Of a stretch of 64,000 nt of DNA, positions 1 through 64,000 are shown one piece after another; position 1 is the stretch's first letter; each line of letters starts with the position of its first letter. Under the pieces are notes generated by a model that was not told where the DNA came from, made no database searches, and saw nothing but the letters and a program-made list of their open reading frames with translations. The stretch comes from Puniceicoccaceae bacterium (GTDB taxonomy: Bacteria > Verrucomicrobiota > Verrucomicrobiia > Opitutales > Coraliomargaritaceae): positions 62,001-126,000 of the forward strand of contig PBYS01000098.1 in the NCBI GenBank assembly GCA_002729725.1. The letters are read 5' to 3'. The position numbers were made by a program, and so were the translations under genes.

Positions 1-705
1 ACCAGCGACTGGCTTCTTCACGTGCTCCTTGATGTAAGCGCAGGCTTCTTCTTCCGCGCTGCCACCGATTTCACCAATCATGATGATTGCGTCTGTTTCA
101 GGATCTTCGTTGAGCATGCGCACCGCGTCCAATTGCGAAGTGCCATTGATGGGGTCACCACCGATGCCGATGCAAGTGGATTGACCATGGCCGCGTTGTG
201 TGAGTTGCCAGACCGCCTCGTAGGTGAGGGTGCCGGAGCGGGAGACCACACCGACACGACCTGGCTTGTGAATGTAGCCAGGCATGATGCCGATCTTACA
301 TTCGCCCGGTGTGATGATACCTGGGCAATTGGGACCGATCAGGCGAGTCTTTGTGTTGTGGAAGTAGAGGCGGCGACGCACTTCTGCCATGTCACGCACG
401 GGCACACCCTCAGTGATGCAAATGACAAGAGGGATTTCTGCTTCGATGGCCTCGAGGATCGAGTCCGCTGCGAAGGCTGGTGGCACATAGATGACGGAGA
501 CGTTGGCGCCGTGTTGTTCGACTGCTTCGGCGACTGTATTGCATACAGGTACCTTGCCTTCCCACATTTGACCGCCCTTGCCGGGAGTCACACCAGCGAC
601 GACATTTGTGCCGTATTCGATGCATTGTTGTGTGTGGAAGGTGCCGGTCTTACCGGTGATCCCTTGAACGACGAGACGTGTGTCTTTGTTAACGAGAATA
701 CTCAT
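1..705 (-). CDS. sucD: Succinate--CoA ligase, alpha subunit (partial, 3' end outside window)
   Basis: Alpha subunit of the TCA-cycle succinyl-CoA synthetase, which makes succinate, CoA and ATP/GTP with SucC. The minus-strand frame opens at 705 with [20 protein letters not shown] and stays open to the window edge (235 codons; the family is usually about 290). Visible are the N-terminal CoA-binding Rossmann region, the conserved GPNCPG segment and the [13 protein letters not shown] segment. The phosphorylated catalytic histidine of this family lies in the missing C-terminal part, so it cannot be checked here. It follows sucC by 35 bases on the same strand, the normal sucCD operon order. Confidence 0.96.
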
Positions 706-740
706 TGGAATGTTGTGTTAAATGTGATCGTTATTGGGAT

Positions 741-1931
741 TTAGTCAGCGTTCTTGACTTGTTCTACGATGATCTCGGCGGCTTGAACCAAGCTGTCCGC
801 AGGTGTCAAAGCGACGCCACTTTCGCGCAGGATCTTCTTACCAGCTTCGACATTGGTGCCTTCGAGACGCACCACCAATGGCACTTTAATTTCGACATTC
901 TTCGCCGCAGCCACGATGCCGTTGGCGATCACGTCGCACTTCATGATACCACCGAAGATGTTCACGAGGATACCCTTCACATTGGGGTCGGACAAAATGA
1001 TTTTAAAAGCAGCAGTGACCTGGTCTTCGTTGGCGCCTCCGCCCACATCCAGGAAGTTGGCGGGTGAACCACCAAAGCTTTGAATGATGTCCATCGTCGC
1101 CATGGCCAGACCTGCGCCGTTGACCATACAAGCGATATTACCATCGAGTGCGATGTAGGCCAAATTGTGCTTCGAGGCTTCGATCTCTTTAGGATCTTCT
1201 TCATTCAAGTCACGCAGCTGTTGAATTTCCGGGTGTTGGAAGATCGCATTGCTGTCGAAAGAAACCTTGGCATCGAGTGCGATGAGTTGACCCTGCTTGG
1301 TGGTGACCAGTGGGTTGATCTCGACCAGCATCGCATTCTTTTCCCAGAACATCTTGTAGAGACCTGTGAGAATGCGCGCAAATTGCTTGACCTGATCGCC
1401 GGCAAAGCCGAGGGCAAATGCGACGCGGCGGCAGTGGTAGTGGCGCAAGCCCATTGTAGGCGAGATGGGCACACGGATTATTTTTTCCGGAGTCTTTTCG
1501 GCGACCGCTTCGATATCCATACCGCCTTCAGTCGAGGCGATGATCACAGATTGTGCAGTTTCGCGATCCAGAACGATTGCGAGATAATACTCATGATCAA
1601 TATCACAAGCCTCAGTGAAATAAAGCGTCTGTACCTTACGGCCTTCAGGGCCCGTCTGTGCAGTGACGAGCGTGTTATCTAACATGTGGTTGGCCGCTTC
1701 CTGGGCTTCTTCACGGTTTTTGACCACCTTAACGCCACCCTTGTAGCCATCGGTGAAAGTTCCCTTGCCGCGGCCACCTGCGTGGATTTGGGCCTTCACA
1801 ACGATCATGTCGTCGCCAAGGTGGGAGATAGCGGTTTCAACCTCTCGGGAATTCGTTGCGGCATAACCGCGCGGGACGGGGACCCCGTATTCCTGAAGAA
1901 GGCGTTTGGCCTGATACTCGTGGATATTCAT
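741..1931 (-). CDS. sucC: Succinate--CoA ligase [ADP-forming], beta subunit
   Basis: Beta subunit of succinyl-CoA synthetase, carrying the ATP-grasp nucleotide-binding domain (N-terminal half) and the CoA-ligase domain (C-terminal half). The 396-residue length is normal. The start [20 protein letters not shown] is the canonical family N-terminus. The glycine-rich loop HAGGRGKG is near residue 50, EINPLV near 205 and [10 protein letters not shown] near 325. It is first in a sucC-sucD operon transcribed leftwards. Nothing is odd about the sequence. Confidence 0.98.
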
Positions 1932-2177
1932 CTGTATTTCTTAGTTTATGTTAAAGACACGAAAGCGTCGTGTATGCCGACTCGCTTGATTCGGTGCAAT
2001 ATATTTTGGATTATTTTCGCAAAAGAAATGTGAGTATAAGTCGTGCTTTGACTTTAGAGCAGATTTCGCGGATTAGGGGAGCGCTCTCAATTGTAAACAG
2101 TGATCGGCCATGAGGGGGAGCCATTCAAGTAAGCGGACCTGTCTGTTGATTTCAGAGATTGCAATTGATCAGAGCGA

Positions 2178-3290
2178 TTGCTTAATCTGTGTATGCGAAA
2201 TATGGAACGTTCAGAGTCAGAATATGCGGTGGATCCCTTTTTTGAAACTTCACCGGACATGCTTTGCATCGCTGGATTTGACGGGTATTTTAAGCGAATT
2301 AATCCCGCAGTCTGTGATACACTCGGTTACTCTGAGCGTGAGTTAATGGCTCGTCCGGTCCGTGATTTTATTCACCCCAGTGATGTTGAGATGACTGCGC
2401 AGCATCGAGCCGCGATTGTGAGTGGGCAGCCACTTCACAATTTTGAGAATCGCTATCTGCATAAGGACGGTAAGGTCGTCTGGTTGTCTTGGAATTCGAT
2501 CCCGATGCCGGACCTTCAACTCGTCTACGCAATCGCAAAAGATATATCGGATATTAAGACACGTGAGGCGCAGCGTAATGAGCTCTTGTCAGAACTGGCG
2601 GAGACGAATCAGCGACTCAAGCATCTCACCAATGCGACTGCACACGATATCCGCTCGCCAGTGGCTGGTTTGGTCGCCTTGAGTAGTCTGATTGATACGA
2701 GCCAGATTAAAGACCCGGCCACGCTCGAAACACTGGAAATTCTGGCGCTTTCAGCTGAAGATCTAATGGAAATGCTCGACCGTTATGTCGATAATCTCAA
2801 TGCAGAAGGGCATCAATCCATGCTGGAGGTACTTGATCTTGCGGTGGTTTTTACGAGCGTGCAATCCTCGGTTCGGTATCTTATTGAGCGCTCCAGGGCG
2901 CAGATTCAGCTCGAAGTGGATGAGTGTCCTCGTGTTTGTTTTCACCGAGCATACCTCGAAGGTATTTTTATGAATCTACTGACTAATTCGTTGAAGTATG
3001 CGCACCCTGGCCGTCCGGTCCAAATTCGTGTTTGTTCGCGTGCAGTTGAGCGTGGTGTGGAGCTGGAGTTTAGTGACAATGGCATCGGTTTTGATGCAGA
3101 ACAGAATCGCGATCTTGTTTTTAAACTTCATCAAAAATTTCATGATCGTGCCGATAGTAAGGGAGTGGGGCTATATTTGGTACACCATTACATGACTAGT
3201 TTGGGAGGAAGTATTTCGGTGACGAGTCAAGTCGGGCAGGGGACCCGTTTTACCTTGTTCTTCCCAGATTATAACAAGGCGTCGAAATAA
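2178..3290 (+). CDS. PAS-domain sensor histidine kinase (soluble)
   Basis: Signal-transducing histidine kinase of about 360 residues without membrane segments, so probably cytosolic. An N-terminal PAS domain (about 20-130, with GYSERELMARPVRDFIHPSD) is followed by a short coiled coil. The dimerisation/phosphoacceptor helix has the H-box AHDIRSPVAGL (about 155). The ATPase domain has N-box NLLTNSLKYA, G1 DNGIGFD and G2 KGVGLYLVHH. Translation may start at 2178 or at the ATG codons at 2193 or 2202; MERSESEYA at 2202 is plausible. No response regulator is adjacent, so the partner is unknown. It stands alone between divergent sucC and a convergent glycosyltransferase gene. Confidence 0.9.
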   Translation: MLNLCMRNMERSESEYAVDPFFETSPDMLCIAGFDGYFKRINPAVCDTLGYSERELMARPVRDFIHPSDVEMTAQHRAAIVSGQPLHNFENRYLHKDGKVVWLSWNSIPMPDLQLVYAIAKDISDIKTREAQRNELLSELAETNQRLKHLTNATAHDIRSPVAGLVALSSLIDTSQIKDPATLETLEILALSAEDLMEMLDRYVDNLNAEGHQSMLEVLDLAVVFTSVQSSVRYLIERSRAQIQLEVDECPRVCFHRAYLEGIFMNLLTNSLKYAHPGRPVQIRVCSRAVERGVELEFSDNGIGFDAEQNRDLVFKLHQKFHDRADSKGVGLYLVHHYMTSLGGSISVTSQVGQGTRFTLFFPDYNKASK

Positions 3291-3345
3291 TCACGTGGGG
3301 CTTGAGCTGGCAGAGGCGAGATTGAGTGGAGGAGGTTTCCTAATT

Positions 3346-3984
3346 TCAGCCGCTTTGTATATCTGGTGGAAGGCACTCGAGCTGGATCCGCTTATCTGCT
3401 AATGCACGGTTTAACTCGCTGACTTCGTCGATGTCGTAGAGTGCCTCTAGTAGACCGACCTTAAGTTGCAAATCTCTGGCTCGTTGTAGTGAGACTTGCA
3501 GGGTCTCGCCTGTGCTCCAAGGAATGTCCTGAAAGAGCGCGGGGATGGGGGCTTTGAGCGCGGCCAAGTAGTAGCCACCGTCTTCGCTGGGGCCAAAGAC
3601 TATATCATGGCCCTTCGCCAAGAGCTGATTGGCTTGCTCAAAGTGCTTTGTTTCCAGCTGCGGGCAGTCGCCCCCGATACAAGTTACAGTTTGTGCCCCG
3701 CGCTTAAAGGCTTGCTCGATGGCGCCCTGTAAGCGCGTGCCTAGGTCACCTTCTTTTTGGGGAAAGTAGCTTGCTGTGTGACCTAACCATTTTTGCATTT
3801 CAGGACCTGCGTCGCTTGGAGTGTAGTGAACTTCCAGCTGTGCCTGAGTGGGTAAAGCAGAGCATTGGCGCATCACTAAAGCGCGGTAGGCCTGTAGTGC
3901 TCGCTCCGGGCCCACGTCGTGTGCAAGGCGAGTTTTTACGTAACCTTTGTGAGGGGCTTTGAGGAAAATGAGTATTGCGGACAT
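3346..3984 (-). CDS. TIGR04282-family (DUF2064) glycosyltransferase
   Basis: Small (212 aa) nucleotide-diphospho-sugar-transferase-fold protein. The N-terminus ILIFLKAPHKGYVKTRLA is the hallmark of the DUF2064/TIGR04282 family, and the metal/substrate region reads GGDCPQL near residue 117, followed by FGPSEDGGYYLAAL. Some members are annotated as arsenosugar-biosynthesis glycosyltransferases; the substrate here cannot be inferred because no ars genes are nearby. It is a single gene on the minus strand, convergent with the kinase to its left and divergent from the UDP-glucose dehydrogenase gene to its right. Confidence 0.85.
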   Translation of the reverse strand: MSAILIFLKAPHKGYVKTRLAHDVGPERALQAYRALVMRQCSALPTQAQLEVHYTPSDAGPEMQKWLGHTASYFPQKEGDLGTRLQGAIEQAFKRGAQTVTCIGGDCPQLETKHFEQANQLLAKGHDIVFGPSEDGGYYLAALKAPIPALFQDIPWSTGETLQVSLQRARDLQLKVGLLEALYDIDEVSELNRALADKRIQLECLPPDIQSG

Positions 3985-4120
3985 GTTACAGGTATTGGAT
4001 CGGTAGTGTCTAGTGATTTGATTGGCACGATCGAGTGGCTATCGAGAGTGCCTGTTGAGAGTCATCAGTTCTTATAAAATTCCCTTGTCAGGGGTATCAG
4101 ATTCTATACCTAAATCGGAC

Positions 4121-5479
4121 ATGAAGATTTGTTGCATCGGAGCAGGATACGTTGGTGGGCCTACCATGGCCATGATCGCACATAAGTGCAGTGAGCACAC
4201 TGTCACGGTTGTGGATATTAACCAAGCTCGTATTGATGCTTGGAACTCGGACAAATTGCCCGTGTTCGAACCCGGCTTAGACGAGATCGTGGCGGGCGCG
4301 CGTGGCACCAACTTGTTTTTCTCGACCGATGTCGACACTGCGATTCGCGAAGCGGACATGATTTTTCTGAGTGTGAACACGCCGACCAAAACCTACGGTG
4401 TGGGCGCTGGCCGTGCGGCGGATCTCCGCTTCATTGAGAAATGCGCTCGTAAGATCGCAGAAGTGGCTGAAGATGATAAGATTGTCGTGGAAAAGTCGAC
4501 CTTGCCAGTGCGCACTGCGGAGTCGGTCAAGCGCATCTTGGAGTCGAATTCGAATGGTCGTAAATTTCAAATCCTGTCGAATCCAGAGTTTTTGGCTGAA
4601 GGCACTGCGATGGCCGACCTCGAAGCGCCCGATCGCGTGCTGATTGGTGGCGATCAAACACCCGAGGGCAAGGCAGCGATTCAGGCCTTGGTAGATGTTT
4701 ATGCGACCTGGGTGCCACGTGAGCGTGTGTTGACCACTAACCTGTGGTCCTCCGAACTCTCCAAACTGACCGCCAACGCCTTCCTCGCACAGCGTATTTC
4801 CTCCATTAATGCGATTTCTGCGCTCTGCGAAGCGACCGAAGCCAATGTGGATGAAGTTGCGCACGCGATCGGCACAGATAGCCGTATTGGCCCTAAGTTT
4901 TTAAAATCTTCGGTTGGATTTGGGGGCTCTTGTTTTCAGAAAGACATTCTCAATTTAGTTTATTTATGCGAGCACTTTGGTTTGCCCGAGGTGGCGTCTT
5001 ATTGGAATGGTGTGATCGAGATGAACGACTACCAGAAGCGCCGCTTCAGTCGCCGTGTGATTTCGACCATGTTTAATACAGTCTCGGATAAGAAGATCGC
5101 CGTGCTGGGCTTTGCATTTAAGAAGGATACCAACGATACGCGGGAGTCGGCGGCTATTTATATCTGTAAAGACTTACTGGAGGAGCAGGCAAATCTTGCG
5201 ATTTACGATCCTAAGGTGGAAGCAGCACAGATTCAGCGTGATCTCGGGATTGATGCGGACAATCAATACGTGACTTACTGCAAGGATGCGTATGAGGCGA
5301 CTAAGGATGCGCACGCGATTCTAGTGCTCACTGAGTGGGACGAATTCCAAGCGCTCGACTTCCAAAAGATCTACGATCAAATGCAATTGCCGGCCTTCCT
5401 TTTCGATGGGCGCAACTTGCTCGACCTAGAAGCGCTGCGCGAAATCGGCTTCGAAGCTAGCGGTATCGGCAAAGGTTGA
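4121..5479 (+). CDS. UDP-glucose 6-dehydrogenase
   Basis: Oxidises UDP-glucose to UDP-glucuronate with two NAD+, feeding polysaccharide or exopolymer synthesis. The start at 4121 ([20 protein letters not shown]) puts the Rossmann motif GAGYVGGPT at the N-terminus as in the family; the open frame upstream to 4022 looks non-coding. Central-domain signatures are EFLAEGTAM and [20 protein letters not shown]. The catalytic cysteine lies in [11 protein letters not shown] (about residue 268). The C-terminal UDP-binding domain carries [14 protein letters not shown]. Length and overall sequence resemble the animal/plant-like UGD branch often seen in Verrucomicrobiota. Confidence 0.95.
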
Positions 5480-5561
5480 TGCTGTGAATTACCGGTTGCC
5501 ACTGGGGCAATCCCTGTTTTGATAGGCTCTTTTATTGCCTAAACCACTCACTGATAGACTT

Positions 5562-6740
5562 ATGATAGTTAAGCCACGTATTCGAGGATTTGTATGTATT
5601 ACTGCGCACCCTAAGGGTTGCGAAGCAAAAGTTCGCCAAGAGATTGAAGTTGCCAAAGCGGCGAAGAAGTCAGGTGGCCCTAAGAAAGTTTTGGTGATCG
5701 GCAGTTCGACTGGCTACGGGCTTTCGACCCGTATTGCGTCGGCTTTTGGCCATGATGCAGCTACATTAGGCGTGTTCTATGAGCGTCCTTCGATTAAGGG
5801 CAAACCTGCGAGCGCAGGCTGGTACAACTCGGTGGCTTTTGAAAAAGCCGCGCATGAGGCAGGCCTTTACGCCAAGAGTATTAATGGCGATGCCTTTTCG
5901 GACGAGATCAAGGCGCAAACGATCGAAACGATTAAGGCTGACCTCGGGCAAGTCGATCTCGTGGTTTATAGCCTCGCTTCACCGCGCCGTACCGATCCCA
6001 AGACGGGCGAGACCTACAAGTCCGTGCTCAAGCCAATCGGAGAGTCTTTCACTAATCGCAGCCTCGATACCGATAAGGACCAAGTTTGCGAAGTTACCAT
6101 TGAGCCGGCCGAAGGCGACGATGTGGAACATACCATTAAAGTAATGGGGGGAGAGGACTGGGAGCTCTGGATGGATGCACTGGATCAGGCGGGCGTGCTG
6201 GCACCAGGTGCCAAGAGTGTTGCTTATTCTTACATCGGCCCAGAGTTGACATGGCCCGTCTACACTAACGGTACCATCGGCCAAGCTAAGAAAGATGTGG
6301 AGCGTGCTGCAGCTGCGATTACAGAGAAGCACGACTGTGCTGCCTACGTCGCTGTGAATAAGGCAGTGGTGACACAAGCCAGCTCTGCGATCCCTGTCGT
6401 ACCACTTTATATCTCTATCTTGTTTAAGATCATGAAGGCCAAGGGGACGCACGAGGATTGCATCGAGCAAATGGTGCGCCTGCTCAACGACCGCCTCTAT
6501 GGGGATGACCTCCAGTTGGATGAGGTGGGCCGTATTCGTGTCGACGATTGGGAAATGGAGCCGGATGTGCAGCAAGCTGTTGCCGATATTTGGCCTGGCA
6601 TCACAAGTGAGACTCTCTTTACCGAGTCGGACTACGCTGGCTATCAGGAAAACTTTCTTACACTTTTCGGCTTTTCGCTCCCTGGCGTGGACTATGAAGA
6701 AGATGTTGAGGTGGACCTTGAGTTGCCCAGTTCAAAATAG
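5562..6740 (+). CDS. fabV: Trans-2-enoyl-ACP/CoA reductase (FabV type)
   Basis: NADH-dependent enoyl reductase of the FabV family, the last step of the fatty-acid elongation cycle or crotonyl-CoA reduction. The ATG at 5562 is chosen because FabV proteins begin MI(I/V)KPRIRGF; the frame upstream adds nine unconserved residues. The cofactor-binding segment VLVIGSSTGYGLSTRIASAF is near residue 45. The family catalytic Tyr-x8-Lys is visible as YTNGTIGQAKK (about 230-240). At 392 residues it is full length. It is a single gene; FabV can replace FabI and is linked to triclosan tolerance in other bacteria. Confidence 0.95.
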   Translation: MIVKPRIRGFVCITAHPKGCEAKVRQEIEVAKAAKKSGGPKKVLVIGSSTGYGLSTRIASAFGHDAATLGVFYERPSIKGKPASAGWYNSVAFEKAAHEAGLYAKSINGDAFSDEIKAQTIETIKADLGQVDLVVYSLASPRRTDPKTGETYKSVLKPIGESFTNRSLDTDKDQVCEVTIEPAEGDDVEHTIKVMGGEDWELWMDALDQAGVLAPGAKSVAYSYIGPELTWPVYTNGTIGQAKKDVERAAAAITEKHDCAAYVAVNKAVVTQASSAIPVVPLYISILFKIMKAKGTHEDCIEQMVRLLNDRLYGDDLQLDEVGRIRVDDWEMEPDVQQAVADIWPGITSETLFTESDYAGYQENFLTLFGFSLPGVDYEEDVEVDLELPSSK

Positions 6741-6812
6741 TTAATCCGCACGAAGTGATTCGCCTGAGTCAGTCTTGTGCTTCTATTGAAGAAACATCGT
6801 TTGGATGCCGGC

Positions 6813-7610
6813 TTAATCAACTTTCGGACTTCTGATCTCACTTGGGCTACACATAAAGTGATGCTTGAAAGCTCTTGAGAAAGCACTCTGATCTTGAAAG
6901 CCGCACTTATCTGCTATCTTTGCAAGAGGTTCGCGGGTATCGGTGAGTAGCTGCATTGCGCGTTGATAGCGCAATTGATCAAACATGTCTTTAGGAGAGG
7001 CTTGCAGGCTTTGGTGAAAGAGGCGCCGCAGGTTGGCCGGAGAGCTGTGCACTTTTTGTGCAATCGTGGTCAAACTTGGGTTGTCTTGCATATGTTCGTT
7101 ATACCACAGTAGTGCTTGTTGTACCGCCGCATTGGATTGCTTACGATGCTCCGGGAGGCTCTGGTCGTGCTGGAGGGCTTCGTGGGTCAGAAAACTTAGC
7201 TCTAGCAAAGCGTGCTCATAGCAAAGTAGCATGCCGGGCGCGGGGCGCTCCCAGTAATTTTGCACCCCCTGCGCCAGCTTGCGCAGGCGACGGCAATTTT
7301 CCGAAGAGAGTGGAATTTCGACCTGTTGCCGGCTATTGATCAAAGTTGCCAGACTTTTAGGAATGTAGCTGAAGTGAAAGACCACGATCGTCGCGTCTTT
7401 CTTGGGTTCACCTGCCCATCCGTGTGCGGAGCCGGGGGGGGAGAGCCAAAGGGTGGATGCTTGGATGCTCGTGGTGGTGACGCCCGCAGGCATTTTGCCT
7501 ATGCGCCCTTGTATTACCGCTTGAAACTCCCAGAAGCGCCGTTGCTGCTGGAGGTGGTTGAGTGGGTTTTCGTAATAGCGACGTTTGCCGTAGCTGAAAT
7601 AGGCGAGCAT
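6813..7610 (-). CDS. AraC-family transcriptional regulator
   Basis: Sugar-type AraC regulator of 265 residues. The N-terminal half (about 10-105) looks like a cupin sensor domain. The C-terminal half (about 165-262) carries the two helix-turn-helix motifs typical of the family, ending with IADKCGFQDQSAFSRAFKHH and a PSEIR motif. It is divergent from the oxidoreductase gene at 7702, with about 90 bases between, so it probably controls the oxidoreductase and epimerase genes to its right (inference from layout). Its inducer is not visible in the sequence. Confidence 0.92.
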   Translation of the reverse strand: MLAYFSYGKRRYYENPLNHLQQQRRFWEFQAVIQGRIGKMPAGVTTTSIQASTLWLSPPGSAHGWAGEPKKDATIVVFHFSYIPKSLATLINSRQQVEIPLSSENCRRLRKLAQGVQNYWERPAPGMLLCYEHALLELSFLTHEALQHDQSLPEHRKQSNAAVQQALLWYNEHMQDNPSLTTIAQKVHSSPANLRRLFHQSLQASPKDMFDQLRYQRAMQLLTDTREPLAKIADKCGFQDQSAFSRAFKHHFMCSPSEIRSPKVD

Positions 7611-7701
7611 GTCATCTAGACTTCATTATTGAGCGATAATGTCAAATTATTGAGCGCTGCGGCTATGGACTATATCCGCGTAATACGAGATACTAAGACT
7701 G

Positions 7702-9024
7702 ATGACTCAAGATACCCCTCAAAAGAAGCGCTACGCGATTGTCGGCACGGGCTCACGCTCTTTGATGTTTCGCAATGCAATTTTAAAAGAATATGCCGCC
7801 ACTTGTGACTTGGTAGCACTGTGCGATATCAATCCATTGCGCATGCAAGCATGGCAAAAAGCAGACGGTTTGGACCTGCCCAGCTATGCCCCTGAGGCGT
7901 TTGAACAGATGATTCAAGCGCACCAAGTGGACGTGGTGATCGTGACGACGATCGATCGCACTCACCATACCTACCTCTGTCGTGCGATGGAAGCAGGCTG
8001 CGATGTAGTTACAGAAAAGCCGATGACAGTGGACACTGAAAAGTGCGCCCAGATTTTAGAAACGCAAGAGCGCACAGGAAAGAAGCTTACCGTGACCTTC
8101 AATTACCGCTATGCCCCGCGTAATTCTAAGGTCAAAGAGTTGTTGCAATCTGGTTTGATTGGAACAGTGACCTCGGTGCATTTTGAATGGATGCTCGATA
8201 CTCAGCATGGGGCAGATTATTTTCGTCGTTGGCACCGTGATAAGCGCAACAGCGGAGGATTGATGGTACATAAGTCCACTCACCACTTCGACCTAGTCAA
8301 TTGGTGGCTGTCGAGTCGTCCAGAAACGGTGGTGGCTATGGGGGATCTGCGATTTTATGGCCGTGAAAACGCCGAAGCACGTGGGGAGCCCCGCAGCTAC
8401 GTTCGCGGCACTAACGATGCGCGCGTGCAGCGGGATCCTTTTGCATTGGACCTTACAGGGAATGAAGAGCTGAAGCAGCTGTATTATGAATGCGAATCCG
8501 CCGATGGCTATTTACGCGATCAAAATGTATTCGGCGACGGCATTTCGATCGAAGATGATGTGGGTGTGATGGTGCGCTATCAGAATAAGGCAGTCATGAC
8601 CTATCACCTTGTCGCTTTTGCCCCGTGGGAGGGCTACCGCGTGTCATTTAATGGAACTCAAGGGCGCTTGGAAATTGATGTCACGGAGAAGTCCTACGTC
8701 AGTGCAGGCGAGGGCGATCACAATTTGAGCCGTAATGTCAAGGGGGGCGCCAGCCATCAGGTGCTGGAACCTACAAGTTTACTCTATCGTCCTCATTGGG
8801 GCGAACCCCAGAAGATCGAAATTGAGGAAAGCAACAGTGGCGGGCACGGCGGAGCCGATGAGATTTTACTGCGCGATGTCTTTGGCGAGCCACAAGAAGA
8901 TCCACTCAAGCGTGCTGCCGGGCATAAGGACGGCGCGCTCTCGATCTTGACCGGTATCGCCGCCAATCAATCCATGGCCACTGGATTGCCAGTGAACATT
9001 AAGCAACTCTTTCCAAAATTATAA
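7702..9024 (+). CDS. Gfo/Idh/MocA-family oxidoreductase
   Basis: NAD(P)-dependent sugar or sugar-acid dehydrogenase of 440 residues. The N-terminal Rossmann domain starts YAIVGTGSRSLMFRNAI, and the family EKP motif is present as VVTEKPMTVDTEKCAQIL (about residue 100). The C-terminal alpha/beta domain carries GGLMVHKSTHHFDLVNWW, whose histidines sit where this family has active-site residues. It lacks a twin-arginine signal, so it should be cytosolic. Twenty-two bases separate it from the tagaturonate-epimerase-like gene, suggesting a small operon for uronate or related sugar-acid breakdown. The exact substrate is unknown. Confidence 0.9.
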   Translation: MTQDTPQKKRYAIVGTGSRSLMFRNAILKEYAATCDLVALCDINPLRMQAWQKADGLDLPSYAPEAFEQMIQAHQVDVVIVTTIDRTHHTYLCRAMEAGCDVVTEKPMTVDTEKCAQILETQERTGKKLTVTFNYRYAPRNSKVKELLQSGLIGTVTSVHFEWMLDTQHGADYFRRWHRDKRNSGGLMVHKSTHHFDLVNWWLSSRPETVVAMGDLRFYGRENAEARGEPRSYVRGTNDARVQRDPFALDLTGNEELKQLYYECESADGYLRDQNVFGDGISIEDDVGVMVRYQNKAVMTYHLVAFAPWEGYRVSFNGTQGRLEIDVTEKSYVSAGEGDHNLSRNVKGGASHQVLEPTSLLYRPHWGEPQKIEIEESNSGGHGGADEILLRDVFGEPQEDPLKRAAGHKDGALSILTGIAANQSMATGLPVNIKQLFPKL

Positions 9025-9046
9025 TTTCTTTCAAATACAGAAAAGT

Positions 9047-10291
9047 ATGAAAATCCAAAAATACACTCTCGGTATGGGCGATCGCTTCGCACATCAAGGT
9101 AAAGCGCAATTGCAGTCCGTCGTGAACGGCAAGAACGTAGGCATCGATATCTATCCCACGTGGAATAAGTCCTTTCGTGAGCATAGTATCGTTAAAAGTC
9201 AGCCCGACGACTTGCGTACTGAGGCCGACGCTGCCGTGGCGGCGTTGGGCTGGACGGGCGACTTTTACGTCGATGCCGACCACATTGGCCTAAAGACTGT
9301 CGATAGCTTTCTGGCGGGTAGTAATTTTTACACCTTGGACGTGGCAGACTTCGTCGGTGAGACGCCAGATGCCGCCGATGTGGATGCCTTCATCGCAGCC
9401 AATAAGAAGTATACCGGCGCATTGCAGATTCCCGGTATCGTAACTCCCTTTGAAGTGACAGAGGCTAAGCTACGTGAAGTCGCTGGCAAGTTTCTCGTCG
9501 CCATCAAGGGGGCCAAAGCGATTTATGATCATATCGTTGCGGCCAAGGGCGCAGATAATTTCATTACTGAAGTCTCGGTGGATGAAACCGATTTGCCTCA
9601 GACACCCATTGATCTATTCTTAATTCTGTCGATGATCGCAGCCGAGGGGATCCCCGCACAGACCATCGCGCCGAAGTTCACTGGTCGCTTTAACAAAGGC
9701 GTCGATTACGTTGGCGATCTTGCTCAATTTGAAAAAGAGTTCGATGAGGACCTCTTTGTTATTGAATACGCGATCCAAGAGTTTGGCCTGCCGGAAACAC
9801 TTAAGCTCAGTGTGCACTCCGGATCAGACAAGTTTTCGATCTATCCGATCATTAAAAAACTCATCGCTAAACATGATGCCGGCCTCCACGTAAAAACTGC
9901 TGGCACCACTTGGCTGGAAGAGGTCATTGGCCTCGCTGAAGCCGATGGCGAAGCACTTCAGATCGCTAAAGATGTCTATGCAGGTGCCTATGCGCGCTTC
10001 GACGAACTGACGGCTCCATACGCCACCGTGATCGATATTGATAAGGCACAGTTGCCGACGCCTGAGGCGGTCCAGGGCTGGGATTCTGAGAAGTATGTCA
10101 ACACCCTGCGCCATGTGCAGAGTCATCCTGACTACAATTTAAACTTCCGCCAGCTCATCCACGTAGGCTTCAAAGTGGCTGCTGAAATGCAGGAGCGCTA
10201 TACAGATGCGCTCAAAGCCAACGAAGCCGTCATTGCCAAGAACGTGACAGAGAATCTCTACCAGCGTCACATTCTACCGATTTTCAGCTAG
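9047..10291 (+). CDS. Tagaturonate epimerase (UxaE)-like protein
   Basis: A 414-residue protein I recognise as the tagaturonate epimerase/UxaE-like family, which interconverts tagaturonate and fructuronate in galacturonate catabolism of some bacteria. The N-terminus YTLGMGDRFAHQGKAQLQ fits this family. KLSVHSGSDKFSIYPII (about 260) and HVKTAGTTWLEE (about 290) are acidic/histidine-rich segments typical of a TIM-barrel epimerase. It follows the oxidoreductase gene by 22 bases and ends at a strong terminator. The family call is from memory of the N-terminal pattern; a different keto-sugar-acid epimerase is possible. Confidence 0.65.
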   Translation: MKIQKYTLGMGDRFAHQGKAQLQSVVNGKNVGIDIYPTWNKSFREHSIVKSQPDDLRTEADAAVAALGWTGDFYVDADHIGLKTVDSFLAGSNFYTLDVADFVGETPDAADVDAFIAANKKYTGALQIPGIVTPFEVTEAKLREVAGKFLVAIKGAKAIYDHIVAAKGADNFITEVSVDETDLPQTPIDLFLILSMIAAEGIPAQTIAPKFTGRFNKGVDYVGDLAQFEKEFDEDLFVIEYAIQEFGLPETLKLSVHSGSDKFSIYPIIKKLIAKHDAGLHVKTAGTTWLEEVIGLAEADGEALQIAKDVYAGAYARFDELTAPYATVIDIDKAQLPTPEAVQGWDSEKYVNTLRHVQSHPDYNLNFRQLIHVGFKVAAEMQERYTDALKANEAVIAKNVTENLYQRHILPIFS

Positions 10292-10352
10292 TCAGGGGCC
10301 TGATTGCAGCGCTTCCAAGCATGCGGTGGGCAGCAGTCCCTTTTACCTTACA

Positions 10353-10392
10353 GGCACACTCGAGGAAAGTTCACCTTGAGTGTGCCTTTTTT
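10353..10392 (+). terminator. Rho-independent terminator after the epimerase gene
   Basis: A GGCACACTC/GAGTGTGCC stem with an 18-base spacer is followed by a run of six T. It lies about 60 bases after the epimerase stop codon on the same strand. It occupies the first part of the 392-base gap 10292-10683; the rest of that gap holds the tRNA-like repeat and GGTTGCA repeats listed separately. Confidence 0.85.
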
Positions 10393-10462
10393 ACGTCTTG
10401 TCTTGGAATTACAGACGCTTCGGGACTCTCACCATTCCAGCGCCGCTAAAGCGTCGGGAATC

Positions 10463-10479
10463 GTGGAGCATAGGAGAGT
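10463..10479 (+). repeat. Putative attR: 17-base copy of the tRNA-Ala 3' end
   Basis: These 17 bases (GTGGAGCATAGGAGAGT) exactly repeat 11518-11534, the complement of the T-arm/acceptor 3' end of the tRNA-Ala gene. The copy sits about 1.05 kb beyond the tRNA 3' end in the same orientation, as expected for the distal attachment site of an element integrated into a tRNA gene. The bases around it do not form a tRNA. No integrase gene lies between the copies. Confidence 0.6.
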
Positions 10480-10516
10480 TGAGCCTTTCGCTGATTACCA
10501 ATTTTTTGCGTAATGC

Positions 10517-10534
10517 GGTTGCAGTTTGGTTGCA
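10517..10534 (+). repeat. Paired GGTTGCA repeats (left pair)
   Basis: Two copies of GGTTGCA begin 11 bases apart at 10517 and 10528. The same heptamer recurs at 11262, 11307 and 11317, on the far side of the toxin-antitoxin genes. They lie just inside the two tRNA-derived ends and could be leftover recombinase arm sites or a decayed repeat. Function is not established. Confidence 0.4.
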
Positions 10535-10683
10535 GGGAGTCCTGTCGCGGGGGACTGAGATTTTCTGCGAACTGGATGGCTACAAGTATGGGCTACAACT
10601 TCTATCGTGGTAGGATTTTTGAGTATCAAACAATAACTAAAGTGAGCCTTGAGATATCGCACGAAGTCGTCATCCTAAGGATT

Positions 10684-10905
10684 ATGGAATACATTGACCG
10701 AATCACCATTGAATCTGGCAAGTGCGGAGGGCGACCTTGCGTGCGTGGTATGCGTATTCGTGTGGTCGATGTTTTGGATCTTCTGGCGAATGGCCTCAGC
10801 TTCGATGAGGTTTTGACAGAACTTCCGGACTTGGAGCTGGATGACATTAAAGCCTGCGTTACCTACGCTCGGAACAGGATGGATCACGCAGTCATCGCCG
10901 TATGA
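10684..10905 (+). CDS. DUF433-family antitoxin
   Basis: A 73-residue protein starting MEYIDRITIESGKCGGRPCV, the characteristic DUF433 N-terminus (ITxxPxxxGGxPxIRGTRI-like). The winged-helix-like remainder includes VVDVLDLLANGLSFDEVLTE. DUF433 proteins are DNA-binding antitoxins that pair with DUF5615 PIN-like toxins. The ATG at 10684 matches family length; the longer open frame from 10513 would add an unconserved stretch that overlaps repeat sequence. The stop overlaps the next ATG by four bases, so the pair is translationally coupled. Confidence 0.88.
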   Translation: MEYIDRITIESGKCGGRPCVRGMRIRVVDVLDLLANGLSFDEVLTELPDLELDDIKACVTYARNRMDHAVIAV

Positions 10906-11234
10906 CAATTTGGGTTGATGCGCATATCTCTCCGGGCGTTGCCGCCTGGATTAATGAAAGTTTTCCTTATCAAGCTCATTCACTAAGAGCGATGGGGTTG
11001 CGTGATGCTAAAGATGCCGAGATATTCGAGGCCGCTCGCACCGCCAATGCGATTATAATCTCGAAGGACTCCGACTTTTTGGATTTGATCGGGAAATTCG
11101 GCAGTCCGCCAAAACTTATCTACCAGCGTTGCGGCAACACAACTAATCAGCGGCTCAGAGAAATTTTCGGTGTGCACCTTCAAAATGCCATTCAACAACT
11201 TTCCGATGGGGAAACTGTGATTGAGATTGAATAG
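10902..11234 (+). CDS. DUF5615 PIN-like toxin
   Basis: A 110-residue PIN-fold nuclease-like protein. The acidic active-site residues of the family are visible: D6 in MTIWVDAHIS, the DAKDAEIFEAAR segment, and SKDSDFLDL (about 60-68). This matches the DUF5615 (Mut7-C-like/VapC-like) toxins encoded directly after DUF433 antitoxins. It should be an RNase neutralised by the upstream partner; that is inference from family pairing. It lies on a presumptive tRNA-anchored mini-island. Confidence 0.86.
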   Translation: MTIWVDAHISPGVAAWINESFPYQAHSLRAMGLRDAKDAEIFEAARTANAIIISKDSDFLDLIGKFGSPPKLIYQRCGNTTNQRLREIFGVHLQNAIQQLSDGETVIEIE

Positions 11235-11261
11235 AACTGGTTCGACCCTTGGATGCTGTTT

Positions 11262-11323
11262 GGTTGCAAACCCAGCCTGCCACGGCGTAGCGTTCGAGCG
11301 GAGACGGGTTGCAGATGGTTGCA
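11262..11323 (+). repeat. GGTTGCA repeats (right group)
   Basis: Three copies of GGTTGCA start at 11262, 11307 and 11317; the last pair is spaced 10 bases apart, echoing the 11-base spacing of the left pair at 10517/10528. They lie between the toxin gene and the tRNA-Ala gene. The stretch 11235-11515 otherwise contains no gene I can support. Confidence 0.4.
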
Positions 11324-11479
11324 AAGTTTATTCGAATTCGTGCTTTTAGGTCAGAAATGTCTTCGGGCAAATTCGCGACCGGAACCGGATTTTAAGTATT
11401 TCTCGGACGCTCGGGCTTTTTCGGGATCTCTGAGGTTCTCGGGGTGTTGGGGTCCGGCTTCACTTCGTTACGCCGTGAC

Positions 11480-11515
11480 AGGCTTCGTTTGCTGGAACAA
11501 GTTCCAGACGAAGCC
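11480..11515 (-). terminator. Long hairpin directly after tRNA-Ala
   Basis: AGGCTTCG and CGAAGCCT arms with an inner TGGAAC/GTTCCA pair form a long imperfect stem that ends at the base before the encoded CCA of the tRNA-Ala gene on the minus strand. It could stop transcription or guide 3' processing. No clear T-tract follows on the minus strand. Confidence 0.45.
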
Positions 11516-11591
<76 letters not shown>

Positions 11592-11765
11592 TGAATTCCA
11601 GGAAAACACGGAAGATGCCGTTCTGGCTCTGTTCGTCAATAGTTTTTCAGTACTATTTCAATTTGAGATTTCATGGTGTCATACCTAAACTATACTGTTC
11701 TTGTAATGGGAAGTTTAAGCCTTTAGGGCGTGACGTCAAAGTCGTTATTAATCATCATGTAAGCC

Positions 11766-14700
11766 ATGAGATTACTCCGCCATTCTTATTTGTTTGTTCT
11801 GTTGGCAATTTTGTTAGTCGTACTCGCTGTCAGGTATCTGGCTGTTGAAGGCGGTGGCAGCATGGATCGTGCAGAAATTGTCTCTGTAAACGCCGCGGTG
11901 AATCTAAAATCTTCGGCACGCGCTGCAGTCAATGTCACTGATTCCGAAGTGATGACAGTTAAAGCTCAGCAGAATACTGATTTGATCTCCTCCTCTTCGA
12001 ATGAAGCGTTGCCAACTCATTTAGACCTTTCTGAGCCATCCATGGACACATGGCTCAGAAAGGGAGAAGAGCTGGTTCGTTTTGAATCGACTCATTTAAG
12101 TCCAGGGAAGCAGCGGACTGTTCGCTTGCTGAGGACTGATTTTAAATATCCCTATATCCGTGTGGAAGAGAGCTCGATGACGGGGCTGGCGGCGGGGAGC
12201 GAGTCCGTGCAGCGTGAGCAGCTCGCCATGGTGGGGGATCATTTAACTGTGAGCCTTAAGGCGGGCACCGACCTTAAGGCGTTTACTTCAGTTTTGGCGG
12301 CGATGGACATGGAAATTCGCGACAAGCTCGATGAGAATACCTTCATTGTCGCCTTCGAACCTTCCATGGAGAGCGATACTTTGGTTGAAAAGCAACAGAG
12401 TTTGACCGATTACTCGGATCTCGTAGCGTATGTGGAGCCCGATTATATTGTGCAGTCGCATGCGGTGCCGACAGATCCGTCGCTCCTTGATTCGGGGCAA
12501 CTTTGGGGGCTCTATAACGATGGTCGTTATGGGGGCTCTGCCGAGTCAGATATTGATGCTGAGAATGGCTGGAACATTCGAAAAGATGCGCCCAATACGA
12601 TTGTAGCAGTGATTGATACGGGCGTGCGGCGCACGCACGAGAAGTTGGCTCCTAATATGTGGACGAATTCGGCCGAGACGATCAACGGTATCGACCAAGA
12701 TGGGAATGGCTATGTGGATGACTTTTATGGCTTCGACGCGTATGACGATGACATGGATCCGCTGGATTTGGTCGGCCATGGCACGCACGTGGCCGGCATC
12801 ATCGGGGCTAGTGGTTACAACGCGGGAGGGATCCTTGGGGTGGCTTGGAATGTTCAAATCATGGCGCTACGTTTCTTGGGGCCTGATGGTTTCGGCACCA
12901 CTTCGGATGCGGTTCGTTGTATTGACTACGCGCGTCGCAATGGCGCACGTGTTTTAAATAATAGCTGGGGAGGTTCAGGTAAGTCCTTGGGCTTACAAGC
13001 TGCGATTGAGCGTTGCGAAGCAGCCAATATTTTATTTGTCGCCTCGGCGGGGAATTCAAATGTCGATATCGACGTTCAGCCCAGCTATCCTGCTGCCTAT
13101 CCGAACCGCAATATTGTGACAGTCGCTGCCCACGATCGCAAGGATCAGGCAGCATTTTTTACCAATCGTGGTTTTCAAAAGGTGGATATTTCTGCGCCTG
13201 GCGTGGATATCCGGTCTGCAGCGTTTTTCACCGATGACGCAACAAAACGGTTGAGCGGCACATCGATGGCAGCACCCTTTGTCTCAGGTGTTTTAGCACT
13301 GTTGGATGCAGAATTTTCCGGCTCTAATACGAATCAGTTATTGAATCGCCTCTATCGTGGGGCTGGTTTGATGGGTGCTAAGAATCGTCATATTTCACAG
13401 TCTGGTGGGCGCGTTGACTTGTTTGGCTCATTGACGACGACCTTAGATACCCCTGCGAATGACAATTTTTCCGATGCCTATCAACTTGAGGGCAGGTCCT
13501 GGGCGGCATGGGAGGTCGATGCACGTGGTGCCACTTTTGAAGTGGACGAGCCCACTTACACACGCCCAGTTTACGGGACGGGCAGCCTTTGGTTTAGTTT
13601 TGATACGGGCAACGCGAATGCATTGCGTGTTTCGACAGAGGGTTCAGAGTTTCCCGTTGAGGTTTTTGTCTTTGATTCCGAGACCCGCGAGTTATTGAGT
13701 GCCTCGAATGGGCGATCTAGGTTTTATTTTCTACCCGAGATCAGTAGCAGCTACCATTTTGCCGTGGTCAACACCACGGCGAATTCAGGCTTAGTTGCAC
13801 TCGATATTCGTCAAAGCCCCGTCAATGACTCGCGTGCGCATGCATTTGAACAAGAGGGACTCTTGTGGGAAACCAGTGGCGAGAACGGTGGTGCTTCGCT
13901 TGATTTCGATGAATTTTCAAGCTGGGGCTTTGCTCCAGTCGATCGCTCGGTGTGGTGGCAATGGGTCGCACCGCGCGATGGACGTTTCACTCTATCGACT
14001 CATGGCAGCGATTTTGACACGGTACTGGCTGCGTTTAGTGGTGATGCAAGTGCCACTCTCAAAGAGGATACGACACACCTTTTGTTCGCAATCGACCGCT
14101 CAAAAGCGGTTCAAAAGAAGTATAATGTAATTTTTGGCTATGATGCGAACCGTGATGGTGGGTCTGCAGATGTATTGGACCATCAAATTGCTGGTATTAT
14201 TTCTGCGCTGCAGTATTGGCAATCTGAGAACAAATCTAAGAATGGGAAATGGCAGAACCTGCAGGTCGGCATTCTTGTGTTTGATGAAAATACGGAAGTC
14301 TGTGATGTGAACCCTGCCACTGCGGAAGTGGAGCTTTGGACTGGGATCACTGCTGATGCTGACTCGGATGGTCAGTCTGATTTGATTCAAGCGCTTCGTA
14401 GTATTCGTAGCAGTGAACTTGAGGTTGATTTTGGGCCAGTGCTTGAGTCAGCAAACGAGCTGCTGGAAGTCGCATCCAAAGGAGAGGCGGTGATAGCCGT
14501 GTTCTCGCCTGCTCAAGGGCTGGTTGAATCAGACTTTAGCGGTGAGTTGACCGCTTTTCACGCCTCCGGGCAAGGACTCTCTGCATTTGCGCCGACGTAT
14601 GGCTCAGACATTGAAGCACTCTCTGAGCTCGATCCGTATGTGAGAAGCTATAGCCACTATTGGGAAGTGCGTGGGATGCTGCGTGGCATGCTTGCGGTCA

Positions 14701-17700
14701 ATGATGACGCTTCTTGGTATGGTAGGTGGAGTCAAGTCACTATTACTGCCAAAGCAGGGGAGCGCTACTATTTTGGCGTTGCTGGCTATCAGGGAGAGTA
14801 TGGTGCTATTCAACTGGAAGGACGTGACCCCGACTATCCGTTCATTGTGACGGAGCCAGTGTCGACGACGACAGGTATCAGTGAACGTGCGACGCTTGAA
14901 GTGACTGCGACTGGGCAAGAGCCGTTGATATATCAATGGTATTTAAATGATGAGCTTCTGGCGGGTGCAAATAGCCGCAGCTATGCAGTTTGGAGTGCAT
15001 TGCCGAGTGATGCTGGACGCTATCGAGTTGAAGTGTCGAATGTACATGGTCAAGCGGTGAGTCGGACCGTTCGCCTAGACCTAACTGAAACCGCACCTCG
15101 TTTAACTTTCCAACCTTCGGATACGGGATTTATTGAGAACGAAAGCCTGCGCCTGCTGGGTGCCGCCGTCGGCACCGAGCCGATTACATGGCAATGGTAT
15201 CACAATGATGCGGCGATTCCAAATGCGACCGACGCTGTCTTAAACATTGCGAACGCCGACGCGAGTACGGTGGGTTCGTACTATTGCATCGCGACTAATC
15301 CAATCGGCTCGACGCGTTCGCGAACCGTGGAGGCCACGATCACCTCTGCTGAATTCAGTGATTGGAATTTGCGTGCGGGGAATTTTGATGAAGCGGACTT
15401 AATGGATGTTACGTTTGGAAATGATACCTTCGTTGCCGTCGGCAGCCAATCCAAGGTGCTTTATACGGATGATGTCGTGACTTGGAGGGCAGTTGAACTG
15501 GACGTCGAATCCGATCTTAAGGGAGTTGCATTTGGCAATGGTATTTTTGTCGCAGCCGGTTCGGGTGATACGGTGCTGCGAGGCAGTTCACCGCATAATT
15601 TGGAGCTCGTTGATCTTGGTGGCAGCACCGACTGGAACGGTGTCGACTATGTGGATGGCGTGTTCTGGCTCACGGGCGACAATGGGCAGTTGTTGCGCTC
15701 TCGGGATGGGGAAAGCTGGGAAACTATCACGACTGGAACCGATGCCGCTCTGATCGGCATTACTTATGGGCACGACGGCTATTTGGTTATTTCAAACAGC
15801 AATGTGTATGTGCGCTCATTCGATGCGATCAATTGGAGTGCGCAAATTGCAGAGTCAAACAATCCTTCGAGACCTGCGGTTGCCTTCCGCGCGGTCGCTT
15901 ATTTTAGTGGTCGGTATTACCTCTGTTTGAACGGTGTGATCCAGAATTCAGGGACGACGGAGCTAGCTGCGCTCTCGACGACGACATCCAGCACCCTCGC
16001 TAAATTCCACGCTCTAACGCTGGACGACCAAACTGATCACCTTGTCGCTGTGGGCGGTTATAGCAGTTATCTTGGCAGTTACTTGTATGGTGTAGGTGGA
16101 CGAGGTAGTTCCGGCTTGTATCGGATTTCAGGAAGCAGCCCGAGTGCGCTAGGTTCTACCTATGGGCTCGGTTATTATGTGACTGTAGGTGCGGGCGGGC
16201 AGATCTATCGCTCCACGGATGGTCAGGCATGGCAGAGTGGCTGGGAGATCACGAAGCACACTTTGAAGGATATTCTTTACGCGAATGGTGTGTATGTTGC
16301 TTCGGGTAATAAAGGGGCTGTTTATACATCACCAGACGGTCAATGGTGGCAACAGGTGCGTGGCGAAGTTGATCGCTACGGAGCAGCGGCGTATCGCGAT
16401 ATTTGGACGCATGTGATTGAGCATCAAGGAGAGATTTATGTGCTATCTCCAGAAGGAAATCATGGCAAGTCGAGCGATGGATTGCATTGGGAGTGGTTTT
16501 CTGGGGTGGGTCACAATCGTGTGATTTCAGATGGCACGTATTTCTACTTTGGCAATGGGTCGAATCTTTATCGCTCTGCGGATATGCAAACGGTAATCGA
16601 GAAGCTACTGCCAGACGATACGGCGCGCGATATTTTAGATTTAGCGTATGGTGATGGGCTGTTTGTGCTGCGGACTTATAAGAATTCTGCAGATGTGTTG
16701 TGGACCTCGTCTGACGGACTGACGTGGACGAAGGCCGGGTCGTCTGGCAGCACTGCGGATATGTTGGTGCATCAAGATGGGATTTTCCTCGGGAATGACA
16801 TGCGTTGGTCGGAAGATGGAATCCACTGGGAAAAAGCCGGACTTCTAACACGTGTTGATCCAGCGGATGCTGAACTTTCCTATCACGTGCCAACGAAAGA
16901 GGTCATTAATTGGGCCTCCTCTGGCATTAATTATGACGATGTCTGGGTTTCCGCGCCCACAGATACACTATTTGGTTACGATACCGCGGGGGCCTTGTCC
17001 TTTACGCTTCCAGATGTCGCAAACTTAGAGGCCTCAATGCATAATCAAGCTTCTAGCCTATATATTCGTTACCAGCTTGAGCAATTTGTGCCAGAGGATT
17101 ACCTCAGTTTGACTCTGAAAACACGTTTCAATGATGGTTTGCTGATTTATATTGATAATACAGTCGTTGCAGGGGAGAATGCTGCGGAGTCGGCCTCTTG
17201 GAACTCCCTCGCAACTGGCGCGAAAACCGTGGCGGAGGCAGAAACGGAGCAAATCTTTGATTTAAGTGCCTCGCTCGATCATTTTGAAACAGTCTGGTAT
17301 GATCGCATGATTGCCTTTCATGTCTTGAATCGAGATGTCGCGGACGGTCTGTTTTTCTTTGATTTTGAATTGGTCGGCTTGAAGCGTCTAACTTTGGAAA
17401 ATGTGTTTGCAGCGGACGGCACGTTCTTTGGCTTCAATGAAGATGGTGAACTTTTTGTCTCAGAGAATGCTCGCGATTGGGTGCGTTTTCAGCCAGAAGT
17501 GGGCGTGCTGCGCAGTATCATTAAAGACCTAGACGGATTTACGGGAGTCGGTGAGCGCGGCACGGTCTTTCAAACCGGAGATGCGGCGCACTTGGCACCG
17601 CAGGTGTATTTACGTGAACCGCTGGTCGCTCAGAGTGTTGGCATTGGCGATCCCGTTCACATGGAGATCGATGCCTATGCTTCGGAGGGCGGCATTCAAG

Positions 17701-20700
17701 AGGTGCAGATTTTCGCGAATGAACAACTGATCGCGACTTTAACAGAAGCACCCTATACATTCGATTGGGTGCCCGAATCATTTGGGACTTTTGAGGTGTA
17801 TGTCGTGGCGACTGATGGTCTAGATGCGGCCTCGCGCTCGACCAGTGTCGATATTTCAGTGACCGCACATTTGCCATGGCGCGCGATCGGTCATTCGCCT
17901 GCTCCGAGCGATTTAAATTCACTGCAGCGGATCGGCGATCAATGGGCTGCGCTTTCGACTGCGGGGCGGATCTACTTTTCGGATGATGGTTTAACTTGGA
18001 CCCAGCGCAGCGTGCCTGCACAAGATACGATGCAGTCCATTGCCGTTGCGGATGATGGCACACTCGTGGCGGGAAGCGCCGAGGGAGGAGTCTTTACCTC
18101 ATACGATGACGGACGTAATTGGATCGAGCAGGCGCGTTTTCTGAACTTTGATCTGAGCTCGATTTATTATAGTTTTGGTCGTTTTTACTTTGCAGCCAAT
18201 GGAGTGTTAATCGCGTCGTCGACTGACTATCAGAGCTGGGAGATTGAACAGCAGTTTGTTGCCGACGTCACTTACGCTACGAATGGGTATTTTGCATTTG
18301 GCGACGGTAAACTCATGCTCGCGATCGCGACGGAGGCGTATGTCTCTGAAGATGGAGAAAGCTGGACGCTCTATGGATCGATCCCGAGTCCCACAGGACT
18401 TGCCTATCGTGAAGCGGAAGGAGATTTCTTAGTCGCCTACAGTAAACGTGTTAAGCCTTCCTATAGTTATGTGTATGAAGGTGCGCTGGCGAGGGTTGTG
18501 GCTGGTCAAGTGGCTGAAGAAATTCTTGTGCTTCCTTACTACGAGGGCTATCAATCCTATGAAACAGACCGTTCGGAAGATCGAATTCATTTTAGCGCGT
18601 CTGGAAATGGTTTATTCATCGGGCCTAGGGCTTCAAGCTATGATGCCTCGACTGGTCTTTGGACGGATGCAGCAACAGTTTCGATCCACCCGTCTGGTTC
18701 TGACGAGCGTATTCAAGTGCGTAGTAAAGCGCTGACGAGTGTCGGGGACGAGTTCTACATACTAGATGAGTTTGATCGACTGTTGCGTTCTACGGACGGC
18801 TTGGTCTGGGAGACGCTTGACGGAGAACCGGTCAATCGCTGGCAGGCTATTCGCTATTTAAACGGTCACTATCTAGCGATAGGCTTGGGGGGAGGTGTTT
18901 ATAGTTCGGTAGATGCCGAGAACTGGACGCTCCACGCGACTGGCAGCAGCGCGCGCTTGTATGATGTGAGCTATGGAGCCGGGCGCTACGTTGTCGCGGC
19001 TGACAATGGTCAATTACTCGTATCAACGGATCTAGAAACTTGGAGTCTTTACAACACGGGCGTGCCAGGTGATTTGAAGGCAGTCCGTTTTGCAGATGGT
19101 CGTTTTGTTGCAGCTGGCGTTGATTGTACGTTTCGCTCGTCAGACGGCTTGGTATGGGAGAATAGCTCACCTGTCTATGAAGAGTCTGTTGGCGAGGGCT
19201 TTAATATACTCAGCGTTCAGTTTTGGGAAGGGAAGTGGTTCCTCATCGGGAGCAAATATCTGACCAATTCGTCGGGTATACGGACGCTGGGGCCTCTCTA
19301 TTATATTTCCGAAGATGATGCGTCCACATGGACGACGGGCACGAATGGAGATGATACGAGTTCGACTTACGACGCCTATAGCGACTTGGTTTATGCCAAC
19401 GGAACGTATTTAATGGTCGAGTACGGCACGCGAATGCACACCTCTACGGATCTCGTGAACTGGACGATGGTAACCACGGGGGAAGGTTACAAAACTAAGC
19501 GTGCCACTTATGTGGATGGCTATTGGTATGTGATGTGTTCGGGCGGGCAGTTGATCCGCTCTTCGGACACTGTTGAATGGGAAACTGTGATGAGCGCACA
19601 AGGCGGTGTCACTGATTATTACGCTGCAGGCGCAGGTGTGGCAGCTGGGCCAGAGGGCTTACTGATTGCCAATGGGGTGGAACGCATCTTGCACTCTACG
19701 GATGGCTCCGCGTGGACGCCGGTCTTTGAGGCAGGCGGGAGCACAGAGCTAGTCGCTGCAGCTCACGATGAAGGTTCTTTTTATGCAGTCAGTTCCTATC
19801 GTGAGATCATGGAAGTGCAGCCGGGTTCTACAGCTGTCCAAAGGCATCAAATACCCGTTCGCTCTAGTCTACTGGTGCAAGAAAATGGTCTGTACTTTGC
19901 CTTTGGCGGCGATAATGAGTTAGCTGTCTCATCGGATGGTGAAACGTGGACGTCCGTAGATTTCTCAGGAATCGGTGCCGCGACCGATGTGCTCGATGTG
20001 ATTCATGATGGCTCTCAGTATCTCGCGATTGCGAATGTGCGGTTTACTTCGACACAGACGGCTTATGTTCTGACTTCGCCCGATGGTTATGAGTGGTCTT
20101 TGGATGAGGATCTAGAAGCGCCTTACGGCAATAGTTATCATACGATCGACATGAGTTATGTTGATGGGGCCTATTATGCGGGTGGCTTGTTGCGATCGAC
20201 AGACTTTGTCACGTGGACAGCTGTAAATACTTCATCGTCGCGAGATGCCTCCTTCGGCTATGTTAATGGGCTGTATCTCTGCTCTGGGTTCTACTCGTAT
20301 GATGGTATTCATTGGTTAGAGTGCAGTGGTTGGGGTGGTGCGACTGCTTATGCTTATACCAATGGCGTTTACCTCGCGACTAGTGGTGAGGTGGTTTACG
20401 TCTCTGAAGATGGGATTTCATGGAGTGTCACCTCGACAGGGGGGATTGTATTGATGGATGTCTTTGCCGACGAAGATGGCTTCGTTGCGCTCGCTGCGGA
20501 TGGCAGCACGCATCGTTTCTCTTTAAATGATTTGGCACCTAGTGCGACCAACTGGACGCAGGAAACCTATGGGCCAGGCGAAACGGTTGAAGGTAGCTTT
20601 ACACTGACCAATTATGGCAAGGAAGATTGGGCCGGGCAGGTTGCGGTCGATTATGAGATCTGGATGACTGAGAGTGGACGACTCTTTGATGCTACCAGTC

Positions 20701-21704
20701 AACTGGTGGAATCAGGGACTTGGCAAGGCAGTCTTGCGGTTGGTCAAAGCGCGAGCATCGCTGTTTCTATCCTGCTGCCGGATGACCAGGCTGCTGGAAG
20801 TTATTACTCCGCCGTGGTGCTGGATCCACTGTCGCTGGTGGCTGATTATAACCAGGATAACAATAATTACACTTCGCCACTTGCGGATCTAGTGATTCCA
20901 GAATGGAGCGTTGATTTCGAAATCACAGGCGGCGGCACCTTGATGAATGCCGCTCCAGATGCGAGTGGTTTCCGGCATAATACGACGGAGACATTCGTGC
21001 CAATGGCTGAAAAGGGCTACATCTTTACTGGATGGGAAGGCGTCGATGATCCAGGCCTCGGACCGCTAACGCTCAATTTTGATCAGAATTATACGATTCA
21101 AGCTATGTTCGAACAAGCCTATCAGCTTAGCACTTCGGTGAGTGGCCGTGGCACTGTGGATGCTTCACCGGGAGGGGAGCAATTCGCTGCAGGCTCGACC
21201 GTCCTGCTCACTGCACAAGCAGAAGCAGGCTGGCGTTTTGAAAAGTGGACGGGTGATGCCGAAGGCTCGGAGAACCCATATACTTGGAACGTAGATGACC
21301 ATGCGAGTATACGGGCACATTTTATTCCTGATGGAGGTGAATCATTTGCTGCTTGGATTGACTCCCGAGCTCCTACCACGAAACAAGGTCCGAATGAGGA
21401 TGGGCTCGGTAATGGTCGTCCTAACCTGCTGAACTATTTCCTCGGACAGAATTCGGCAGATTCAGCACCGGTTGCTCCTGTGCTGGTGCCGACTCCAGTC
21501 GGCTACGACTTCAAGCTTCCTGTTAACCCAGATGCGCAAGGTGTTGGTTTCGAAGTGCTCTATTCTAGGGATTTAGTAGATTGGTATCCCTTGGAAACCG
21601 CACTCATTCGCTCCATGGACGGTGAAAATGAACTGAGCTATGAAATCGTTAATCCTAGTCATACCGCATTATTTTTCACCGTCCGCGTGTACCAGCTCCC
21701 ATAG
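11766..21704 (+). CDS. Giant secreted subtilase (S8) with vWA-like insert, Ig-like domains, beta-propeller repeats, CARDB and InlB-type repeats
   Basis: A 3312-residue extracellular protein. An N-terminal hydrophobic segment (residues 7-27) is a signal peptide or anchor. An I9/fervidolysin-like prodomain covers about 155-240. The S8 protease domain (about 255-555) has catalytic D284 (VIDTG), H338 (GHGTHVAG) and S500 (GTSMAAP), so it looks active. Two PPC-like beta-sandwiches (about 561-1025) follow, the second split by a vWA-like domain (about 767-975). Two Ig-like domains (1026-1195) lead into long arrays of DG-x-x-W blades of BNR/Ycf48-like propeller type (about 1196-2925), broken by a jelly-roll-like insert (about 1697-1873) and an Ig-like domain (about 1942-2035). 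A CARDB domain (2927-3046), two GW-containing InlB-type repeats (3050-3188) and an unassigned tail end the protein. No PEP-CTERM or LPXTG anchor is visible. Function is probably extracellular protein degradation or surface binding. Confidence 0.9.
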   Translation: MRLLRHSYLFVLLAILLVVLAVRYLAVEGGGSMDRAEIVSVNAAVNLKSSARAAVNVTDSEVMTVKAQQNTDLISSSSNEALPTHLDLSEPSMDTWLRKGEELVRFESTHLSPGKQRTVRLLRTDFKYPYIRVEESSMTGLAAGSESVQREQLAMVGDHLTVSLKAGTDLKAFTSVLAAMDMEIRDKLDENTFIVAFEPSMESDTLVEKQQSLTDYSDLVAYVEPDYIVQSHAVPTDPSLLDSGQLWGLYNDGRYGGSAESDIDAENGWNIRKDAPNTIVAVIDTGVRRTHEKLAPNMWTNSAETINGIDQDGNGYVDDFYGFDAYDDDMDPLDLVGHGTHVAGIIGASGYNAGGILGVAWNVQIMALRFLGPDGFGTTSDAVRCIDYARRNGARVLNNSWGGSGKSLGLQAAIERCEAANILFVASAGNSNVDIDVQPSYPAAYPNRNIVTVAAHDRKDQAAFFTNRGFQKVDISAPGVDIRSAAFFTDDATKRLSGTSMAAPFVSGVLALLDAEFSGSNTNQLLNRLYRGAGLMGAKNRHISQSGGRVDLFGSLTTTLDTPANDNFSDAYQLEGRSWAAWEVDARGATFEVDEPTYTRPVYGTGSLWFSFDTGNANALRVSTEGSEFPVEVFVFDSETRELLSASNGRSRFYFLPEISSSYHFAVVNTTANSGLVALDIRQSPVNDSRAHAFEQEGLLWETSGENGGASLDFDEFSSWGFAPVDRSVWWQWVAPRDGRFTLSTHGSDFDTVLAAFSGDASATLKEDTTHLLFAIDRSKAVQKKYNVIFGYDANRDGGSADVLDHQIAGIISALQYWQSENKSKNGKWQNLQVGILVFDENTEVCDVNPATAEVELWTGITADADSDGQSDLIQALRSIRSSELEVDFGPVLESANELLEVASKGEAVIAVFSPAQGLVESDFSGELTAFHASGQGLSAFAPTYGSDIEALSELDPYVRSYSHYWEVRGMLRGMLAVNDDASWYGRWSQVTITAKAGERYYFGVAGYQGEYGAIQLEGRDPDYPFIVTEPVSTTTGISERATLEVTATGQEPLIYQWYLNDELLAGANSRSYAVWSALPSDAGRYRVEVSNVHGQAVSRTVRLDLTETAPRLTFQPSDTGFIENESLRLLGAAVGTEPITWQWYHNDAAIPNATDAVLNIANADASTVGSYYCIATNPIGSTRSRTVEATITSAEFSDWNLRAGNFDEADLMDVTFGNDTFVAVGSQSKVLYTDDVVTWRAVELDVESDLKGVAFGNGIFVAAGSGDTVLRGSSPHNLELVDLGGSTDWNGVDYVDGVFWLTGDNGQLLRSRDGESWETITTGTDAALIGITYGHDGYLVISNSNVYVRSFDAINWSAQIAESNNPSRPAVAFRAVAYFSGRYYLCLNGVIQNSGTTELAALSTTTSSTLAKFHALTLDDQTDHLVAVGGYSSYLGSYLYGVGGRGSSGLYRISGSSPSALGSTYGLGYYVTVGAGGQIYRSTDGQAWQSGWEITKHTLKDILYANGVYVASGNKGAVYTSPDGQWWQQVRGEVDRYGAAAYRDIWTHVIEHQGEIYVLSPEGNHGKSSDGLHWEWFSGVGHNRVISDGTYFYFGNGSNLYRSADMQTVIEKLLPDDTARDILDLAYGDGLFVLRTYKNSADVLWTSSDGLTWTKAGSSGSTADMLVHQDGIFLGNDMRWSEDGIHWEKAGLLTRVDPADAELSYHVPTKEVINWASSGINYDDVWVSAPTDTLFGYDTAGALSFTLPDVANLEASMHNQASSLYIRYQLEQFVPEDYLSLTLKTRFNDGLLIYIDNTVVAGENAAESASWNSLATGAKTVAEAETEQIFDLSASLDHFETVWYDRMIAFHVLNRDVADGLFFFDFELVGLKRLTLENVFAADGTFFGFNEDGELFVSENARDWVRFQPEVGVLRSIIKDLDGFTGVGERGTVFQTGDAAHLAPQVYLREPLVAQSVGIGDPVHMEIDAYASEGGIQEVQIFANEQLIATLTEAPYTFDWVPESFGTFEVYVVATDGLDAASRSTSVDISVTAHLPWRAIGHSPAPSDLNSLQRIGDQWAALSTAGRIYFSDDGLTWTQRSVPAQDTMQSIAVADDGTLVAGSAEGGVFTSYDDGRNWIEQARFLNFDLSSIYYSFGRFYFAANGVLIASSTDYQSWEIEQQFVADVTYATNGYFAFGDGKLMLAIATEAYVSEDGESWTLYGSIPSPTGLAYREAEGDFLVAYSKRVKPSYSYVYEGALARVVAGQVAEEILVLPYYEGYQSYETDRSEDRIHFSASGNGLFIGPRASSYDASTGLWTDAATVSIHPSGSDERIQVRSKALTSVGDEFYILDEFDRLLRSTDGLVWETLDGEPVNRWQAIRYLNGHYLAIGLGGGVYSSVDAENWTLHATGSSARLYDVSYGAGRYVVAADNGQLLVSTDLETWSLYNTGVPGDLKAVRFADGRFVAAGVDCTFRSSDGLVWENSSPVYEESVGEGFNILSVQFWEGKWFLIGSKYLTNSSGIRTLGPLYYISEDDASTWTTGTNGDDTSSTYDAYSDLVYANGTYLMVEYGTRMHTSTDLVNWTMVTTGEGYKTKRATYVDGYWYVMCSGGQLIRSSDTVEWETVMSAQGGVTDYYAAGAGVAAGPEGLLIANGVERILHSTDGSAWTPVFEAGGSTELVAAAHDEGSFYAVSSYREIMEVQPGSTAVQRHQIPVRSSLLVQENGLYFAFGGDNELAVSSDGETWTSVDFSGIGAATDVLDVIHDGSQYLAIANVRFTSTQTAYVLTSPDGYEWSLDEDLEAPYGNSYHTIDMSYVDGAYYAGGLLRSTDFVTWTAVNTSSSRDASFGYVNGLYLCSGFYSYDGIHWLECSGWGGATAYAYTNGVYLATSGEVVYVSEDGISWSVTSTGGIVLMDVFADEDGFVALAADGSTHRFSLNDLAPSATNWTQETYGPGETVEGSFTLTNYGKEDWAGQVAVDYEIWMTESGRLFDATSQLVESGTWQGSLAVGQSASIAVSILLPDDQAAGSYYSAVVLDPLSLVADYNQDNNNYTSPLADLVIPEWSVDFEITGGGTLMNAAPDASGFRHNTTETFVPMAEKGYIFTGWEGVDDPGLGPLTLNFDQNYTIQAMFEQAYQLSTSVSGRGTVDASPGGEQFAAGSTVLLTAQAEAGWRFEKWTGDAEGSENPYTWNVDDHASIRAHFIPDGGESFAAWIDSRAPTTKQGPNEDGLGNGRPNLLNYFLGQNSADSAPVAPVLVPTPVGYDFKLPVNPDAQGVGFEVLYSRDLVDWYPLETALIRSMDGENELSYEIVNPSHTALFFTVRVYQLP

Positions 21705-21715
21705 CTGCTGAACTC

Positions 21716-22516
21716 CTATTTGCCAGTAATTGAGGCATTGATCTCTACGACATCCAAGCCCATGTGCTCGCGGCAGAAATCTAACATGTCGGCCTGCAGG
21801 GGCGCTGTGAAGCTGACGGTGCCCTCGGGGAAATTGAAATCGTAGCGGTAGCAGTGGAGTGCTTGTCGCTGGATGGGGAGGGCGGCGGCCATTCGGTCGG
21901 TCCAGCCGTTTTCGATGAACTCGATATAGAGTGTTTCATCGGGACCGTAGATTTTGTCGCCGACGATGCGGTGTTTGATTTCTTCGGCATGCACGCGTAT
22001 CTGGTGTTTGCGACCGGTCTCTGGCTCCACGCGGCAGAGTGTGTAGCCGTTCTTAGCGATGAGGGGTATGAAGGTGGTGACGGCGTCTTGTGAGCTGCGG
22101 TCGTAGCTGACTTCGGATTTAACGATGACGGGGCCGCCGCCTTTGCGGCGACGTGCGATGGGGAGGTCGACGTGGAGCGGCTCTTGTATTTCGCCCTCTA
22201 CGAGCGCGATGTAGGCTTTTTTTACGATGCGATTTTGGATCGCCATTTGGAATTTGCGCGCCACGGCGGGGCGCTTGGCAAACACGATGAGGCCGCTGGT
22301 CTCGCGGTCGAGTCTGGCCACGAGGTGTAGCTTGTCGGCACCTGTGTGTTCGCGCACGACGCCGACGAGGCTGGACATCGGCCCATTTTTGGAGGGATGA
22401 CAAACCAGCCAGCCAGGCTTGTTTATGATGAGCAGGTTGTCGTCTTCCTGGACAATCCAGTTGGTGAAATCGGTCATTTCGACCAGGGGGGCTTCTTCGC
22501 CGTAAGGATTGTTCAT
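21716..22516 (-). CDS. RluA-family pseudouridine synthase
   Basis: Converts specific uridines in rRNA or tRNA to pseudouridine. The 266-residue protein has the family catalytic motif ARLDRETSGLIVFAK (catalytic Asp at about residue 69) and the C-terminal GRKHQIRVHAEEI signature (about 170). There is no S4 domain, so it resembles the RluA/TruC subgroup rather than RluC/D. The start could be 22516 or an internal Met 13 codons later. It is convergent with the giant protease gene, with only 11 bases between stops and no obvious terminator. The target nucleotide cannot be told. Confidence 0.93.
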   Translation of the reverse strand: MNNPYGEEAPLVEMTDFTNWIVQEDDNLLIINKPGWLVCHPSKNGPMSSLVGVVREHTGADKLHLVARLDRETSGLIVFAKRPAVARKFQMAIQNRIVKKAYIALVEGEIQEPLHVDLPIARRRKGGGPVIVKSEVSYDRSSQDAVTTFIPLIAKNGYTLCRVEPETGRKHQIRVHAEEIKHRIVGDKIYGPDETLYIEFIENGWTDRMAAALPIQRQALHCYRYDFNFPEGTVSFTAPLQADMLDFCREHMGLDVVEINASITGK

Positions 22517-22522
22517 AATTTC

Positions 22523-22622
22523 AGAGGACAGAGGACAGAGGACAGAGGACAGAGGACAGAGGACAGAGGGCGGAGGACAGAGGACAGAGGACAGAGGACA
22601 GAGGGCGGAGGACAGAGGACAG
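22523..22622. repeat. Tandem 7-base repeat (AGGACAG)n
   Basis: About 14 head-to-tail copies of AGGACAG, with two interruptions by a GGGCGG variant, fill most of the gap between the pseudouridine synthase start and the SDR stop. The array lies 7 bases upstream of the pseudouridine synthase start codon, so on the minus strand it forms a C/T-rich leader (CTGTCCT repeats). Length variation by strand slippage is likely. Confidence 0.9.
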
Positions 22623-22651
22623 CAGTCAGAGGATTGAGTGCGCGCAGGGAA

Positions 22652-23476
22652 TTACTGAGCTCGATGTTGTTCTAGGCGCATTTTGCGCAGGATGGCGCCG
22701 CCGATACGAGTGACGGCGACGAGTGGCATTTTACTGCCAAAGAAGCTGATGCAATGATTCATCCAACCAGTTACGAGGAGTGCTTGGCCTTTGGCAATGG
22801 CTTTGAGTGTGCGTTGAGCGACTTCTTCGGAGCTCATGTCGAGCCCCGGAGCGCTGCTTTTTTTCATGGGAGGCGTGGCGAAGCCCGCAGCTTTAAAGAA
22901 ATTGGACTGAGTGGGGCCGGGGCAGACGGTGAGGGTGCGGACTTTGCTACCACGTAGGTCTTCGTTGAGTGCGAGCGACCAGTTGCGCACAAAGGCTTTG
23001 CTCGCGCCGTAGGTGGCGAGGTAGGGCGTTGGCTGAAAAGCCGCCGTCGAGGCGATGTTGACGACGACGCCGCCGCGTTCTAAAAGGGTGGGCAGTAGGC
23101 GTGCGGTCAAATCCACGACCGCGCGCACGTTTAGATCGATCATGGATAGCTGTTTTTTGAGCTCGAGATCGGGCATGCGACCATAGTCGCCAAAGCCGCT
23201 GTTATTGACTAGCAAGACCTCACCGTTGGGCACTGAATGGATTTTCTTTATCAGTTCAGATGCTGTGTCGGCGAGGGCGGTCGCGTCACTCAGGTCGACT
23301 GGGAAATGTTGGCCGGTTGGGCCCAAAAAAAACGCAGGTTTTGAGCGAGAAAGGTTGCACAATGTAATATTTGGTGCTACGTTCTGAATTGCTTTGATAA
23401 TTGAGCAGCCAATCCCAGACGAACCACCCGTAACGATGATTACGGAGAACCGCTTGAAGTATTCTAATTGCTTCAT
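22652..23476 (-). CDS. Short-chain dehydrogenase/reductase (SDR)
   Basis: NAD(P)-dependent classical SDR of 274 residues. The cofactor motif TGGSSGIG is at about residues 16-23, NNSGFG at about 91 replaces the usual NNAG, and the active site YGASK (about 156-160) is present with the upstream catalytic serine in NIASTAAF. The C-terminal 60 residues are more hydrophobic and might touch the membrane. The substrate is unknown; similar proteins act on lipids or keto groups. It is the only gene in its transcription unit apart from a possible read-through into the pseudouridine synthase gene. Confidence 0.9.
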   Translation of the reverse strand: MKQLEYFKRFSVIIVTGGSSGIGCSIIKAIQNVAPNITLCNLSRSKPAFFLGPTGQHFPVDLSDATALADTASELIKKIHSVPNGEVLLVNNSGFGDYGRMPDLELKKQLSMIDLNVRAVVDLTARLLPTLLERGGVVVNIASTAAFQPTPYLATYGASKAFVRNWSLALNEDLRGSKVRTLTVCPGPTQSNFFKAAGFATPPMKKSSAPGLDMSSEEVAQRTLKAIAKGQALLVTGWMNHCISFFGSKMPLVAVTRIGGAILRKMRLEQHRAQ

Positions 23477-23608
23477 AAGTGTGTTAGGTTTTTCGAACTT
23501 TCGAGTTCGGCGTTATAATGGATTGGCTTTTTTTATGCTCAGTTGGGTCATTGCGGCGGTGTCAGTCGATGCCGTTAAATCGAACCAATAAACAAAAGGA
23601 AAATACAT

Positions 23609-23974
23609 ATGAAGCAACATGACGTAATCATCTCAGGTTTGAACATGGAACTGACGGATGCGATCAAAAATATGGTTCACGAAAAAGCAGAAAAACTCTT
23701 CGAGCACGAGGATAACATCATCCGTATGCGTGTGGAGCTAGAATACGACCCTCACCAGTCTAGCCACCAGAAAGAATTTATAGCGAAAGGACAGCTTGAA
23801 GTCCGCGGAAATGATCACTTCGCGTCAGCCGCTACCGACGATTTATATAAGTCGATCGATGATATGGTCAACAAGCTTGATCGTATGTTACGGCGTCGCT
23901 CACGCTTGAAGAAAGTTAAGCGCAAGGTTACACACTTAGTGGATATCCCTGCGGACATTCCTAAGGCAGTCTAG
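23609..23974 (+). CDS. hpf: Ribosome hibernation-promoting factor (short HPF/RaiA family)
   Basis: A 121-residue protein that binds the 30S subunit in the A/P-site region and stabilises inactive ribosomes in stationary phase. It starts MKQHDVIISGLNMELTDAIK and has the conserved C-terminal basic helix of the S30AE fold (DDMVNKLDRMLRRRSRLKKVKRK). It lacks the long HPF C-terminal dimerisation domain, so it is the short type. AAAGGA upstream of the ATG is a good ribosome-binding site. It is followed by a strong terminator, so it is monocistronic. Confidence 0.93.
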   Translation: MKQHDVIISGLNMELTDAIKNMVHEKAEKLFEHEDNIIRMRVELEYDPHQSSHQKEFIAKGQLEVRGNDHFASAATDDLYKSIDDMVNKLDRMLRRRSRLKKVKRKVTHLVDIPADIPKAV

Positions 23975-24009
23975 CGCCTCGATTCCCCTACCTAGTATCA
24001 CTAACTACA

Positions 24010-24040
24010 AAGCCCGGCAGTTTTTTGCCGGGCTTTTTTA
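24010..24040 (+). terminator. Rho-independent terminator of hpf
   Basis: AAGCCCGGCA and TGCCGGGCTT form a 10-base-pair stem around a five-base T loop, followed by a T run. It lies 36 bases after the hpf stop codon. Confidence 0.95.
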
Positions 24041-24112
24041 TTGAATACATATGTCGGAAAGATCCGTTTTTCGTCTTTGCAGGAAGTGACTTTTCAGATT
24101 CTTTAGCGGTCT

Positions 24113-24472
24113 ATGAATCCTAATATCTATCAAGTTCTTCATATCGTCGGCATCGCAATGGTCTTTTTAGGCTACGGTGCCTTGCTTGCGCGTAGCATGG
24201 CTGCCCCGGATAATGTTTCGGTGCGTAAGCTCGGTTCGATTACCAGTGGCATTGGTTTACTACTGATTTTAGTGGCGGGTTTTGGCTTAATTTCTAAGAT
24301 GGGCCACAATTTCACCTCTCCATGGTTGATCGTGAAAATGCTGATCTGGCTGGCGCTCGGTGGGCTGATCGTCTTGATTAATCGTAAGCCACAGTTAGCT
24401 GTTATGCTGTGGTGGGTATTGATTGCGCTCGGCGCAATTGCCGCGAGCATGGTCTATATTGTGAGGTTCTAA
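24113..24472 (+). CDS. Small four-helix membrane protein, unknown function
   Basis: A 119-residue, very hydrophobic protein with four predicted membrane helices (about residues 7-27, 41-61, 69-87, 93-116) joined by short loops. The pattern resembles small SirB2-like or unclassified inner-membrane proteins, but I do not recognise the family with confidence. It sits between hpf and two tRNA-Arg genes, all on the plus strand, and the hpf terminator separates it from hpf, so it probably has its own promoter. No function is proposed. Confidence 0.75.
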   Translation: MNPNIYQVLHIVGIAMVFLGYGALLARSMAAPDNVSVRKLGSITSGIGLLLILVAGFGLISKMGHNFTSPWLIVKMLIWLALGGLIVLINRKPQLAVMLWWVLIALGAIAASMVYIVRF

Positions 24473-24562
24473 GTGAAGTGGGTTTTTCAAAAAAATGCAT
24501 CTTTTGAAAAATTCTGCTTGATCTAGGCCCAGAGCTTCGTCTTTATCCGCACCTTCTCAAAC

Positions 24563-24639
<77 letters not shown>

Positions 24640-24647
24640 TTTTTTTT

Positions 24648-24679
24648 AAGCGCTTCGTTGATACGAAGCGCTTTTTTTA
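24648..24679 (+). terminator. Terminator after tRNA-Arg copy 1
   Basis: A perfect AAGCGCTTCGT/ACGAAGCGCTT hairpin with loop TGAT and a following T run, nine bases after the tRNA. A diverged version follows copy 2. Confidence 0.93.
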
Positions 24680-24790
24680 TGCCTATGTTTTGTGCCTATG
24701 GATGGGGCAGGCTTTGGCTAGTGTGTCAAAGTTGTAAAATTCTGCTTGATCTCTGCCCCGAGCTTCGTCTTTATCCGCGACTTCCTAAAT

Positions 24791-24867
<77 letters not shown>

Positions 24868-24874
24868 TTTTTTT

Positions 24875-24906
24875 AAGCACTTCGTTTACACGAGGCGCTT
24901 TTTTTT
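24875..24906 (+). terminator. Terminator after tRNA-Arg copy 2
   Basis: A diverged version of the copy-1 hairpin, AAGCACTTCGT/ACGAGGCGCTT, with one mismatch and one G-T pair, followed by eight T. It should still fold. Confidence 0.85.
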
Positions 24907-24938
24907 ATGTCCATTGATGGCCCCCTGCCTGAGTTTGC

Positions 24939-25643
24939 TTACGCGTAGACGATGCGAGCGCACTGGTCACAGAAGTGGATCTCGCTGTCTAGGTGGGCAT
25001 TGCCGGAGACTTCGTTGGATACGCGCAGATGGCAGCCCCCGCATTTGTGGGCTTCAATTGGGGCTACGTAAGGGGGGCGCTTGCAGAGCTTTTTGACTCG
25101 GTCGTAATGACCGAGGTAAGATTCGTGGACGGTGCTGCGTGCGGCCACCACGCTTGCTTGGGCTTCGTTGATCGAGGCTTTTAAATTCTTTTCGCGCTCC
25201 GCAAGTTGTAGAATCTCTTGCTTTTGTTCGACTATGCGGGCTTCGATGACAGCTTTTTCGGCTTCAAAGGTCTCGCGGGTGCCGTCGATCTCTAGCATGA
25301 GCTCAATTTGACGCTCCTCGAGCTCGGCAATGTCACTTTGATTTTGTTCGATCTGCTGGGTGAGGGCGCGATACTCGTCGTTCTTTTTGACTTCAAGTTG
25401 TTGCGTCAGAAAGCGTGCGATGGCGCTTTCTTTGGCTTTCACCTCGGTGTCGACCTCGTTGCGTTGGACCTCTTTTTCTTTGAGCGCCTGGCTGGCGGCT
25501 TCTATATTAGCCTGCTCCGTGGTGATGTGGGCCTCTAGGGCGCTGCGCTCTTGTGGGATGCGGGCGAGTTCTTGCTCGATTTTTTGGAGCGCGACGTCGC
25601 GATCTTGAACAATAAGGAGTTTTTCGATTTGCGGGTCAGACAT
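24939..25643 (-). CDS. Coiled-coil protein with C4 zinc ribbon (CT398/YbaQ-like)
   Basis: A 234-residue cytosolic protein. Residues about 5-175 form a long, charged coiled coil (heptad-rich, many Glu/Gln/Arg). The C-terminal zinc ribbon uses four cysteines in KCGGCHLRVS and HFCDQCARIVY (about 195-230). This layout matches the CT398-like zf-RING_7 family found across bacteria, whose members have been linked to nucleic-acid or flagellar/secretion chaperone roles without a settled function. It is divergent from the TPR gene at 25705, which is separated by about 60 bases. Confidence 0.9.
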   Translation of the reverse strand: MSDPQIEKLLIVQDRDVALQKIEQELARIPQERSALEAHITTEQANIEAASQALKEKEVQRNEVDTEVKAKESAIARFLTQQLEVKKNDEYRALTQQIEQNQSDIAELEERQIELMLEIDGTRETFEAEKAVIEARIVEQKQEILQLAEREKNLKASINEAQASVVAARSTVHESYLGHYDRVKKLCKRPPYVAPIEAHKCGGCHLRVSNEVSGNAHLDSEIHFCDQCARIVYA

Positions 25644-25704
25644 AAGTGAGTTATCTCTCCTCGATCCAAAACAGGCTCAGTTTTAGAGCAACACAAAAGC
25701 GACT

Positions 25705-26061
25705 ATGCGTGACACTTCTCTTCAAGACCAGATCGACGATGCCACCCTTGATTTCACCTTGGGTGATAGTGAGGCGGCGCTGACTAAACTTTTAAAGCTT
25801 TCGGAGCTGCATCCGGATAGTTTTGGGGTATGGCATGCCTTGACTGAAATTTATTTTGCGGAGGGCGATTATGATGCGGCTCTGCAGGCCGGGGAGCGTG
25901 CGCACGCACTCTGCCCAGAGGATATACACATTAATACCAGTCTGTCGCGCATCTGGGTGGAGCGTGGGGATAAAGACCAAGCGGAGCACTTTGGTGCGCA
26001 GGCGCGCATGCTGGGCTGGAAGGACGAACTCAAATCGCCCCCTGAAAAGGATGACATTTAG
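25705..26061 (+). CDS. Small TPR-like protein
   Basis: A 118-residue soluble protein built from about three tetratricopeptide-like helical pairs (ALTKLLKLSELHPDSFGVWH, then ALTEIYFAEGDYDAALQAGE and the following AHALCPEDIHINTSLSRIW). The Trp/Ala/Gly spacing fits TPR consensus. It is 44 bases upstream of accA on the same strand and may be cotranscribed. A role as a protein-protein adaptor is all that can be inferred. Confidence 0.82.
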   Translation: MRDTSLQDQIDDATLDFTLGDSEAALTKLLKLSELHPDSFGVWHALTEIYFAEGDYDAALQAGERAHALCPEDIHINTSLSRIWVERGDKDQAEHFGAQARMLGWKDELKSPPEKDDI

Positions 26062-26105
26062 CGGCATTGACAGCCTCGAATCTAAACCCCTAAATTCTAA
26101 TATAC

Positions 26106-27089
26106 ATGGAAGACGTTACTTATACGCTGGAATTTGAAAAGCCGCTGCGCGAGCTTGAGAAACAATTGATCACACTGAATCAGGTCTCAAAGGAGTCCAA
26201 GGTCGATGTGACGAATGAAATTGAGGCTATTGAGGCCAAAATCGAGCAAACCAAGATGGAGATCTACTCCAATTTGACTCCTTGGCAGCGCGTTCAGCTT
26301 TCGCGCCACCCGAAGCGCCCGTATTCGCTGGATTATATTGATGCGATTTTTACGGATTTTGAGGAGTTACACGGGGACCGTCGTTTTCGCGAGGATGCCG
26401 CGATTGTGGGCGGACCTGCTTTTCTTGATGGCGAAGCAGTCATGCTTTTGGGCCAACAAAAGGGGCGTAACACGCGTGATAACTTGAAACGTAATTTTGG
26501 TTGTCCACATCCAGAGGGCTATCGTAAGGCGATGCGTTTAATGGAGATGGCTGAAAAATTTAATATGCCGATCGTCACTTTTGTGGATACTCCAGGGGCT
26601 TATCCCGGCATTGGTGCTGAGGAGCGTCACGTCGCGGAGGCGATTGCGGTGAACATTCGTGATATGAGTGCTTTGAAGGTGCCGATCGTCACGATTGTGA
26701 TCGGAGAGGGCGGCAGTGGTGGCGCCTTGGGGCTGGCTGTGGCCGATGAGGTAATGATTCTTGAAAACGGCTACTATTCTGTGATCTCGCCGGAGGGTTG
26801 TGCCGCGATTCTTTGGAAGGATCGCGCGGCGGCTCCGCAGGCGGCAGATGCATTGAAGTTCAGTCCTGAATATTTGGAGAAATTTGGCGTGGTCGATCGC
26901 GTGATTGCCGAACCGACTGGGGGCGCGCATCGCGACTACCCCGCGGCGGCCAAAAACTTGAAGGAGGCCATCGTGGATTCGTTGACTAAGCTCAAGAAGA
27001 AGAGCGTTAAAAAGTTGCTGGAGGATCGTTATGCGCGCTTCCGTAATCTCGGCGAATTTGCTGATTCTGCGACTAAAGATAAAGCTTAG
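26106..27089 (+). CDS. accA: Acetyl-CoA carboxylase carboxyltransferase, subunit alpha
   Basis: Alpha half of the carboxyltransferase that makes malonyl-CoA, the committed step of fatty-acid synthesis, working with AccD and biotinylated AccBC. The 327-residue length is normal. The N-terminal helix FEKPLRELEKQLITL, the PKRPYSLDYIDAIF motif, and the oxyanion/CoA-binding loops GAYPGIGAEERHVAEAIA and IGEGGSGGALGLAVAD are all conserved. accD is not in this window. It ends at an interlaced inverted repeat shared with the convergent downstream gene. Confidence 0.98.
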   Translation: MEDVTYTLEFEKPLRELEKQLITLNQVSKESKVDVTNEIEAIEAKIEQTKMEIYSNLTPWQRVQLSRHPKRPYSLDYIDAIFTDFEELHGDRRFREDAAIVGGPAFLDGEAVMLLGQQKGRNTRDNLKRNFGCPHPEGYRKAMRLMEMAEKFNMPIVTFVDTPGAYPGIGAEERHVAEAIAVNIRDMSALKVPIVTIVIGEGGSGGALGLAVADEVMILENGYYSVISPEGCAAILWKDRAAAPQAADALKFSPEYLEKFGVVDRVIAEPTGGAHRDYPAAAKNLKEAIVDSLTKLKKKSVKKLLEDRYARFRNLGEFADSATKDKA

Positions 27090-27106
27090 ACAGAATCGGG
27101 CGGGTG

Positions 27107-27161
27107 CTCTAGTCGTGAATTCGTGAATTGGTCACGGCTAGAGTGAGCAATTCGCGAATTC
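27107..27161. repeat. Two interlaced inverted repeats between convergent genes
   Basis: CTCTAGTCGTGA at 27107 pairs with TCACGGCTAGAG at 27132 (one mismatch), and GAATTCGTGAATTG at 27117 pairs with CAATTCGCGAATTC at 27148 (one mismatch). The arms overlap, so only one hairpin can form fully. It fills the gap between the accA stop and the convergent gene at 27164 and may be a bidirectional terminator. No T-tract is obvious. Confidence 0.65.
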
Positions 27162-27163
27162 AA

Positions 27164-28321
27164 CTATTTCGAAGCACTGACACGCTCTAGGGCAACTAGG
27201 GTAATCAAATTGTTTTCGATGCCCTTGAAGGCGAATCGGTAGAGATGGCCGTCTTGGTGTTGATGTTCCCAAGTGTCCCCATCTTGTAAGGCATTGCCTG
27301 CTATGAAAATGGTGGAGCGTCCGGACTCATCGGCAGCTGCAAACCAAGCGTCGATTTTAATGGCTTTTGCGGCTAGCTGCCATGTTGCGGCGTCGGGGCC
27401 TGTGGGTATTTGCACGATGGATTGGTCCGTCACGATGGGACGAAGCTCATCCGCGGTGAAATAATTGATTTCCGCTGCGGGCTCGTCTGTCGTGGGGGCG
27501 GGCCATTCGGATGCCTCCACATTGGCTGGTGGAGGCGCTAAGTTGTTCTCGGAGGGAACTGGCTTTGCTTGTGGCATGTAGTATGCGACCTCTTCATTGA
27601 TTAAGTCAGGCGTTTCGGCGTGATGGTAATCTTCAGGGAAGAGCGGTTTTGGAGTTAATATGCTGGCGCTGGTAGATTGTAGCACGGCTTCGCTGTTGAG
27701 CTTGGGCGCTGGTTTAGACTTATCTAAACTCCTTTGTGGTGGAGCGGTTTCTGTAGAGAATTTGACTTCGCCGCTTTCCCGGCCAGTTAAGGAATTAAAA
27801 GTGTTTATTAAGATTTGCTGGGCACTGCCTGCTCTATTGCGAAATGCTTGGGCATCGCGTGCGAGTGTTTGAGTGCGCTGATTACTCGCGCCTGTCAGCT
27901 CTGCGAAACGTTGACCTTCAGGCATTAATTTCTGTGAGAGTTGTGGCACATAGCTGGCCAATGCGAGTTGCGTCAGGACGATGGCTGCGGCACTCAGTGC
28001 GGTGCCGAGCGCAGGTATCGTGATCAGTTTATAGACCAATACAAATGCTGCGATGTAGAGCCCCGCGATAACTGCTAGTTCTAGATTGTGCGCATTAGAG
28101 TTTGGTAGCAGGTGTGCGAACGCGTTTAGCAACAAAACTCTTACAGTGGCTAACAGTAGAGCGATCCATAGGCCTGTTAATAGCTTAGCATCCACATGGC
28201 CACGCGATAAGAGCCTGCAAGCAAGTAGTATGATGGCTGCCAGCACGACGAGGGAACCCATGTGTAGGAGTCCATCAGCTACGGTGACCAAGGTTTCTTT
28301 GATTGGTATGCTTTTTAACAC
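27164..28321 (-). CDS. Membrane protein with large soluble C-terminus, unknown function
   Basis: A 385-residue protein I do not recognise. The N-terminal third has four hydrophobic helices (about 18-38, 48-68, 83-102, 106-130). Then comes a Gln/Arg-rich segment that may be coiled coil (about 135-175) and a Pro/Ser-rich linker (about 190-285). The C-terminal domain (about 290-385) contains DAATWQLAAKAIKIDAWFAA and beta-strand-like stretches ending FKGIENNLITLVALERV. The layout suggests an inner-membrane protein with a folded domain tethered by a flexible linker. A terminator hairpin lies upstream, so it is probably a single transcription unit. Confidence 0.75.
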   Translation of the reverse strand: MLKSIPIKETLVTVADGLLHMGSLVVLAAIILLACRLLSRGHVDAKLLTGLWIALLLATVRVLLLNAFAHLLPNSNAHNLELAVIAGLYIAAFVLVYKLITIPALGTALSAAAIVLTQLALASYVPQLSQKLMPEGQRFAELTGASNQRTQTLARDAQAFRNRAGSAQQILINTFNSLTGRESGEVKFSTETAPPQRSLDKSKPAPKLNSEAVLQSTSASILTPKPLFPEDYHHAETPDLINEEVAYYMPQAKPVPSENNLAPPPANVEASEWPAPTTDEPAAEINYFTADELRPIVTDQSIVQIPTGPDAATWQLAAKAIKIDAWFAAADESGRSTIFIAGNALQDGDTWEHQHQDGHLYRFAFKGIENNLITLVALERVSASK

Positions 28322-28363
28322 GAGTGCATCTTTTCGTCCTACTAGTTGCTCGCAAGTGAAAAT

Positions 28364-28396
28364 AAAAAAACTCCACTCGGAATGAGTGGAGCTTTT
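28364..28396 (-). terminator. Strong hairpin with A/T tracts on both sides
   Basis: CTCCACTC and GAGTGGAG form a perfect 8-bp stem around GGAAT, with seven A on the left and a T-rich right flank. On the minus strand it lies 20 bases after the small lipoprotein stop at 28417 and before the gene that starts at 28321, and so it should end the lipoprotein transcript. Confidence 0.88.
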
Positions 28397-28416
28397 GTGG
28401 AAAATATATCCGCAAG

Positions 28417-28563
28417 CTAGCCGCCGAAGCCGGGTGCGCCGCGTTCCCAGTCAGCTGGGCGACTCCAAGGCACCGATTGATCGTCGGGATTACTGTCGAA
28501 GCAACCAGTCATGAAGAATGCCATCAGGGCAAGTGCGGCGAGGAGTGCGATTCGGCGATACAT
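28417..28563 (-). CDS. Small lipoprotein (48 aa)
   Basis: A 48-residue secreted lipoprotein. ATG at 28563 gives MYRRIALLAALALMAF followed by a lipobox-like MTGC, with the lipidated Cys at residue 21. The mature part is only about 28 residues and ends with WSRPADWERGAPGFGG, a Trp-Pro-Gly-rich tail. An in-frame upstream ATG at 28614 is less likely because it would bury the signal peptide. It is followed by a strong terminator and preceded by the coiled-coil gene at 28648. Similar tiny lipoproteins with a WxRPxxWE tail seem to recur in related genomes (from memory). Confidence 0.8.
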   Translation of the reverse strand: MYRRIALLAALALMAFFMTGCFDSNPDDQSVPWSRPADWERGAPGFGG

Positions 28564-28647
28564 TATATATTTAGATGAGTGATGTGCTGTTCGTGTTATG
28601 AAATATGAAAGCAAGAATGCTCAAATAGCTTGGGCGCTTGCGAGCTC

Positions 28648-29496
28648 TTAGTTCAAGATTTTGATGGCGCTACCCACAGTCATTTTGTTAGCTTGAGCAC
28701 CTGGTAGTAGGTTGGCCACGACAAGCTTGTCGGTGACTTGCACGACTTGAATCTTACCGAGAGCCTTCATGTCTTTTATGACAGTCACTTGTGCACCTGG
28801 GGCTAGAGCGAGCTCAGTCGTGTTGGCGAGTACGATGAGACCATTTTTTGTACTCAGAGATTGAACTGTTGTTTCGGCTCCGATCGTTGCTTGCGGCAGT
28901 GGCTGTGATGCAGTTGGCGAGAAGTGACTGCTGTAACTGCCGCTACCTGCTGTGAGCACTCCGTTGGAGGCGCTTTTTGCACCAGCCGCACGGCTGTTGG
29001 CGAGGCGCTCTTGGGCACGATCTAAGGATTCTTTGAAGTCGGCATTTGATTTTTCCAGCTCAGCGATGCGCTCGTTGAGTTGAGCGAGTTCACTTTCTTT
29101 ATTAGCTGCGATCAAGTTTTGCTCCGATTGTAGTAGGTCGGCGCGTAGGCGTTGGGCGGCGCTTTCTAGCTCGCGGATCGCCTTTTTGCTTTCACTCAGT
29201 TGTTGTTGGCTACGGCTGACTTCTTGCTTGGCTGTGTACATCTCAGAGCGCACGCTTTCGAGCTTACGCTTCTCGTCGGCGAGTGATTCGCGTTCGTTTT
29301 TGAGGTTGGTTTCCAGTTTGCCGATTTGTTCGTTGGCGGTGCTTAATTCCGCCTGAACAGCTACAGTGGCTTGCTCTGCTTTAACTTGAGCTGCGTGTTG
29401 TTCGGCAAGTTTTCCCTTGCCAACGAAGAAAAGGGCGGCTGCTGCGAGTGCAGCTACGATTGCGAGGATACGGAGTATCATGGATAGACTATTCAT
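28648..29496 (-). CDS. Membrane-anchored coiled-coil protein, unknown function
   Basis: A 282-residue protein. One N-terminal membrane helix (about residues 7-25) precedes a long coiled coil (about 30-165) rich in Glu, Lys and Gln. A Ser/Ala-rich linker follows, and then a small C-terminal domain (about 210-282) with strand-like stretches such as GLIVLANTTELALAPGAQVT and KIQVVQVTDKLVVANLLPGA. The architecture resembles periplasmic spacer proteins. It may be cotranscribed with the small lipoprotein gene 85 bases downstream on the minus strand. I do not recognise a named family. Confidence 0.78.
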   Translation of the reverse strand: MNSLSMILRILAIVAALAAAALFFVGKGKLAEQHAAQVKAEQATVAVQAELSTANEQIGKLETNLKNERESLADEKRKLESVRSEMYTAKQEVSRSQQQLSESKKAIRELESAAQRLRADLLQSEQNLIAANKESELAQLNERIAELEKSNADFKESLDRAQERLANSRAAGAKSASNGVLTAGSGSYSSHFSPTASQPLPQATIGAETTVQSLSTKNGLIVLANTTELALAPGAQVTVIKDMKALGKIQVVQVTDKLVVANLLPGAQANKMTVGSAIKILN

Positions 29497-29522
29497 TTAT
29501 TTATTGGGGGGTTCTGGCTAAA

Positions 29523-31097
29523 TTATTCAGAATAAAAAAGTGACTGATGGATGGGGCTCTTCGCTTCAACTGCAATCCCACGCTGGTTGGCAGCGAGACG
29601 ATTCAGTAATTTAAAGATCAATTCAGTCTGTGCATCAAGGTTCAAGTTCTGTGCAATGCTGACTGCGTCCAATTTTTTGCCCGCTTGAGCTTTCAGGTGC
29701 TCGATCACTTGTTGTTCGAGCTCGAGGACGGTCGCTGCCGCCTTCTTGCCAGCTTCCACGCCAGGTTGGTGGTAGGCGTTGATATTGATCAAGCTGGCGT
29801 AGAGACCGACGGCACGTTCGAAGAGTGCGATCAATTGGCCCACGGCCTCGGGAGTGACTTCGCGAATGGTGAGTGTGATCGATTGGCGACCATTATCGTA
29901 TAGAGCATCGCGTGTGCCGAGGAAGAAGCCTTGCAGGAAGTCACCCGATGTGGTGCCGGATTCGACTTCGATCGAGTCGCCATCGCGGTCCTTGAGCACT
30001 TCAATGAAGGTGGCGAAAAAGTTATGCACACCTTCACGTAGTTGTTGCACGTAGGCGTGCTGGTCGGTGGAGCCCTTGTTGCCGTAAACGGCGATGCCTT
30101 GGTGAACGACTTTGCCGTCGAGGTCGAGTTCCTTGCCGAGTGACTCCATGACGAGTTGCTGCAGATACTTCGAGAAGAGCATGAGACGATCCTTGTAGGG
30201 AAGCACCACCATGTCTTTGGCGCCTTTTGCGTCAGTGGCGAAATACCACATCAGTGCGAGTAGGGCAGCAGGGTTGCTGGCGGTCTCTGTAGAACGTGTG
30301 ACATCGTCCATCGCTTTCGCGCCCGCGAGCATGCGATCGATGTCGAGGCCTTGGATGGCTGCGGGAAACAGCCCCACGGCTGCAAGTTCGGAGGTGCGTC
30401 CACCTACCCAGTCCCACATGGGCAAGAAGTCTAACCAGTTGTCCTCTTTGGAGACTTGATGCAGTTTACTGCCCTCGCCGGTGATGGCGATCGCGTGCTG
30501 ACCGAAGTCGAGCCCTGCTGCTGTATAGGCAGCTGTGGCTTCTAGCATGCCATTGCGAGTTTCCGGTGTGCCACCCGACTTAGAGATGACGACTGAGAGT
30601 GTTTCTCCGAGCTGGCCATCGAGCGCGTCCAGTGTGCGATCGAGTCCATTGGGGTCGGTGTTGTCGAAGAAGAAGAGCTTTATCTTATCAGTTTTGGGGC
30701 CACCAAGTGCGTCGGCTACAAACTGCGGGCCGAGTGCGGAGCCGCCGATTCCGATCACTAATAAGTTCTTAAAGGCGCCTGCCGCGCCTTTGATGGCTCC
30801 GCTGTGCACATCGGCCGCGATCTTTTTAATCTTAGCAACACAGGCTTCGATCTCTGCGGTGAGTTCTGGTTTGGGTGCGAGTGCGGCATTGCGCAGCCAA
30901 TAATGGCCGACCATGCGGCCCTCATCCGGATTGGCGATCGCTCCCGCTTCGAGTGCTTGCATCGCTTTGAAAGCGGTTTGCATACGTGGCTCCATTTCGG
31001 CGAAGAAATTATCGCCGAAGTCGATGCGGCTGATATCGATCGCGAAATCGAGCTCGTTGATATTTAGATAGTGCTTAGTGAAACGGTCCCAGGACAT
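29523..31097 (-). CDS. pgi: Glucose-6-phosphate isomerase
   Basis: Interconverts glucose-6-phosphate and fructose-6-phosphate in glycolysis/gluconeogenesis. The 524-residue protein has the SIS-domain phosphate-binding motifs [17 protein letters not shown] (about 117) and [14 protein letters not shown] (about 170). The C-terminal active-site His region is [15 protein letters not shown] (about 353). It is somewhat shorter than the E. coli enzyme (549) and resembles the type seen in cyanobacteria and Verrucomicrobiota. It is a single minus-strand gene downstream of ilvD, which ends 45 bases before it. Confidence 0.96.
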
Positions 31098-31142
31098 GGC
31101 TGTATGAATTTAGAATTAGAAATTTAGAATTAGGAAGTGCGG

Positions 31143-32858
31143 CTATAGATCTTTATCGGTCACGGCGCCATCGGAGGCGGTGGCGACGGTGGCTGCGTAT
31201 TTACCGAGAATGCCGCGCTTGGAGCCAGCGCCGGTTGGCTTGAAGGCTGCCATGCGCGCATCGTATTCCGCATCGTCGATCAATAGATTGATGGTGTTCT
31301 TGACCGCATCAATCTCGATTTGATCACCGCTCTTGACGATGCCAATCGGGCCGCCCTTGGCGGCTTCGGGAGTGATGTGGCCGACATCGAAACCGTGGCT
31401 ACCACCAGAGAAACGACCATCGGTGATGAGGGCGACTTCCTTGATGAGGCCGCGTCCGGCGACTGCACTGGTGGGTGAGAGCATTTCCCGCATGCCGGGG
31501 CCCCCGACGGGACCTTCGTTGCGGATCACGACTACGTCTCCAGCGACTACATCGCCACGTAGGATACCGATGAGAGCTTCTTCTTCGCCTTCGTAAACTT
31601 TGGCCACGCCCTTGAAGTGGAGGCCTTCTTTACCAGTGATTTTGCCGACGGCGCCGCCGGGGGCGAGGTTGCCACGCAAAATGCGTAGGTGAGTGGTCTC
31701 TTTGATCGGCTGATCGAAGGGGCGAATGATGTCTTGCTCGTCGGGGAAGCTGGCGTAGGGCTGTACATCCTTGAGCGATTCGGCGATAGTCTCGCCGGTC
31801 ACGGTGAGGCAGTCGCCGTGAAGCATGCCGCGATCAAGCAGCATTTTCATCATCGGACGGATGCCGCCGATGCGGACCAGGTGGCTCATGTTATACTTTC
31901 CGAATGGTTTCAAGTCGGCCAGTAGGGGCACGCGCTCGCCGATTTCCTTGAAATCATCGATGCTTAGGTCCACGTCTGTGGAGTGTGCGATCGCGAGTAG
32001 GTGCAGAATCAAATTCGTGGAACCACCCAGCGCCAAGCAGGTAGTGATCGCGTTTTCGAAGGCCTTGCGCGTCATGATGTCGCGTGGTTTAATGCCCTTT
32101 TCGAGTAGCTTGAGCACCGCTGCGCCGGCCATTTCGCAGTCTTTACGCTTCGGCTCGCCGACGGCGACTTGTGCGCTGCTGCCAGGTAGGCTCATGCCGA
32201 GCGCTTCGATTGCACTGGCCATTGTGTTGGCGGTATACATGCCGCCGCAAGAGCCTGCGCCGGGGATTGCGTATTTCTCGACTTCTTTCAGTTCTTCGTC
32301 GGTCAATTCGCCCTTGGCGTGCTTGCCGACGGCTTCGAATACCGATACGATATCCATTGGATTGCGTTGTTCTTCTTCGTCGTGTGGCATCAGGCCCGGT
32401 AGGATGGTGCCGCCATAGACAAAGACCGCTGGGCGGTTGAGGCGCGCGATCGCGATCATGCAGCCTGGCATATTCTTGTCGCAACCACCGATCGCGACAA
32501 GGCCGTCAAAGCCTTCGGCCGCGACCACTGTTTCGATGGAGTCGGCAATCACATCGCGTGAGACCAAGCTGTAGCGCATGCCTTTAGTGCCCATGCTGAT
32601 GCCGTCGGATACGGTGATTGTGCTGAAGTTGACGGCTTTACCACCTGCTTGGTTGACGCCTTTGGTGGCGTGCTCCGCGAGTTCCCCGAGGTGCATGTTG
32701 CAGGGAGTCAAGTCGCTGGGAGAGCCGGCGATCCCGATTTGAGGCTTCTTAAAGTCTTCATCTTGGAATCCGACCGCGCGTAACATAGAGCGTGCGGGGG
32801 CGCGGTCGTTTCCGTCAACGACGATTGAGGAGTGCGGGCGGTTTGTTATATCAGCCAT
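31143..32858 (-). CDS. ilvD: Dihydroxy-acid dehydratase
   Basis: Penultimate enzyme of isoleucine/valine biosynthesis, dehydrating 2,3-dihydroxy acids with an Fe-S cluster. The 571-residue protein shows cluster ligands in TPCNMHL, the signature CDKNMPGCMIAIARLNRPAV with two cysteines (about 122-140) and SCGGMYTANTMASAIEALG (about 195). The C-terminal GRFSGGSHGFDVGHITPEAA (about 480) is the active-site region. It is of the shorter bacterial type. Transcribed leftwards; short AT-rich ATTTAGAATTAG repeats lie in the gap to pgi. Confidence 0.97.
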   Translation of the reverse strand: MADITNRPHSSIVVDGNDRAPARSMLRAVGFQDEDFKKPQIGIAGSPSDLTPCNMHLGELAEHATKGVNQAGGKAVNFSTITVSDGISMGTKGMRYSLVSRDVIADSIETVVAAEGFDGLVAIGGCDKNMPGCMIAIARLNRPAVFVYGGTILPGLMPHDEEEQRNPMDIVSVFEAVGKHAKGELTDEELKEVEKYAIPGAGSCGGMYTANTMASAIEALGMSLPGSSAQVAVGEPKRKDCEMAGAAVLKLLEKGIKPRDIMTRKAFENAITTCLALGGSTNLILHLLAIAHSTDVDLSIDDFKEIGERVPLLADLKPFGKYNMSHLVRIGGIRPMMKMLLDRGMLHGDCLTVTGETIAESLKDVQPYASFPDEQDIIRPFDQPIKETTHLRILRGNLAPGGAVGKITGKEGLHFKGVAKVYEGEEEALIGILRGDVVAGDVVVIRNEGPVGGPGMREMLSPTSAVAGRGLIKEVALITDGRFSGGSHGFDVGHITPEAAKGGPIGIVKSGDQIEIDAVKNTINLLIDDAEYDARMAAFKPTGAGSKRGILGKYAATVATASDGAVTDKDL

Positions 32859-33000
32859 AATTGATAAATTCTAAATTAAATGTAGTCGAAAAGTCTTTCT
32901 CATTGCAGAAAAGCGAAGAATTCAATGAATAGCGACGCAAACGACAATACCCTTTTTGCTTTTAACCGACGATATTATTGAATCTAGTGGCTGCCATTAT

Positions 33001-33798
33001 ATGGATTTTGACCTGAAAAAGACTTTAGAGGCCTTGTTGCTTTCGACTGCCGAACCGATTTTGCTTAAAGATGTGGTTAAGGTATTCGTCCGTTACCATC
33101 AAGAGTTGAGCGAAGCGCAGGAAGATGCCAGAGAGCAGGAGGGCGAAGAAAGCCCGACACTGGAAGTGCCAAGTTTGGTGACACAAGCGCAAATTCGCGA
33201 TGCTTTGCTGCAGCTGCGCGAGGAAGCGGAAGTAAAGGATAAAGCCTACCGCCTCGTGGAAGGGCCTAATGGTTATCAAATGGTGACCGCTCCGCAATTT
33301 GCAGAGTTTGTGCGAGTGCTGCGTGGCGCTCCACGGCCGATGAAACTCAGCCCGGCCGCTTTAGAGACTTTATCGATCGTGGCGTATCGTCAGCCAGTGA
33401 CACGTGCGGAGATGGAGGCGATTCGTGGGGTGTCCGTGGATAGTGCGCTACATAAGTTAATTGATCTCGAGCTGGTAATTGTGACTGGTCGCGCAGAGTT
33501 GCCTGGTCGGCCAATTCAGTATGGCACCACTGATAAGTTTTTAGAATTCACCGGTATCCGGGAGCTGGAGGAGCTGCCCGCCTCGGATGTCTTGAGCAAT
33601 CATCAGATCGATGAGTGGATGCGCCGCAGCGAAGACGAACCCGATGAGATTTCTGACGAAGATGTGGGCCTGTCGAAAGAGCCGAAGTCAGATGAGCTCG
33701 CGCTGGATGAGAAATTTGTCGAAGTGGACTGGCAGCGGGAGAACGTCGAGAGTGATGCGGCCATCGAATCTGAATCTAACGAAAACACTGCATTATGA
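33001..33798 (+). CDS. scpB: Segregation and condensation protein ScpB
   Basis: Winged-helix subunit of the SMC-ScpAB condensin that organises and segregates the chromosome. The ATG at 33001 (MDFDLKKTLEALLLSTAEPI) gives the usual N-terminus; the open frame from 32956 adds an unconserved stretch. Two winged-helix domains span about 1-185, with the conserved ALETLSIVAYRQPVTRAEME and GRPIQYGTTDKFLEFTGI. The last 60 residues are acidic and low-complexity. scpA is not adjacent. The stop overlaps the pheA start (ATGA), so the two are cotranscribed and coupled. Confidence 0.94.
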   Translation: MDFDLKKTLEALLLSTAEPILLKDVVKVFVRYHQELSEAQEDAREQEGEESPTLEVPSLVTQAQIRDALLQLREEAEVKDKAYRLVEGPNGYQMVTAPQFAEFVRVLRGAPRPMKLSPAALETLSIVAYRQPVTRAEMEAIRGVSVDSALHKLIDLELVIVTGRAELPGRPIQYGTTDKFLEFTGIRELEELPASDVLSNHQIDEWMRRSEDEPDEISDEDVGLSKEPKSDELALDEKFVEVDWQRENVESDAAIESESNENTAL

Positions 33799-35096
33799 TG
33801 CCTGAAGATATCAACGTGAAACTACAGCGCAATCGCGATGCGATTGATGCCATCGACCGCCAAGTGGTGGAGCTGCTTAATCAACGTGTGTTGAACGACG
33901 GGGGGGCTGACGAGACTACCGTGCTTGCAAAGGTTGCGAAATTTAACCCCGGTCCGCTTTCTGACGCGACTTTGCAGGCGATTTACCGAGCATTGATGCT
34001 TGCGGGGCTAGACCCTGCCGCGCAGGCAACCGATCCCGCAAAGGTGGACGCCCTTGATTTGAACATTGTCGAACTCCTCAGTCAGCGAGTTAAGCATGCC
34101 GGTGAGATTGGGCAGATTAAGCATGCCAACGGGGCCGACTATTATGACCCCACGCGTGAGGCACAGGTCATGGCAAAAGTATGCACGCTGAATCCCGGCC
34201 CGGTTAAGAACGAAACCTTACGCTCTGTGTATCGCGAGGTGATTTCTGGCTCGATCGGCTTGGAGAAAAAGCTGGTGATTGGCTACCTCGGCCCCGAGGC
34301 GACTTATACCCATCAGGCCGCCATCTGCAATTTTGGGGTCAGCCTCGATTATCGCTCGATCAAGACGATTCCCGACGTCTTTGCCGAGGTCGAATCCGGG
34401 GCCGCGGATTACGGTGTAGTGCCGATTGAAAACTCAACTGAAGGCGCCGTCTTCCACTCGATGGACATGCTAGTCGAGTCTAATCTACACATTTGCTCGC
34501 AAGTTTACCTACCGATTGATCATTGCTTGATCTCTCAATCGCCCATCGAAGCGATTCGAGAGGTGCGATCAAAGGATCAAGCGCTGGGGCAATGTCGCGA
34601 TTGGCTGCGCCGTCATTTGCCCAACGCAGAGCTAATTGATGTTGTGAGCACCGCTGAAGCCGTGCTCACCGCGAAGACTAGCGAAGGCGTGGCTGCTGTT
34701 GCAGGTGCCTTGTCTGCGCAGCGTTATGAGGTGCCGATTCAAGCCCGCGACATACAAGACCGTGATGACAATGTGACGCGTTTTTTGGTGGTCGGTAAGA
34801 CGCGAGCCAAGCCACTCGGAGGCGGACGAGATAAGACCAGCCTAGTGATTTCTTTGCGCGACGAGTGTGGCGCCTTGGAGAAAGCACTGCGCGCTTTTGC
34901 GACTCGTGGCATTAATTTGAGCAAGATCGAATCGCGCCCCAGTCGTAAAAAAGCTTGGGATTATTACTTCTTTATCGATCTGATCGGCCATTATCAAGAT
35001 GCCAATGTGCAGGCGGCGCTGGCGGATCTAGAGGGGCATTGCCCACTGGTCAAGTGGCTGGGTAGCTATCCGAATGTCGGCAGTGCGATGGAATAG
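33795..35096 (+). CDS. pheA: Chorismate mutase / prephenate dehydratase with an extra degenerate mutase-like domain
   Basis: Bifunctional P-protein of phenylalanine synthesis: chorismate to prephenate to phenylpyruvate. The 433 residues hold a first chorismate-mutase-like segment (about 10-70), a complete AroQ mutase domain (about 84-155) and the prephenate dehydratase domain (about 158-340, with NSTEGAV and the catalytic TRF in DDNVTRFLVV). The ACT regulatory domain (about 345-433) carries ESRPSRKKAWDYYFFID. The first segment copies the second (VELLNQRV and VELLSQRV; FNPGPLSDATLQAIYRALM and LNPGPVKNETLRSVYREVI) but lacks about 15 residues around IGQIK, so its active site is probably lost. 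It overlaps scpB by four bases. Confidence 0.95.
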   Translation: MMPEDINVKLQRNRDAIDAIDRQVVELLNQRVLNDGGADETTVLAKVAKFNPGPLSDATLQAIYRALMLAGLDPAAQATDPAKVDALDLNIVELLSQRVKHAGEIGQIKHANGADYYDPTREAQVMAKVCTLNPGPVKNETLRSVYREVISGSIGLEKKLVIGYLGPEATYTHQAAICNFGVSLDYRSIKTIPDVFAEVESGAADYGVVPIENSTEGAVFHSMDMLVESNLHICSQVYLPIDHCLISQSPIEAIREVRSKDQALGQCRDWLRRHLPNAELIDVVSTAEAVLTAKTSEGVAAVAGALSAQRYEVPIQARDIQDRDDNVTRFLVVGKTRAKPLGGGRDKTSLVISLRDECGALEKALRAFATRGINLSKIESRPSRKKAWDYYFFIDLIGHYQDANVQAALADLEGHCPLVKWLGSYPNVGSAME

Positions 35097-35177
35097 TGCC
35101 AGCGTTTGGTCTCGAGCGTCCAGAGCGTCCTGTGCACCCTGATCGGCTCGCTGTCTTGAGGCTCTGGCTCGCCTGTC

Positions 35178-36374
35178 TCAGAATCTGTAATTCAGTGATA
35201 TCGCCACCGCTTGGCTGTCGAGATCGTAGCTACCATCGATACTTGACGAAGTCTTATTGCCAGTCAGTTTACGTTCGCTGGCAAAGGCTTGTTGGTAGGT
35301 GATTTGCCAGCTCAGATTTTCGTAGCTGCGGCCTAGGCCGATCGCGAGGAAGTGGCGATCCGAGTCGGGGACGATCGGAAGCAGGAATGAATCGGGCACG
35401 GCGTTTTCGACGAAGGTATAGCCTGCGCTCACTTGCCAGCCATTGTCGAAGTAGCGGGTGAGCCCCAGCTCCCAAATAAAGGCCGACTCCCAGTTGAGTG
35501 TGTAGGCAAAGGGCGTGCCTTTAAGTTCGAGCTCATTTACGCGGTCCCAATTCGTCCAATCCAAATTAAATTCAAAATTCCAGTGCTCGCTGGGACGATA
35601 GGAATAGCCAAAGACTATTGATTCGGGGTAGCTGAAGTCAGCTGTGGTATCGACTGAACTTTGTAAGAGTAATGCGGATACCGCGGGACCTGAAACTGTG
35701 CCGTCGTAGCTAACTTCTGTTTTCGCTTGGTAGTTTAGACCGAAGCTGTGCTGTTCGCTAGGTTGCCACAGGGCGGACAGTGAATAGCCTATTGCACTGT
35801 CTTGACCGTCGAAATTCAATGCATTTGTTTGGATGTCGATGTCCGTGTCGTCAAAGGACAGCCCCGCTGCTAAGGAAAAGCTCTCTGAGATCTGCCACGC
35901 GACCACTGCGTGGTACTTCACGTAAGTTAAGTCCGCTTTGTGAGGCACGGCGGATTCTGGGTTGGGGAAAGCTGCTGTAAATGTTGCGTCATCGCCCCAG
36001 TCGGTGCCGAGTGCAAAGGGTGCATACATGCCAAATCCGAGTGCGATCGGAGTGTCTTTGAACTTATGGGAAATGAATGCGCTGGGGATGGCTTGATAGC
36101 TATCGTCTAGGGAGTCGTTACCACTGGAGCTGCTATATTCGTAGCCGAGCGAAATCGTGAACACATTGCCTTGAACTTGCGTGCCTTCGACTTGTGTGAG
36201 GCCTGCAGCGTTGTAGAACACGGCGGAAGGGTTGTCGGCCGTGGCGGTAAATGCATTGCCACGTGCGGTGGCAAAGGGATCAATGAAAGCGACACGTGTG
36301 GCTGCGGCATCGGTGGATACGTAGGCGAGCAAAGAAAGACCAAGGGTGAAGAGAGGGCGTTGCAATGGTTTCAT
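35178..36374 (-). CDS. FadL/TodX-family outer-membrane transport protein
   Basis: Outer-membrane beta-barrel of the long-chain fatty acid/hydrophobic-substrate channel family (398 aa). The N-terminus has a signal peptide (to about residue 24). The FadL hatch motif NPSAVFYNAAGLT (about 48-60) follows; alternating amphipathic strands fill the rest, and the protein ends in the aromatic-terminated strand AVAISLNYRF typical for barrel assembly. It begins only four bases after the histidine kinase gene at 36379 on the same strand, so the two are an operon. That pairing, next to fatty-acid signalling genes, suggests import of a fatty-acyl compound (inference). Confidence 0.92.
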   Translation of the reverse strand: MKPLQRPLFTLGLSLLAYVSTDAAATRVAFIDPFATARGNAFTATADNPSAVFYNAAGLTQVEGTQVQGNVFTISLGYEYSSSSGNDSLDDSYQAIPSAFISHKFKDTPIALGFGMYAPFALGTDWGDDATFTAAFPNPESAVPHKADLTYVKYHAVVAWQISESFSLAAGLSFDDTDIDIQTNALNFDGQDSAIGYSLSALWQPSEQHSFGLNYQAKTEVSYDGTVSGPAVSALLLQSSVDTTADFSYPESIVFGYSYRPSEHWNFEFNLDWTNWDRVNELELKGTPFAYTLNWESAFIWELGLTRYFDNGWQVSAGYTFVENAVPDSFLLPIVPDSDRHFLAIGLGRSYENLSWQITYQQAFASERKLTGNKTSSSIDGSYDLDSQAVAISLNYRF

Positions 36375-36378
36375 GTAA

Positions 36379-38406
36379 TTAAGCGTGGATACGGTAGGAG
36401 GGGAATTCGATTTCGATGTCCCAGTTGCGTTCTTGAGTTCGGGAATTGAGTTTCAGCTCACCTTGATGCTCGGTAATCACTTTTTGAGCGACGGAGAGTC
36501 CTAAGCCTACGCCGGTGTGACGCGTCGTATAGAAAGCTTCGGTTGCCTGCTTGACTAAATCTTCTGTCAGGCCGGTGCCTCCGTCACGTAAGCGGACCAG
36601 ACGCTTGCCCGTGAGATCCTGGCAGATCTCAACTTGAATGATTTGTGCGTCTGGATTGGCTTGAATCGAATTTAAGAATAGTTCTTCGAATGCATGGGTG
36701 AGCGCCTCAGGATTGGCTTCTAGCGTGAGTGACGCTAAGGACTCTAGCTGGTTTTCAATTTTTAGTTCCGCGAGTGTATTGTCTGTCTGGGTACGAGCGC
36801 GTTGGAATGCCTTTTGGATGATAACATTGAGTTGCACTTCACTCCCCCCTGCCTGAGAAGATTGCGCCATATAGAGCATTTGCTCGCTGAGGCGTTTGAT
36901 TCTCGCGGTTTCTTTGAGCATGGCCGATTTAAGCGAAGCTTGAAACTTGGGTTGTTGGATCTTTTTGTCGATTAATTGAGCATGTGTCGATAGCGGCACC
37001 AGAGAATTGCGTATCTCGTGGGCGAATCGCTCGGCAATCAGACTGATTGTTTGGTTCTTGGTATCTGATCGAGCGCTTTCTTTGCTGGCTTCAATTTTAG
37101 TGAAGTCTTCTATTATGAGCATCGTCGGGCGCGGTAGGCGCATCAGTTCCCCCTTTTGGCTGAAGGGGAAAATCGAGACTTGATACACCTCGTCTGGTTC
37201 TAAGCCGTCGATTTTAAAAGGCTCTAGCAGTTCACCTTTCTCGACCGCACGGTGCACTGGCTTCGCCAGTTTGGGGGGAAGTTCTGCGAATTCGATACGA
37301 CGGTCGGGATTGTTTTGACCGAGATCAAGAAAGCGCTTGGCCGCGTCGTTCATGTAAAGAATGTCTAGATTTTCACTGAAGACGATCGCACCACTCGACA
37401 TGGAGTGCATGACGTTTTCGATTAATTGCCCATGGTGCGCAAGTTCGCTGTGTAGGCGGCTATTGCGGATTGCCAAGCCTAGTTCTTCCATCAGCAGGTA
37501 GAGTAGCTCCAATTCGTCTTCGGTGTAGTCGCGACCAGTCACGGGGCCATTTAATACCGCCAAGCCAATGATTTCTTCTCGATCTGTGATCGGGATCGCT
37601 AAGTGGCAGCCGAGGACTGAGAACTCTTTAGCGCTCCCGCTATTACCGTGTGTGAATTGGCTGCGAGTACCGCTTTCTTTGTGTAAAATACGAGGATATT
37701 CTGTCAGCTCGCGCCCGATGCCAACTTCTCGACTGAGTTGAAAGCAGTCCACCAAGTCGGAGGGCAAGCCGAGTGAGGCAATGCATGTGAGATGTTTCGA
37801 TTGCTTATTTTTGACTAAGGATTGCTTGGCGGAACTCTCTAGAAAGATGCCGATGCGGCTGAAACTGATGTGTTCTCGCAGCTTGAGGATGAAGTGCTGG
37901 GTAAAGGCTTTATAATCCAAACTGAAGCTCAATATGTGCGAGAGATCGCGCAGTACGTTCAGAGTCGATGTCGCGTGGCTGATATTGGAGCTCCGCTGTT
38001 GTGAATGATTGCCCCAGTCCTGCATACTACTGGGCGTGTTGCCTTGTTTGTTTTCGTGTTGATTCATCAACACGCGAGCGAGTGTTTTTGAGGGGATCGG
38101 CTCCGCGAAATAAAGATCGGCACGATTCTCAAAGGCAGTGTTTTCTAGGCTTGAGTTATACTCGGGTGTTAAGACGACGATTTGGATCTGTTCTGTGAGC
38201 TCGCGTATTTCGCAGAGCGTGCGCTTGAGCTCTAGCTCTGTGCCTTCCGAGTAAATGACCACTGCATCAAAGGCGCTGCGCGCGAGCGAAGATTTCGCTT
38301 CAAGTGCTGATTGCCGTATGACGATTCGGTCCTCTGGAGCCGAAAAAACCTCCCGTAGCTTAGCTGGGATGGATGGCTCGTCTCTAATGAATAGAAAATG
38401 ACTCAC
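36379..38406 (-). CDS. GAF/PAS sensor histidine kinase with N-terminal receiver-like domain
   Basis: Soluble 675-residue kinase. Residues about 1-115 have a receiver-like fold without a clear phosphoacceptor pattern (DAVVIYSEGTELELKRTL replaces the usual DxxMP), so it is probably a non-phosphorylated input. A GAF domain (about 155-310, GIGRELTEYPRILH and LAIPITDREEIIGLAVLN) is followed by a PAS domain (about 330-425). The kinase core has H-box RFAHEIRNSLVPLSTHAQL (about 475), N-box FEELFLNSIQ, G1 RDGGTGLT and G2 TGVGLGLSVAQKVI. It is cotranscribed with the FadL-like gene and divergent from the LuxD-methyltransferase operon. It has no adjacent response regulator of its own. Confidence 0.9.
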   Translation of the reverse strand: MSHFLFIRDEPSIPAKLREVFSAPEDRIVIRQSALEAKSSLARSAFDAVVIYSEGTELELKRTLCEIRELTEQIQIVVLTPEYNSSLENTAFENRADLYFAEPIPSKTLARVLMNQHENKQGNTPSSMQDWGNHSQQRSSNISHATSTLNVLRDLSHILSFSLDYKAFTQHFILKLREHISFSRIGIFLESSAKQSLVKNKQSKHLTCIASLGLPSDLVDCFQLSREVGIGRELTEYPRILHKESGTRSQFTHGNSGSAKEFSVLGCHLAIPITDREEIIGLAVLNGPVTGRDYTEDELELLYLLMEELGLAIRNSRLHSELAHHGQLIENVMHSMSSGAIVFSENLDILYMNDAAKRFLDLGQNNPDRRIEFAELPPKLAKPVHRAVEKGELLEPFKIDGLEPDEVYQVSIFPFSQKGELMRLPRPTMLIIEDFTKIEASKESARSDTKNQTISLIAERFAHEIRNSLVPLSTHAQLIDKKIQQPKFQASLKSAMLKETARIKRLSEQMLYMAQSSQAGGSEVQLNVIIQKAFQRARTQTDNTLAELKIENQLESLASLTLEANPEALTHAFEELFLNSIQANPDAQIIQVEICQDLTGKRLVRLRDGGTGLTEDLVKQATEAFYTTRHTGVGLGLSVAQKVITEHQGELKLNSRTQERNWDIEIEFPSYRIHA

Positions 38407-38580
38407 GAAATAATTAGTAGAGCTAGGGAAAATACGTCCATAGTTTAATGCGGTGCAACTATAATGTCTAATTTGTATTAGTTGCCATTATTTCATTAAG
38501 TTTCATTACAATTATTTTTTATTTGTATGTTGGCGGCCCTATGAATCTGATAGGAGATTAATTATTGAGCAATTTTATAG

Positions 38581-40263
38581 ATGACTACAAGTGCTACTGA
38601 TCACTCGACTATTCAAAGTAAAGTCGTCGTATTTCCATCTCGCAGCGGTAAGAAGATGGTGGGCTTCATTGATGCATTGAGCACGGCGGCGCCAGATGCG
38701 CCCTTTGTGGTGATGGCGCCCAAATATGGACAGTCTAAAAAGAACAACTTACAAATGTCCTATGTCTTTGCGCAAAACGGGTTAAGGGTTTTACGGTTTG
38801 ATCACACCAATCACATCGGAGAGAGTGAAGGAGAGATCGTCGATTACACACTGCCGGGTGCGGTGGCCGACATTCTGGCTGCACTTGATTATTTAGAAAC
38901 CGAGTACGGTCACTCGAAAGTCATTTTGCAGGCGAACAGTATGTCCGCGCGCTGTGCCATACGCGCCGCGAGCTTGGACGCTCGGATAGAGCGCTTGATT
39001 TGCCTTGTCGGTATTGTCGATTTCCGGGAGACGATTACACTCATTTGCCAAAAAGATATCATTGATGTGTATGTTTCCGGGGTGGAACAAGGTGTGGGCG
39101 ACATCCTGGGGCATGATGTGAATATCGATCAATTTTTGAAAACTAGCGTGGATGAGAATATGCACGATAGTGTGGGCACTCGAGATGACTTTTTGAAAGC
39201 AAAGTGCGATGTGTTCATGTTTGCTGCAGAAAAAGATGCATGGGTAGATTTCGAGAAATTAAAGCAATTGGCTGAGGGCGCGAATCGAGTGCAAATACGT
39301 GAAGTTAAGGGCGTGATGCACGAAATGATGGAGAATCCACAGGCGGCGCTAAAGACTATATTTGCTGCGGTATTCGTTGCGAAGCATGGACGCTTCCCGC
39401 GCGAAGAAGAGTTGGAGGATGTAGCTGAACCCAATAAACGAGAGGTCTTTAAGCAGAATAAAGTGGAGCGTAATCGCTTGCGTGCGGTCGCACCGAAGCG
39501 TGAGTCTGAGGCTGATTTTTGGCATAGCTACCTCGATAAGTATAAAATGCTGGAGTCGGTTAGCGCGTATAAAGATTACCTCAAACTGATTGCGGATTGC
39601 CTTGGCAGCCCTACTGAGGGGGCGGTCTATTTGGACTGTGGTTGCGGCAATGGTATGTTTGGTGCTTGGTGTTTGCGTGATTTGATCGCGCAGTCGGCTG
39701 TGAACTGGAAAACACCCGCTACGTATTTTGGTCTCGATTTGACTGGTAAGGGGCTTTCTGAAGCCGCGCGCAGGCACTCTACGATAGCAAATGAGGGCGG
39801 TGGACCAGCTCTGAGGAATCTTAATCGGATGTATTACCGTTTTGATCTGGATCGTATCGATGCGAGCCAAGAGAAGCTCTTACCCTTAGCGGATCAATCT
39901 GCAGATCGTATTTGCTGTAGTCTTTTAATTTCTTATCTGAAAGATCCCGTCTTTCTGGTGAAGGAATTATACCGCGTTTTGAAACCTGATGGGCGTATCA
40001 TTCTTTCCAGCATGAAGCCTTATTGTGATCTTTCGCTTATTTATAAGGGCTTTTTAGGCGAGACCAATAGTGAGGAGGCTGTGGAGTCTGCGCGTAATTT
40101 ATTGAGCGCTGCTGGAGTTTTACAGCTCAAAGAGGATGAGGGGCATTACATTTTCTATAGCGAAGATGAATTGGTCGAAATTATGCGACAAGGAGGCTTT
40201 GATAAAACACATGTCTTTAGGTCCTTTGGGGAGCAGGCAAACTTGGTGTCTTCTATCAAATGA
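38581..40263 (+). CDS. LuxD-like acyl hydrolase/transferase fused to SAM-dependent methyltransferase
   Basis: A 560-residue two-domain enzyme. The N-terminal half (about 15-275) is an alpha/beta hydrolase of LuxD (acyl-ACP thioesterase/transferase) style: nucleophile region NSMSARC (Ser120), catalytic Asp219 in EKDAWVD and His about 247 in GVMHEM. The C-terminal half (about 310-560) is a class I SAM methyltransferase with motif I LDCGCGNGMFGAW (about 350), the acidic FGLDLTG and a later VLKPDGRIILSS. A fatty-acid methyl ester would be the logical product: acyl release, then O-methylation. It is first in an operon with two histidine kinases and a GAF/PAS protein; the next gene overlaps its stop by four bases. 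This resembles PhcB of Ralstonia in logic; the fusion itself is unusual. Confidence 0.82.
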   Translation: MTTSATDHSTIQSKVVVFPSRSGKKMVGFIDALSTAAPDAPFVVMAPKYGQSKKNNLQMSYVFAQNGLRVLRFDHTNHIGESEGEIVDYTLPGAVADILAALDYLETEYGHSKVILQANSMSARCAIRAASLDARIERLICLVGIVDFRETITLICQKDIIDVYVSGVEQGVGDILGHDVNIDQFLKTSVDENMHDSVGTRDDFLKAKCDVFMFAAEKDAWVDFEKLKQLAEGANRVQIREVKGVMHEMMENPQAALKTIFAAVFVAKHGRFPREEELEDVAEPNKREVFKQNKVERNRLRAVAPKRESEADFWHSYLDKYKMLESVSAYKDYLKLIADCLGSPTEGAVYLDCGCGNGMFGAWCLRDLIAQSAVNWKTPATYFGLDLTGKGLSEAARRHSTIANEGGGPALRNLNRMYYRFDLDRIDASQEKLLPLADQSADRICCSLLISYLKDPVFLVKELYRVLKPDGRIILSSMKPYCDLSLIYKGFLGETNSEEAVESARNLLSAAGVLQLKEDEGHYIFYSEDELVEIMRQGGFDKTHVFRSFGEQANLVSSIK

Positions 40264-42407
40264 TTGCGTATCTAGTCGTCAGTTCCTTTCTGATTTCTTT
40301 GTTGTCGCTATTTTTCCTAGTCGCTGTCATCGCGAAGGGGAATCTCTATTTTAAAGGGCGCAACCTCGCCTTTTGCTTTTTTAGTTTTTCGATTTTTGTA
40401 TGGTCACTCGGGCACATGATGTGGCTGGTTTCGAGCGAGCGGTCGGATGCATTTTTTTGGGTACATGTGCTGGTTGCGGGCTCTATTATGGTGCCTTATG
40501 CTTATTTTCACTTTGCTGTAAATTTGACGGGGCGTTTTTATTTACAGAGGCATGTGATTGCAGGCTATGCGATTGGAGCCATACTGCTCTGTTTTAATAT
40601 TTCAGATTTTGTGGTCGTGGACCTTGAGCCGAGGGGAGGCTTTGAATTCTGGCCTGTGCCAGGTAGTATGTTTTTTCCCTACATCGGCGGCTATATCTTT
40701 ATGGTGATTTTTGGATCTGGTTTGCTTTTTTCAGAATACCGACGTGCTGAAATCGATAAGAAGAATCAGTTGCGCTATATCACCTTTGGCACCGTGATTG
40801 GCTTTTTAGGGGGGACGACAAATTTCTTTTTGTGGTTAGATATACCCATCGCTCCGTTCGGACATGCCGCAGTTATTTTCTATATTTTAGGGCTGGGGTA
40901 TTCGATGTTGAAATTCAGAGCTTTGGATTTTAGTGAGATGTCCTTTCGCGTATTTGGTTTAATTGTGATCGCGATTATTTTTTCTGGTATCACATCGTTT
41001 GGCTTAGTGGCACTGATGCATTCGATTTATGATGATTTTTATCCTGATCATGTGCTGTTCTGGTGGGTGCTTTTTAGTCTGTTATCGATCTTTCTTTTAG
41101 CGCTGGGGCCCTATGTGAATGATCTTTTCAACCAATTTCTCCATGACCGTTTCCTCGCTAAGCGGTTTGCGTTTCGGGCAGACTTGCGTGATTTGTCGGA
41201 ACAAGTTGATTTGGAGGGCGATTTAGAGGAGCAGTTTAACTATGTCGTCGGGCGGATCTCCGAAGTGCTGTCCATTGCAGACGTGGCACTGTATACACGC
41301 TCGATTCATGACTTCGACTTCGTTTGCCGTGGTTCCAATGGTTCACGTAAGTGGTGCCCCCGTCTTAGCCCCGAGCGAATTGACTTTTTACTAGATGCTT
41401 TTGAGCGGCATGCGAAATCTTTTCATGTGGAAGAGGCCATTCTAGCTTCCCAAGACTTTAAGATGGCATATTTCAGTCAGGGGATTGAGCGGCGCATCCT
41501 TTGGCCGGAGGATATTGTCGTGCCCGTGCGCGGACGCTTTGAATGTTATGGATTTTTGGTCTTAGGCAAAGGGAAGCACCAAACCGTGCTGGGAGAGGTG
41601 GACTACTTGTTGGTCGAGAATATTTGTTCGCAACTGGGCTTATCGATTAAGATGCGTGAGATCGAGCAAGGTTCGAACCAAGTCGAGAAATTGGTCACAT
41701 TAGGGACGATGGCGGCGGGCTTATCGCATGAATTACGCAACCCTTTGGTTTCGATTAAAACCTTAGCTTCGCTGTTGAAGAAAAAGCCCGAATCATTGCG
41801 ACTCGATCCGAGCTTTAGTGAGACGGTGCAGCGGGATGTTAAGCGAGTGATCTCAGTCGTGGAAGGGGTGTCCGCATTTGCGCATAATACGGATGGTTCG
41901 TTTCGTGCAGTGCAGGTGCAGGATGTTTTAGCTGAGGCCTTGTCCATTGTAGAGCCTAACTTACAGACGGAGCGGATCGAGGTCGCTGTACATCACTCGC
42001 AGGAATTGCCTCAGTTAGTGGGGGATTCGGAGCAATTAGTGCAAGTTTTTCGCAATCTGCTGGAGAATTCAATCAATGCGATCTCCGAGTGGAGTGAGCG
42101 CAATGAGCCCGGGCAGATTACGATTGTTACCGATCTGAAAACGGGGCGAGATTCAGAAAATGGGCATGATTGGTTAATTGTCGAATGTAAGGATGATGGC
42201 CCAGGGATTCCTAAAGATTTGCAGAAGTTTATCTTTGAGCCATTTGTTACTTCCAGAGATACTGGCACGGGCGTGCGTACTCGTGGGACAGGCTTAGGCT
42301 TGGCCATTGTGACTAAAATTATTGAACGTCATCGCGGTAATATTACGGTGAGTTCGATTTTAGGTCGGGGGACCGAATTTACTGTCTCACTTCCCGTTGT
42401 TAAATAA
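40260..42407 (+). CDS. Multi-TM sensor histidine kinase (PhcS-like)
   Basis: Inner-membrane kinase of 715 residues. The N-terminal third holds about nine hydrophobic helices (first at 2-26, last at about 260-290), a 7TM-type sensor region without a large periplasmic domain, suited to a lipophilic ligand. A GAF-like domain (about 315-460) follows. The kinase core has H-box AGLSHELRNPLVSIKTLASLL (about 480), N-box FRNLLENSINAI, G1 CKDDGPGIPK and G2 RGTGLGLAIVTKI. It overlaps the methyltransferase gene (ATGA) and is followed after nine bases by the GAF/PAS gene. By position it is the receptor of the operon; ligand identity is inferred, not shown. Confidence 0.88.
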   Translation: MIAYLVVSSFLISLLSLFFLVAVIAKGNLYFKGRNLAFCFFSFSIFVWSLGHMMWLVSSERSDAFFWVHVLVAGSIMVPYAYFHFAVNLTGRFYLQRHVIAGYAIGAILLCFNISDFVVVDLEPRGGFEFWPVPGSMFFPYIGGYIFMVIFGSGLLFSEYRRAEIDKKNQLRYITFGTVIGFLGGTTNFFLWLDIPIAPFGHAAVIFYILGLGYSMLKFRALDFSEMSFRVFGLIVIAIIFSGITSFGLVALMHSIYDDFYPDHVLFWWVLFSLLSIFLLALGPYVNDLFNQFLHDRFLAKRFAFRADLRDLSEQVDLEGDLEEQFNYVVGRISEVLSIADVALYTRSIHDFDFVCRGSNGSRKWCPRLSPERIDFLLDAFERHAKSFHVEEAILASQDFKMAYFSQGIERRILWPEDIVVPVRGRFECYGFLVLGKGKHQTVLGEVDYLLVENICSQLGLSIKMREIEQGSNQVEKLVTLGTMAAGLSHELRNPLVSIKTLASLLKKKPESLRLDPSFSETVQRDVKRVISVVEGVSAFAHNTDGSFRAVQVQDVLAEALSIVEPNLQTERIEVAVHHSQELPQLVGDSEQLVQVFRNLLENSINAISEWSERNEPGQITIVTDLKTGRDSENGHDWLIVECKDDGPGIPKDLQKFIFEPFVTSRDTGTGVRTRGTGLGLAIVTKIIERHRGNITVSSILGRGTEFTVSLPVVK

Positions 42408-42416
42408 TTGCTTTAT

Positions 42417-43847
42417 ATGATTGAACATACTACTCAGACTTCCGGTTCTTCTAAGGCTATACCTAAGGGCTTGATTCCTTTCCGTCGATTCGCGGCGGCA
42501 ATGAGTGAATTCAATGATTTTGATGCGTTTCGATCTGCACTCGAGCGTATTGTTTCCGAGGATACGGATTATGCAGGCTTCTTGGAATTAGATACGGATA
42601 TGCGCTCGATTCCCGATGAGGACGTCGGCGAGCACTTTGTCATGGATAGTTTGGTCGTACCATTGAGTTCTGGAGAGGATCAGGGCTATATACGATTTTC
42701 GGGCAACGAGCAGGGGAGGCCTTTTAATACCGAGGACTTGATGTGGATTGGCGCGATCAGTGAGTTTGTATCGCTTGCGTATGCGAATGCTAAGACGCAT
42801 CGTCAGGGGCGAGACAAGTTGCGTATATTTGAATATCTGATCAATCAATTGCCACTCGGAATCGTTTGCTTGGGAGGGTCGAGCGATTTGATTATTAAGA
42901 ACAAATTGGCGACCCGGTTGCTGGGTACTTCAGGCGCAGATCTGTTGCGTTCTGCGCTTGCGGAGCAAGCATTGAAGTCGCAGGAGTCGCTGCGCTTGCA
43001 TATCGAAGTCGAAGGGAAGCTACTCTATGCGGAAGCACGCCGTTTAAAGATTGAGGCTGGAAACGCCGTGACGGCTTTTGTGCTGCATGATTTGAGCGCG
43101 CAGCGTGAGAGACTATTATTACAGGTGGAGCGTTCCGTATTTCGTGCCGAATCTCGCGGCACTTCTTGGACGGTCGCAGTTTTAGAAGATCGCTCCGAGG
43201 CAGGGCGATTGCTGCGAGCGTTAAAAGTTGCCGCAGATCCCTTAGGTCTAGATGTTAGTTCTTTTGCCGCATTAGATGCGTACTCTTGTGCCTGTATCTT
43301 TACGGCTAAATCACCACGCAGTGTGCGCTATTTACTTCAACGTGCGCTTGCGCATTGCCTGGATCCGGAGCAGACGGCCGGGGCCTTAATATCGCAAATA
43401 GATCAGGAGGATGAGGCCTTGGCCCAGTCTTTGATTCAGGCGGCCTGTGCAGATTTTCAACCGTTGGAGCAATTATTACGGCCTGTTATGCTCGTGTTGG
43501 ATCCTTATCCAGCGGTCAGTGAGGCGCTTGAGTTACTTGCGGGAGAGTTCTGTTGCTTCAAGCCAGTCGAAGGAGTGGCTGAAGCGATTTTTCTGATTCA
43601 GAGTGGTGAGTTTGACGGCATCTTTCTTGATGTAGATGCCTATGGAGAGGATGCGAGTGATTTGGAACGCTTGAGAGCTGTAGGCATTAAAGCTGGAGCT
43701 GGTTTTCGCCTTTATTATATGACGCACATGCAAGCAGCTATGGCTCAGTTGAAATTTGACTTGAGCGTGAATTCTACAGTCCTTGAAAAACCTTTTGATT
43801 CGGGGCTGATTCTGGAAGCTTTACGCTTACAGTTTGATTTTGCTTGA
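42417..43847 (+). CDS. GAF/PAS protein with degenerate C-terminal receiver
   Basis: A soluble 476-residue protein of the signalling operon. A GAF-like domain (about 10-130) and a PAS-like domain (about 135-225, IFEYLINQLPLGIVCLGG) are followed by an unrecognised middle domain (about 225-360). The C-terminal receiver-like domain (about 362-476, VMLVLDPYPAVSEALELLAG) has an Asp in GIFLDVDAY where the phosphoacceptor would be and a Lys in LEKPFDSG, so it may still be phosphorylated, but it lacks the usual acidic pair near its start. No kinase core or DNA-binding domain is present. The ATG at 42417 is preferred over the TTG at 42408. It may be a scaffold or phospho-relay protein, in the place of PhcQ. 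Confidence 0.78.
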   Translation: MIEHTTQTSGSSKAIPKGLIPFRRFAAAMSEFNDFDAFRSALERIVSEDTDYAGFLELDTDMRSIPDEDVGEHFVMDSLVVPLSSGEDQGYIRFSGNEQGRPFNTEDLMWIGAISEFVSLAYANAKTHRQGRDKLRIFEYLINQLPLGIVCLGGSSDLIIKNKLATRLLGTSGADLLRSALAEQALKSQESLRLHIEVEGKLLYAEARRLKIEAGNAVTAFVLHDLSAQRERLLLQVERSVFRAESRGTSWTVAVLEDRSEAGRLLRALKVAADPLGLDVSSFAALDAYSCACIFTAKSPRSVRYLLQRALAHCLDPEQTAGALISQIDQEDEALAQSLIQAACADFQPLEQLLRPVMLVLDPYPAVSEALELLAGEFCCFKPVEGVAEAIFLIQSGEFDGIFLDVDAYGEDASDLERLRAVGIKAGAGFRLYYMTHMQAAMAQLKFDLSVNSTVLEKPFDSGLILEALRLQFDFA

Positions 43848-43901
43848 GCTTTTTGTTTGCTTCGACGTATTAGTAAAAATCTTAGTTAATAAGCTTACAC
43901 T

Positions 43902-45029
43902 ATGCTAGCCCTTGCATCAGAGAAAACAATCAAGCGTTTATTGGTCGTCGATGACGAAGAAGGGCCGCGTCAGTCTTTGAATATGATTTTTGGCGATGAC
44001 TACGAGGTGAGTATCGCTAGTTCGGGGGAAGAAGCGCTTGAGTTTGCCCGTGATACTTCCTTTCATGTGGTGGTTACAGATATACGTATGCGAGGAATCA
44101 GTGGGATTGATGTCTTGCGAGAAGTTAAAAAGATTGATCCGCATACTGAAGTAGTCGTGCTCACTGCATATGAGACTTTGGAGACAGCTCGCCAAGCGAT
44201 TAGCCTTGGGGCATCGGAGTATTTGAAAAAGCCCTTTGACTTGGATCATATTCAAACTGTCGTTGAGGAGTGTTTTCAGAGCTACTTTTTGAAGTCTAAT
44301 CATGAGACAGTGATTCGTGAAGATGTAAACGCTGCTAAAAATAATTTTCTAGAAATTGTCAGCCACGAGTTAAATACGCCCATGCATGGGATTCTTGGTT
44401 TTTTGGAATTGCTAGATGGCACGGATCTCGATCAGGAGCAGGCGGAGTATGTAGATACGATACGAGCGTGTGGCTTAAAATATTTTGAGCATGTGCAGGA
44501 CATTTTGACGTATGCGAAGATGACGATGACTGAAAGTGAGATATCGCTGAACGCCTTTAATCCAGCAACTCTAGTCTTGAAGTTGATCGCGGAGTCCGAA
44601 GTTCCTGAAGCGGTTGAAGTCTTGCCTGACATTCCAGAAGATTTACTTGAGCTTGTGAGTGGTGCGGAGCAAGAAATTCGTATTGTTGTGCGTAAACTGC
44701 TGTTGAATGCATTTAAATTTACCACGAAGGGGCATGTTGCCGTTTCGGTTCGCTATGCACCATTACCTGGCGATCAGGCTTGTTTAACTTTTGTGGTGGA
44801 GGATACAGGTGAGGGAATTAAACCTGAGCTCTTAGAACACGGGAGAATTTTTGATGCCTTTACGCAGGGGGATTCTTCCAGTCGTCGCTCTCATGAAGGC
44901 CTTGGTCTTGGTTTGTCGCTTTGTAAAAGTATTGCTGATCGCTTAGGTGGAAGCATCAGGGTGCAAAGTGTGCTCGGAGAGGGGTCGGTCTTTACCTTCG
45001 ATTGTACTGTTCATACCAATTTTGCTTAG
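43902..45029 (+). CDS. Receiver-histidine kinase hybrid (PhcR-like)
   Basis: A 375-residue response regulator whose output domain is a histidine kinase. An N-terminal receiver (about 12-125) has the acidic pair VVDDEE, phosphoacceptor VVTDIRMRG, Thr in VVLTAYE and the Lys in LKKPFD. The HisKA domain has H-box [21 protein letters not shown] (about 155), N-box [10 protein letters not shown]1 [10 protein letters not shown] and G2 [20 protein letters not shown]. Receiver-then-kinase order without other domains is what Ralstonia PhcR has. It is fourth in the operon, 54 bases after the GAF/PAS gene, and ends 84 bases before panD. Confidence 0.88.
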
Positions 45030-45113
45030 AAAAATGAAATTGTAAAGTGCTTGCAAATGTACCAACCTGCGCGGCTTTTTGACAATTCGAGCTTTCGCGA
45101 ACAGAATATAATC

Positions 45114-45503
45114 ATGCAAGTCACACTATTAAAGTCCAAGCTGCTCCGTGCAGAAGTTACCGACCGCGCTCTTCACTACGAGGGAAGCCTCGCGATTGAT
45201 GCCGCACTGATGGAGCAAATTGGCCTGGTCCCCTACGAGAAAATCTTAGTGGCGAATATTGCAAATGGCGAACGCTTAGAGACCTACGCCATTGAGGCTC
45301 CAAAGGGCTCGCACACCATTTCTTTAAATGGCGCAGCGGCGCATAAGGGGGAACTTGGTGACTTGTTGGTCATTATGTCTTTTGCCCAATTGGACGAAGA
45401 AGAGGCTAAAACATGGAAGCCCAAGGTTCTGGTGCTGGCTGATGGCAATAAGCGTGTGGTACGAGCAGACAATGTGCTCGTGGCAGATGGCGTTTATGCC
45501 TAA
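45114..45503 (+). CDS. panD: Aspartate 1-decarboxylase (PanD) proenzyme
   Basis: Makes beta-alanine for pantothenate/CoA synthesis. The ATG at 45114 ([20 protein letters not shown]) is chosen because it places the self-cleavage site Gly24-Ser25 (HYEGS) exactly where the family cleaves to make the pyruvoyl cofactor; the open frame to 45051 adds 21 unconserved residues. The substrate-binding segment [21 protein letters not shown] and the [15 protein letters not shown] loop are normal. At 129 residues it is standard length. It is separated from the signalling operon by about 84 bases and may be read with it. Confidence 0.96.
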
Positions 45504-45573
45504 GAGTGGGGCCGCGTCGCAGGCCTGATTTTTAGTAGGGCGTCTCACTCGGTCTATATGTTTTCCTTATACA

Positions 45574-45600
45574 TATTGAGATTGATTCTCGATTATCATA
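45574..45600 (+). promoter_or_regulatory. Candidate Fur/Zur-type operator upstream of the uptake operon
   Basis: TATTGAGATTGATTCTCGATTATCATA is an AT-rich, imperfectly symmetric sequence with TGA(G/T)AAT-like and ATTATCA half-sites, resembling Fur-family boxes. It lies about 95 bases upstream of the PEP-CTERM gene that opens an operon ending in a Fur-family gene. The match was judged by eye only. The rest of the 190-base gap has no other feature I can support. Confidence 0.45.
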
Positions 45601-45693
45601 TGGTGATTGCAAATTAGTTGACGCGATGGTAAGTGGTAGGGCGATTGATTTTTAGGAAGCCAATGTAGTTCCGGTCAATCATGCTGATTTATC

Positions 45694-46332
45694 ATGAAAC
45701 TTAGTACACACATACGACTCATCGCGGCCTCTGTCGCGTTTCTAGCAACTGCAGTTCAGTCCTACGCGATTGGATTCATCGACATTCCCGTTGAGAATCA
45801 AGTGGGCACGGGCGCGAATCAATCGGGCTTGATCATCGACTTCAACGATGGCGCGACTACGGAGCGCTACGTCTTCCAATACAATTGGGACGGTGCCGCC
45901 GACACAGTTTCTGGCGCGGAAATGCTGATTGATGTCGCCGCAGCCATTACAGATTTGTCGATCTTCTATGCTGGTACGGCTGCGGACGGCTTTTATATGA
46001 CGCAGCTGAGTTATGCGACGCAGTCGGAGACTAATGGAGATTTTTCAACTAATTTTGATTACTGGGGCTATTTTGTGGCTGGAGGCTCCGCAAGTGGGAA
46101 CTCCGTGAGTGGTGCCGGCGAGACGGCGCCCGATTCGATTGATGGCTCACCTGTTGGAGCTGGGGAATTGAGTTATGGCTCTCCCGGTCGCTTTATTGCC
46201 GATAACTCCTGGGATGTATGGAGTTTCGGACCTTACGAAACCAGCTATGCGGTTCCTGAGGTTTCGAGCTATGCGCTCTTGGCGGGTATGTTGAGCCTTG
46301 GATTTGTATTGAGCCGTCGTCGTCAATCTTGA
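45694..46332 (+). CDS. PEP-CTERM-type surface protein
   Basis: A 212-residue secreted protein. It has a signal peptide (to about residue 25, cleaved near SYA). A beta-rich domain contains GTGANQSGLIIDFNDGATTE and YVFQYNWDGAAD, a pattern I associate with small surface proteins beside TonB-type transporters. The C-terminus has the sorting signal VPEVSSYALLAGMLSLGF followed by SRRRQS, the Pro-Glu motif, hydrophobic helix and arginine cluster read by exosortase. Exosortase must be elsewhere. Its stop overlaps the TTG start of the TonB receptor gene by four bases, so the two are coupled. Metal or corrinoid capture at the surface is a reasonable guess. Confidence 0.8.
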   Translation: MKLSTHIRLIAASVAFLATAVQSYAIGFIDIPVENQVGTGANQSGLIIDFNDGATTERYVFQYNWDGAADTVSGAEMLIDVAAAITDLSIFYAGTAADGFYMTQLSYATQSETNGDFSTNFDYWGYFVAGGSASGNSVSGAGETAPDSIDGSPVGAGELSYGSPGRFIADNSWDVWSFGPYETSYAVPEVSSYALLAGMLSLGFVLSRRRQS

Positions 46333-48434
46333 AGCGAGCCCTTTCAGTTTCAGAGAGCGTGAGCTGTTTCCTGCGTTTGGAATGCTTGCGCTCTCTTTGC
46401 GTTTTCGCCTGTTGCATGGGCGCGATTTTTGCGGCACCCTGTATCGGCTGGGCCGATGAGGTGCAGCTGTTAGGTGCCTATGTGGTGCAAGCTAGGCATT
46501 TCGATCAAGAGCCCTTGGATGTGCCTGTAGATGTTGTGCGGATCGAGCGCGAGTCGATCGAGCGTTCGTTAGCGTCTTCCGTTCCGGAGCTTTTAGAGGC
46601 GGAAGCCAATCTCTATTTTTCGACAGTCTCTGGTTTTACCTCAGTCGATATGCGCGGCTTTGGGGAGGGCAGTGGCTTACGCAGCCTGATTCTAGTCGAT
46701 GGGCAAGTGCTCAATCCCGCTGATATGGGACGAATTAATTGGGAGCAAGTGCCGCTCAACTCAGTGGAAAGTATCGAGGTCTTAAGAGGGGGGCAAAATG
46801 TCCTCTATGGTGACAAGGCATTGACGGGAGTGATCAAGATTGAAACACGCCGAGCGACTGAAAGCAGTTTGAATACAGTTGCTCGCATAGGCAGTTTTGG
46901 GCAGACGCAGGCTTCGCTCGCCGCAGAACTCGGAGAGGGCACTTGGAGCTTGCGAGCGGGACTGGATCGCACGGAGTCGGAGGGCTACCGAGCGGCCTCA
47001 GAAAGTGAATCACGCAGTGGCTATCTGGCGGCTGGCTATACTTTAAAAAATGGTGACGACGTGGATCTACGCTTGAGTATGGGCGAGGTAAATTTGGGCT
47101 ACCCAGGCGGCTTGGAGGAGGCACTCTATCAGAGTGATCCGCAGAGCTCCACCTCTTCGGGCTTAGATGGCAGCGATACGCGCTATTTGACGCTAACTAC
47201 TCGCGCCGATGGACAACGTGACTGGGGCAGCTGGGAATTGCTGGCAGGCTACGAGCGTCGCTCGATTGAGTCCTCTTTCTATGCGACTGAAAGTTTTAAT
47301 CTCAATCAGCCTGAGCGTTACAACCTGAAACCACGGCTGCGCTTCGAGCGAGATCTGACTGCGTTGATCTTAGGCTTTGATTTGAGCTACGATACTTTGA
47401 CGAATCAACGCTTTCTGACATCGGAGCGCCGCTATGTGCTCGCTCAAGCGGAGCTCGAGGAGAGCCGTGTCAGCCCTTATTTTTTATTAGAGAGAGCGCT
47501 GTCCGACTCGCTCAGCCTGAGTGGTGGCCTGCGTCAAGAATGGGTGAGTTACCAAGTCGATTCTGAGACTTATGATGCGACACAATTGACCCCGACTCGC
47601 ACGACCAATCGAGGCGAGTTGCCGAACCCAAATTATAAGTCGCCACCGGATACGGTCGAAGAAGGCACTTTCAATGAGCGCATCGATCAAAATGGCTTTG
47701 CGGCGGAGTTTTCTATGAACTGGCGCTTCCACCATAACTGGAGCTTGTGGGCGGGCTATGATCGTGTGTATCGCTATCCGGTTTTTGACGAGCGCGCTTC
47801 CTACCAAGGAGCCATACAGGCGCAAGAGGTGGCCGATTCCTTGGATGCGGAGGAGGGCAATAATTACGAACTGGGCCTAAAGTATATTCAGGGGCGGCAT
47901 GAGTTTTTCGCGACGGCTTTTTTGCTCAAGATGAAAAACGAGATCGCCTACGACGATACGGTGGTCGGCCCGTCGGGAACCGGTCTCAACGTCAATCTCG
48001 GTCCCGTAGATCGCTACGGTGTGAATCTATCGTACCGTTATGATCGAGGCCATTGGGGCTACTCGTTGCAAGTGAACTATCTCGAAACGAAGCTTCGATC
48101 CGGCGTCGGAGACGGCAATCATGTGCCCTTGGTGCCGCGCTTCGGTGGCGTCAATCGTGTCTGGTGGGCGCCGGTCGACTGGCTGGAATTGCAGCTGACG
48201 CATCGCTACTTAGGGGAGCGCTATCAGGGCGGAGATCTAAGTAATTCACTGCCTCAAGTCGATGCCTATCATCTTTTCGATGTGCAGGCTGAAGCGCGAG
48301 TCTCGGAGCATTGTAGCGTCTTCTTTGTGGTGAACAATGCCTTCGATCAGCTCTATGCGGAAAGTGCCAGTTACGAGCTCTATTATCCGGGAGATGGGCG
48401 TTCCTTTGAGTTGGGCGTGAAGCTTAATTTTTAA
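46329..48434 (+). CDS. TonB-dependent receptor
   Basis: Outer-membrane active transporter of 701 residues. The TTG at 46329 gives a signal peptide (about 1-42, ending near GWA). The plug domain (about 50-170) contains VDMRGFGEGSGLRSLILVDG and IEVLRGGQNVLYGDKALTGV, typical plug signatures. The rest is a beta-barrel ending in the aromatic-terminated SFELGVKLNF. It resembles BtuB/siderophore receptors in general; the ligand cannot be read off. Start chosen because it overlaps the upstream stop (TTGA) and restores a full signal peptide. Second gene of the uptake operon. Confidence 0.9.
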   Translation: MKRALSVSESVSCFLRLECLRSLCVFACCMGAIFAAPCIGWADEVQLLGAYVVQARHFDQEPLDVPVDVVRIERESIERSLASSVPELLEAEANLYFSTVSGFTSVDMRGFGEGSGLRSLILVDGQVLNPADMGRINWEQVPLNSVESIEVLRGGQNVLYGDKALTGVIKIETRRATESSLNTVARIGSFGQTQASLAAELGEGTWSLRAGLDRTESEGYRAASESESRSGYLAAGYTLKNGDDVDLRLSMGEVNLGYPGGLEEALYQSDPQSSTSSGLDGSDTRYLTLTTRADGQRDWGSWELLAGYERRSIESSFYATESFNLNQPERYNLKPRLRFERDLTALILGFDLSYDTLTNQRFLTSERRYVLAQAELEESRVSPYFLLERALSDSLSLSGGLRQEWVSYQVDSETYDATQLTPTRTTNRGELPNPNYKSPPDTVEEGTFNERIDQNGFAAEFSMNWRFHHNWSLWAGYDRVYRYPVFDERASYQGAIQAQEVADSLDAEEGNNYELGLKYIQGRHEFFATAFLLKMKNEIAYDDTVVGPSGTGLNVNLGPVDRYGVNLSYRYDRGHWGYSLQVNYLETKLRSGVGDGNHVPLVPRFGGVNRVWWAPVDWLELQLTHRYLGERYQGGDLSNSLPQVDAYHLFDVQAEARVSEHCSVFFVVNNAFDQLYAESASYELYYPGDGRSFELGVKLNF

Positions 48435-48449
48435 CCTGTAACGAATCAT

Positions 48450-50177
48450 ATGAACGCCTCGCTTCGATTTTATTGTTTTGGACTGCTACTCCTTGCGAGG
48501 CTGCTCTCGGGGCAGGTCGTCTATCCCGGCATCGATGAGACCTGGCCATTTGCACCCGCGGCAGGGCAGGCCGGTAGCACCGCCATTGCTATGGATGATA
48601 GCTCAATTGTCGCTTGGGCCAGTGGTTTTGAGAATCTGAGTTATGGCAGCGCAGTTTCAGATCAATGGAAGACTCCGGTCAAAGCGCTGGGGCCTGCGGT
48701 GGGGGACAGTTTCGATGTCGTTTCGCTTGGGCAGGGGGGGCAGATCACTTTGACATTTACCCATCCCATTCAAAATGGCGATGGGCCGGATTTTGTAGTC
48801 TTTGAAAATTCTTTTAGCGACACATTTTTGGAACTGGCATGGGTGGAGGTCTCTACAGATGGCCAGCATTTCGTTCGTTTCCCTAATTATTCGTACCGCG
48901 AAGCGGGCGCAGCGACTACGGCCGACCTTTTTCACGGCTATGCCGGCAAATATCGCCAAGGCTATGGCACTCCCTTTGATCTAGATCAACTTCGATACGC
49001 CTACGAAGCTTTGGAAGAGGAAGACCCCAATGCACCTTATTTTTCGACGGAGTTTCGCACGCAGTTAGCGCTCAATTATCCGACGCTGGATTTGGCAGAT
49101 ATACGCTACGTTCGGCTAGTGGATATCGTGGGTGATGGCACTGCGCTGGATGCGAACGGTTATTCTATTTGGGATCCTTATCCTACCAGTGGTAGTGCGG
49201 GGCTTGATTTGGATGCGATCGGAGTCTTGCATCAAGTCGAGCCTTCGGGCTTGGCTCAGAGTATTGCTTTTGACTCGATCGCGAATCGCCCACTGCTCGA
49301 TGGAGATCTGATCTTAACGGCGACCGCCTCCAGTGGGCTGCCGGTGACTTTCGAGGTGATTGATGGCGCGGCGACAGTGACGGACGATGTTTTGAGCTTT
49401 AGTGGCTTGGGGCAGGTGGTGGTGAAAGCCATTCAGGCGGGCGACGGTGATTACGCGGTCGCGACACCGGTGGTTCGTAGCTTTTATGTCGCCGATGCTT
49501 TGCAGCATATTTACTTCGAGCCTGTGGCGAATCAATTGCCCAATACCAGTGTGCCCTTGCATGCGAGCACTAGCAGTGGTTTGACTCCTTTGATCGAAGT
49601 GGTCAGTGGCCCTTCCGATGTCTCGACAGGCTTTCCGCCGAATCAGGAACTCTCTTCAGGAGCGACCACGGGCTCGGTGCAGTTGCGCGCCTATCAGAGC
49701 GGCGGCACTTTGGAAGGTGTCACTTATGCGCCCGCGGAAGATGTGTTGCTGAGCTTTGAAATCGTCGCATCGAGCGATCCCGCAGCTCCGCTCTCCTTTG
49801 CCGCATGGCAAGGTCGTCACTCTTTGTCTGCCGGGAATGCAGCGGATAGTGATTCGGATGGTGCGAGCGATTTCGAAGAATATGCTTCGGGCTCCGATCC
49901 CAATGATCCTAACGATCGTCCAGTTCGCACTTTAAATCGAACTGAAGCAGGTGCATACTTGCTCGGAATGTCGGTCAATACCGCCGCGCCGATTCGCTTG
50001 TTGCTTGAAGGGAGCCAGGATTTGTCAGACGCAGAGGCCTGGATGACGGTGGTGCCTGAGGTCATCAGTGATCGTTTATCCCTTGCGGCTGAAGGGCAAC
50101 GCGATTTAGTCTTTAAGCTGACGCCTACCGGGAGTGTGGGGGAGTTTTGGAGAATACAATTCGAGGCGAATGATTAG
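48450..50177 (+). CDS. Secreted cell-surface protein, unknown function
   Basis: A 575-residue protein with a signal peptide (to about residue 21). The N-terminal domain (about 25-265) has the distinctive [15 protein letters not shown] and [20 protein letters not shown], ending [12 protein letters not shown], a family I recall from surface proteins near TonB-type uptake genes. Two Ig/cadherin-like repeats follow (about 270-440). A calcium-binding thrombospondin-3-like stretch [20 protein letters not shown] (about 470) leads to a small beta domain. No PEP-CTERM or sorting signal is visible. Third gene in the operon, 15 bases after the receptor gene. Confidence 0.78.
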
Positions 50178-50180
50178 AGT

Positions 50181-50540
50181 ATGACGCAGCAGCGAGAAGT
50201 CATCATGTCCGTGATTGAAGCTTCGGGGCGTCCATTGACGCGCGAAGAAATCGTGAAACTGGGCCGCCAGCAGATTGCGCGGCTCGGCTCGGCCACCGTG
50301 GATCGTGCGATTCGCGACTTGGTGAGTAATTTTCAGCTCATAGGGGTGGAATTTCCCGGGCAGCCTAAGCGCTATGAGCCGCCTGCGGAGTATGCGCACC
50401 CGCACTTTATTTGCCGAGAGTGTGAAAAGGTGTATGACCTGCCGATTAAGATGCAGCTGCCTAAGATTGAGCCTCCTGTCGGTTTTGATATTTCCGGTGG
50501 CGAGGTTATTTATTCGGGCAAGTGTCCCGATTGTCGCTGA
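50181..50540 (+). CDS. Fur-family metal-responsive repressor
   Basis: A 119-residue Fur/Zur/PerR-family regulator. The N-terminal winged helix (about 1-75, with ARLGSATVDRAIRDLVSNFQ as recognition helix) is followed by the dimer/metal domain (about 76-119). That domain carries HPHFICRECEKVYDL and KCPDC, the structural Cys4 zinc site. The C-terminal regulatory metal ligands are fewer than in Fur, so iron versus zinc cannot be decided. Three bases after the surface-protein gene, it closes the four-gene operon and is likely to regulate it (inference). Confidence 0.9.
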   Translation: MTQQREVIMSVIEASGRPLTREEIVKLGRQQIARLGSATVDRAIRDLVSNFQLIGVEFPGQPKRYEPPAEYAHPHFICRECEKVYDLPIKMQLPKIEPPVGFDISGGEVIYSGKCPDCR

Positions 50541-50719
50541 GCTGAGTGTTCCCTTATATTTCTAGTGTTTATGGTTCATGTGGGTTGGGGCCTTGCTCCA
50601 GGCATTCTGAGCGCTTTGAGTGAGCTATTTGTCTTCAGTATCCATCGATTCATTTATTTGCTGGAGTCGATTATATTCAATGGCTTGAATTGCTGCACAT
50701 TCGCTTTGGACACGCTATC

Positions 50720-51289
50720 ATGAAATCGACCATTTTTCTTTTGCCCCTTCTCGCACTGTTGAGCCTTTTGAATGGCTGCATGAGCACGCCCGAAAATTCG
50801 GAATTTACTAAAACAATCAATTTTAGCTCATTAGATACCTTCAGTTATAAACATACCTTAGTCACCGGTATGGACTTTCGGACGTCGGAAGAATTGTTAC
50901 TGGAAGAGCTTTCTGAGCAAACTATTGTAAAGGGATTGGCCGCTCGAGGCTTTCAAATGAGTGCGCCTGAGGTGCCGAGCGACTTTTTTGCCGTTGTTAA
51001 ATGGAAGAAGTCGGTGAGTCATCACGTGAACCCCTTCGACCATATCGACCCCTACAATGAGGTGATGGCGCGTCGCGATGATTCCGCGCGAATGTTTGCC
51101 CCACGCTTACAGCTGACGCTGGAGATTTACGAAACCAGCTCCGGTAATATGTTTTGGCGTAAAGATCTGCCCAATATATTTGATGCCATCCAGCTTACAG
51201 AAGAGCGGGTCGTGGACTCCTTGCAACGGGCGTTAAAAAACTTCCCGCAACACATCGAGAAAGACCCGAATCTTCCAAATATCGAATAG
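50720..51289 (+). CDS. DUF4136-type lipoprotein
   Basis: An outer- or inner-membrane lipoprotein of 189 residues. The ATG at 50720 gives a signal peptide MKSTIFLLPLLALLSLL with lipobox LLNGC, so Cys20 is lipidated. The mature domain resembles DUF4136 proteins (FSSLDTFSYK near the start; FAVVKWKKSVSHH and RLQLTLEIYETSSGNMFWRK in the core). Function of the family is unknown. The open frame upstream to 50690 adds ten residues before the signal peptide and is not preferred. It stands alone between the uptake operon and convergent ribBA. Confidence 0.84.
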   Translation: MKSTIFLLPLLALLSLLNGCMSTPENSEFTKTINFSSLDTFSYKHTLVTGMDFRTSEELLLEELSEQTIVKGLAARGFQMSAPEVPSDFFAVVKWKKSVSHHVNPFDHIDPYNEVMARRDDSARMFAPRLQLTLEIYETSSGNMFWRKDLPNIFDAIQLTEERVVDSLQRALKNFPQHIEKDPNLPNIE

Positions 51290-51355
51290 TTAGGATCTCC
51301 TCGCGGCGGGAGCGTCCTTGCCACGTGGCCGCGGCAAAGACCTGTGTAAATTCGC

Positions 51356-52471
51356 TTAAATCTCGATTTGTTCGATAATCTCGAGGTCGTAGCCGTCGAT
51401 CCCGACGACTTTGCGTTGGGTGCTCGACATCAGGCGTATTTGTTTCAAGCCCAGGTCGACTAGGATTTGGGCGCCGATTCCGTAGTCACGGAAGTCCATC
51501 TTCGTGGGGCCGACATCTTTGACTGTTTTATCATCGCTGCCTTCGATCACGCGGATGCCACCTTGCGGTTGCTCGATGTAGAGTAGCACGCCTTGGCCCT
51601 CTTGCGCGATACGTTCCATTGCTGTGTTCAGCGAATTATAGCCGCCCAATGTCTTCGAGCGGAAGATATCGCCGAGCAAGTTTTCGCTCTGCACGCGCAC
51701 GAGTGTAGGTGCTTCGTTGAGCTCGCCCATGCTGAGTGCGAGGTGCTGTCGATTGTCGAGAATGCTGCGGAAAATGTGCAGATCAAAAGTGCCGAATTCA
51801 GATTCAAAAGGTTTCGTGAGCACGTGTTCGATCAGTTTGTCACGGGTGTGACGATATTCGATCAAGTCCGCGATGCAGATGAGCTTCAGGTCATGCTTCG
51901 CCTTGAATTTGATCAAGTCAGGCAAGCGCGCCAGGGTGCCATCTTCATTTAAGATTTCGCAGATCACGCCGCTGGGGTTGAGCCCCGCGAGTTGAGCGAG
52001 ATCGACCGCGGCCTCCGTGTGACCGGCACGTTGTAGCACGCCGCCCGGCTTGGCACGCAAGGGAAAGACGTGGCCTGGCTGCACTAATTGGTCTGACTTT
52101 GATTTCGGATCGCTCAGGATGCGAATCGTTTCTGCCCGGTCGTAGGCACTAATGCCGGTGGTGATGCCTTCCGCAGCATCCACCGAGATGGTGAAGTCGG
52201 TCTGGTGAGACTCGCGGTTTTCCGATGCCATTGGATTGATGCCGAGGCGGCGCAGTTGGTGCGACATCATTGGCACGCAGATCAGGCCGCGGGCGTGTAG
52301 AATCATTTGGTTGACTGCCTGCGGGGTCACTTTTGAAGCGGCCATGATCAGGTCGCCCTCGTTTTCGCGGGCCTCATCGTCGGTCACAATGACCATCTTA
52401 CCGGCGGCGATGTCGGCGATCGCGGATTCTATGCTATCGAAAGGGCTGTCTTGATTGGGTTCTGTGCTCAT
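51356..52471 (-). CDS. RibBA-like protein: DHBP synthase with degenerate GTP cyclohydrolase II half
   Basis: A 371-residue riboflavin-pathway protein. The N-terminal domain (about 1-205) is an intact 3,4-dihydroxy-2-butanone-4-phosphate synthase: acidic loop DDEARENEGDLIMAA, RAGHTEAAVDLAQLAGLNP and the GVICEI segment. The C-terminal domain (about 210-371) aligns with GTP cyclohydrolase II, but the zinc site normally reading SECLTGD...CDCG here is QSENLLGDIFRSKTLGGYN, with all three cysteines gone, and the YHRQEGR region reads YIEQPQGG. So it should make only the butanone phosphate, as in RibBX-like proteins. A separate RibA must exist elsewhere. Confidence 0.93.
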   Translation of the reverse strand: MSTEPNQDSPFDSIESAIADIAAGKMVIVTDDEARENEGDLIMAASKVTPQAVNQMILHARGLICVPMMSHQLRRLGINPMASENRESHQTDFTISVDAAEGITTGISAYDRAETIRILSDPKSKSDQLVQPGHVFPLRAKPGGVLQRAGHTEAAVDLAQLAGLNPSGVICEILNEDGTLARLPDLIKFKAKHDLKLICIADLIEYRHTRDKLIEHVLTKPFESEFGTFDLHIFRSILDNRQHLALSMGELNEAPTLVRVQSENLLGDIFRSKTLGGYNSLNTAMERIAQEGQGVLLYIEQPQGGIRVIEGSDDKTVKDVGPTKMDFRDYGIGAQILVDLGLKQIRLMSSTQRKVVGIDGYDLEIIEQIEI

Positions 52472-52634
52472 TGGAAATCTGTCCGGAGTCGGGTCTAATA
52501 AAAGAGAGAAAGTATTTTGAGGAACTGTTTGGGCGCAATCGTCTTTTAGAACTATTGCGAAAAATCATGCAGCGGCGGTGAAAAGGTAGAATTAGATTTG
52601 CCAAAGCGGGCAGGGCGCAAAATTCTCTGCAGCT

Positions 52635-54032
52635 ATGGCAGAAGGAAAAAAGCAAGCAACTTGGGGCGGACGTTTCTCAGAAGGTCCCGCAGAATTGATG
52701 CTCCGCATCGGCGAATCCGTATCATTTGATCAACGGTTGGCACCCTTTGATGTGCAAGGGAGCCAAGCTCAGGCCGCGATGTTGGCGCATGTCGGCATCA
52801 TCTCCCCCGAAGAGCGCGACGCCATTCAAGCTGGGCTCGACGCGATTCTCGCCAAGGTTGAAGCCGGCGAATTTAATTGGGACCCTGCGCTGGAAGATGT
52901 TCACATGAACATCGAGCAAGCGCTCACCCAAGAGGTGCCCGCGGCGGCGAAACTCCACACCGCACGTAGTCGTAATGACCAAGTCGCCACCGATATGCGT
53001 CTTTGGTTTAAGTATGCTTGCGACGAAGTGGACGCCTCGCTGGCAGCCGTGATCGCGGCATTAGTGGACCTCGCAGATCGCACTCAGCGGGTCATCATTC
53101 CAGGCTATACACACTTGCAACGCGCGCAGCCGGTTTCGATGGCGCACCATCTCCTTGCCTATGTCGAAATGTTTGCGCGTGATCGCACACGCATCGCAGC
53201 GGTCAAGGCTCAGGCCAATGTATGCCCGCTCGGCTCCGGGGCGATTGCGGGCACCACATTGCCCATCGATCGCGAATTTGTGGCCAAAGAGCTCGGTTTT
53301 GTCGACGCGCAGGGGCAGCCACAGGTGACCCAAAACAGCATGGATGCCGTCAGCGATCGCGATAGCTTTATCGAATTTGCCTCCGCGTGCGCGACTATTG
53401 GAGTGCACCTCTCGCGGTTGAGCGAGGACTTTATTCTATGGAGCAGTGCCGAATTTGGCTTTGTCAAATTGCCAGATGCCTTCACGACCGGATCCAGCTT
53501 GATGCCGCAGAAGAAAAACCCTGATGCCTTCGAGTTGATTCGCGGTAAGTCCGCGCGCTTGACTGGGAATTTGCAAATGCTGCTGACCATGGTCAAGGGC
53601 CTGCCGCTCACCTATAATCGCGACCTACAAGAAGATAAGCCACCAGTCTTCGATAGCTTCGATCAAACGAAGTTGATACTCGATTGCGTCGCCGCTTGCT
53701 TGCCAGGTGTTGTGGCCGACGCTCAGCGCTGCGCTGAAGCCGTCGCTGATCCCGCCTTGCTTGCGACCGATGTGGTGGATTATTTAGTCAATAAAGCAGT
53801 GCCCTTCCGTGAAGCGCACCACATCGTCGGCGCACTGGTCGGACTTTCCGAGAAATTGGAAACGCCGTTGAACCAGTTGCCGTATTCCGAAGTGAGCCAG
53901 ATACACGCCGCCCTCGGCGAAGACTGGATACAAGCCTTTGATTTAGACAAAGCCCTCGCGGCCCGTGACAAGCCCGGCATGCCTGGCCCTGATCAAGTTG
54001 CCGCTCGTATCGCGCATTGGCGTCAGTCCTAG
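52635..54032 (+). CDS. argH: Argininosuccinate lyase
   Basis: Splits argininosuccinate into arginine and fumarate, the last step of arginine biosynthesis. The 465-residue protein has the class signature [12 protein letters not shown] (about 290) with the catalytic serine loop, [17 protein letters not shown] (about 107) and [20 protein letters not shown] (about 155). The N-terminus [20 protein letters not shown] is canonical. It is divergent from ribBA and upstream of aspS by 78 bases on the same strand. Confidence 0.98.
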
Positions 54033-54109
54033 CCAGCCAGGCAGTCTGTAGTTTTTGATTCCATTTCGTGCTTGTTTCGAGGGGGTAAGGTGTTTTCATC
54101 GCCGCTCTT

Positions 54110-55900
54110 ATGAAACGCACCCACCACTGCTCGCAACTCCGTGCATCGGACCAAGGCTCGACCGTCACTCTTTGTGGCTGGGTCGATTCGGTTCGTGACC
54201 ACGGCGGTATTTTATTTGTCGACCTTCGCGACCGCGAGGGACTCACTCAAATTGTTCTCGATCCAGCAAATAAGGGCCTCGAAGCTCAGTTTGCTTCGAT
54301 TAAGCCTGAATCGGTGATTGCTGTTTCCGGCAAGGTTGAAGAACGCTTTGGTGGCACCGCCAATGCAAAGCTCGCAACAGGCGAGATCGAAGTACATGCG
54401 GTCGAGCTGGAAATTCTCAATGTTTCCAAGACACCTCCATTCCCGATGGATGACTCGGCCGACAAGGTGAGCGAAGATTTGCGTATGACGCATCGCTACC
54501 TCGACCTGCGCCGTGCCACCAACACCAAGATGCTACGCATGCGCCACGCCACCAGTCGTGCCATCCGTAACTACATGGATGATCAGGCCTTTATCGAAAT
54601 CGAGACGCCGATGCTCTTTAAGAGCACCCCTGAAGGTGCCCGCGAGTTCCTGGTGCCGAGCCGCATGAATCCTGGCGCTTTCTACGCATTGCCACAATCG
54701 CCACAGCAATATAAGCAAATGCTGATGGTGGGCGGTGTGGAGCGCTACTACCAGTTGGCTCGCTGCTTCCGTGACGAAGATTTGCGTGCGGACCGTCAGC
54801 CAGAGTTCACTCAAGTCGATATCGAGCTTTCGTTCATCGATCGTGAGGACATGTATGAGCTGATCGAAGGTCTGATGAAGCGTGTCTGGAAAGACGTGAT
54901 CGATGTCGACATCGAAACACCTTTCTTGCGCATGAGCTACTACGACGCGATGAATCGCTTCGGTGTCGATAAGCCGGACATGCGTTTCGACTTGGAGCTG
55001 AAGGATTGCGCGGACATTTTCGCGAATTCTGGCTTTAAGGTCTTCAAGGGCACCCTCGATTCTGGCGGTGCGATCAAGGCCTTCAATGCCAAGGGGCTTG
55101 CCGATCTGACACAGGGAGAGCTTCGCAGCCTTGAGGATTCTGCTAAGGCGCTTGGTGCCAAGGGCTTGGCGTTTATTAAGTCCGTTGGTGGCGAGTGGAA
55201 ATCTCCAATTCTTAAGTTTTTCTCTGAAGAAGAAAAAGCGGCGATCAAGGAGCAGCTACAGGTGGAAGACGGCGACATCGTCTTTTTCGCGGCGACTGAG
55301 TGGGAGCGTGCCTGCACTATTCTCGGGCGTGTGCGCCTCGATGCCGCTCAACTTTTAGTCAAGCGTGGCAAGCTGACCATCGATCCCAACGATTACAAAT
55401 TCCTCTGGGTGATTGAGTTCCCACTCATGCTCTTCGATGAGGACGAAGGTCGCTTCGTTTCCTCGCACCACCCATTTACTTCGCCGGTGCCGGAAGACAT
55501 CCCTCTATTGGATTCCGATCCTAAGGCGGTGCGTGGTCAGCATTACGACTTGGTGCTCAATGGCGTGGAGCTCGGTGGCGGCAGTATTCGTATCCATCAG
55601 CCTGCTCTGCAGAAGAAGGTATTCGAAGCCGTGCTCAAGATCCCTGCCGACGTGGTGGAAAGCCGCTTCGGATATATGCTCAAGGCTTTCGAATATGGTG
55701 CACCGCCACATGGTGGTATCGCCTTCGGCCTCGACCGCATGGTCACCATTTTGACCCAGCGCACCAGTATTCGCGACGTGATCGCCTTCCCGAAGAATCA
55801 AAAGGGGCAGGAAATGATGACTGCCAGCCCGGGTATTGCGACAGAGAAGCAGTTGCGCGACCTGCATATCAAGGCCGTGCTTCCGAAAAAGGATTCGTGA
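54110..55900 (+). CDS. aspS: Aspartate--tRNA ligase
   Basis: Class II aminoacyl-tRNA synthetase charging tRNA-Asp. The 596-residue bacterial-type enzyme has an OB-fold anticodon-binding domain (about 1-105, GWVDSVRDHGGILFVDLRDR). The catalytic core has motif 2 RCFRDEDLRADRQPEFTQVD (about 218-237) and motif 3 GLDRMVTIL (about 544), and includes the bacterial GAD insertion (about 290-420). Whether it also charges tRNA-Asn cannot be read off. The gene ends at a terminator hairpin directly in front of the next start codon. Confidence 0.98.
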   Translation: MKRTHHCSQLRASDQGSTVTLCGWVDSVRDHGGILFVDLRDREGLTQIVLDPANKGLEAQFASIKPESVIAVSGKVEERFGGTANAKLATGEIEVHAVELEILNVSKTPPFPMDDSADKVSEDLRMTHRYLDLRRATNTKMLRMRHATSRAIRNYMDDQAFIEIETPMLFKSTPEGAREFLVPSRMNPGAFYALPQSPQQYKQMLMVGGVERYYQLARCFRDEDLRADRQPEFTQVDIELSFIDREDMYELIEGLMKRVWKDVIDVDIETPFLRMSYYDAMNRFGVDKPDMRFDLELKDCADIFANSGFKVFKGTLDSGGAIKAFNAKGLADLTQGELRSLEDSAKALGAKGLAFIKSVGGEWKSPILKFFSEEEKAAIKEQLQVEDGDIVFFAATEWERACTILGRVRLDAAQLLVKRGKLTIDPNDYKFLWVIEFPLMLFDEDEGRFVSSHHPFTSPVPEDIPLLDSDPKAVRGQHYDLVLNGVELGGGSIRIHQPALQKKVFEAVLKIPADVVESRFGYMLKAFEYGAPPHGGIAFGLDRMVTILTQRTSIRDVIAFPKNQKGQEMMTASPGIATEKQLRDLHIKAVLPKKDS

Positions 55901-55911
55901 ATTAAGACTGG

Positions 55912-55938
55912 AACCCGGAGACTGCTCCGGGTTTCTTT
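55912..55938 (+). terminator. Terminator hairpin of aspS abutting the next start codon
   Basis: AACCCGGAG pairs with CTCCGGGTT around loop ACTG, followed by TCTTT, and the ATG of the next gene starts at 55939 on the very next base. It can act as terminator of aspS, and would also occupy the ribosome-binding region of the downstream gene if read through. Confidence 0.8.
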
Positions 55939-57822
55939 ATGTCCATGCGCTTTTCGCGATTCCTCTCTTTTACACTCCTTGTTTGTTTATCTGCCCCCGC
56001 TTGGGGGCAGATGACTCCCAATGCCCCAATTCAGAACTTCCGGCTGCCACGTTTTGCCGATAATGGCTATACGCAGTGGGTGCTGCAAGGTGCGCAGGGG
56101 ATTTACGACAGCGAAGAGCAAGTGCGGGTCGAGGGCATGGCCATGCGCGTCTACACGGGCGACGAACGTATGGCAGTCGAGCTCTCGCTGGACAGCCCGC
56201 AGGCAACCCTGCGTCTGCAAGAAAATCGCGCATATTCAGAAGCCGCGATCGAGATTGCCGGGGCCAATTTTAAAATTTCCGGTATCGGTTGGGAGTGGTC
56301 GGGCGATAGTAAAGAGATTGTAGTCAAACAACAAACTGTGGTGACCTTTACCCAAGGCATCGCGGGTGCCTTCGTCGATACGGGCGCGTCTGACTCCGGA
56401 GGCACTGTAAAGACTGAAATTCATAGTGATGGCCTACTGCTACGCACGACGGAAGAATACTACTACTTTGAGTTTACAGGCAGTGTGCATGCGGTCTCTG
56501 ATCAAATGGACCTGCGCAGCCAGATTTTGATCGCGGTGGCCGATGCGCCCGAGGGGCGCGAGCAAAGCATCGCTGCCAAGGCAAACCCCAGCGAACTCGA
56601 TTCCATTCGGCAAATTATCGCTCGCGAGCAGGTTGTGATTCTGCAAGGGGGCAAAACCGTAAAGGCTGACGAGGCGGAGTTTTTTCCCCGTGAGCAACGT
56701 GCTAACTTATTCGGGGCTGCGAGTGTGGAAACATCGGGCGCTTATTTGAGTGGCGATACGATCACCAGCCAAACGGGGGAAATTGTAATTGCCGGCAGTC
56801 CCACTGCAGGGCGTGCACAGACGATTTTGACCGATACCGGTGGCCTTGGCTTACAGGGCACTGCGGCTTTGAGCTCTGAGACGATCGTGCTGGCGGACAC
56901 AATCACTATGCGTGAGCAGTCACATGAGAATCATTTCTTATTTGCGGGCTCGGTCGAAGTCATGTCGGGCGCGGTGCAAATGCGTTCGGAGCGCATGACC
57001 ATCAAGGCGAATTCATCTCAACAGCCTGCGGATGATGCCGAATTCAAAGTCGGTGAGGTGAAAGATATCGTTGCGGATGGCGGGGTGCGCATCGAGCAGA
57101 GTGGGCAAATTGCTACTGGCGAGAAGGTTACTTTTTATCCCGACGAAGAACGCGCTGTGCTGACTGGTTCGCCCAAAGTGACCAATGGCGAGGCCGTCGT
57201 GACGGGGGAAAGCATGGAGCTCAAACCGCAACGCGCCCTCATTCGTGGTGATGGCAGCACGCCCGTGGTCGTGCGCTTGCCCGAGATGCCTGATCTTGGT
57301 TACGCCGCCTTTGCTTCGAAAAGCTCCGCAACGGAGGGCGAGGGCACTGCCAGCAACACTGAGGTGGTGGCTCCGGAGCCGCCAGAGTTGACGAACACTG
57401 TCGTCACGAGTCAGTTGCTACGTATGATTGAAGAGCCAGCCCGCACCGTCTTCCGATTTACGGAAGGCGTGCACGTCACCGCGACCAATCTCGACACCAC
57501 CTGCGAGCGCCTCGATGTGATTGCCACTGAATCGAAGCAAGCAGGTACCGACGCGCCATTGGTTCTCGAGCGCATCGAAGCGCTGGAACAAGTCGTGATC
57601 AAGCAGATCGGGCGCACCGCGACTGCCGACAAAGCGATCATTTTACCAGACGAAGGTAAGGTGGTGCTCGAAGGCGAAGCCGTGGTCGAGGATGATCGTG
57701 GCCGCGTGTCCGGACACCGCATGACACTACTGCAAGGAGAGCGCCGCGCCATCGTCGAAGGCGGCGGCCCCGATGGTGAGCGCGCACGTATTACACTGCC
57801 CGCGATGCCAGGGCGCGAGTAA
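55939..57822 (+). CDS. Large periplasmic LptA/OstA-like protein
   Basis: A 627-residue exported protein. A signal peptide (to about residue 23, ending PAWG) precedes many short beta-strand repeats of OstA/LptA type, for example GDTITSQTGEIVIAGSPTAG, VKDIVADGGVRIEQSGQIAT and ADKAIILPDEGKVVLEGEAV, which recur across about 210-620. LptA is the periplasmic bridge of lipopolysaccharide export; this protein is three times longer than E. coli LptA and seems to carry an LptC-like N-terminal region as well, so it may be an extended LPS-transport bridge. Start could be 55939 or the ATG at 55945. Single gene. Confidence 0.78.
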   Translation: MSMRFSRFLSFTLLVCLSAPAWGQMTPNAPIQNFRLPRFADNGYTQWVLQGAQGIYDSEEQVRVEGMAMRVYTGDERMAVELSLDSPQATLRLQENRAYSEAAIEIAGANFKISGIGWEWSGDSKEIVVKQQTVVTFTQGIAGAFVDTGASDSGGTVKTEIHSDGLLLRTTEEYYYFEFTGSVHAVSDQMDLRSQILIAVADAPEGREQSIAAKANPSELDSIRQIIAREQVVILQGGKTVKADEAEFFPREQRANLFGAASVETSGAYLSGDTITSQTGEIVIAGSPTAGRAQTILTDTGGLGLQGTAALSSETIVLADTITMREQSHENHFLFAGSVEVMSGAVQMRSERMTIKANSSQQPADDAEFKVGEVKDIVADGGVRIEQSGQIATGEKVTFYPDEERAVLTGSPKVTNGEAVVTGESMELKPQRALIRGDGSTPVVVRLPEMPDLGYAAFASKSSATEGEGTASNTEVVAPEPPELTNTVVTSQLLRMIEEPARTVFRFTEGVHVTATNLDTTCERLDVIATESKQAGTDAPLVLERIEALEQVVIKQIGRTATADKAIILPDEGKVVLEGEAVVEDDRGRVSGHRMTLLQGERRAIVEGGGPDGERARITLPAMPGRE

Positions 57823-57849
57823 GTCGGCTAGCAGTTTGTTGACGAGCGA

Positions 57850-58188
57850 TCAGATCAAGCCGTTCTTCTGGATTTCTTTAAGCTTGTTGGCATCCACCAC
57901 ATCGGGAGCGCGTTTGTCTTTGCCTGCGGTCTTATGGTAGCGACCGGTGACCTTATCCTTTTCGTAGCGAGTGAAGCCGTTTTTTTCGACATTTTCGTCG
58001 GACAATTTATTCTTAGTCGAGCCTTCCGTGTACTTGCTTGAGACGTTGGGGGAGTGGAAGACTTTACGCACGGGGTTCCCCGTCTTAGGGTGCGTCTTTA
58101 GCGGCTCATCGGCCATACGTTGAATGTATTCGAAGGCTTCGCCGTCGGAGCCATCAGGGAGGATTTCTTGATATACGTAAGTAGGCAT
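57850..58188 (-). CDS. FmdB-like protein lacking the zinc-binding cysteines
   Basis: A 112-residue cytosolic protein. It starts MPTYVYQEILPDGSDGEAFE and continues YIQRMADEPLKTHPKTGNPV, which is the FmdB zinc-ribbon pattern (MPTYEYxCxxCGxxFE...MxDxPLxxCPxCGGxVxR), yet the cysteine positions are replaced (QE, PDG, TH, KTGN). The C-terminal half is charged and lysine-rich. The fold may persist without metal. Function of the family is not settled. It is convergent with the LptA/OstA-like gene and divergent from a receiver gene. Confidence 0.82.
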   Translation of the reverse strand: MPTYVYQEILPDGSDGEAFEYIQRMADEPLKTHPKTGNPVRKVFHSPNVSSKYTEGSTKNKLSDENVEKNGFTRYEKDKVTGRYHKTAGKDKRAPDVVDANKLKEIQKNGLI

Positions 58189-58390
58189 ACTGTCTGTGGG
58201 ATGAAAATACTAAGTGTATTACAAATGGAATGATGGCGCTTACAATCACCAACTTGTTCCCCAGTAAAACTGTGCCCTTTCTCAACGAGTGCAATCAATG
58301 TGTGATTGTATTTGAGGCTTGTCGTGTTCTAAGGTTTTTCGTTATCATAGTGACCTTTACTCCTCTGATCACCCCTATACTCCCAAAGCT

Positions 58391-58756
58391 ATGAATGTCT
58401 TACTCCTCGAAGATGAACTTGAGCTCTCCGCAGTTGCTTGTGAGCAAATTGAAGGTCGCGGTCACAAGGTCTTTTCAGCTCTAGATATCGCTCAAGCTAA
58501 GGCGATTTTGAACGATGATAATGTGCACATCGATATTATGATCGCTGATCAGCAAGTGCCGGATGGAAATGGCTCAGAGTTTGCGATCGAAACGAAAGAT
58601 ATGCCAGACGGCATCAAGGTCGTCGTGGTCTCTGGCATGCTGAATAGCGAAGATATTCAGGAGCTGAAAGCACATCAGGTAGATTACTATCATAAGCCCT
58701 CGCTCTATTCAGAGATTGTCGAAGATTTGGTAAAGAAACACTTTCCCAACTCCTAG
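58391..58756 (+). CDS. Single-domain response regulator (CheY-like receiver)
   Basis: A 121-residue stand-alone receiver. Starting at the ATG at 58391 (MNVLLLEDELELSAVACEQI) gives the usual beta1 with the acidic residues EDE; the longer frame from 58319 adds an unconserved leader. The phosphoacceptor is in IMIADQQVPDG, the Ser/Thr switch in VVVVSGM and the Lys in YYHKPS. It has no output domain, so it must act by protein contact or as a phosphate sink. No kinase is adjacent. Confidence 0.9.
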   Translation: MNVLLLEDELELSAVACEQIEGRGHKVFSALDIAQAKAILNDDNVHIDIMIADQQVPDGNGSEFAIETKDMPDGIKVVVVSGMLNSEDIQELKAHQVDYYHKPSLYSEIVEDLVKKHFPNS

Positions 58757-58809
58757 TATAGTTGAGACGATCGCGCATCCAGAGGCGTTCGTGAAGTTGA
58801 CGAAGTTTC

Positions 58810-59529
58810 TTACCTTCTTGGAGGCAGTTGCCTATGAAAGGCGTTTTTCCAGCTGAGATCACAGATGAGTGGGCGATGGTCGGAGGCGATCTTGGCAAGC
58901 CTTGAGTCAACTGTTTTGAACTCGCAATGGCTTATTTCCCCTTTGATTGCGATGCGATCGAGGGCGAATAGGCATGGTTTGATCGGGAAAGTCCTAAGCT
59001 TGGAGCAGGCGTCAAAATTTACTATGAATTGACGGAAATGGCTGCGCCATGGTAACCATTCATTGAGGTCGCCGAGCAAAATACAGTTTTCGCAGTGTTC
59101 TTGACTTAAGTGGGGGAGCAAACTGCGCGTTTGTAGACAACGCGCTTTGACACGTAGATCGAGATGTGTGCTGAGGATGCGTAGGCGCTGGCCATTGTGC
59201 CGAATGTCGGCGATGATCGCGCCACGTGGTTCGCCGCCGTGCAGGTTGGGCAGCTCGATGCGTTGCACTTGCTCTGGTGGTTCGCGCAGCAACAGCATGT
59301 TGCCATAGTCTGCATTGGGTTTGCGCAGGGTTTTGCCGTATAGCACTGAACGATAGGGCAGGTGTTCTAGCTTGCGCAGAAAGTCACGGTCTAGGCTGTC
59401 GTCGCTGTGCACTTCTTGTAAGCCTACGATATCGGCATCTGTTTGGCGAATGACATCAAGAATACGATCGGGAGACTCCCGCCCATCGCGGCCGATGCAA
59501 CCGTGAATGTTGTAAGACAGTATGCGCAC
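58810..59529 (-). CDS. Endonuclease/exonuclease/phosphatase (EEP)-family enzyme
   Basis: A Mg-dependent hydrolase of the EEP superfamily (about 239 aa). The GTG at 59529 (VRILSYNIHGCIGRDGRESP) is preferred: it is two bases after the PLD-VTT stop and gives the canonical N-terminus. Catalytic motifs LQEVHS (Glu, about 44), LSTHLDLR, LGDLNEWLP and SDHRPLICDLS are all visible. Substrate may be DNA, a phosphodiester lipid or an inositol phosphate. It follows the PLD-VTT fusion in the same operon, which suggests lipid or phosphodiester metabolism. Confidence 0.88.
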   Translation of the reverse strand: MRILSYNIHGCIGRDGRESPDRILDVIRQTDADIVGLQEVHSDDSLDRDFLRKLEHLPYRSVLYGKTLRKPNADYGNMLLLREPPEQVQRIELPNLHGGEPRGAIIADIRHNGQRLRILSTHLDLRVKARCLQTRSLLPHLSQEHCENCILLGDLNEWLPWRSHFRQFIVNFDACSKLRTFPIKPCLFALDRIAIKGEISHCEFKTVDSRLAKIASDHRPLICDLSWKNAFHRQLPPRR

Positions 59530-59531
59530 TA

Positions 59532-61685
59532 CTATTTGATGAATTTTTTGACGCCAAATGTGAGACCGAGTAATGCAACTATACCGAGCCCTAGGTAGAG
59601 CCATGTCTGCCAGCTGGGATCGGAGTAGGCACTTTTGGCTTGGTGAGTCACGAATACCACGCCCAGCATGCCGGGCAGCATGCCCAGGCAGGAGCCCGCA
59701 ACGAAGGTGCGCAGCTTCATCTTAGAAATGCCGGCCACCAAGTTCACGACGACGAAGGGAGCTATGGGGACCAGCCTCAAGAGGGCGACCGACAGCACGC
59801 CGCGATCTTGTATCTTTTTGCTCAAGCGATCGAGTCGATCATGGAAGAGCTTTTCTAAAACAGGATAGCCGGCCATTCGACCGACATAGAGCGCTGCCAC
59901 CGCGCTGAGTAGGGAGCCGCCAAAACCACATGTAAACGCCGCCCATGGACTGATCACAAGTGTGGCCGACACTAACAACACGTTAATTGATATGCCGGTC
60001 ATTCCCGCTAGAAAGAAAATACCGAAGAGTAGGGGCAACTTCCAAGGGCTTTGATTCAGCGATTGGAAAAACGTTTCGACGGATTCTTTATCAATCACGC
60101 TTCCCCAAGCCTCTTTCAAGCCTAGGCCCAGTAAAAAGACCGCAGCGATGCTGGCAGCAATGATCGCATAGCGTTTCCAATTATGAGACGATTGATTGGA
60201 GTCATCCGAACGGGTGGCTTTGCGCAGCCAATAGCCTAGGTCGATCGGATCATCTGGATCAAGTAGTTGCGTGTCGGCCAGTTTGCGGCGAACGGGGCCG
60301 GCGCAGCCAATCTCCAAATTACGGAGCTGATGGTGGCTCCCCTTGCGCAGGTCTCGTATCGTTTGGTTGATCGAGTTCGTGGAGGCTAGTGATTGATCGA
60401 CTTTGTCTTGGCTATGTCCGAGGTGAATCCCGAGCAGGCGGCGTAAGAGTTCGGGCGCGGCTTCGGCGGTCTCGTCTAATCCGAGTGTCATCATCACTTC
60501 GGAGTCTACTTTCATGGAGCGATTACTTAGATTGGCGGAGCCGACCATGACAGCACGGTCGTCGCAAATCATAGTTTTCGCATGCACATAGACTTGGCTC
60601 TCATTGCCCGCCTCATCGCTGACGTGTGGGAAGTAGGCCCCGAAACGACTATGGGTGTCCGCCTCTACTAATTTTTCTAACAAACGACAGCGCAGTAATC
60701 CTAATGTACCTTCTTCCAGCCAGCCTCCCGTATCTTGAGTGAGAATAATGATGATCTCCGGCCCGTCTTCTTCGCCTAGTCGTTCAATTAAGGCATCGGT
60801 GATGGTGTGCGAAGATAGGTATTGATTCTCGATGTAAATATAGCGTTCGGCCGCCGCGATCATATCCAGGTGCAGTTCTTCGATTTGATTGACTGCGGGG
60901 TATTCTTTGTATTCAGAATAGGTGAGTGCAAAGACGGCATTCGCGTTCTCAAAGTTTGGCTGTATGCTTTCAGGCCAAACTGTATTTTCGGAGCTAGGAT
61001 TGGGCCAAGGCGCTTCTTCTTTTGTCGCGCGCTGCCAGCGTTGGCGGCAGAGTTCGTCCAGGGCATGCGCCGCAGGGCCGGTGACTGCAGTGTGTATGTC
61101 GTGATAGGGCTGATATTGCTCGCCATCGGGCGTGACACGCAGTGGGTCCTCTGGTTGGTGCGCTTGGGTGTCCCAACGCCAAGTGCTCAAATCCAAGCCG
61201 CCACAAAAGGCAAATCCGCCGTCGACCATCACCACTTTTTGATGATGTGACGCGCCCACGTTGATTTCGGAGTCCGTGACCAAGTGCAGGCGCGGGTGCG
61301 GATCTTGCCGGAAACGGGTAAAGGGCAGCCATTCGCGCTCGGTTAAATAAACCATCGAATAGTCCCACAGTAGAATGTAGATTTCGAGTTCCGGTTTCTG
61401 CTCCAGGAGAGCGTAAATTAGATCGACCAACTTGGTGGGGTACTCGTCTTTAGGAGATTCGTCGCGTAGTAATTCGATTTCTCCTTTGAAGTCCCAAGCC
61501 AGCAGGCAAATGTATTTTTCTGCTTGTATCACGGCTTCGCGAAAGGCTCGAAAGTAACTCTCGCCATCGACGATAAAGGCCCCCCTGCCGGAGTTGGCTT
61601 GCTTCCAATAGTTGGCATCTTCACGTAGGGGGGTGAAGCCTGTTCCGAGGCTTTCTTGCTGCTGCTTGTGTGTAGGTAGGCTCAT
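59532..61685 (-). CDS. Phospholipase D-VTT (DedA/TVP38-like) fusion protein
   Basis: A 717-residue inner-membrane protein. The N-terminal two-thirds (about 1-480) is a PLD with two HKD motifs: HHQKVVMVDGGFAFCGGLDL (about 147) and VHAKTMICDDRAVMVGSANL (about 365), each with a downstream Ser/Asn. So it hydrolyses or transfers phosphatidyl groups or cardiolipin-like substrates. A membrane region (about 515-717) of VTT/SNARE-associated type follows, with GISINVLLVSATLVISPWAA and FTCGFGGSLLSAVAALYVGR; such domains are implicated in lipid scrambling in other organisms. It lies two bases upstream of the EEP gene. Confidence 0.9.
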   Translation of the reverse strand: MSLPTHKQQQESLGTGFTPLREDANYWKQANSGRGAFIVDGESYFRAFREAVIQAEKYICLLAWDFKGEIELLRDESPKDEYPTKLVDLIYALLEQKPELEIYILLWDYSMVYLTEREWLPFTRFRQDPHPRLHLVTDSEINVGASHHQKVVMVDGGFAFCGGLDLSTWRWDTQAHQPEDPLRVTPDGEQYQPYHDIHTAVTGPAAHALDELCRQRWQRATKEEAPWPNPSSENTVWPESIQPNFENANAVFALTYSEYKEYPAVNQIEELHLDMIAAAERYIYIENQYLSSHTITDALIERLGEEDGPEIIIILTQDTGGWLEEGTLGLLRCRLLEKLVEADTHSRFGAYFPHVSDEAGNESQVYVHAKTMICDDRAVMVGSANLSNRSMKVDSEVMMTLGLDETAEAAPELLRRLLGIHLGHSQDKVDQSLASTNSINQTIRDLRKGSHHQLRNLEIGCAGPVRRKLADTQLLDPDDPIDLGYWLRKATRSDDSNQSSHNWKRYAIIAASIAAVFLLGLGLKEAWGSVIDKESVETFFQSLNQSPWKLPLLFGIFFLAGMTGISINVLLVSATLVISPWAAFTCGFGGSLLSAVAALYVGRMAGYPVLEKLFHDRLDRLSKKIQDRGVLSVALLRLVPIAPFVVVNLVAGISKMKLRTFVAGSCLGMLPGMLGVVFVTHQAKSAYSDPSWQTWLYLGLGIVALLGLTFGVKKFIK

Positions 61686-61815
61686 TTTTAATTATTATTG
61701 GAAGATTCCGTAACGCCCACTGTATAGAAGGAGCTGTGCCAGTTTTTGCTCCCGATGCGCATCCCCTTACAGCTAAGGGCTTAAGCTTTATAATGACTGG
61801 GGAGCGCGATTCCGG

Positions 61816-61862
61816 TCGTGCAGTATGCAAATGGGTGCGGTCTTTTGATCGTGCAATATGCA
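61816..61862 (+). repeat. Two TCGTGCA(G/A)TATGCA direct repeats, 33 bases apart
   Basis: The 14-mers at 61816-61829 and 61849-61862 differ at one base and contain the palindromic core TGCA-N3-TGCA. Their 33-base spacing is about three helical turns, so both face the same side of the DNA. They lie about 90-130 bases upstream of a possible sigma-54 promoter, where enhancer-binding proteins commonly bind. They are within the 338-base gap 61686-62023, which has no gene I can support. Confidence 0.7.
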
Positions 61863-61947
61863 GTTTTTCGAGTGGCTTGAGGCAGGTTGATCCGTTACTG
61901 ATTCCTTAAGTGGCTATCTAGCATATTCTTGTGATTTGAGCGGAAAA

Positions 61948-61964
61948 TTGGCACGGCACTTCCT
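61948..61964 (+). promoter_or_regulatory. Possible sigma-54 promoter
   Basis: TTGGCACGGCACTTCCT matches the TTGGCACG-N4-TTGCW consensus except that the -12 GC reads CC, so the match is partial. The spacing of the -24 and -12 elements is right. It is about 60 bases upstream of the small lipoprotein ATG and downstream of two phased repeats, and an NtrC-type activator gene follows. Evidence is positional and by eye. Confidence 0.5.
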
Positions 61965-62023
61965 ATAAGTTAAATCCTGATACAAAAATCAGGTTACAAC
62001 AACAATCCAACAACCGGAATATT

Positions 62024-62182
62024 ATGAACGATATACTCAAAAAATCAGGTCTGATTCTCTCTCTCATCTTTGCTGCCTTTGCTATGACAGGCTGTGAGGA
62101 CAACAACTTAGAAGATGCTGCCGATGAAGTCGGCGACGCTTTTGAGGATGCAGCGGATGATGTTAAGGATGCGACTAACTAA
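62024..62182 (+). CDS. Small acidic lipoprotein (52 aa)
   Basis: A 52-residue lipoprotein: MNDILKKSGLILSLIFAAFA followed by a lipobox MTGC, with lipidated Cys at residue 24. The mature 29 residues are highly acidic and Ala-rich (Asp/Glu repeats with an ADEVGDAFEDAADDVKDA pattern), probably one amphipathic helix, like small entericidin-type lipoproteins. It lies 112 bases upstream of the response regulator and is followed by a strong terminator, so it is a separate, probably regulated unit. Short but well supported by the signal peptide and terminator. Confidence 0.85.
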   Translation: MNDILKKSGLILSLIFAAFAMTGCEDNNLEDAADEVGDAFEDAADDVKDATN

Positions 62183-62209
62183 GCATGCTCTGAAATGAAC
62201 ATTCTATTT

Positions 62210-62244
62210 AAGCGCTCTCGCTACTTGCGAGAGCGCTTATTTTA
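62210..62244 (+). terminator. Terminator of the small lipoprotein gene
   Basis: AAGCGCTCTCGC pairs perfectly with GCGAGAGCGCTT around a TACTT loop, followed by ATTTTAT. It lies 27 bases after the lipoprotein stop and before the NtrC-type gene. Confidence 0.93.
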
Positions 62245-62294
62245 TATTGAGCTTTAAAACTCTCCAGATTCCCCAATAAAATAACGTAGGTGCT

Positions 62295-63629
62295 ATGAAC
62301 ATTCTAGTCGTTGACGATGAACAAAACATTTTAAGAACAACCTGTATCGCCTTAAAAACGATGGGGCATCAAGCTTTTCAGGCCTCGTCCTCGCGTCAGG
62401 CGGAACGTGTGTTGAACGAAGAGCCGATTGATGCGATTATTTTGGACATGATGCTGGGCAATGAAAATGGGCTCGATTATCTGGATAAGCTGGAGGCCGA
62501 GGGCGAACACCCTCCCGTAGTTGTCTTTACCGCACACTCTTCGATTGAGACGGCGGTGCAGTCGATGAAACGCGGCGCCTACGATTATATACAAAAGCCC
62601 TTCATTCCAGAAGATCTGCGCCAGCTCTTAGCCAAGCTTGAAAAGAGCCTCGCGGACAGTGGTAAGTTGAAAGAACTAAAGGGGATCATAGAGTCTTCGA
62701 ATCCCACTTTGCAGTTCGAGTCGAATGAACCGGAAATGCAGGAGACATTTCGTATTGCGACCAAGGCGGCCGCTTCGGAGGCCAATATTTTAATCCTAGG
62801 TTCGAGTGGTACGGGGAAGACGATGCTGGCGCGTCACGTACATGCCAATAGTCAACGTCGCGACAAACCATTTGTGACGGTAAACTGTCCAAGTTTATCA
62901 AAAGAGCTGCTCGAAAGTGAGCTCTTCGGGCATATTAAAGGCTCCTTCACCGGGGCGACTAAAGATACTTGGGGCAAAGTTTCTGCGGCCGATGGGGGCA
63001 CACTTTTTCTAGATGAAATCGGTGAAGTGGCGCTCGAGATTCAGCCGAAATTACTGAGGCTGCTACAGGATCGTGAATTTGAACGCGTCGGTGAAACACG
63101 CACTCGTAAAGCAAACGTCCGCGTATTGGCTGCGACTAATCGTGACCTTTCTAAAGAAGTAGAAGCCGGCACCTTTCGAGAAGATTTGTTTTATCGACTT
63201 AATGTGATCGGGCTACAAATGCCCTCCTTGCGAGAGCGCCCAGGCGATATACTTTCGATCACTCAAAGGTATGTCGACTTTTTCGCGGCTCAGTTGGGAC
63301 GCGGGCGAGTCGTGCTCGCTGAGGATGCACAGCAGGCGATCGTGGATTATGCTTGGCCAGGCAACTTGCGAGAGCTCAAAAATGTGATCGAACGTTCGCT
63401 GATACTAAGTGAGGGACAAGAATTGACCAAGGCCGATTTGCCCGTTGAGTTTCATGCCGAGTCTGAGGGACGTATCACTACGGGAAGCCTCATTAGCTTG
63501 GAGGAGCTTGAAGCCGCACACATCAAGCGGGTGGTGGCTAAGACGGCTAGTTTAGACGAGGCGTCAAACGTATTAGGTATCGATCCGGCCACACTCTATC
63601 GCAAACGTAAGAAACTCGGCCTCTGTTAG
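62295..63629 (+). CDS. Sigma-54-dependent response regulator (NtrC family)
   Basis: A 444-residue enhancer-binding activator. Receiver (about 1-118) with acidic pair VDDEQ, phosphoacceptor Asp51 in IILDMMLG and Lys in YIQKPF. AAA+ domain (about 140-380) with Walker A GSSGTGKT (about 169), the sigma-54 contact loop as GSFTGA (the usual GAFTGA with A to S), Walker B GGTLFLDEIGEV and sensor PGNLREL. C-terminal HTH (about 405-444, with ASNVLGIDPATLYRKRKKLG). It should activate sigma-54 promoters, plausibly the one at 61948. The kinase gene begins two bases after its stop. Confidence 0.95.
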   Translation: MNILVVDDEQNILRTTCIALKTMGHQAFQASSSRQAERVLNEEPIDAIILDMMLGNENGLDYLDKLEAEGEHPPVVVFTAHSSIETAVQSMKRGAYDYIQKPFIPEDLRQLLAKLEKSLADSGKLKELKGIIESSNPTLQFESNEPEMQETFRIATKAAASEANILILGSSGTGKTMLARHVHANSQRRDKPFVTVNCPSLSKELLESELFGHIKGSFTGATKDTWGKVSAADGGTLFLDEIGEVALEIQPKLLRLLQDREFERVGETRTRKANVRVLAATNRDLSKEVEAGTFREDLFYRLNVIGLQMPSLRERPGDILSITQRYVDFFAAQLGRGRVVLAEDAQQAIVDYAWPGNLRELKNVIERSLILSEGQELTKADLPVEFHAESEGRITTGSLISLEELEAAHIKRVVAKTASLDEASNVLGIDPATLYRKRKKLGLC

Positions 63630-63631
63630 TT

Positions 63632-64000
63632 ATGAAGTTGTCGCTCCGCTCTCGCATCTATCTCGGTATTTTGCCGCTGTTGTTACTGTTCCTAGGAATT
63701 ATGTATTTCCTGGTCTTGGATGTGAAGTGGCTCTATCGCGATACAGAGGAGATTTCTTATACCAAATTAGCGCTTAGTCGCAACTTGGGGGATGTCCAGA
63801 GCACCTTATATGCTTTGGAAGTCTTGCTGGATGAGGGCGAAGGTTATTTGGGACGCGATCGAGATCGGGTGAGTATGAGGCGTTTATCGGTACGCATCGA
63901 TCGAGGCGCTGAAAAACTGCAGCTTTCAGATATCATGCAATTGAAGCTACAAGAGTTTCTGGAAGATGATAGAAGTTTTAATGGGAATCTTCGATCCATT
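63632..64000 (+). CDS. Sensor histidine kinase N-terminus (partial, 3' end outside window)
   Basis: The ATG at 63632, two bases after the NtrC-type gene, opens a frame that runs to the window edge (123 codons). It starts MKLSLRSRIYLGILPLLLL and continues FLGIMYFLVLDVKWLYRDTE: a short basic N-terminus, a membrane helix (about 9-30) and the start of a helical periplasmic or cytoplasmic region. This layout and position fit the cognate sensor kinase of the activator, but no kinase motifs are within the window. Confidence 0.7.
   Translation, partial: MKLSLRSRIYLGILPLLLLFLGIMYFLVLDVKWLYRDTEEISYTKLALSRNLGDVQSTLYALEVLLDEGEGYLGRDRDRVSMRRLSVRIDRGAEKLQLSDIMQLKLQEFLEDDRSFNGNLRSI

Follow-up and report, generated by a model that had tools for sequence, protein, structure and literature searches.

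Phc quorum sensing is a precedent for the relay of an acyl signal (PMC8578825, PMC11960443), and the distribution of phc genes has been reported as restricted (Betaproteobacteria; PMC10653808). The phcBSRQ operon of Ralstonia begins with a methyltransferase gene, followed by a sensor kinase gene and then by genes for a receiver-kinase hybrid and a receiver protein, both without a DNA-binding domain, and it follows the logic of a fatty-acyl methyl-ester signal (PMC8578825). For the outer membrane, the precedent comes from rhizobia, in which the uptake of long-chain AHLs is mediated by FadL (PMC9938287).

The window (the whole 64,000-nucleotide stretch of Puniceicoccaceae DNA analysed here) holds a set of six genes arranged in two divergent groups, the coordinates of which are collected in Table 1. 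The first-pass annotation had placed the FadL gene four bases after a kinase gene, with both pointing away from an acyl-signal operon, and the ORF coordinates agree, the spacing of 4 bp covering positions 36375-36378. We consider it fairly likely that this FadL/kinase pair is one half of a self-contained six-gene lipid-signal system. The complete set probably makes a fatty-acid-derived signal, readmits it by a dedicated channel and relays it through three linked kinases.

Table 1. Features of the six-gene set and of its divergent intergenic region, in window coordinates.
Feature	Coordinates	Strand	Details
FadL/OmpP1-family outer-membrane channel, distinct subfamily	35178..36374	-	398 aa; Toluene_X, AlphaFold model, clade
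Soluble histidine kinase: receiver-like, GAF, PAS, HisKA (His463), HATPase_c	36379..38406	-	675 aa, GTG start
Divergent intergenic region	38407..38580	.	174 bp, 71% A+T; no motif common to relatives
LuxD-like acyltransferase/thioesterase fused to class I SAM methyltransferase (fusion)	38581..40263	+	560 aa; triad Ser120-Asp219-His247
7TM (HisKA_7TM) membrane histidine kinase, His490	40260..42407	+	profile matches
GAF/PAS-like N-terminal region with C-terminal receiver-like domain (GAF/PAS/receiver)	42408..43847	+	sequence comparison
Receiver-histidine kinase hybrid without DNA-binding domain (Asp60, His155) (receiver-kinase)	43902..45029	+	FadL side in most relatives

The plus-strand operon resembles phcBSRQ in that a methyltransferase comes first and a sensor kinase second, with a receiver-kinase hybrid and a receiver protein after them, and it would share the fatty-acyl methyl-ester logic. 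The individual components differ. The sensor is here a 7TM-GAF kinase with its histidine at position 490, whereas the phospho-histidine of Ralstonia PhcS lies at position 230; the receiver protein has its receiver C-terminal of GAF/PAS, whereas PhcQ consists of a receiver and an uncharacterised C-terminal part (PMC11960443, PMC6989110); and the window set has a GAF/PAS kinase and a FadL that are extra to phcBSRQ. We describe the system as resembling Phc in design, as judged from gene content, and not as a Phc member. The PrsK/PrsR pair of XrtA/PEP-CTERM systems offers a further likeness, in a membrane kinase with C-terminal HisKA/HATPase domains and in the NtrC-type partner of one relative (G136), but assignment to PrsK/exosortase was rejected on scores far under the family cut-offs.

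The fusion protein matched Acyl_transf_2 (7e-20; 72 bits against a cut-off of 20.3) and Methyltransf_23 (3e-12). Its N-terminal part aligned with the Vibrio harveyi myristoyl-ACP thioesterase LuxD (1THT) across the catalytic triad, the residues of which are invariant among fusion orthologs, and the modelled N-terminal half reproduced the 1THT fold with a TMt of 0.83. Because its NCBIfam LuxD equivalog score is far under the cut-off (66 against 420 bits), we regard this part as a LuxD-like domain and not as LuxD proper; unlike LuxD, it is fused to a SAM methyltransferase and has no adjoining lux genes. A tblastn search against plasmids returned a sole match, LuxD on a lux plasmid. The genome yielded no HisKA_7TM protein besides the membrane kinase that follows, and the receiver-kinase retains both its Asp and its His. 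No DNA-binding domain was recognised by domain profiles in any product of the six-gene set. The Asp of the receiver-like domain in the GAF/PAS/receiver protein is kept in the window and in L066 and is a Glu or another residue in most relatives; the candidacy of this protein as an LqsR relative was rejected, PDB having given just a weak kinase match. Elsewhere in the window, a gene for a short secreted protein (45694-46332), with a PEP-CTERM-like tail scoring just below the family cut-off (15.4 against 16 bits), is followed by genes for a TonB-dependent receptor (46329-48434) and a Fur/PerR-like protein (50181-50540).

On the minus strand, the Toluene_X Pfam profile covered residues 22-397 of the channel protein (6e-41; 140.7 bits against a cut-off of 29.7), the N-terminus of which is signal-peptide-like. 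Its AlphaFold model is of moderate confidence (pLDDT 69, pTM 0.71), with low confidence in the N-terminal hatch region. A Foldseek comparison placed E. coli FadL closest to this model (TM up to 0.78 at 14-18% identity), and the hydrocarbon channels TodX, TbuX and CymD gave TM values of 0.60-0.66. Where E. coli FadL has its N-P-A motif, the window protein has NAA, that of L066 has NSA and most relatives have NPA; the motif was treated as a variable feature that does not define the family. By profile and model, the predicted protein is a member of the FadL/OmpP1/TodX channels, with a putative role in hydrophobic-substrate transport. The resulting tree places the FadLs of this system in a single clade (100/99), separate from the other FadL of the window genome.

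It is at this channel that the main rival reading begins. Growth substrates (fatty acids and hydrocarbons) are the main cargo of known FadL members, and two members of the system clade, those of G033 and G008, lack such a kinase next to them. The set might accordingly be a nutrient or lipid-homeostasis module. Fatty acids or hydrocarbons from the surroundings would then enter by FadL, the kinases would respond to lipid supply or to the state of the membrane, and the acyl enzymes would serve to remodel or detoxify fatty acids instead of producing a signal. We consider this unlikely: three kinases and a methyltransferase are unusual for catabolism, LuxD-type chemistry combined with a methyltransferase would be expected to yield a capped product, and the gene content is Phc-like.

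No membrane segment is predicted in the kinase encoded beside FadL. GAF, PAS, HisKA and HATPase_c domains were matched, several of them under the Pfam gathering cut-offs, and the H-box R-F-[AS]-H-E-I-R-N is invariant among aligned orthologs save for its one A/S position. The GTG start is supported by the other fusion-linked orthologs, which use GTG at the same aligned position. The N-terminal receiver-like domain, absent from the first-pass description, has lost its phospho-acceptor Asp and signature Lys in all fusion-linked genomes. Both residues are kept in the relatives from one GTDB family (f24) and in G050, in which this domain looks phosphorylatable.

Orthologs of the fusion were found in 11 genomes, all genome counts given here describing a sample of genomes and not a census. 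In eight of these (G000, L066 (Puniceicoccaceae), L067=G028, L068, G246, G401, G279 and G291), the kinase-FadL pair divergently adjoins the fusion operon, so that the two operons do remain adjacent in related genomes. The eight genomes represent at least three families. The arrangement is unlikely to be due to chance, because it recurs at approximately 30-60% protein identity with flanking genes that differ between families. In L068, one continuous frame spans kinase and FadL. In the remaining three genomes, all of family f24 (L069=G106, L070=G042 and L071=G119), the kinase gene is found on contigs other than that of the fusion; it adjoins FadL in G042 and G119, and the FadL of G106 is on yet another contig. 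A 3.3-kb contig of G119 (L051) carries a second kinase-FadL pair, nearer to that of the window than is the other copy in its genome; this second pair may be a paralog or a binning contaminant.

The position of the receiver-kinase gene ties the two sides of the gap together. This gene lies 3' of FadL in nine genomes (G028, L068, G246, G401, G279, G291, G042, G119 and G050), the FadL of G279 having been located by tblastn and HMM searches, whereas in the window and in L066 it closes the fusion operon, after the GAF/PAS/receiver gene. Since it occurs on either side, we consider both sides to be one system. The change of side may partly reflect replacement rather than movement, as the kinase part of the protein falls into two subtypes. 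In G106, G024 and G096, the kinase adjoins the receiver-kinase without an intervening FadL. The first-pass statement that the kinase has no adjacent regulator is therefore misleading, given the receiver-kinase directly 3' of FadL in relatives, the NtrC-type regulator of G136 and the receiver-like domain of the kinase itself.

Across seven linked genomes, the six proteins have pairwise distances that correlate with one another (0.61-0.92), a pattern that could also arise from shared species history alone. The split contigs of G042, G106 and G119, a single family, would fit an adjacency that is mostly historical, the two neighbouring two-component systems having separate functions and simply being passed on together. 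We find this very improbable, since these three genomes still possess both halves, the linkage recurs in several families with unrelated flanks, the receiver-kinase gene switches sides, and the sensing set survives exchange of the synthase (see below).

The first-pass annotation had also proposed that the AT-rich gap coordinates both operons as a shared control region, which the comparison does not bear out. The A+T content of the gap lies in the top 0.03% of 174-bp segments of the window; the corresponding gaps of relatives range from 44 to 75% A+T, and AT-richness is not conserved. Gap length varies from 85 to 222 bp across the eight divergent-adjacent genomes, and no 8-10-mer is common to at least four of the eight loci. 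The window gap contains a single weak sigma-70-like match, on the minus strand. Promoter-like matches numbered 17, against 12.7 +/- 2.6 in shuffles. A conserved promoter or operator was rejected on the basis of these k-mer and shuffling results.

In the class as sampled, the kinase profile was matched in 52 of 384 genomes (E<=1e-60) and the fusion profile in five of 384. We read 20 kinase neighbourhoods from other orders. Four of them (G402, G284, G222 and G456) present the gene order ketoacyl synthase, 7TM kinase, kinase, FadL and receiver-kinase, which is also found within the window's own order in G050. G136 has the same gene set with the first two genes in the opposite order and with a gene for an NtrC-type regulator separating kinase from FadL, and G349 has kinase, FadL and receiver-kinase alone, on a short contig. 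Among the 20, five more have a FadL within 10 kb in another arrangement, and no FadL was seen in nine. The regulator of G136 (L139, 9815-11305) is an NtrC-type sigma-54 response regulator within the kinase-FadL operon, and is a candidate for the missing DNA-binding output.

The kinase-FadL pair was thus found away from the fusion operon in nine genomes (G042, G119, G050, G402, G284, G222, G456, G136 and G349), against eight at it, and taken literally the pair is independent of that operon in about half of the cases. It is not independent of acyl-signal genes, because eight of the nine pairs share their cluster with a ketoacyl synthase gene, accompanied in six by the same 7TM kinase; the link to acyl-signal synthesis is consequently general. 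Of ten cluster ketoacyl synthases, nine group in a single clade (100/100), apart from the FabF-like genes that these genomes also carry; the exception, that of G136, falls on the FabF side of the tree. No member of this dedicated clade was found in the fusion genomes G000, G028 and G246, the best matches there falling among FabF genes. The FabF-like nature of the relatives' ketoacyl synthases would suit a nutrient or lipid-homeostasis role, but the conserved members of the clusters included no recognisable gene for beta-oxidation or for an acyl-CoA synthetase.

An ICMT/PEMT-type methyltransferase gene precedes the cluster genes in G050 (where it was located by tblastn and HMM searches), G222, G456, G234 and G136, and its placement suggests that synthase-type systems too may make a methylated product. 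At three loci, this membrane methyltransferase gene lies directly 5' of the dedicated ketoacyl synthase gene (L133, 3889-4452; L137, 4002-4667; L138, 3820-4485).

Since kinase, FadL and receiver-kinase recur without the fusion, beside a ketoacyl synthase and 7TM kinase, FadL is, as judged from gene neighbourhoods, part of a putative lipid-signal module with an exchangeable synthase. Taken together, the compared loci show one co-inherited module. Its sensing and uptake half is kept, and the enzyme that produces the acyl compound is swapped: some genomes have a ketoacyl synthase, often accompanied by an ICMT-type methyltransferase, and others the LuxD-methyltransferase fusion. The first-pass interpretation is partly supported: its proposal of FadL-mediated uptake beside signal synthesis and sensing stands in this broader form, with ligand and direction of transport both putative.

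The kinase tree resolves the fusion-linked kinases as one clade (100/100), enclosed with f24 and G050 in a supported group (100/100); f24 is placed as sister to the fusion-linked kinases with weaker support (90/77). In f24 (G042, G119 and G106), the synthase gene lies beside the kinase gene and the fusion module elsewhere, and on sequence grounds the family looks like an intermediate between synthase-type and fusion-type systems. We infer a synthase-first direction of exchange, which depends on the midpoint root of the tree.

The window set sits between pheA and panD. These two genes are neighbours, with the site empty, in two genomes of the same genus (G033 and G049) and in G090. In G100, a C-terminal fragment of FadL abuts a C-terminal fragment of the receiver-kinase between pheA and panD (L065, 7157-8012), with FadL codon 251 against receiver-kinase codon 243, apparently the trace of one deletion that removed the entire system. 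G079 retains an intact FadL beside panD, together with the tail of a receiver-kinase, and has lost the kinases and synthase; this solitary FadL is a further point for the nutrient reading. Ancestral presence in the family followed by repeated loss is favoured by these remnants at the pheA-panD site. A recent mobile insertion was rejected on the same evidence, although flanks differ between families.

For the lipid-signal reading, we envisage that the fusion would draw its acyl chain from acyl-ACP or acyl-CoA and methylate that chain; the product, a fatty-acid methyl ester or another acyl signal of a similar kind, would leave the cell. Exogenous signal would recross the outer membrane via the dedicated FadL, much as rhizobial FadL is tied to uptake of a long-chain acyl signal; that signal is an AHL, whereas the window FadL is of a distinct subfamily encoded with signalling kinases (PMC9938287). 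The inner-membrane 7TM kinase, the soluble GAF/PAS kinase encoded beside FadL, or both, would sense the signal and feed the receiver-kinase and the GAF/PAS/receiver protein. As none of the six proteins has a DNA-binding domain, these two would control an unlinked regulator.

FadL might instead be a homeostasis route that limits extracellular signal by re-capture, and not an uptake step needed for sensing. A Sinorhizobium fredii fadL mutant has raised extracellular long-chain AHLs with intracellular levels close to wild type, as re-capture would predict, but the same mutant is defective in the uptake of exogenous long-chain AHLs (PMC9938287). The tight pairing of FadL with a cytosolic kinase also fits uptake for sensing, and we regard re-capture as quite improbable.

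A literature search did not turn up any account of such a system for the Verrucomicrobiota. To our knowledge, known lipid quorum-sensing operons such as phcBSRQ have not been described with an entry channel of their own. We tentatively propose a class of lipid quorum sensing new to description in this phylum, in which a fixed module of FadL, GAF-PAS kinase, 7TM kinase and receiver-kinase would be paired with synthases that can replace one another: a ketoacyl synthase with an ICMT-type methyltransferase, or a LuxD-methyltransferase fusion. The crossing of the outer membrane by hydrophobic signals has been little studied, and a FadL conserved within a signalling module opens this step to genetic testing. 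Furthermore, exchange of the synthase would offer a natural experiment on the adaptation of a set of sensors to a new acyl signal.
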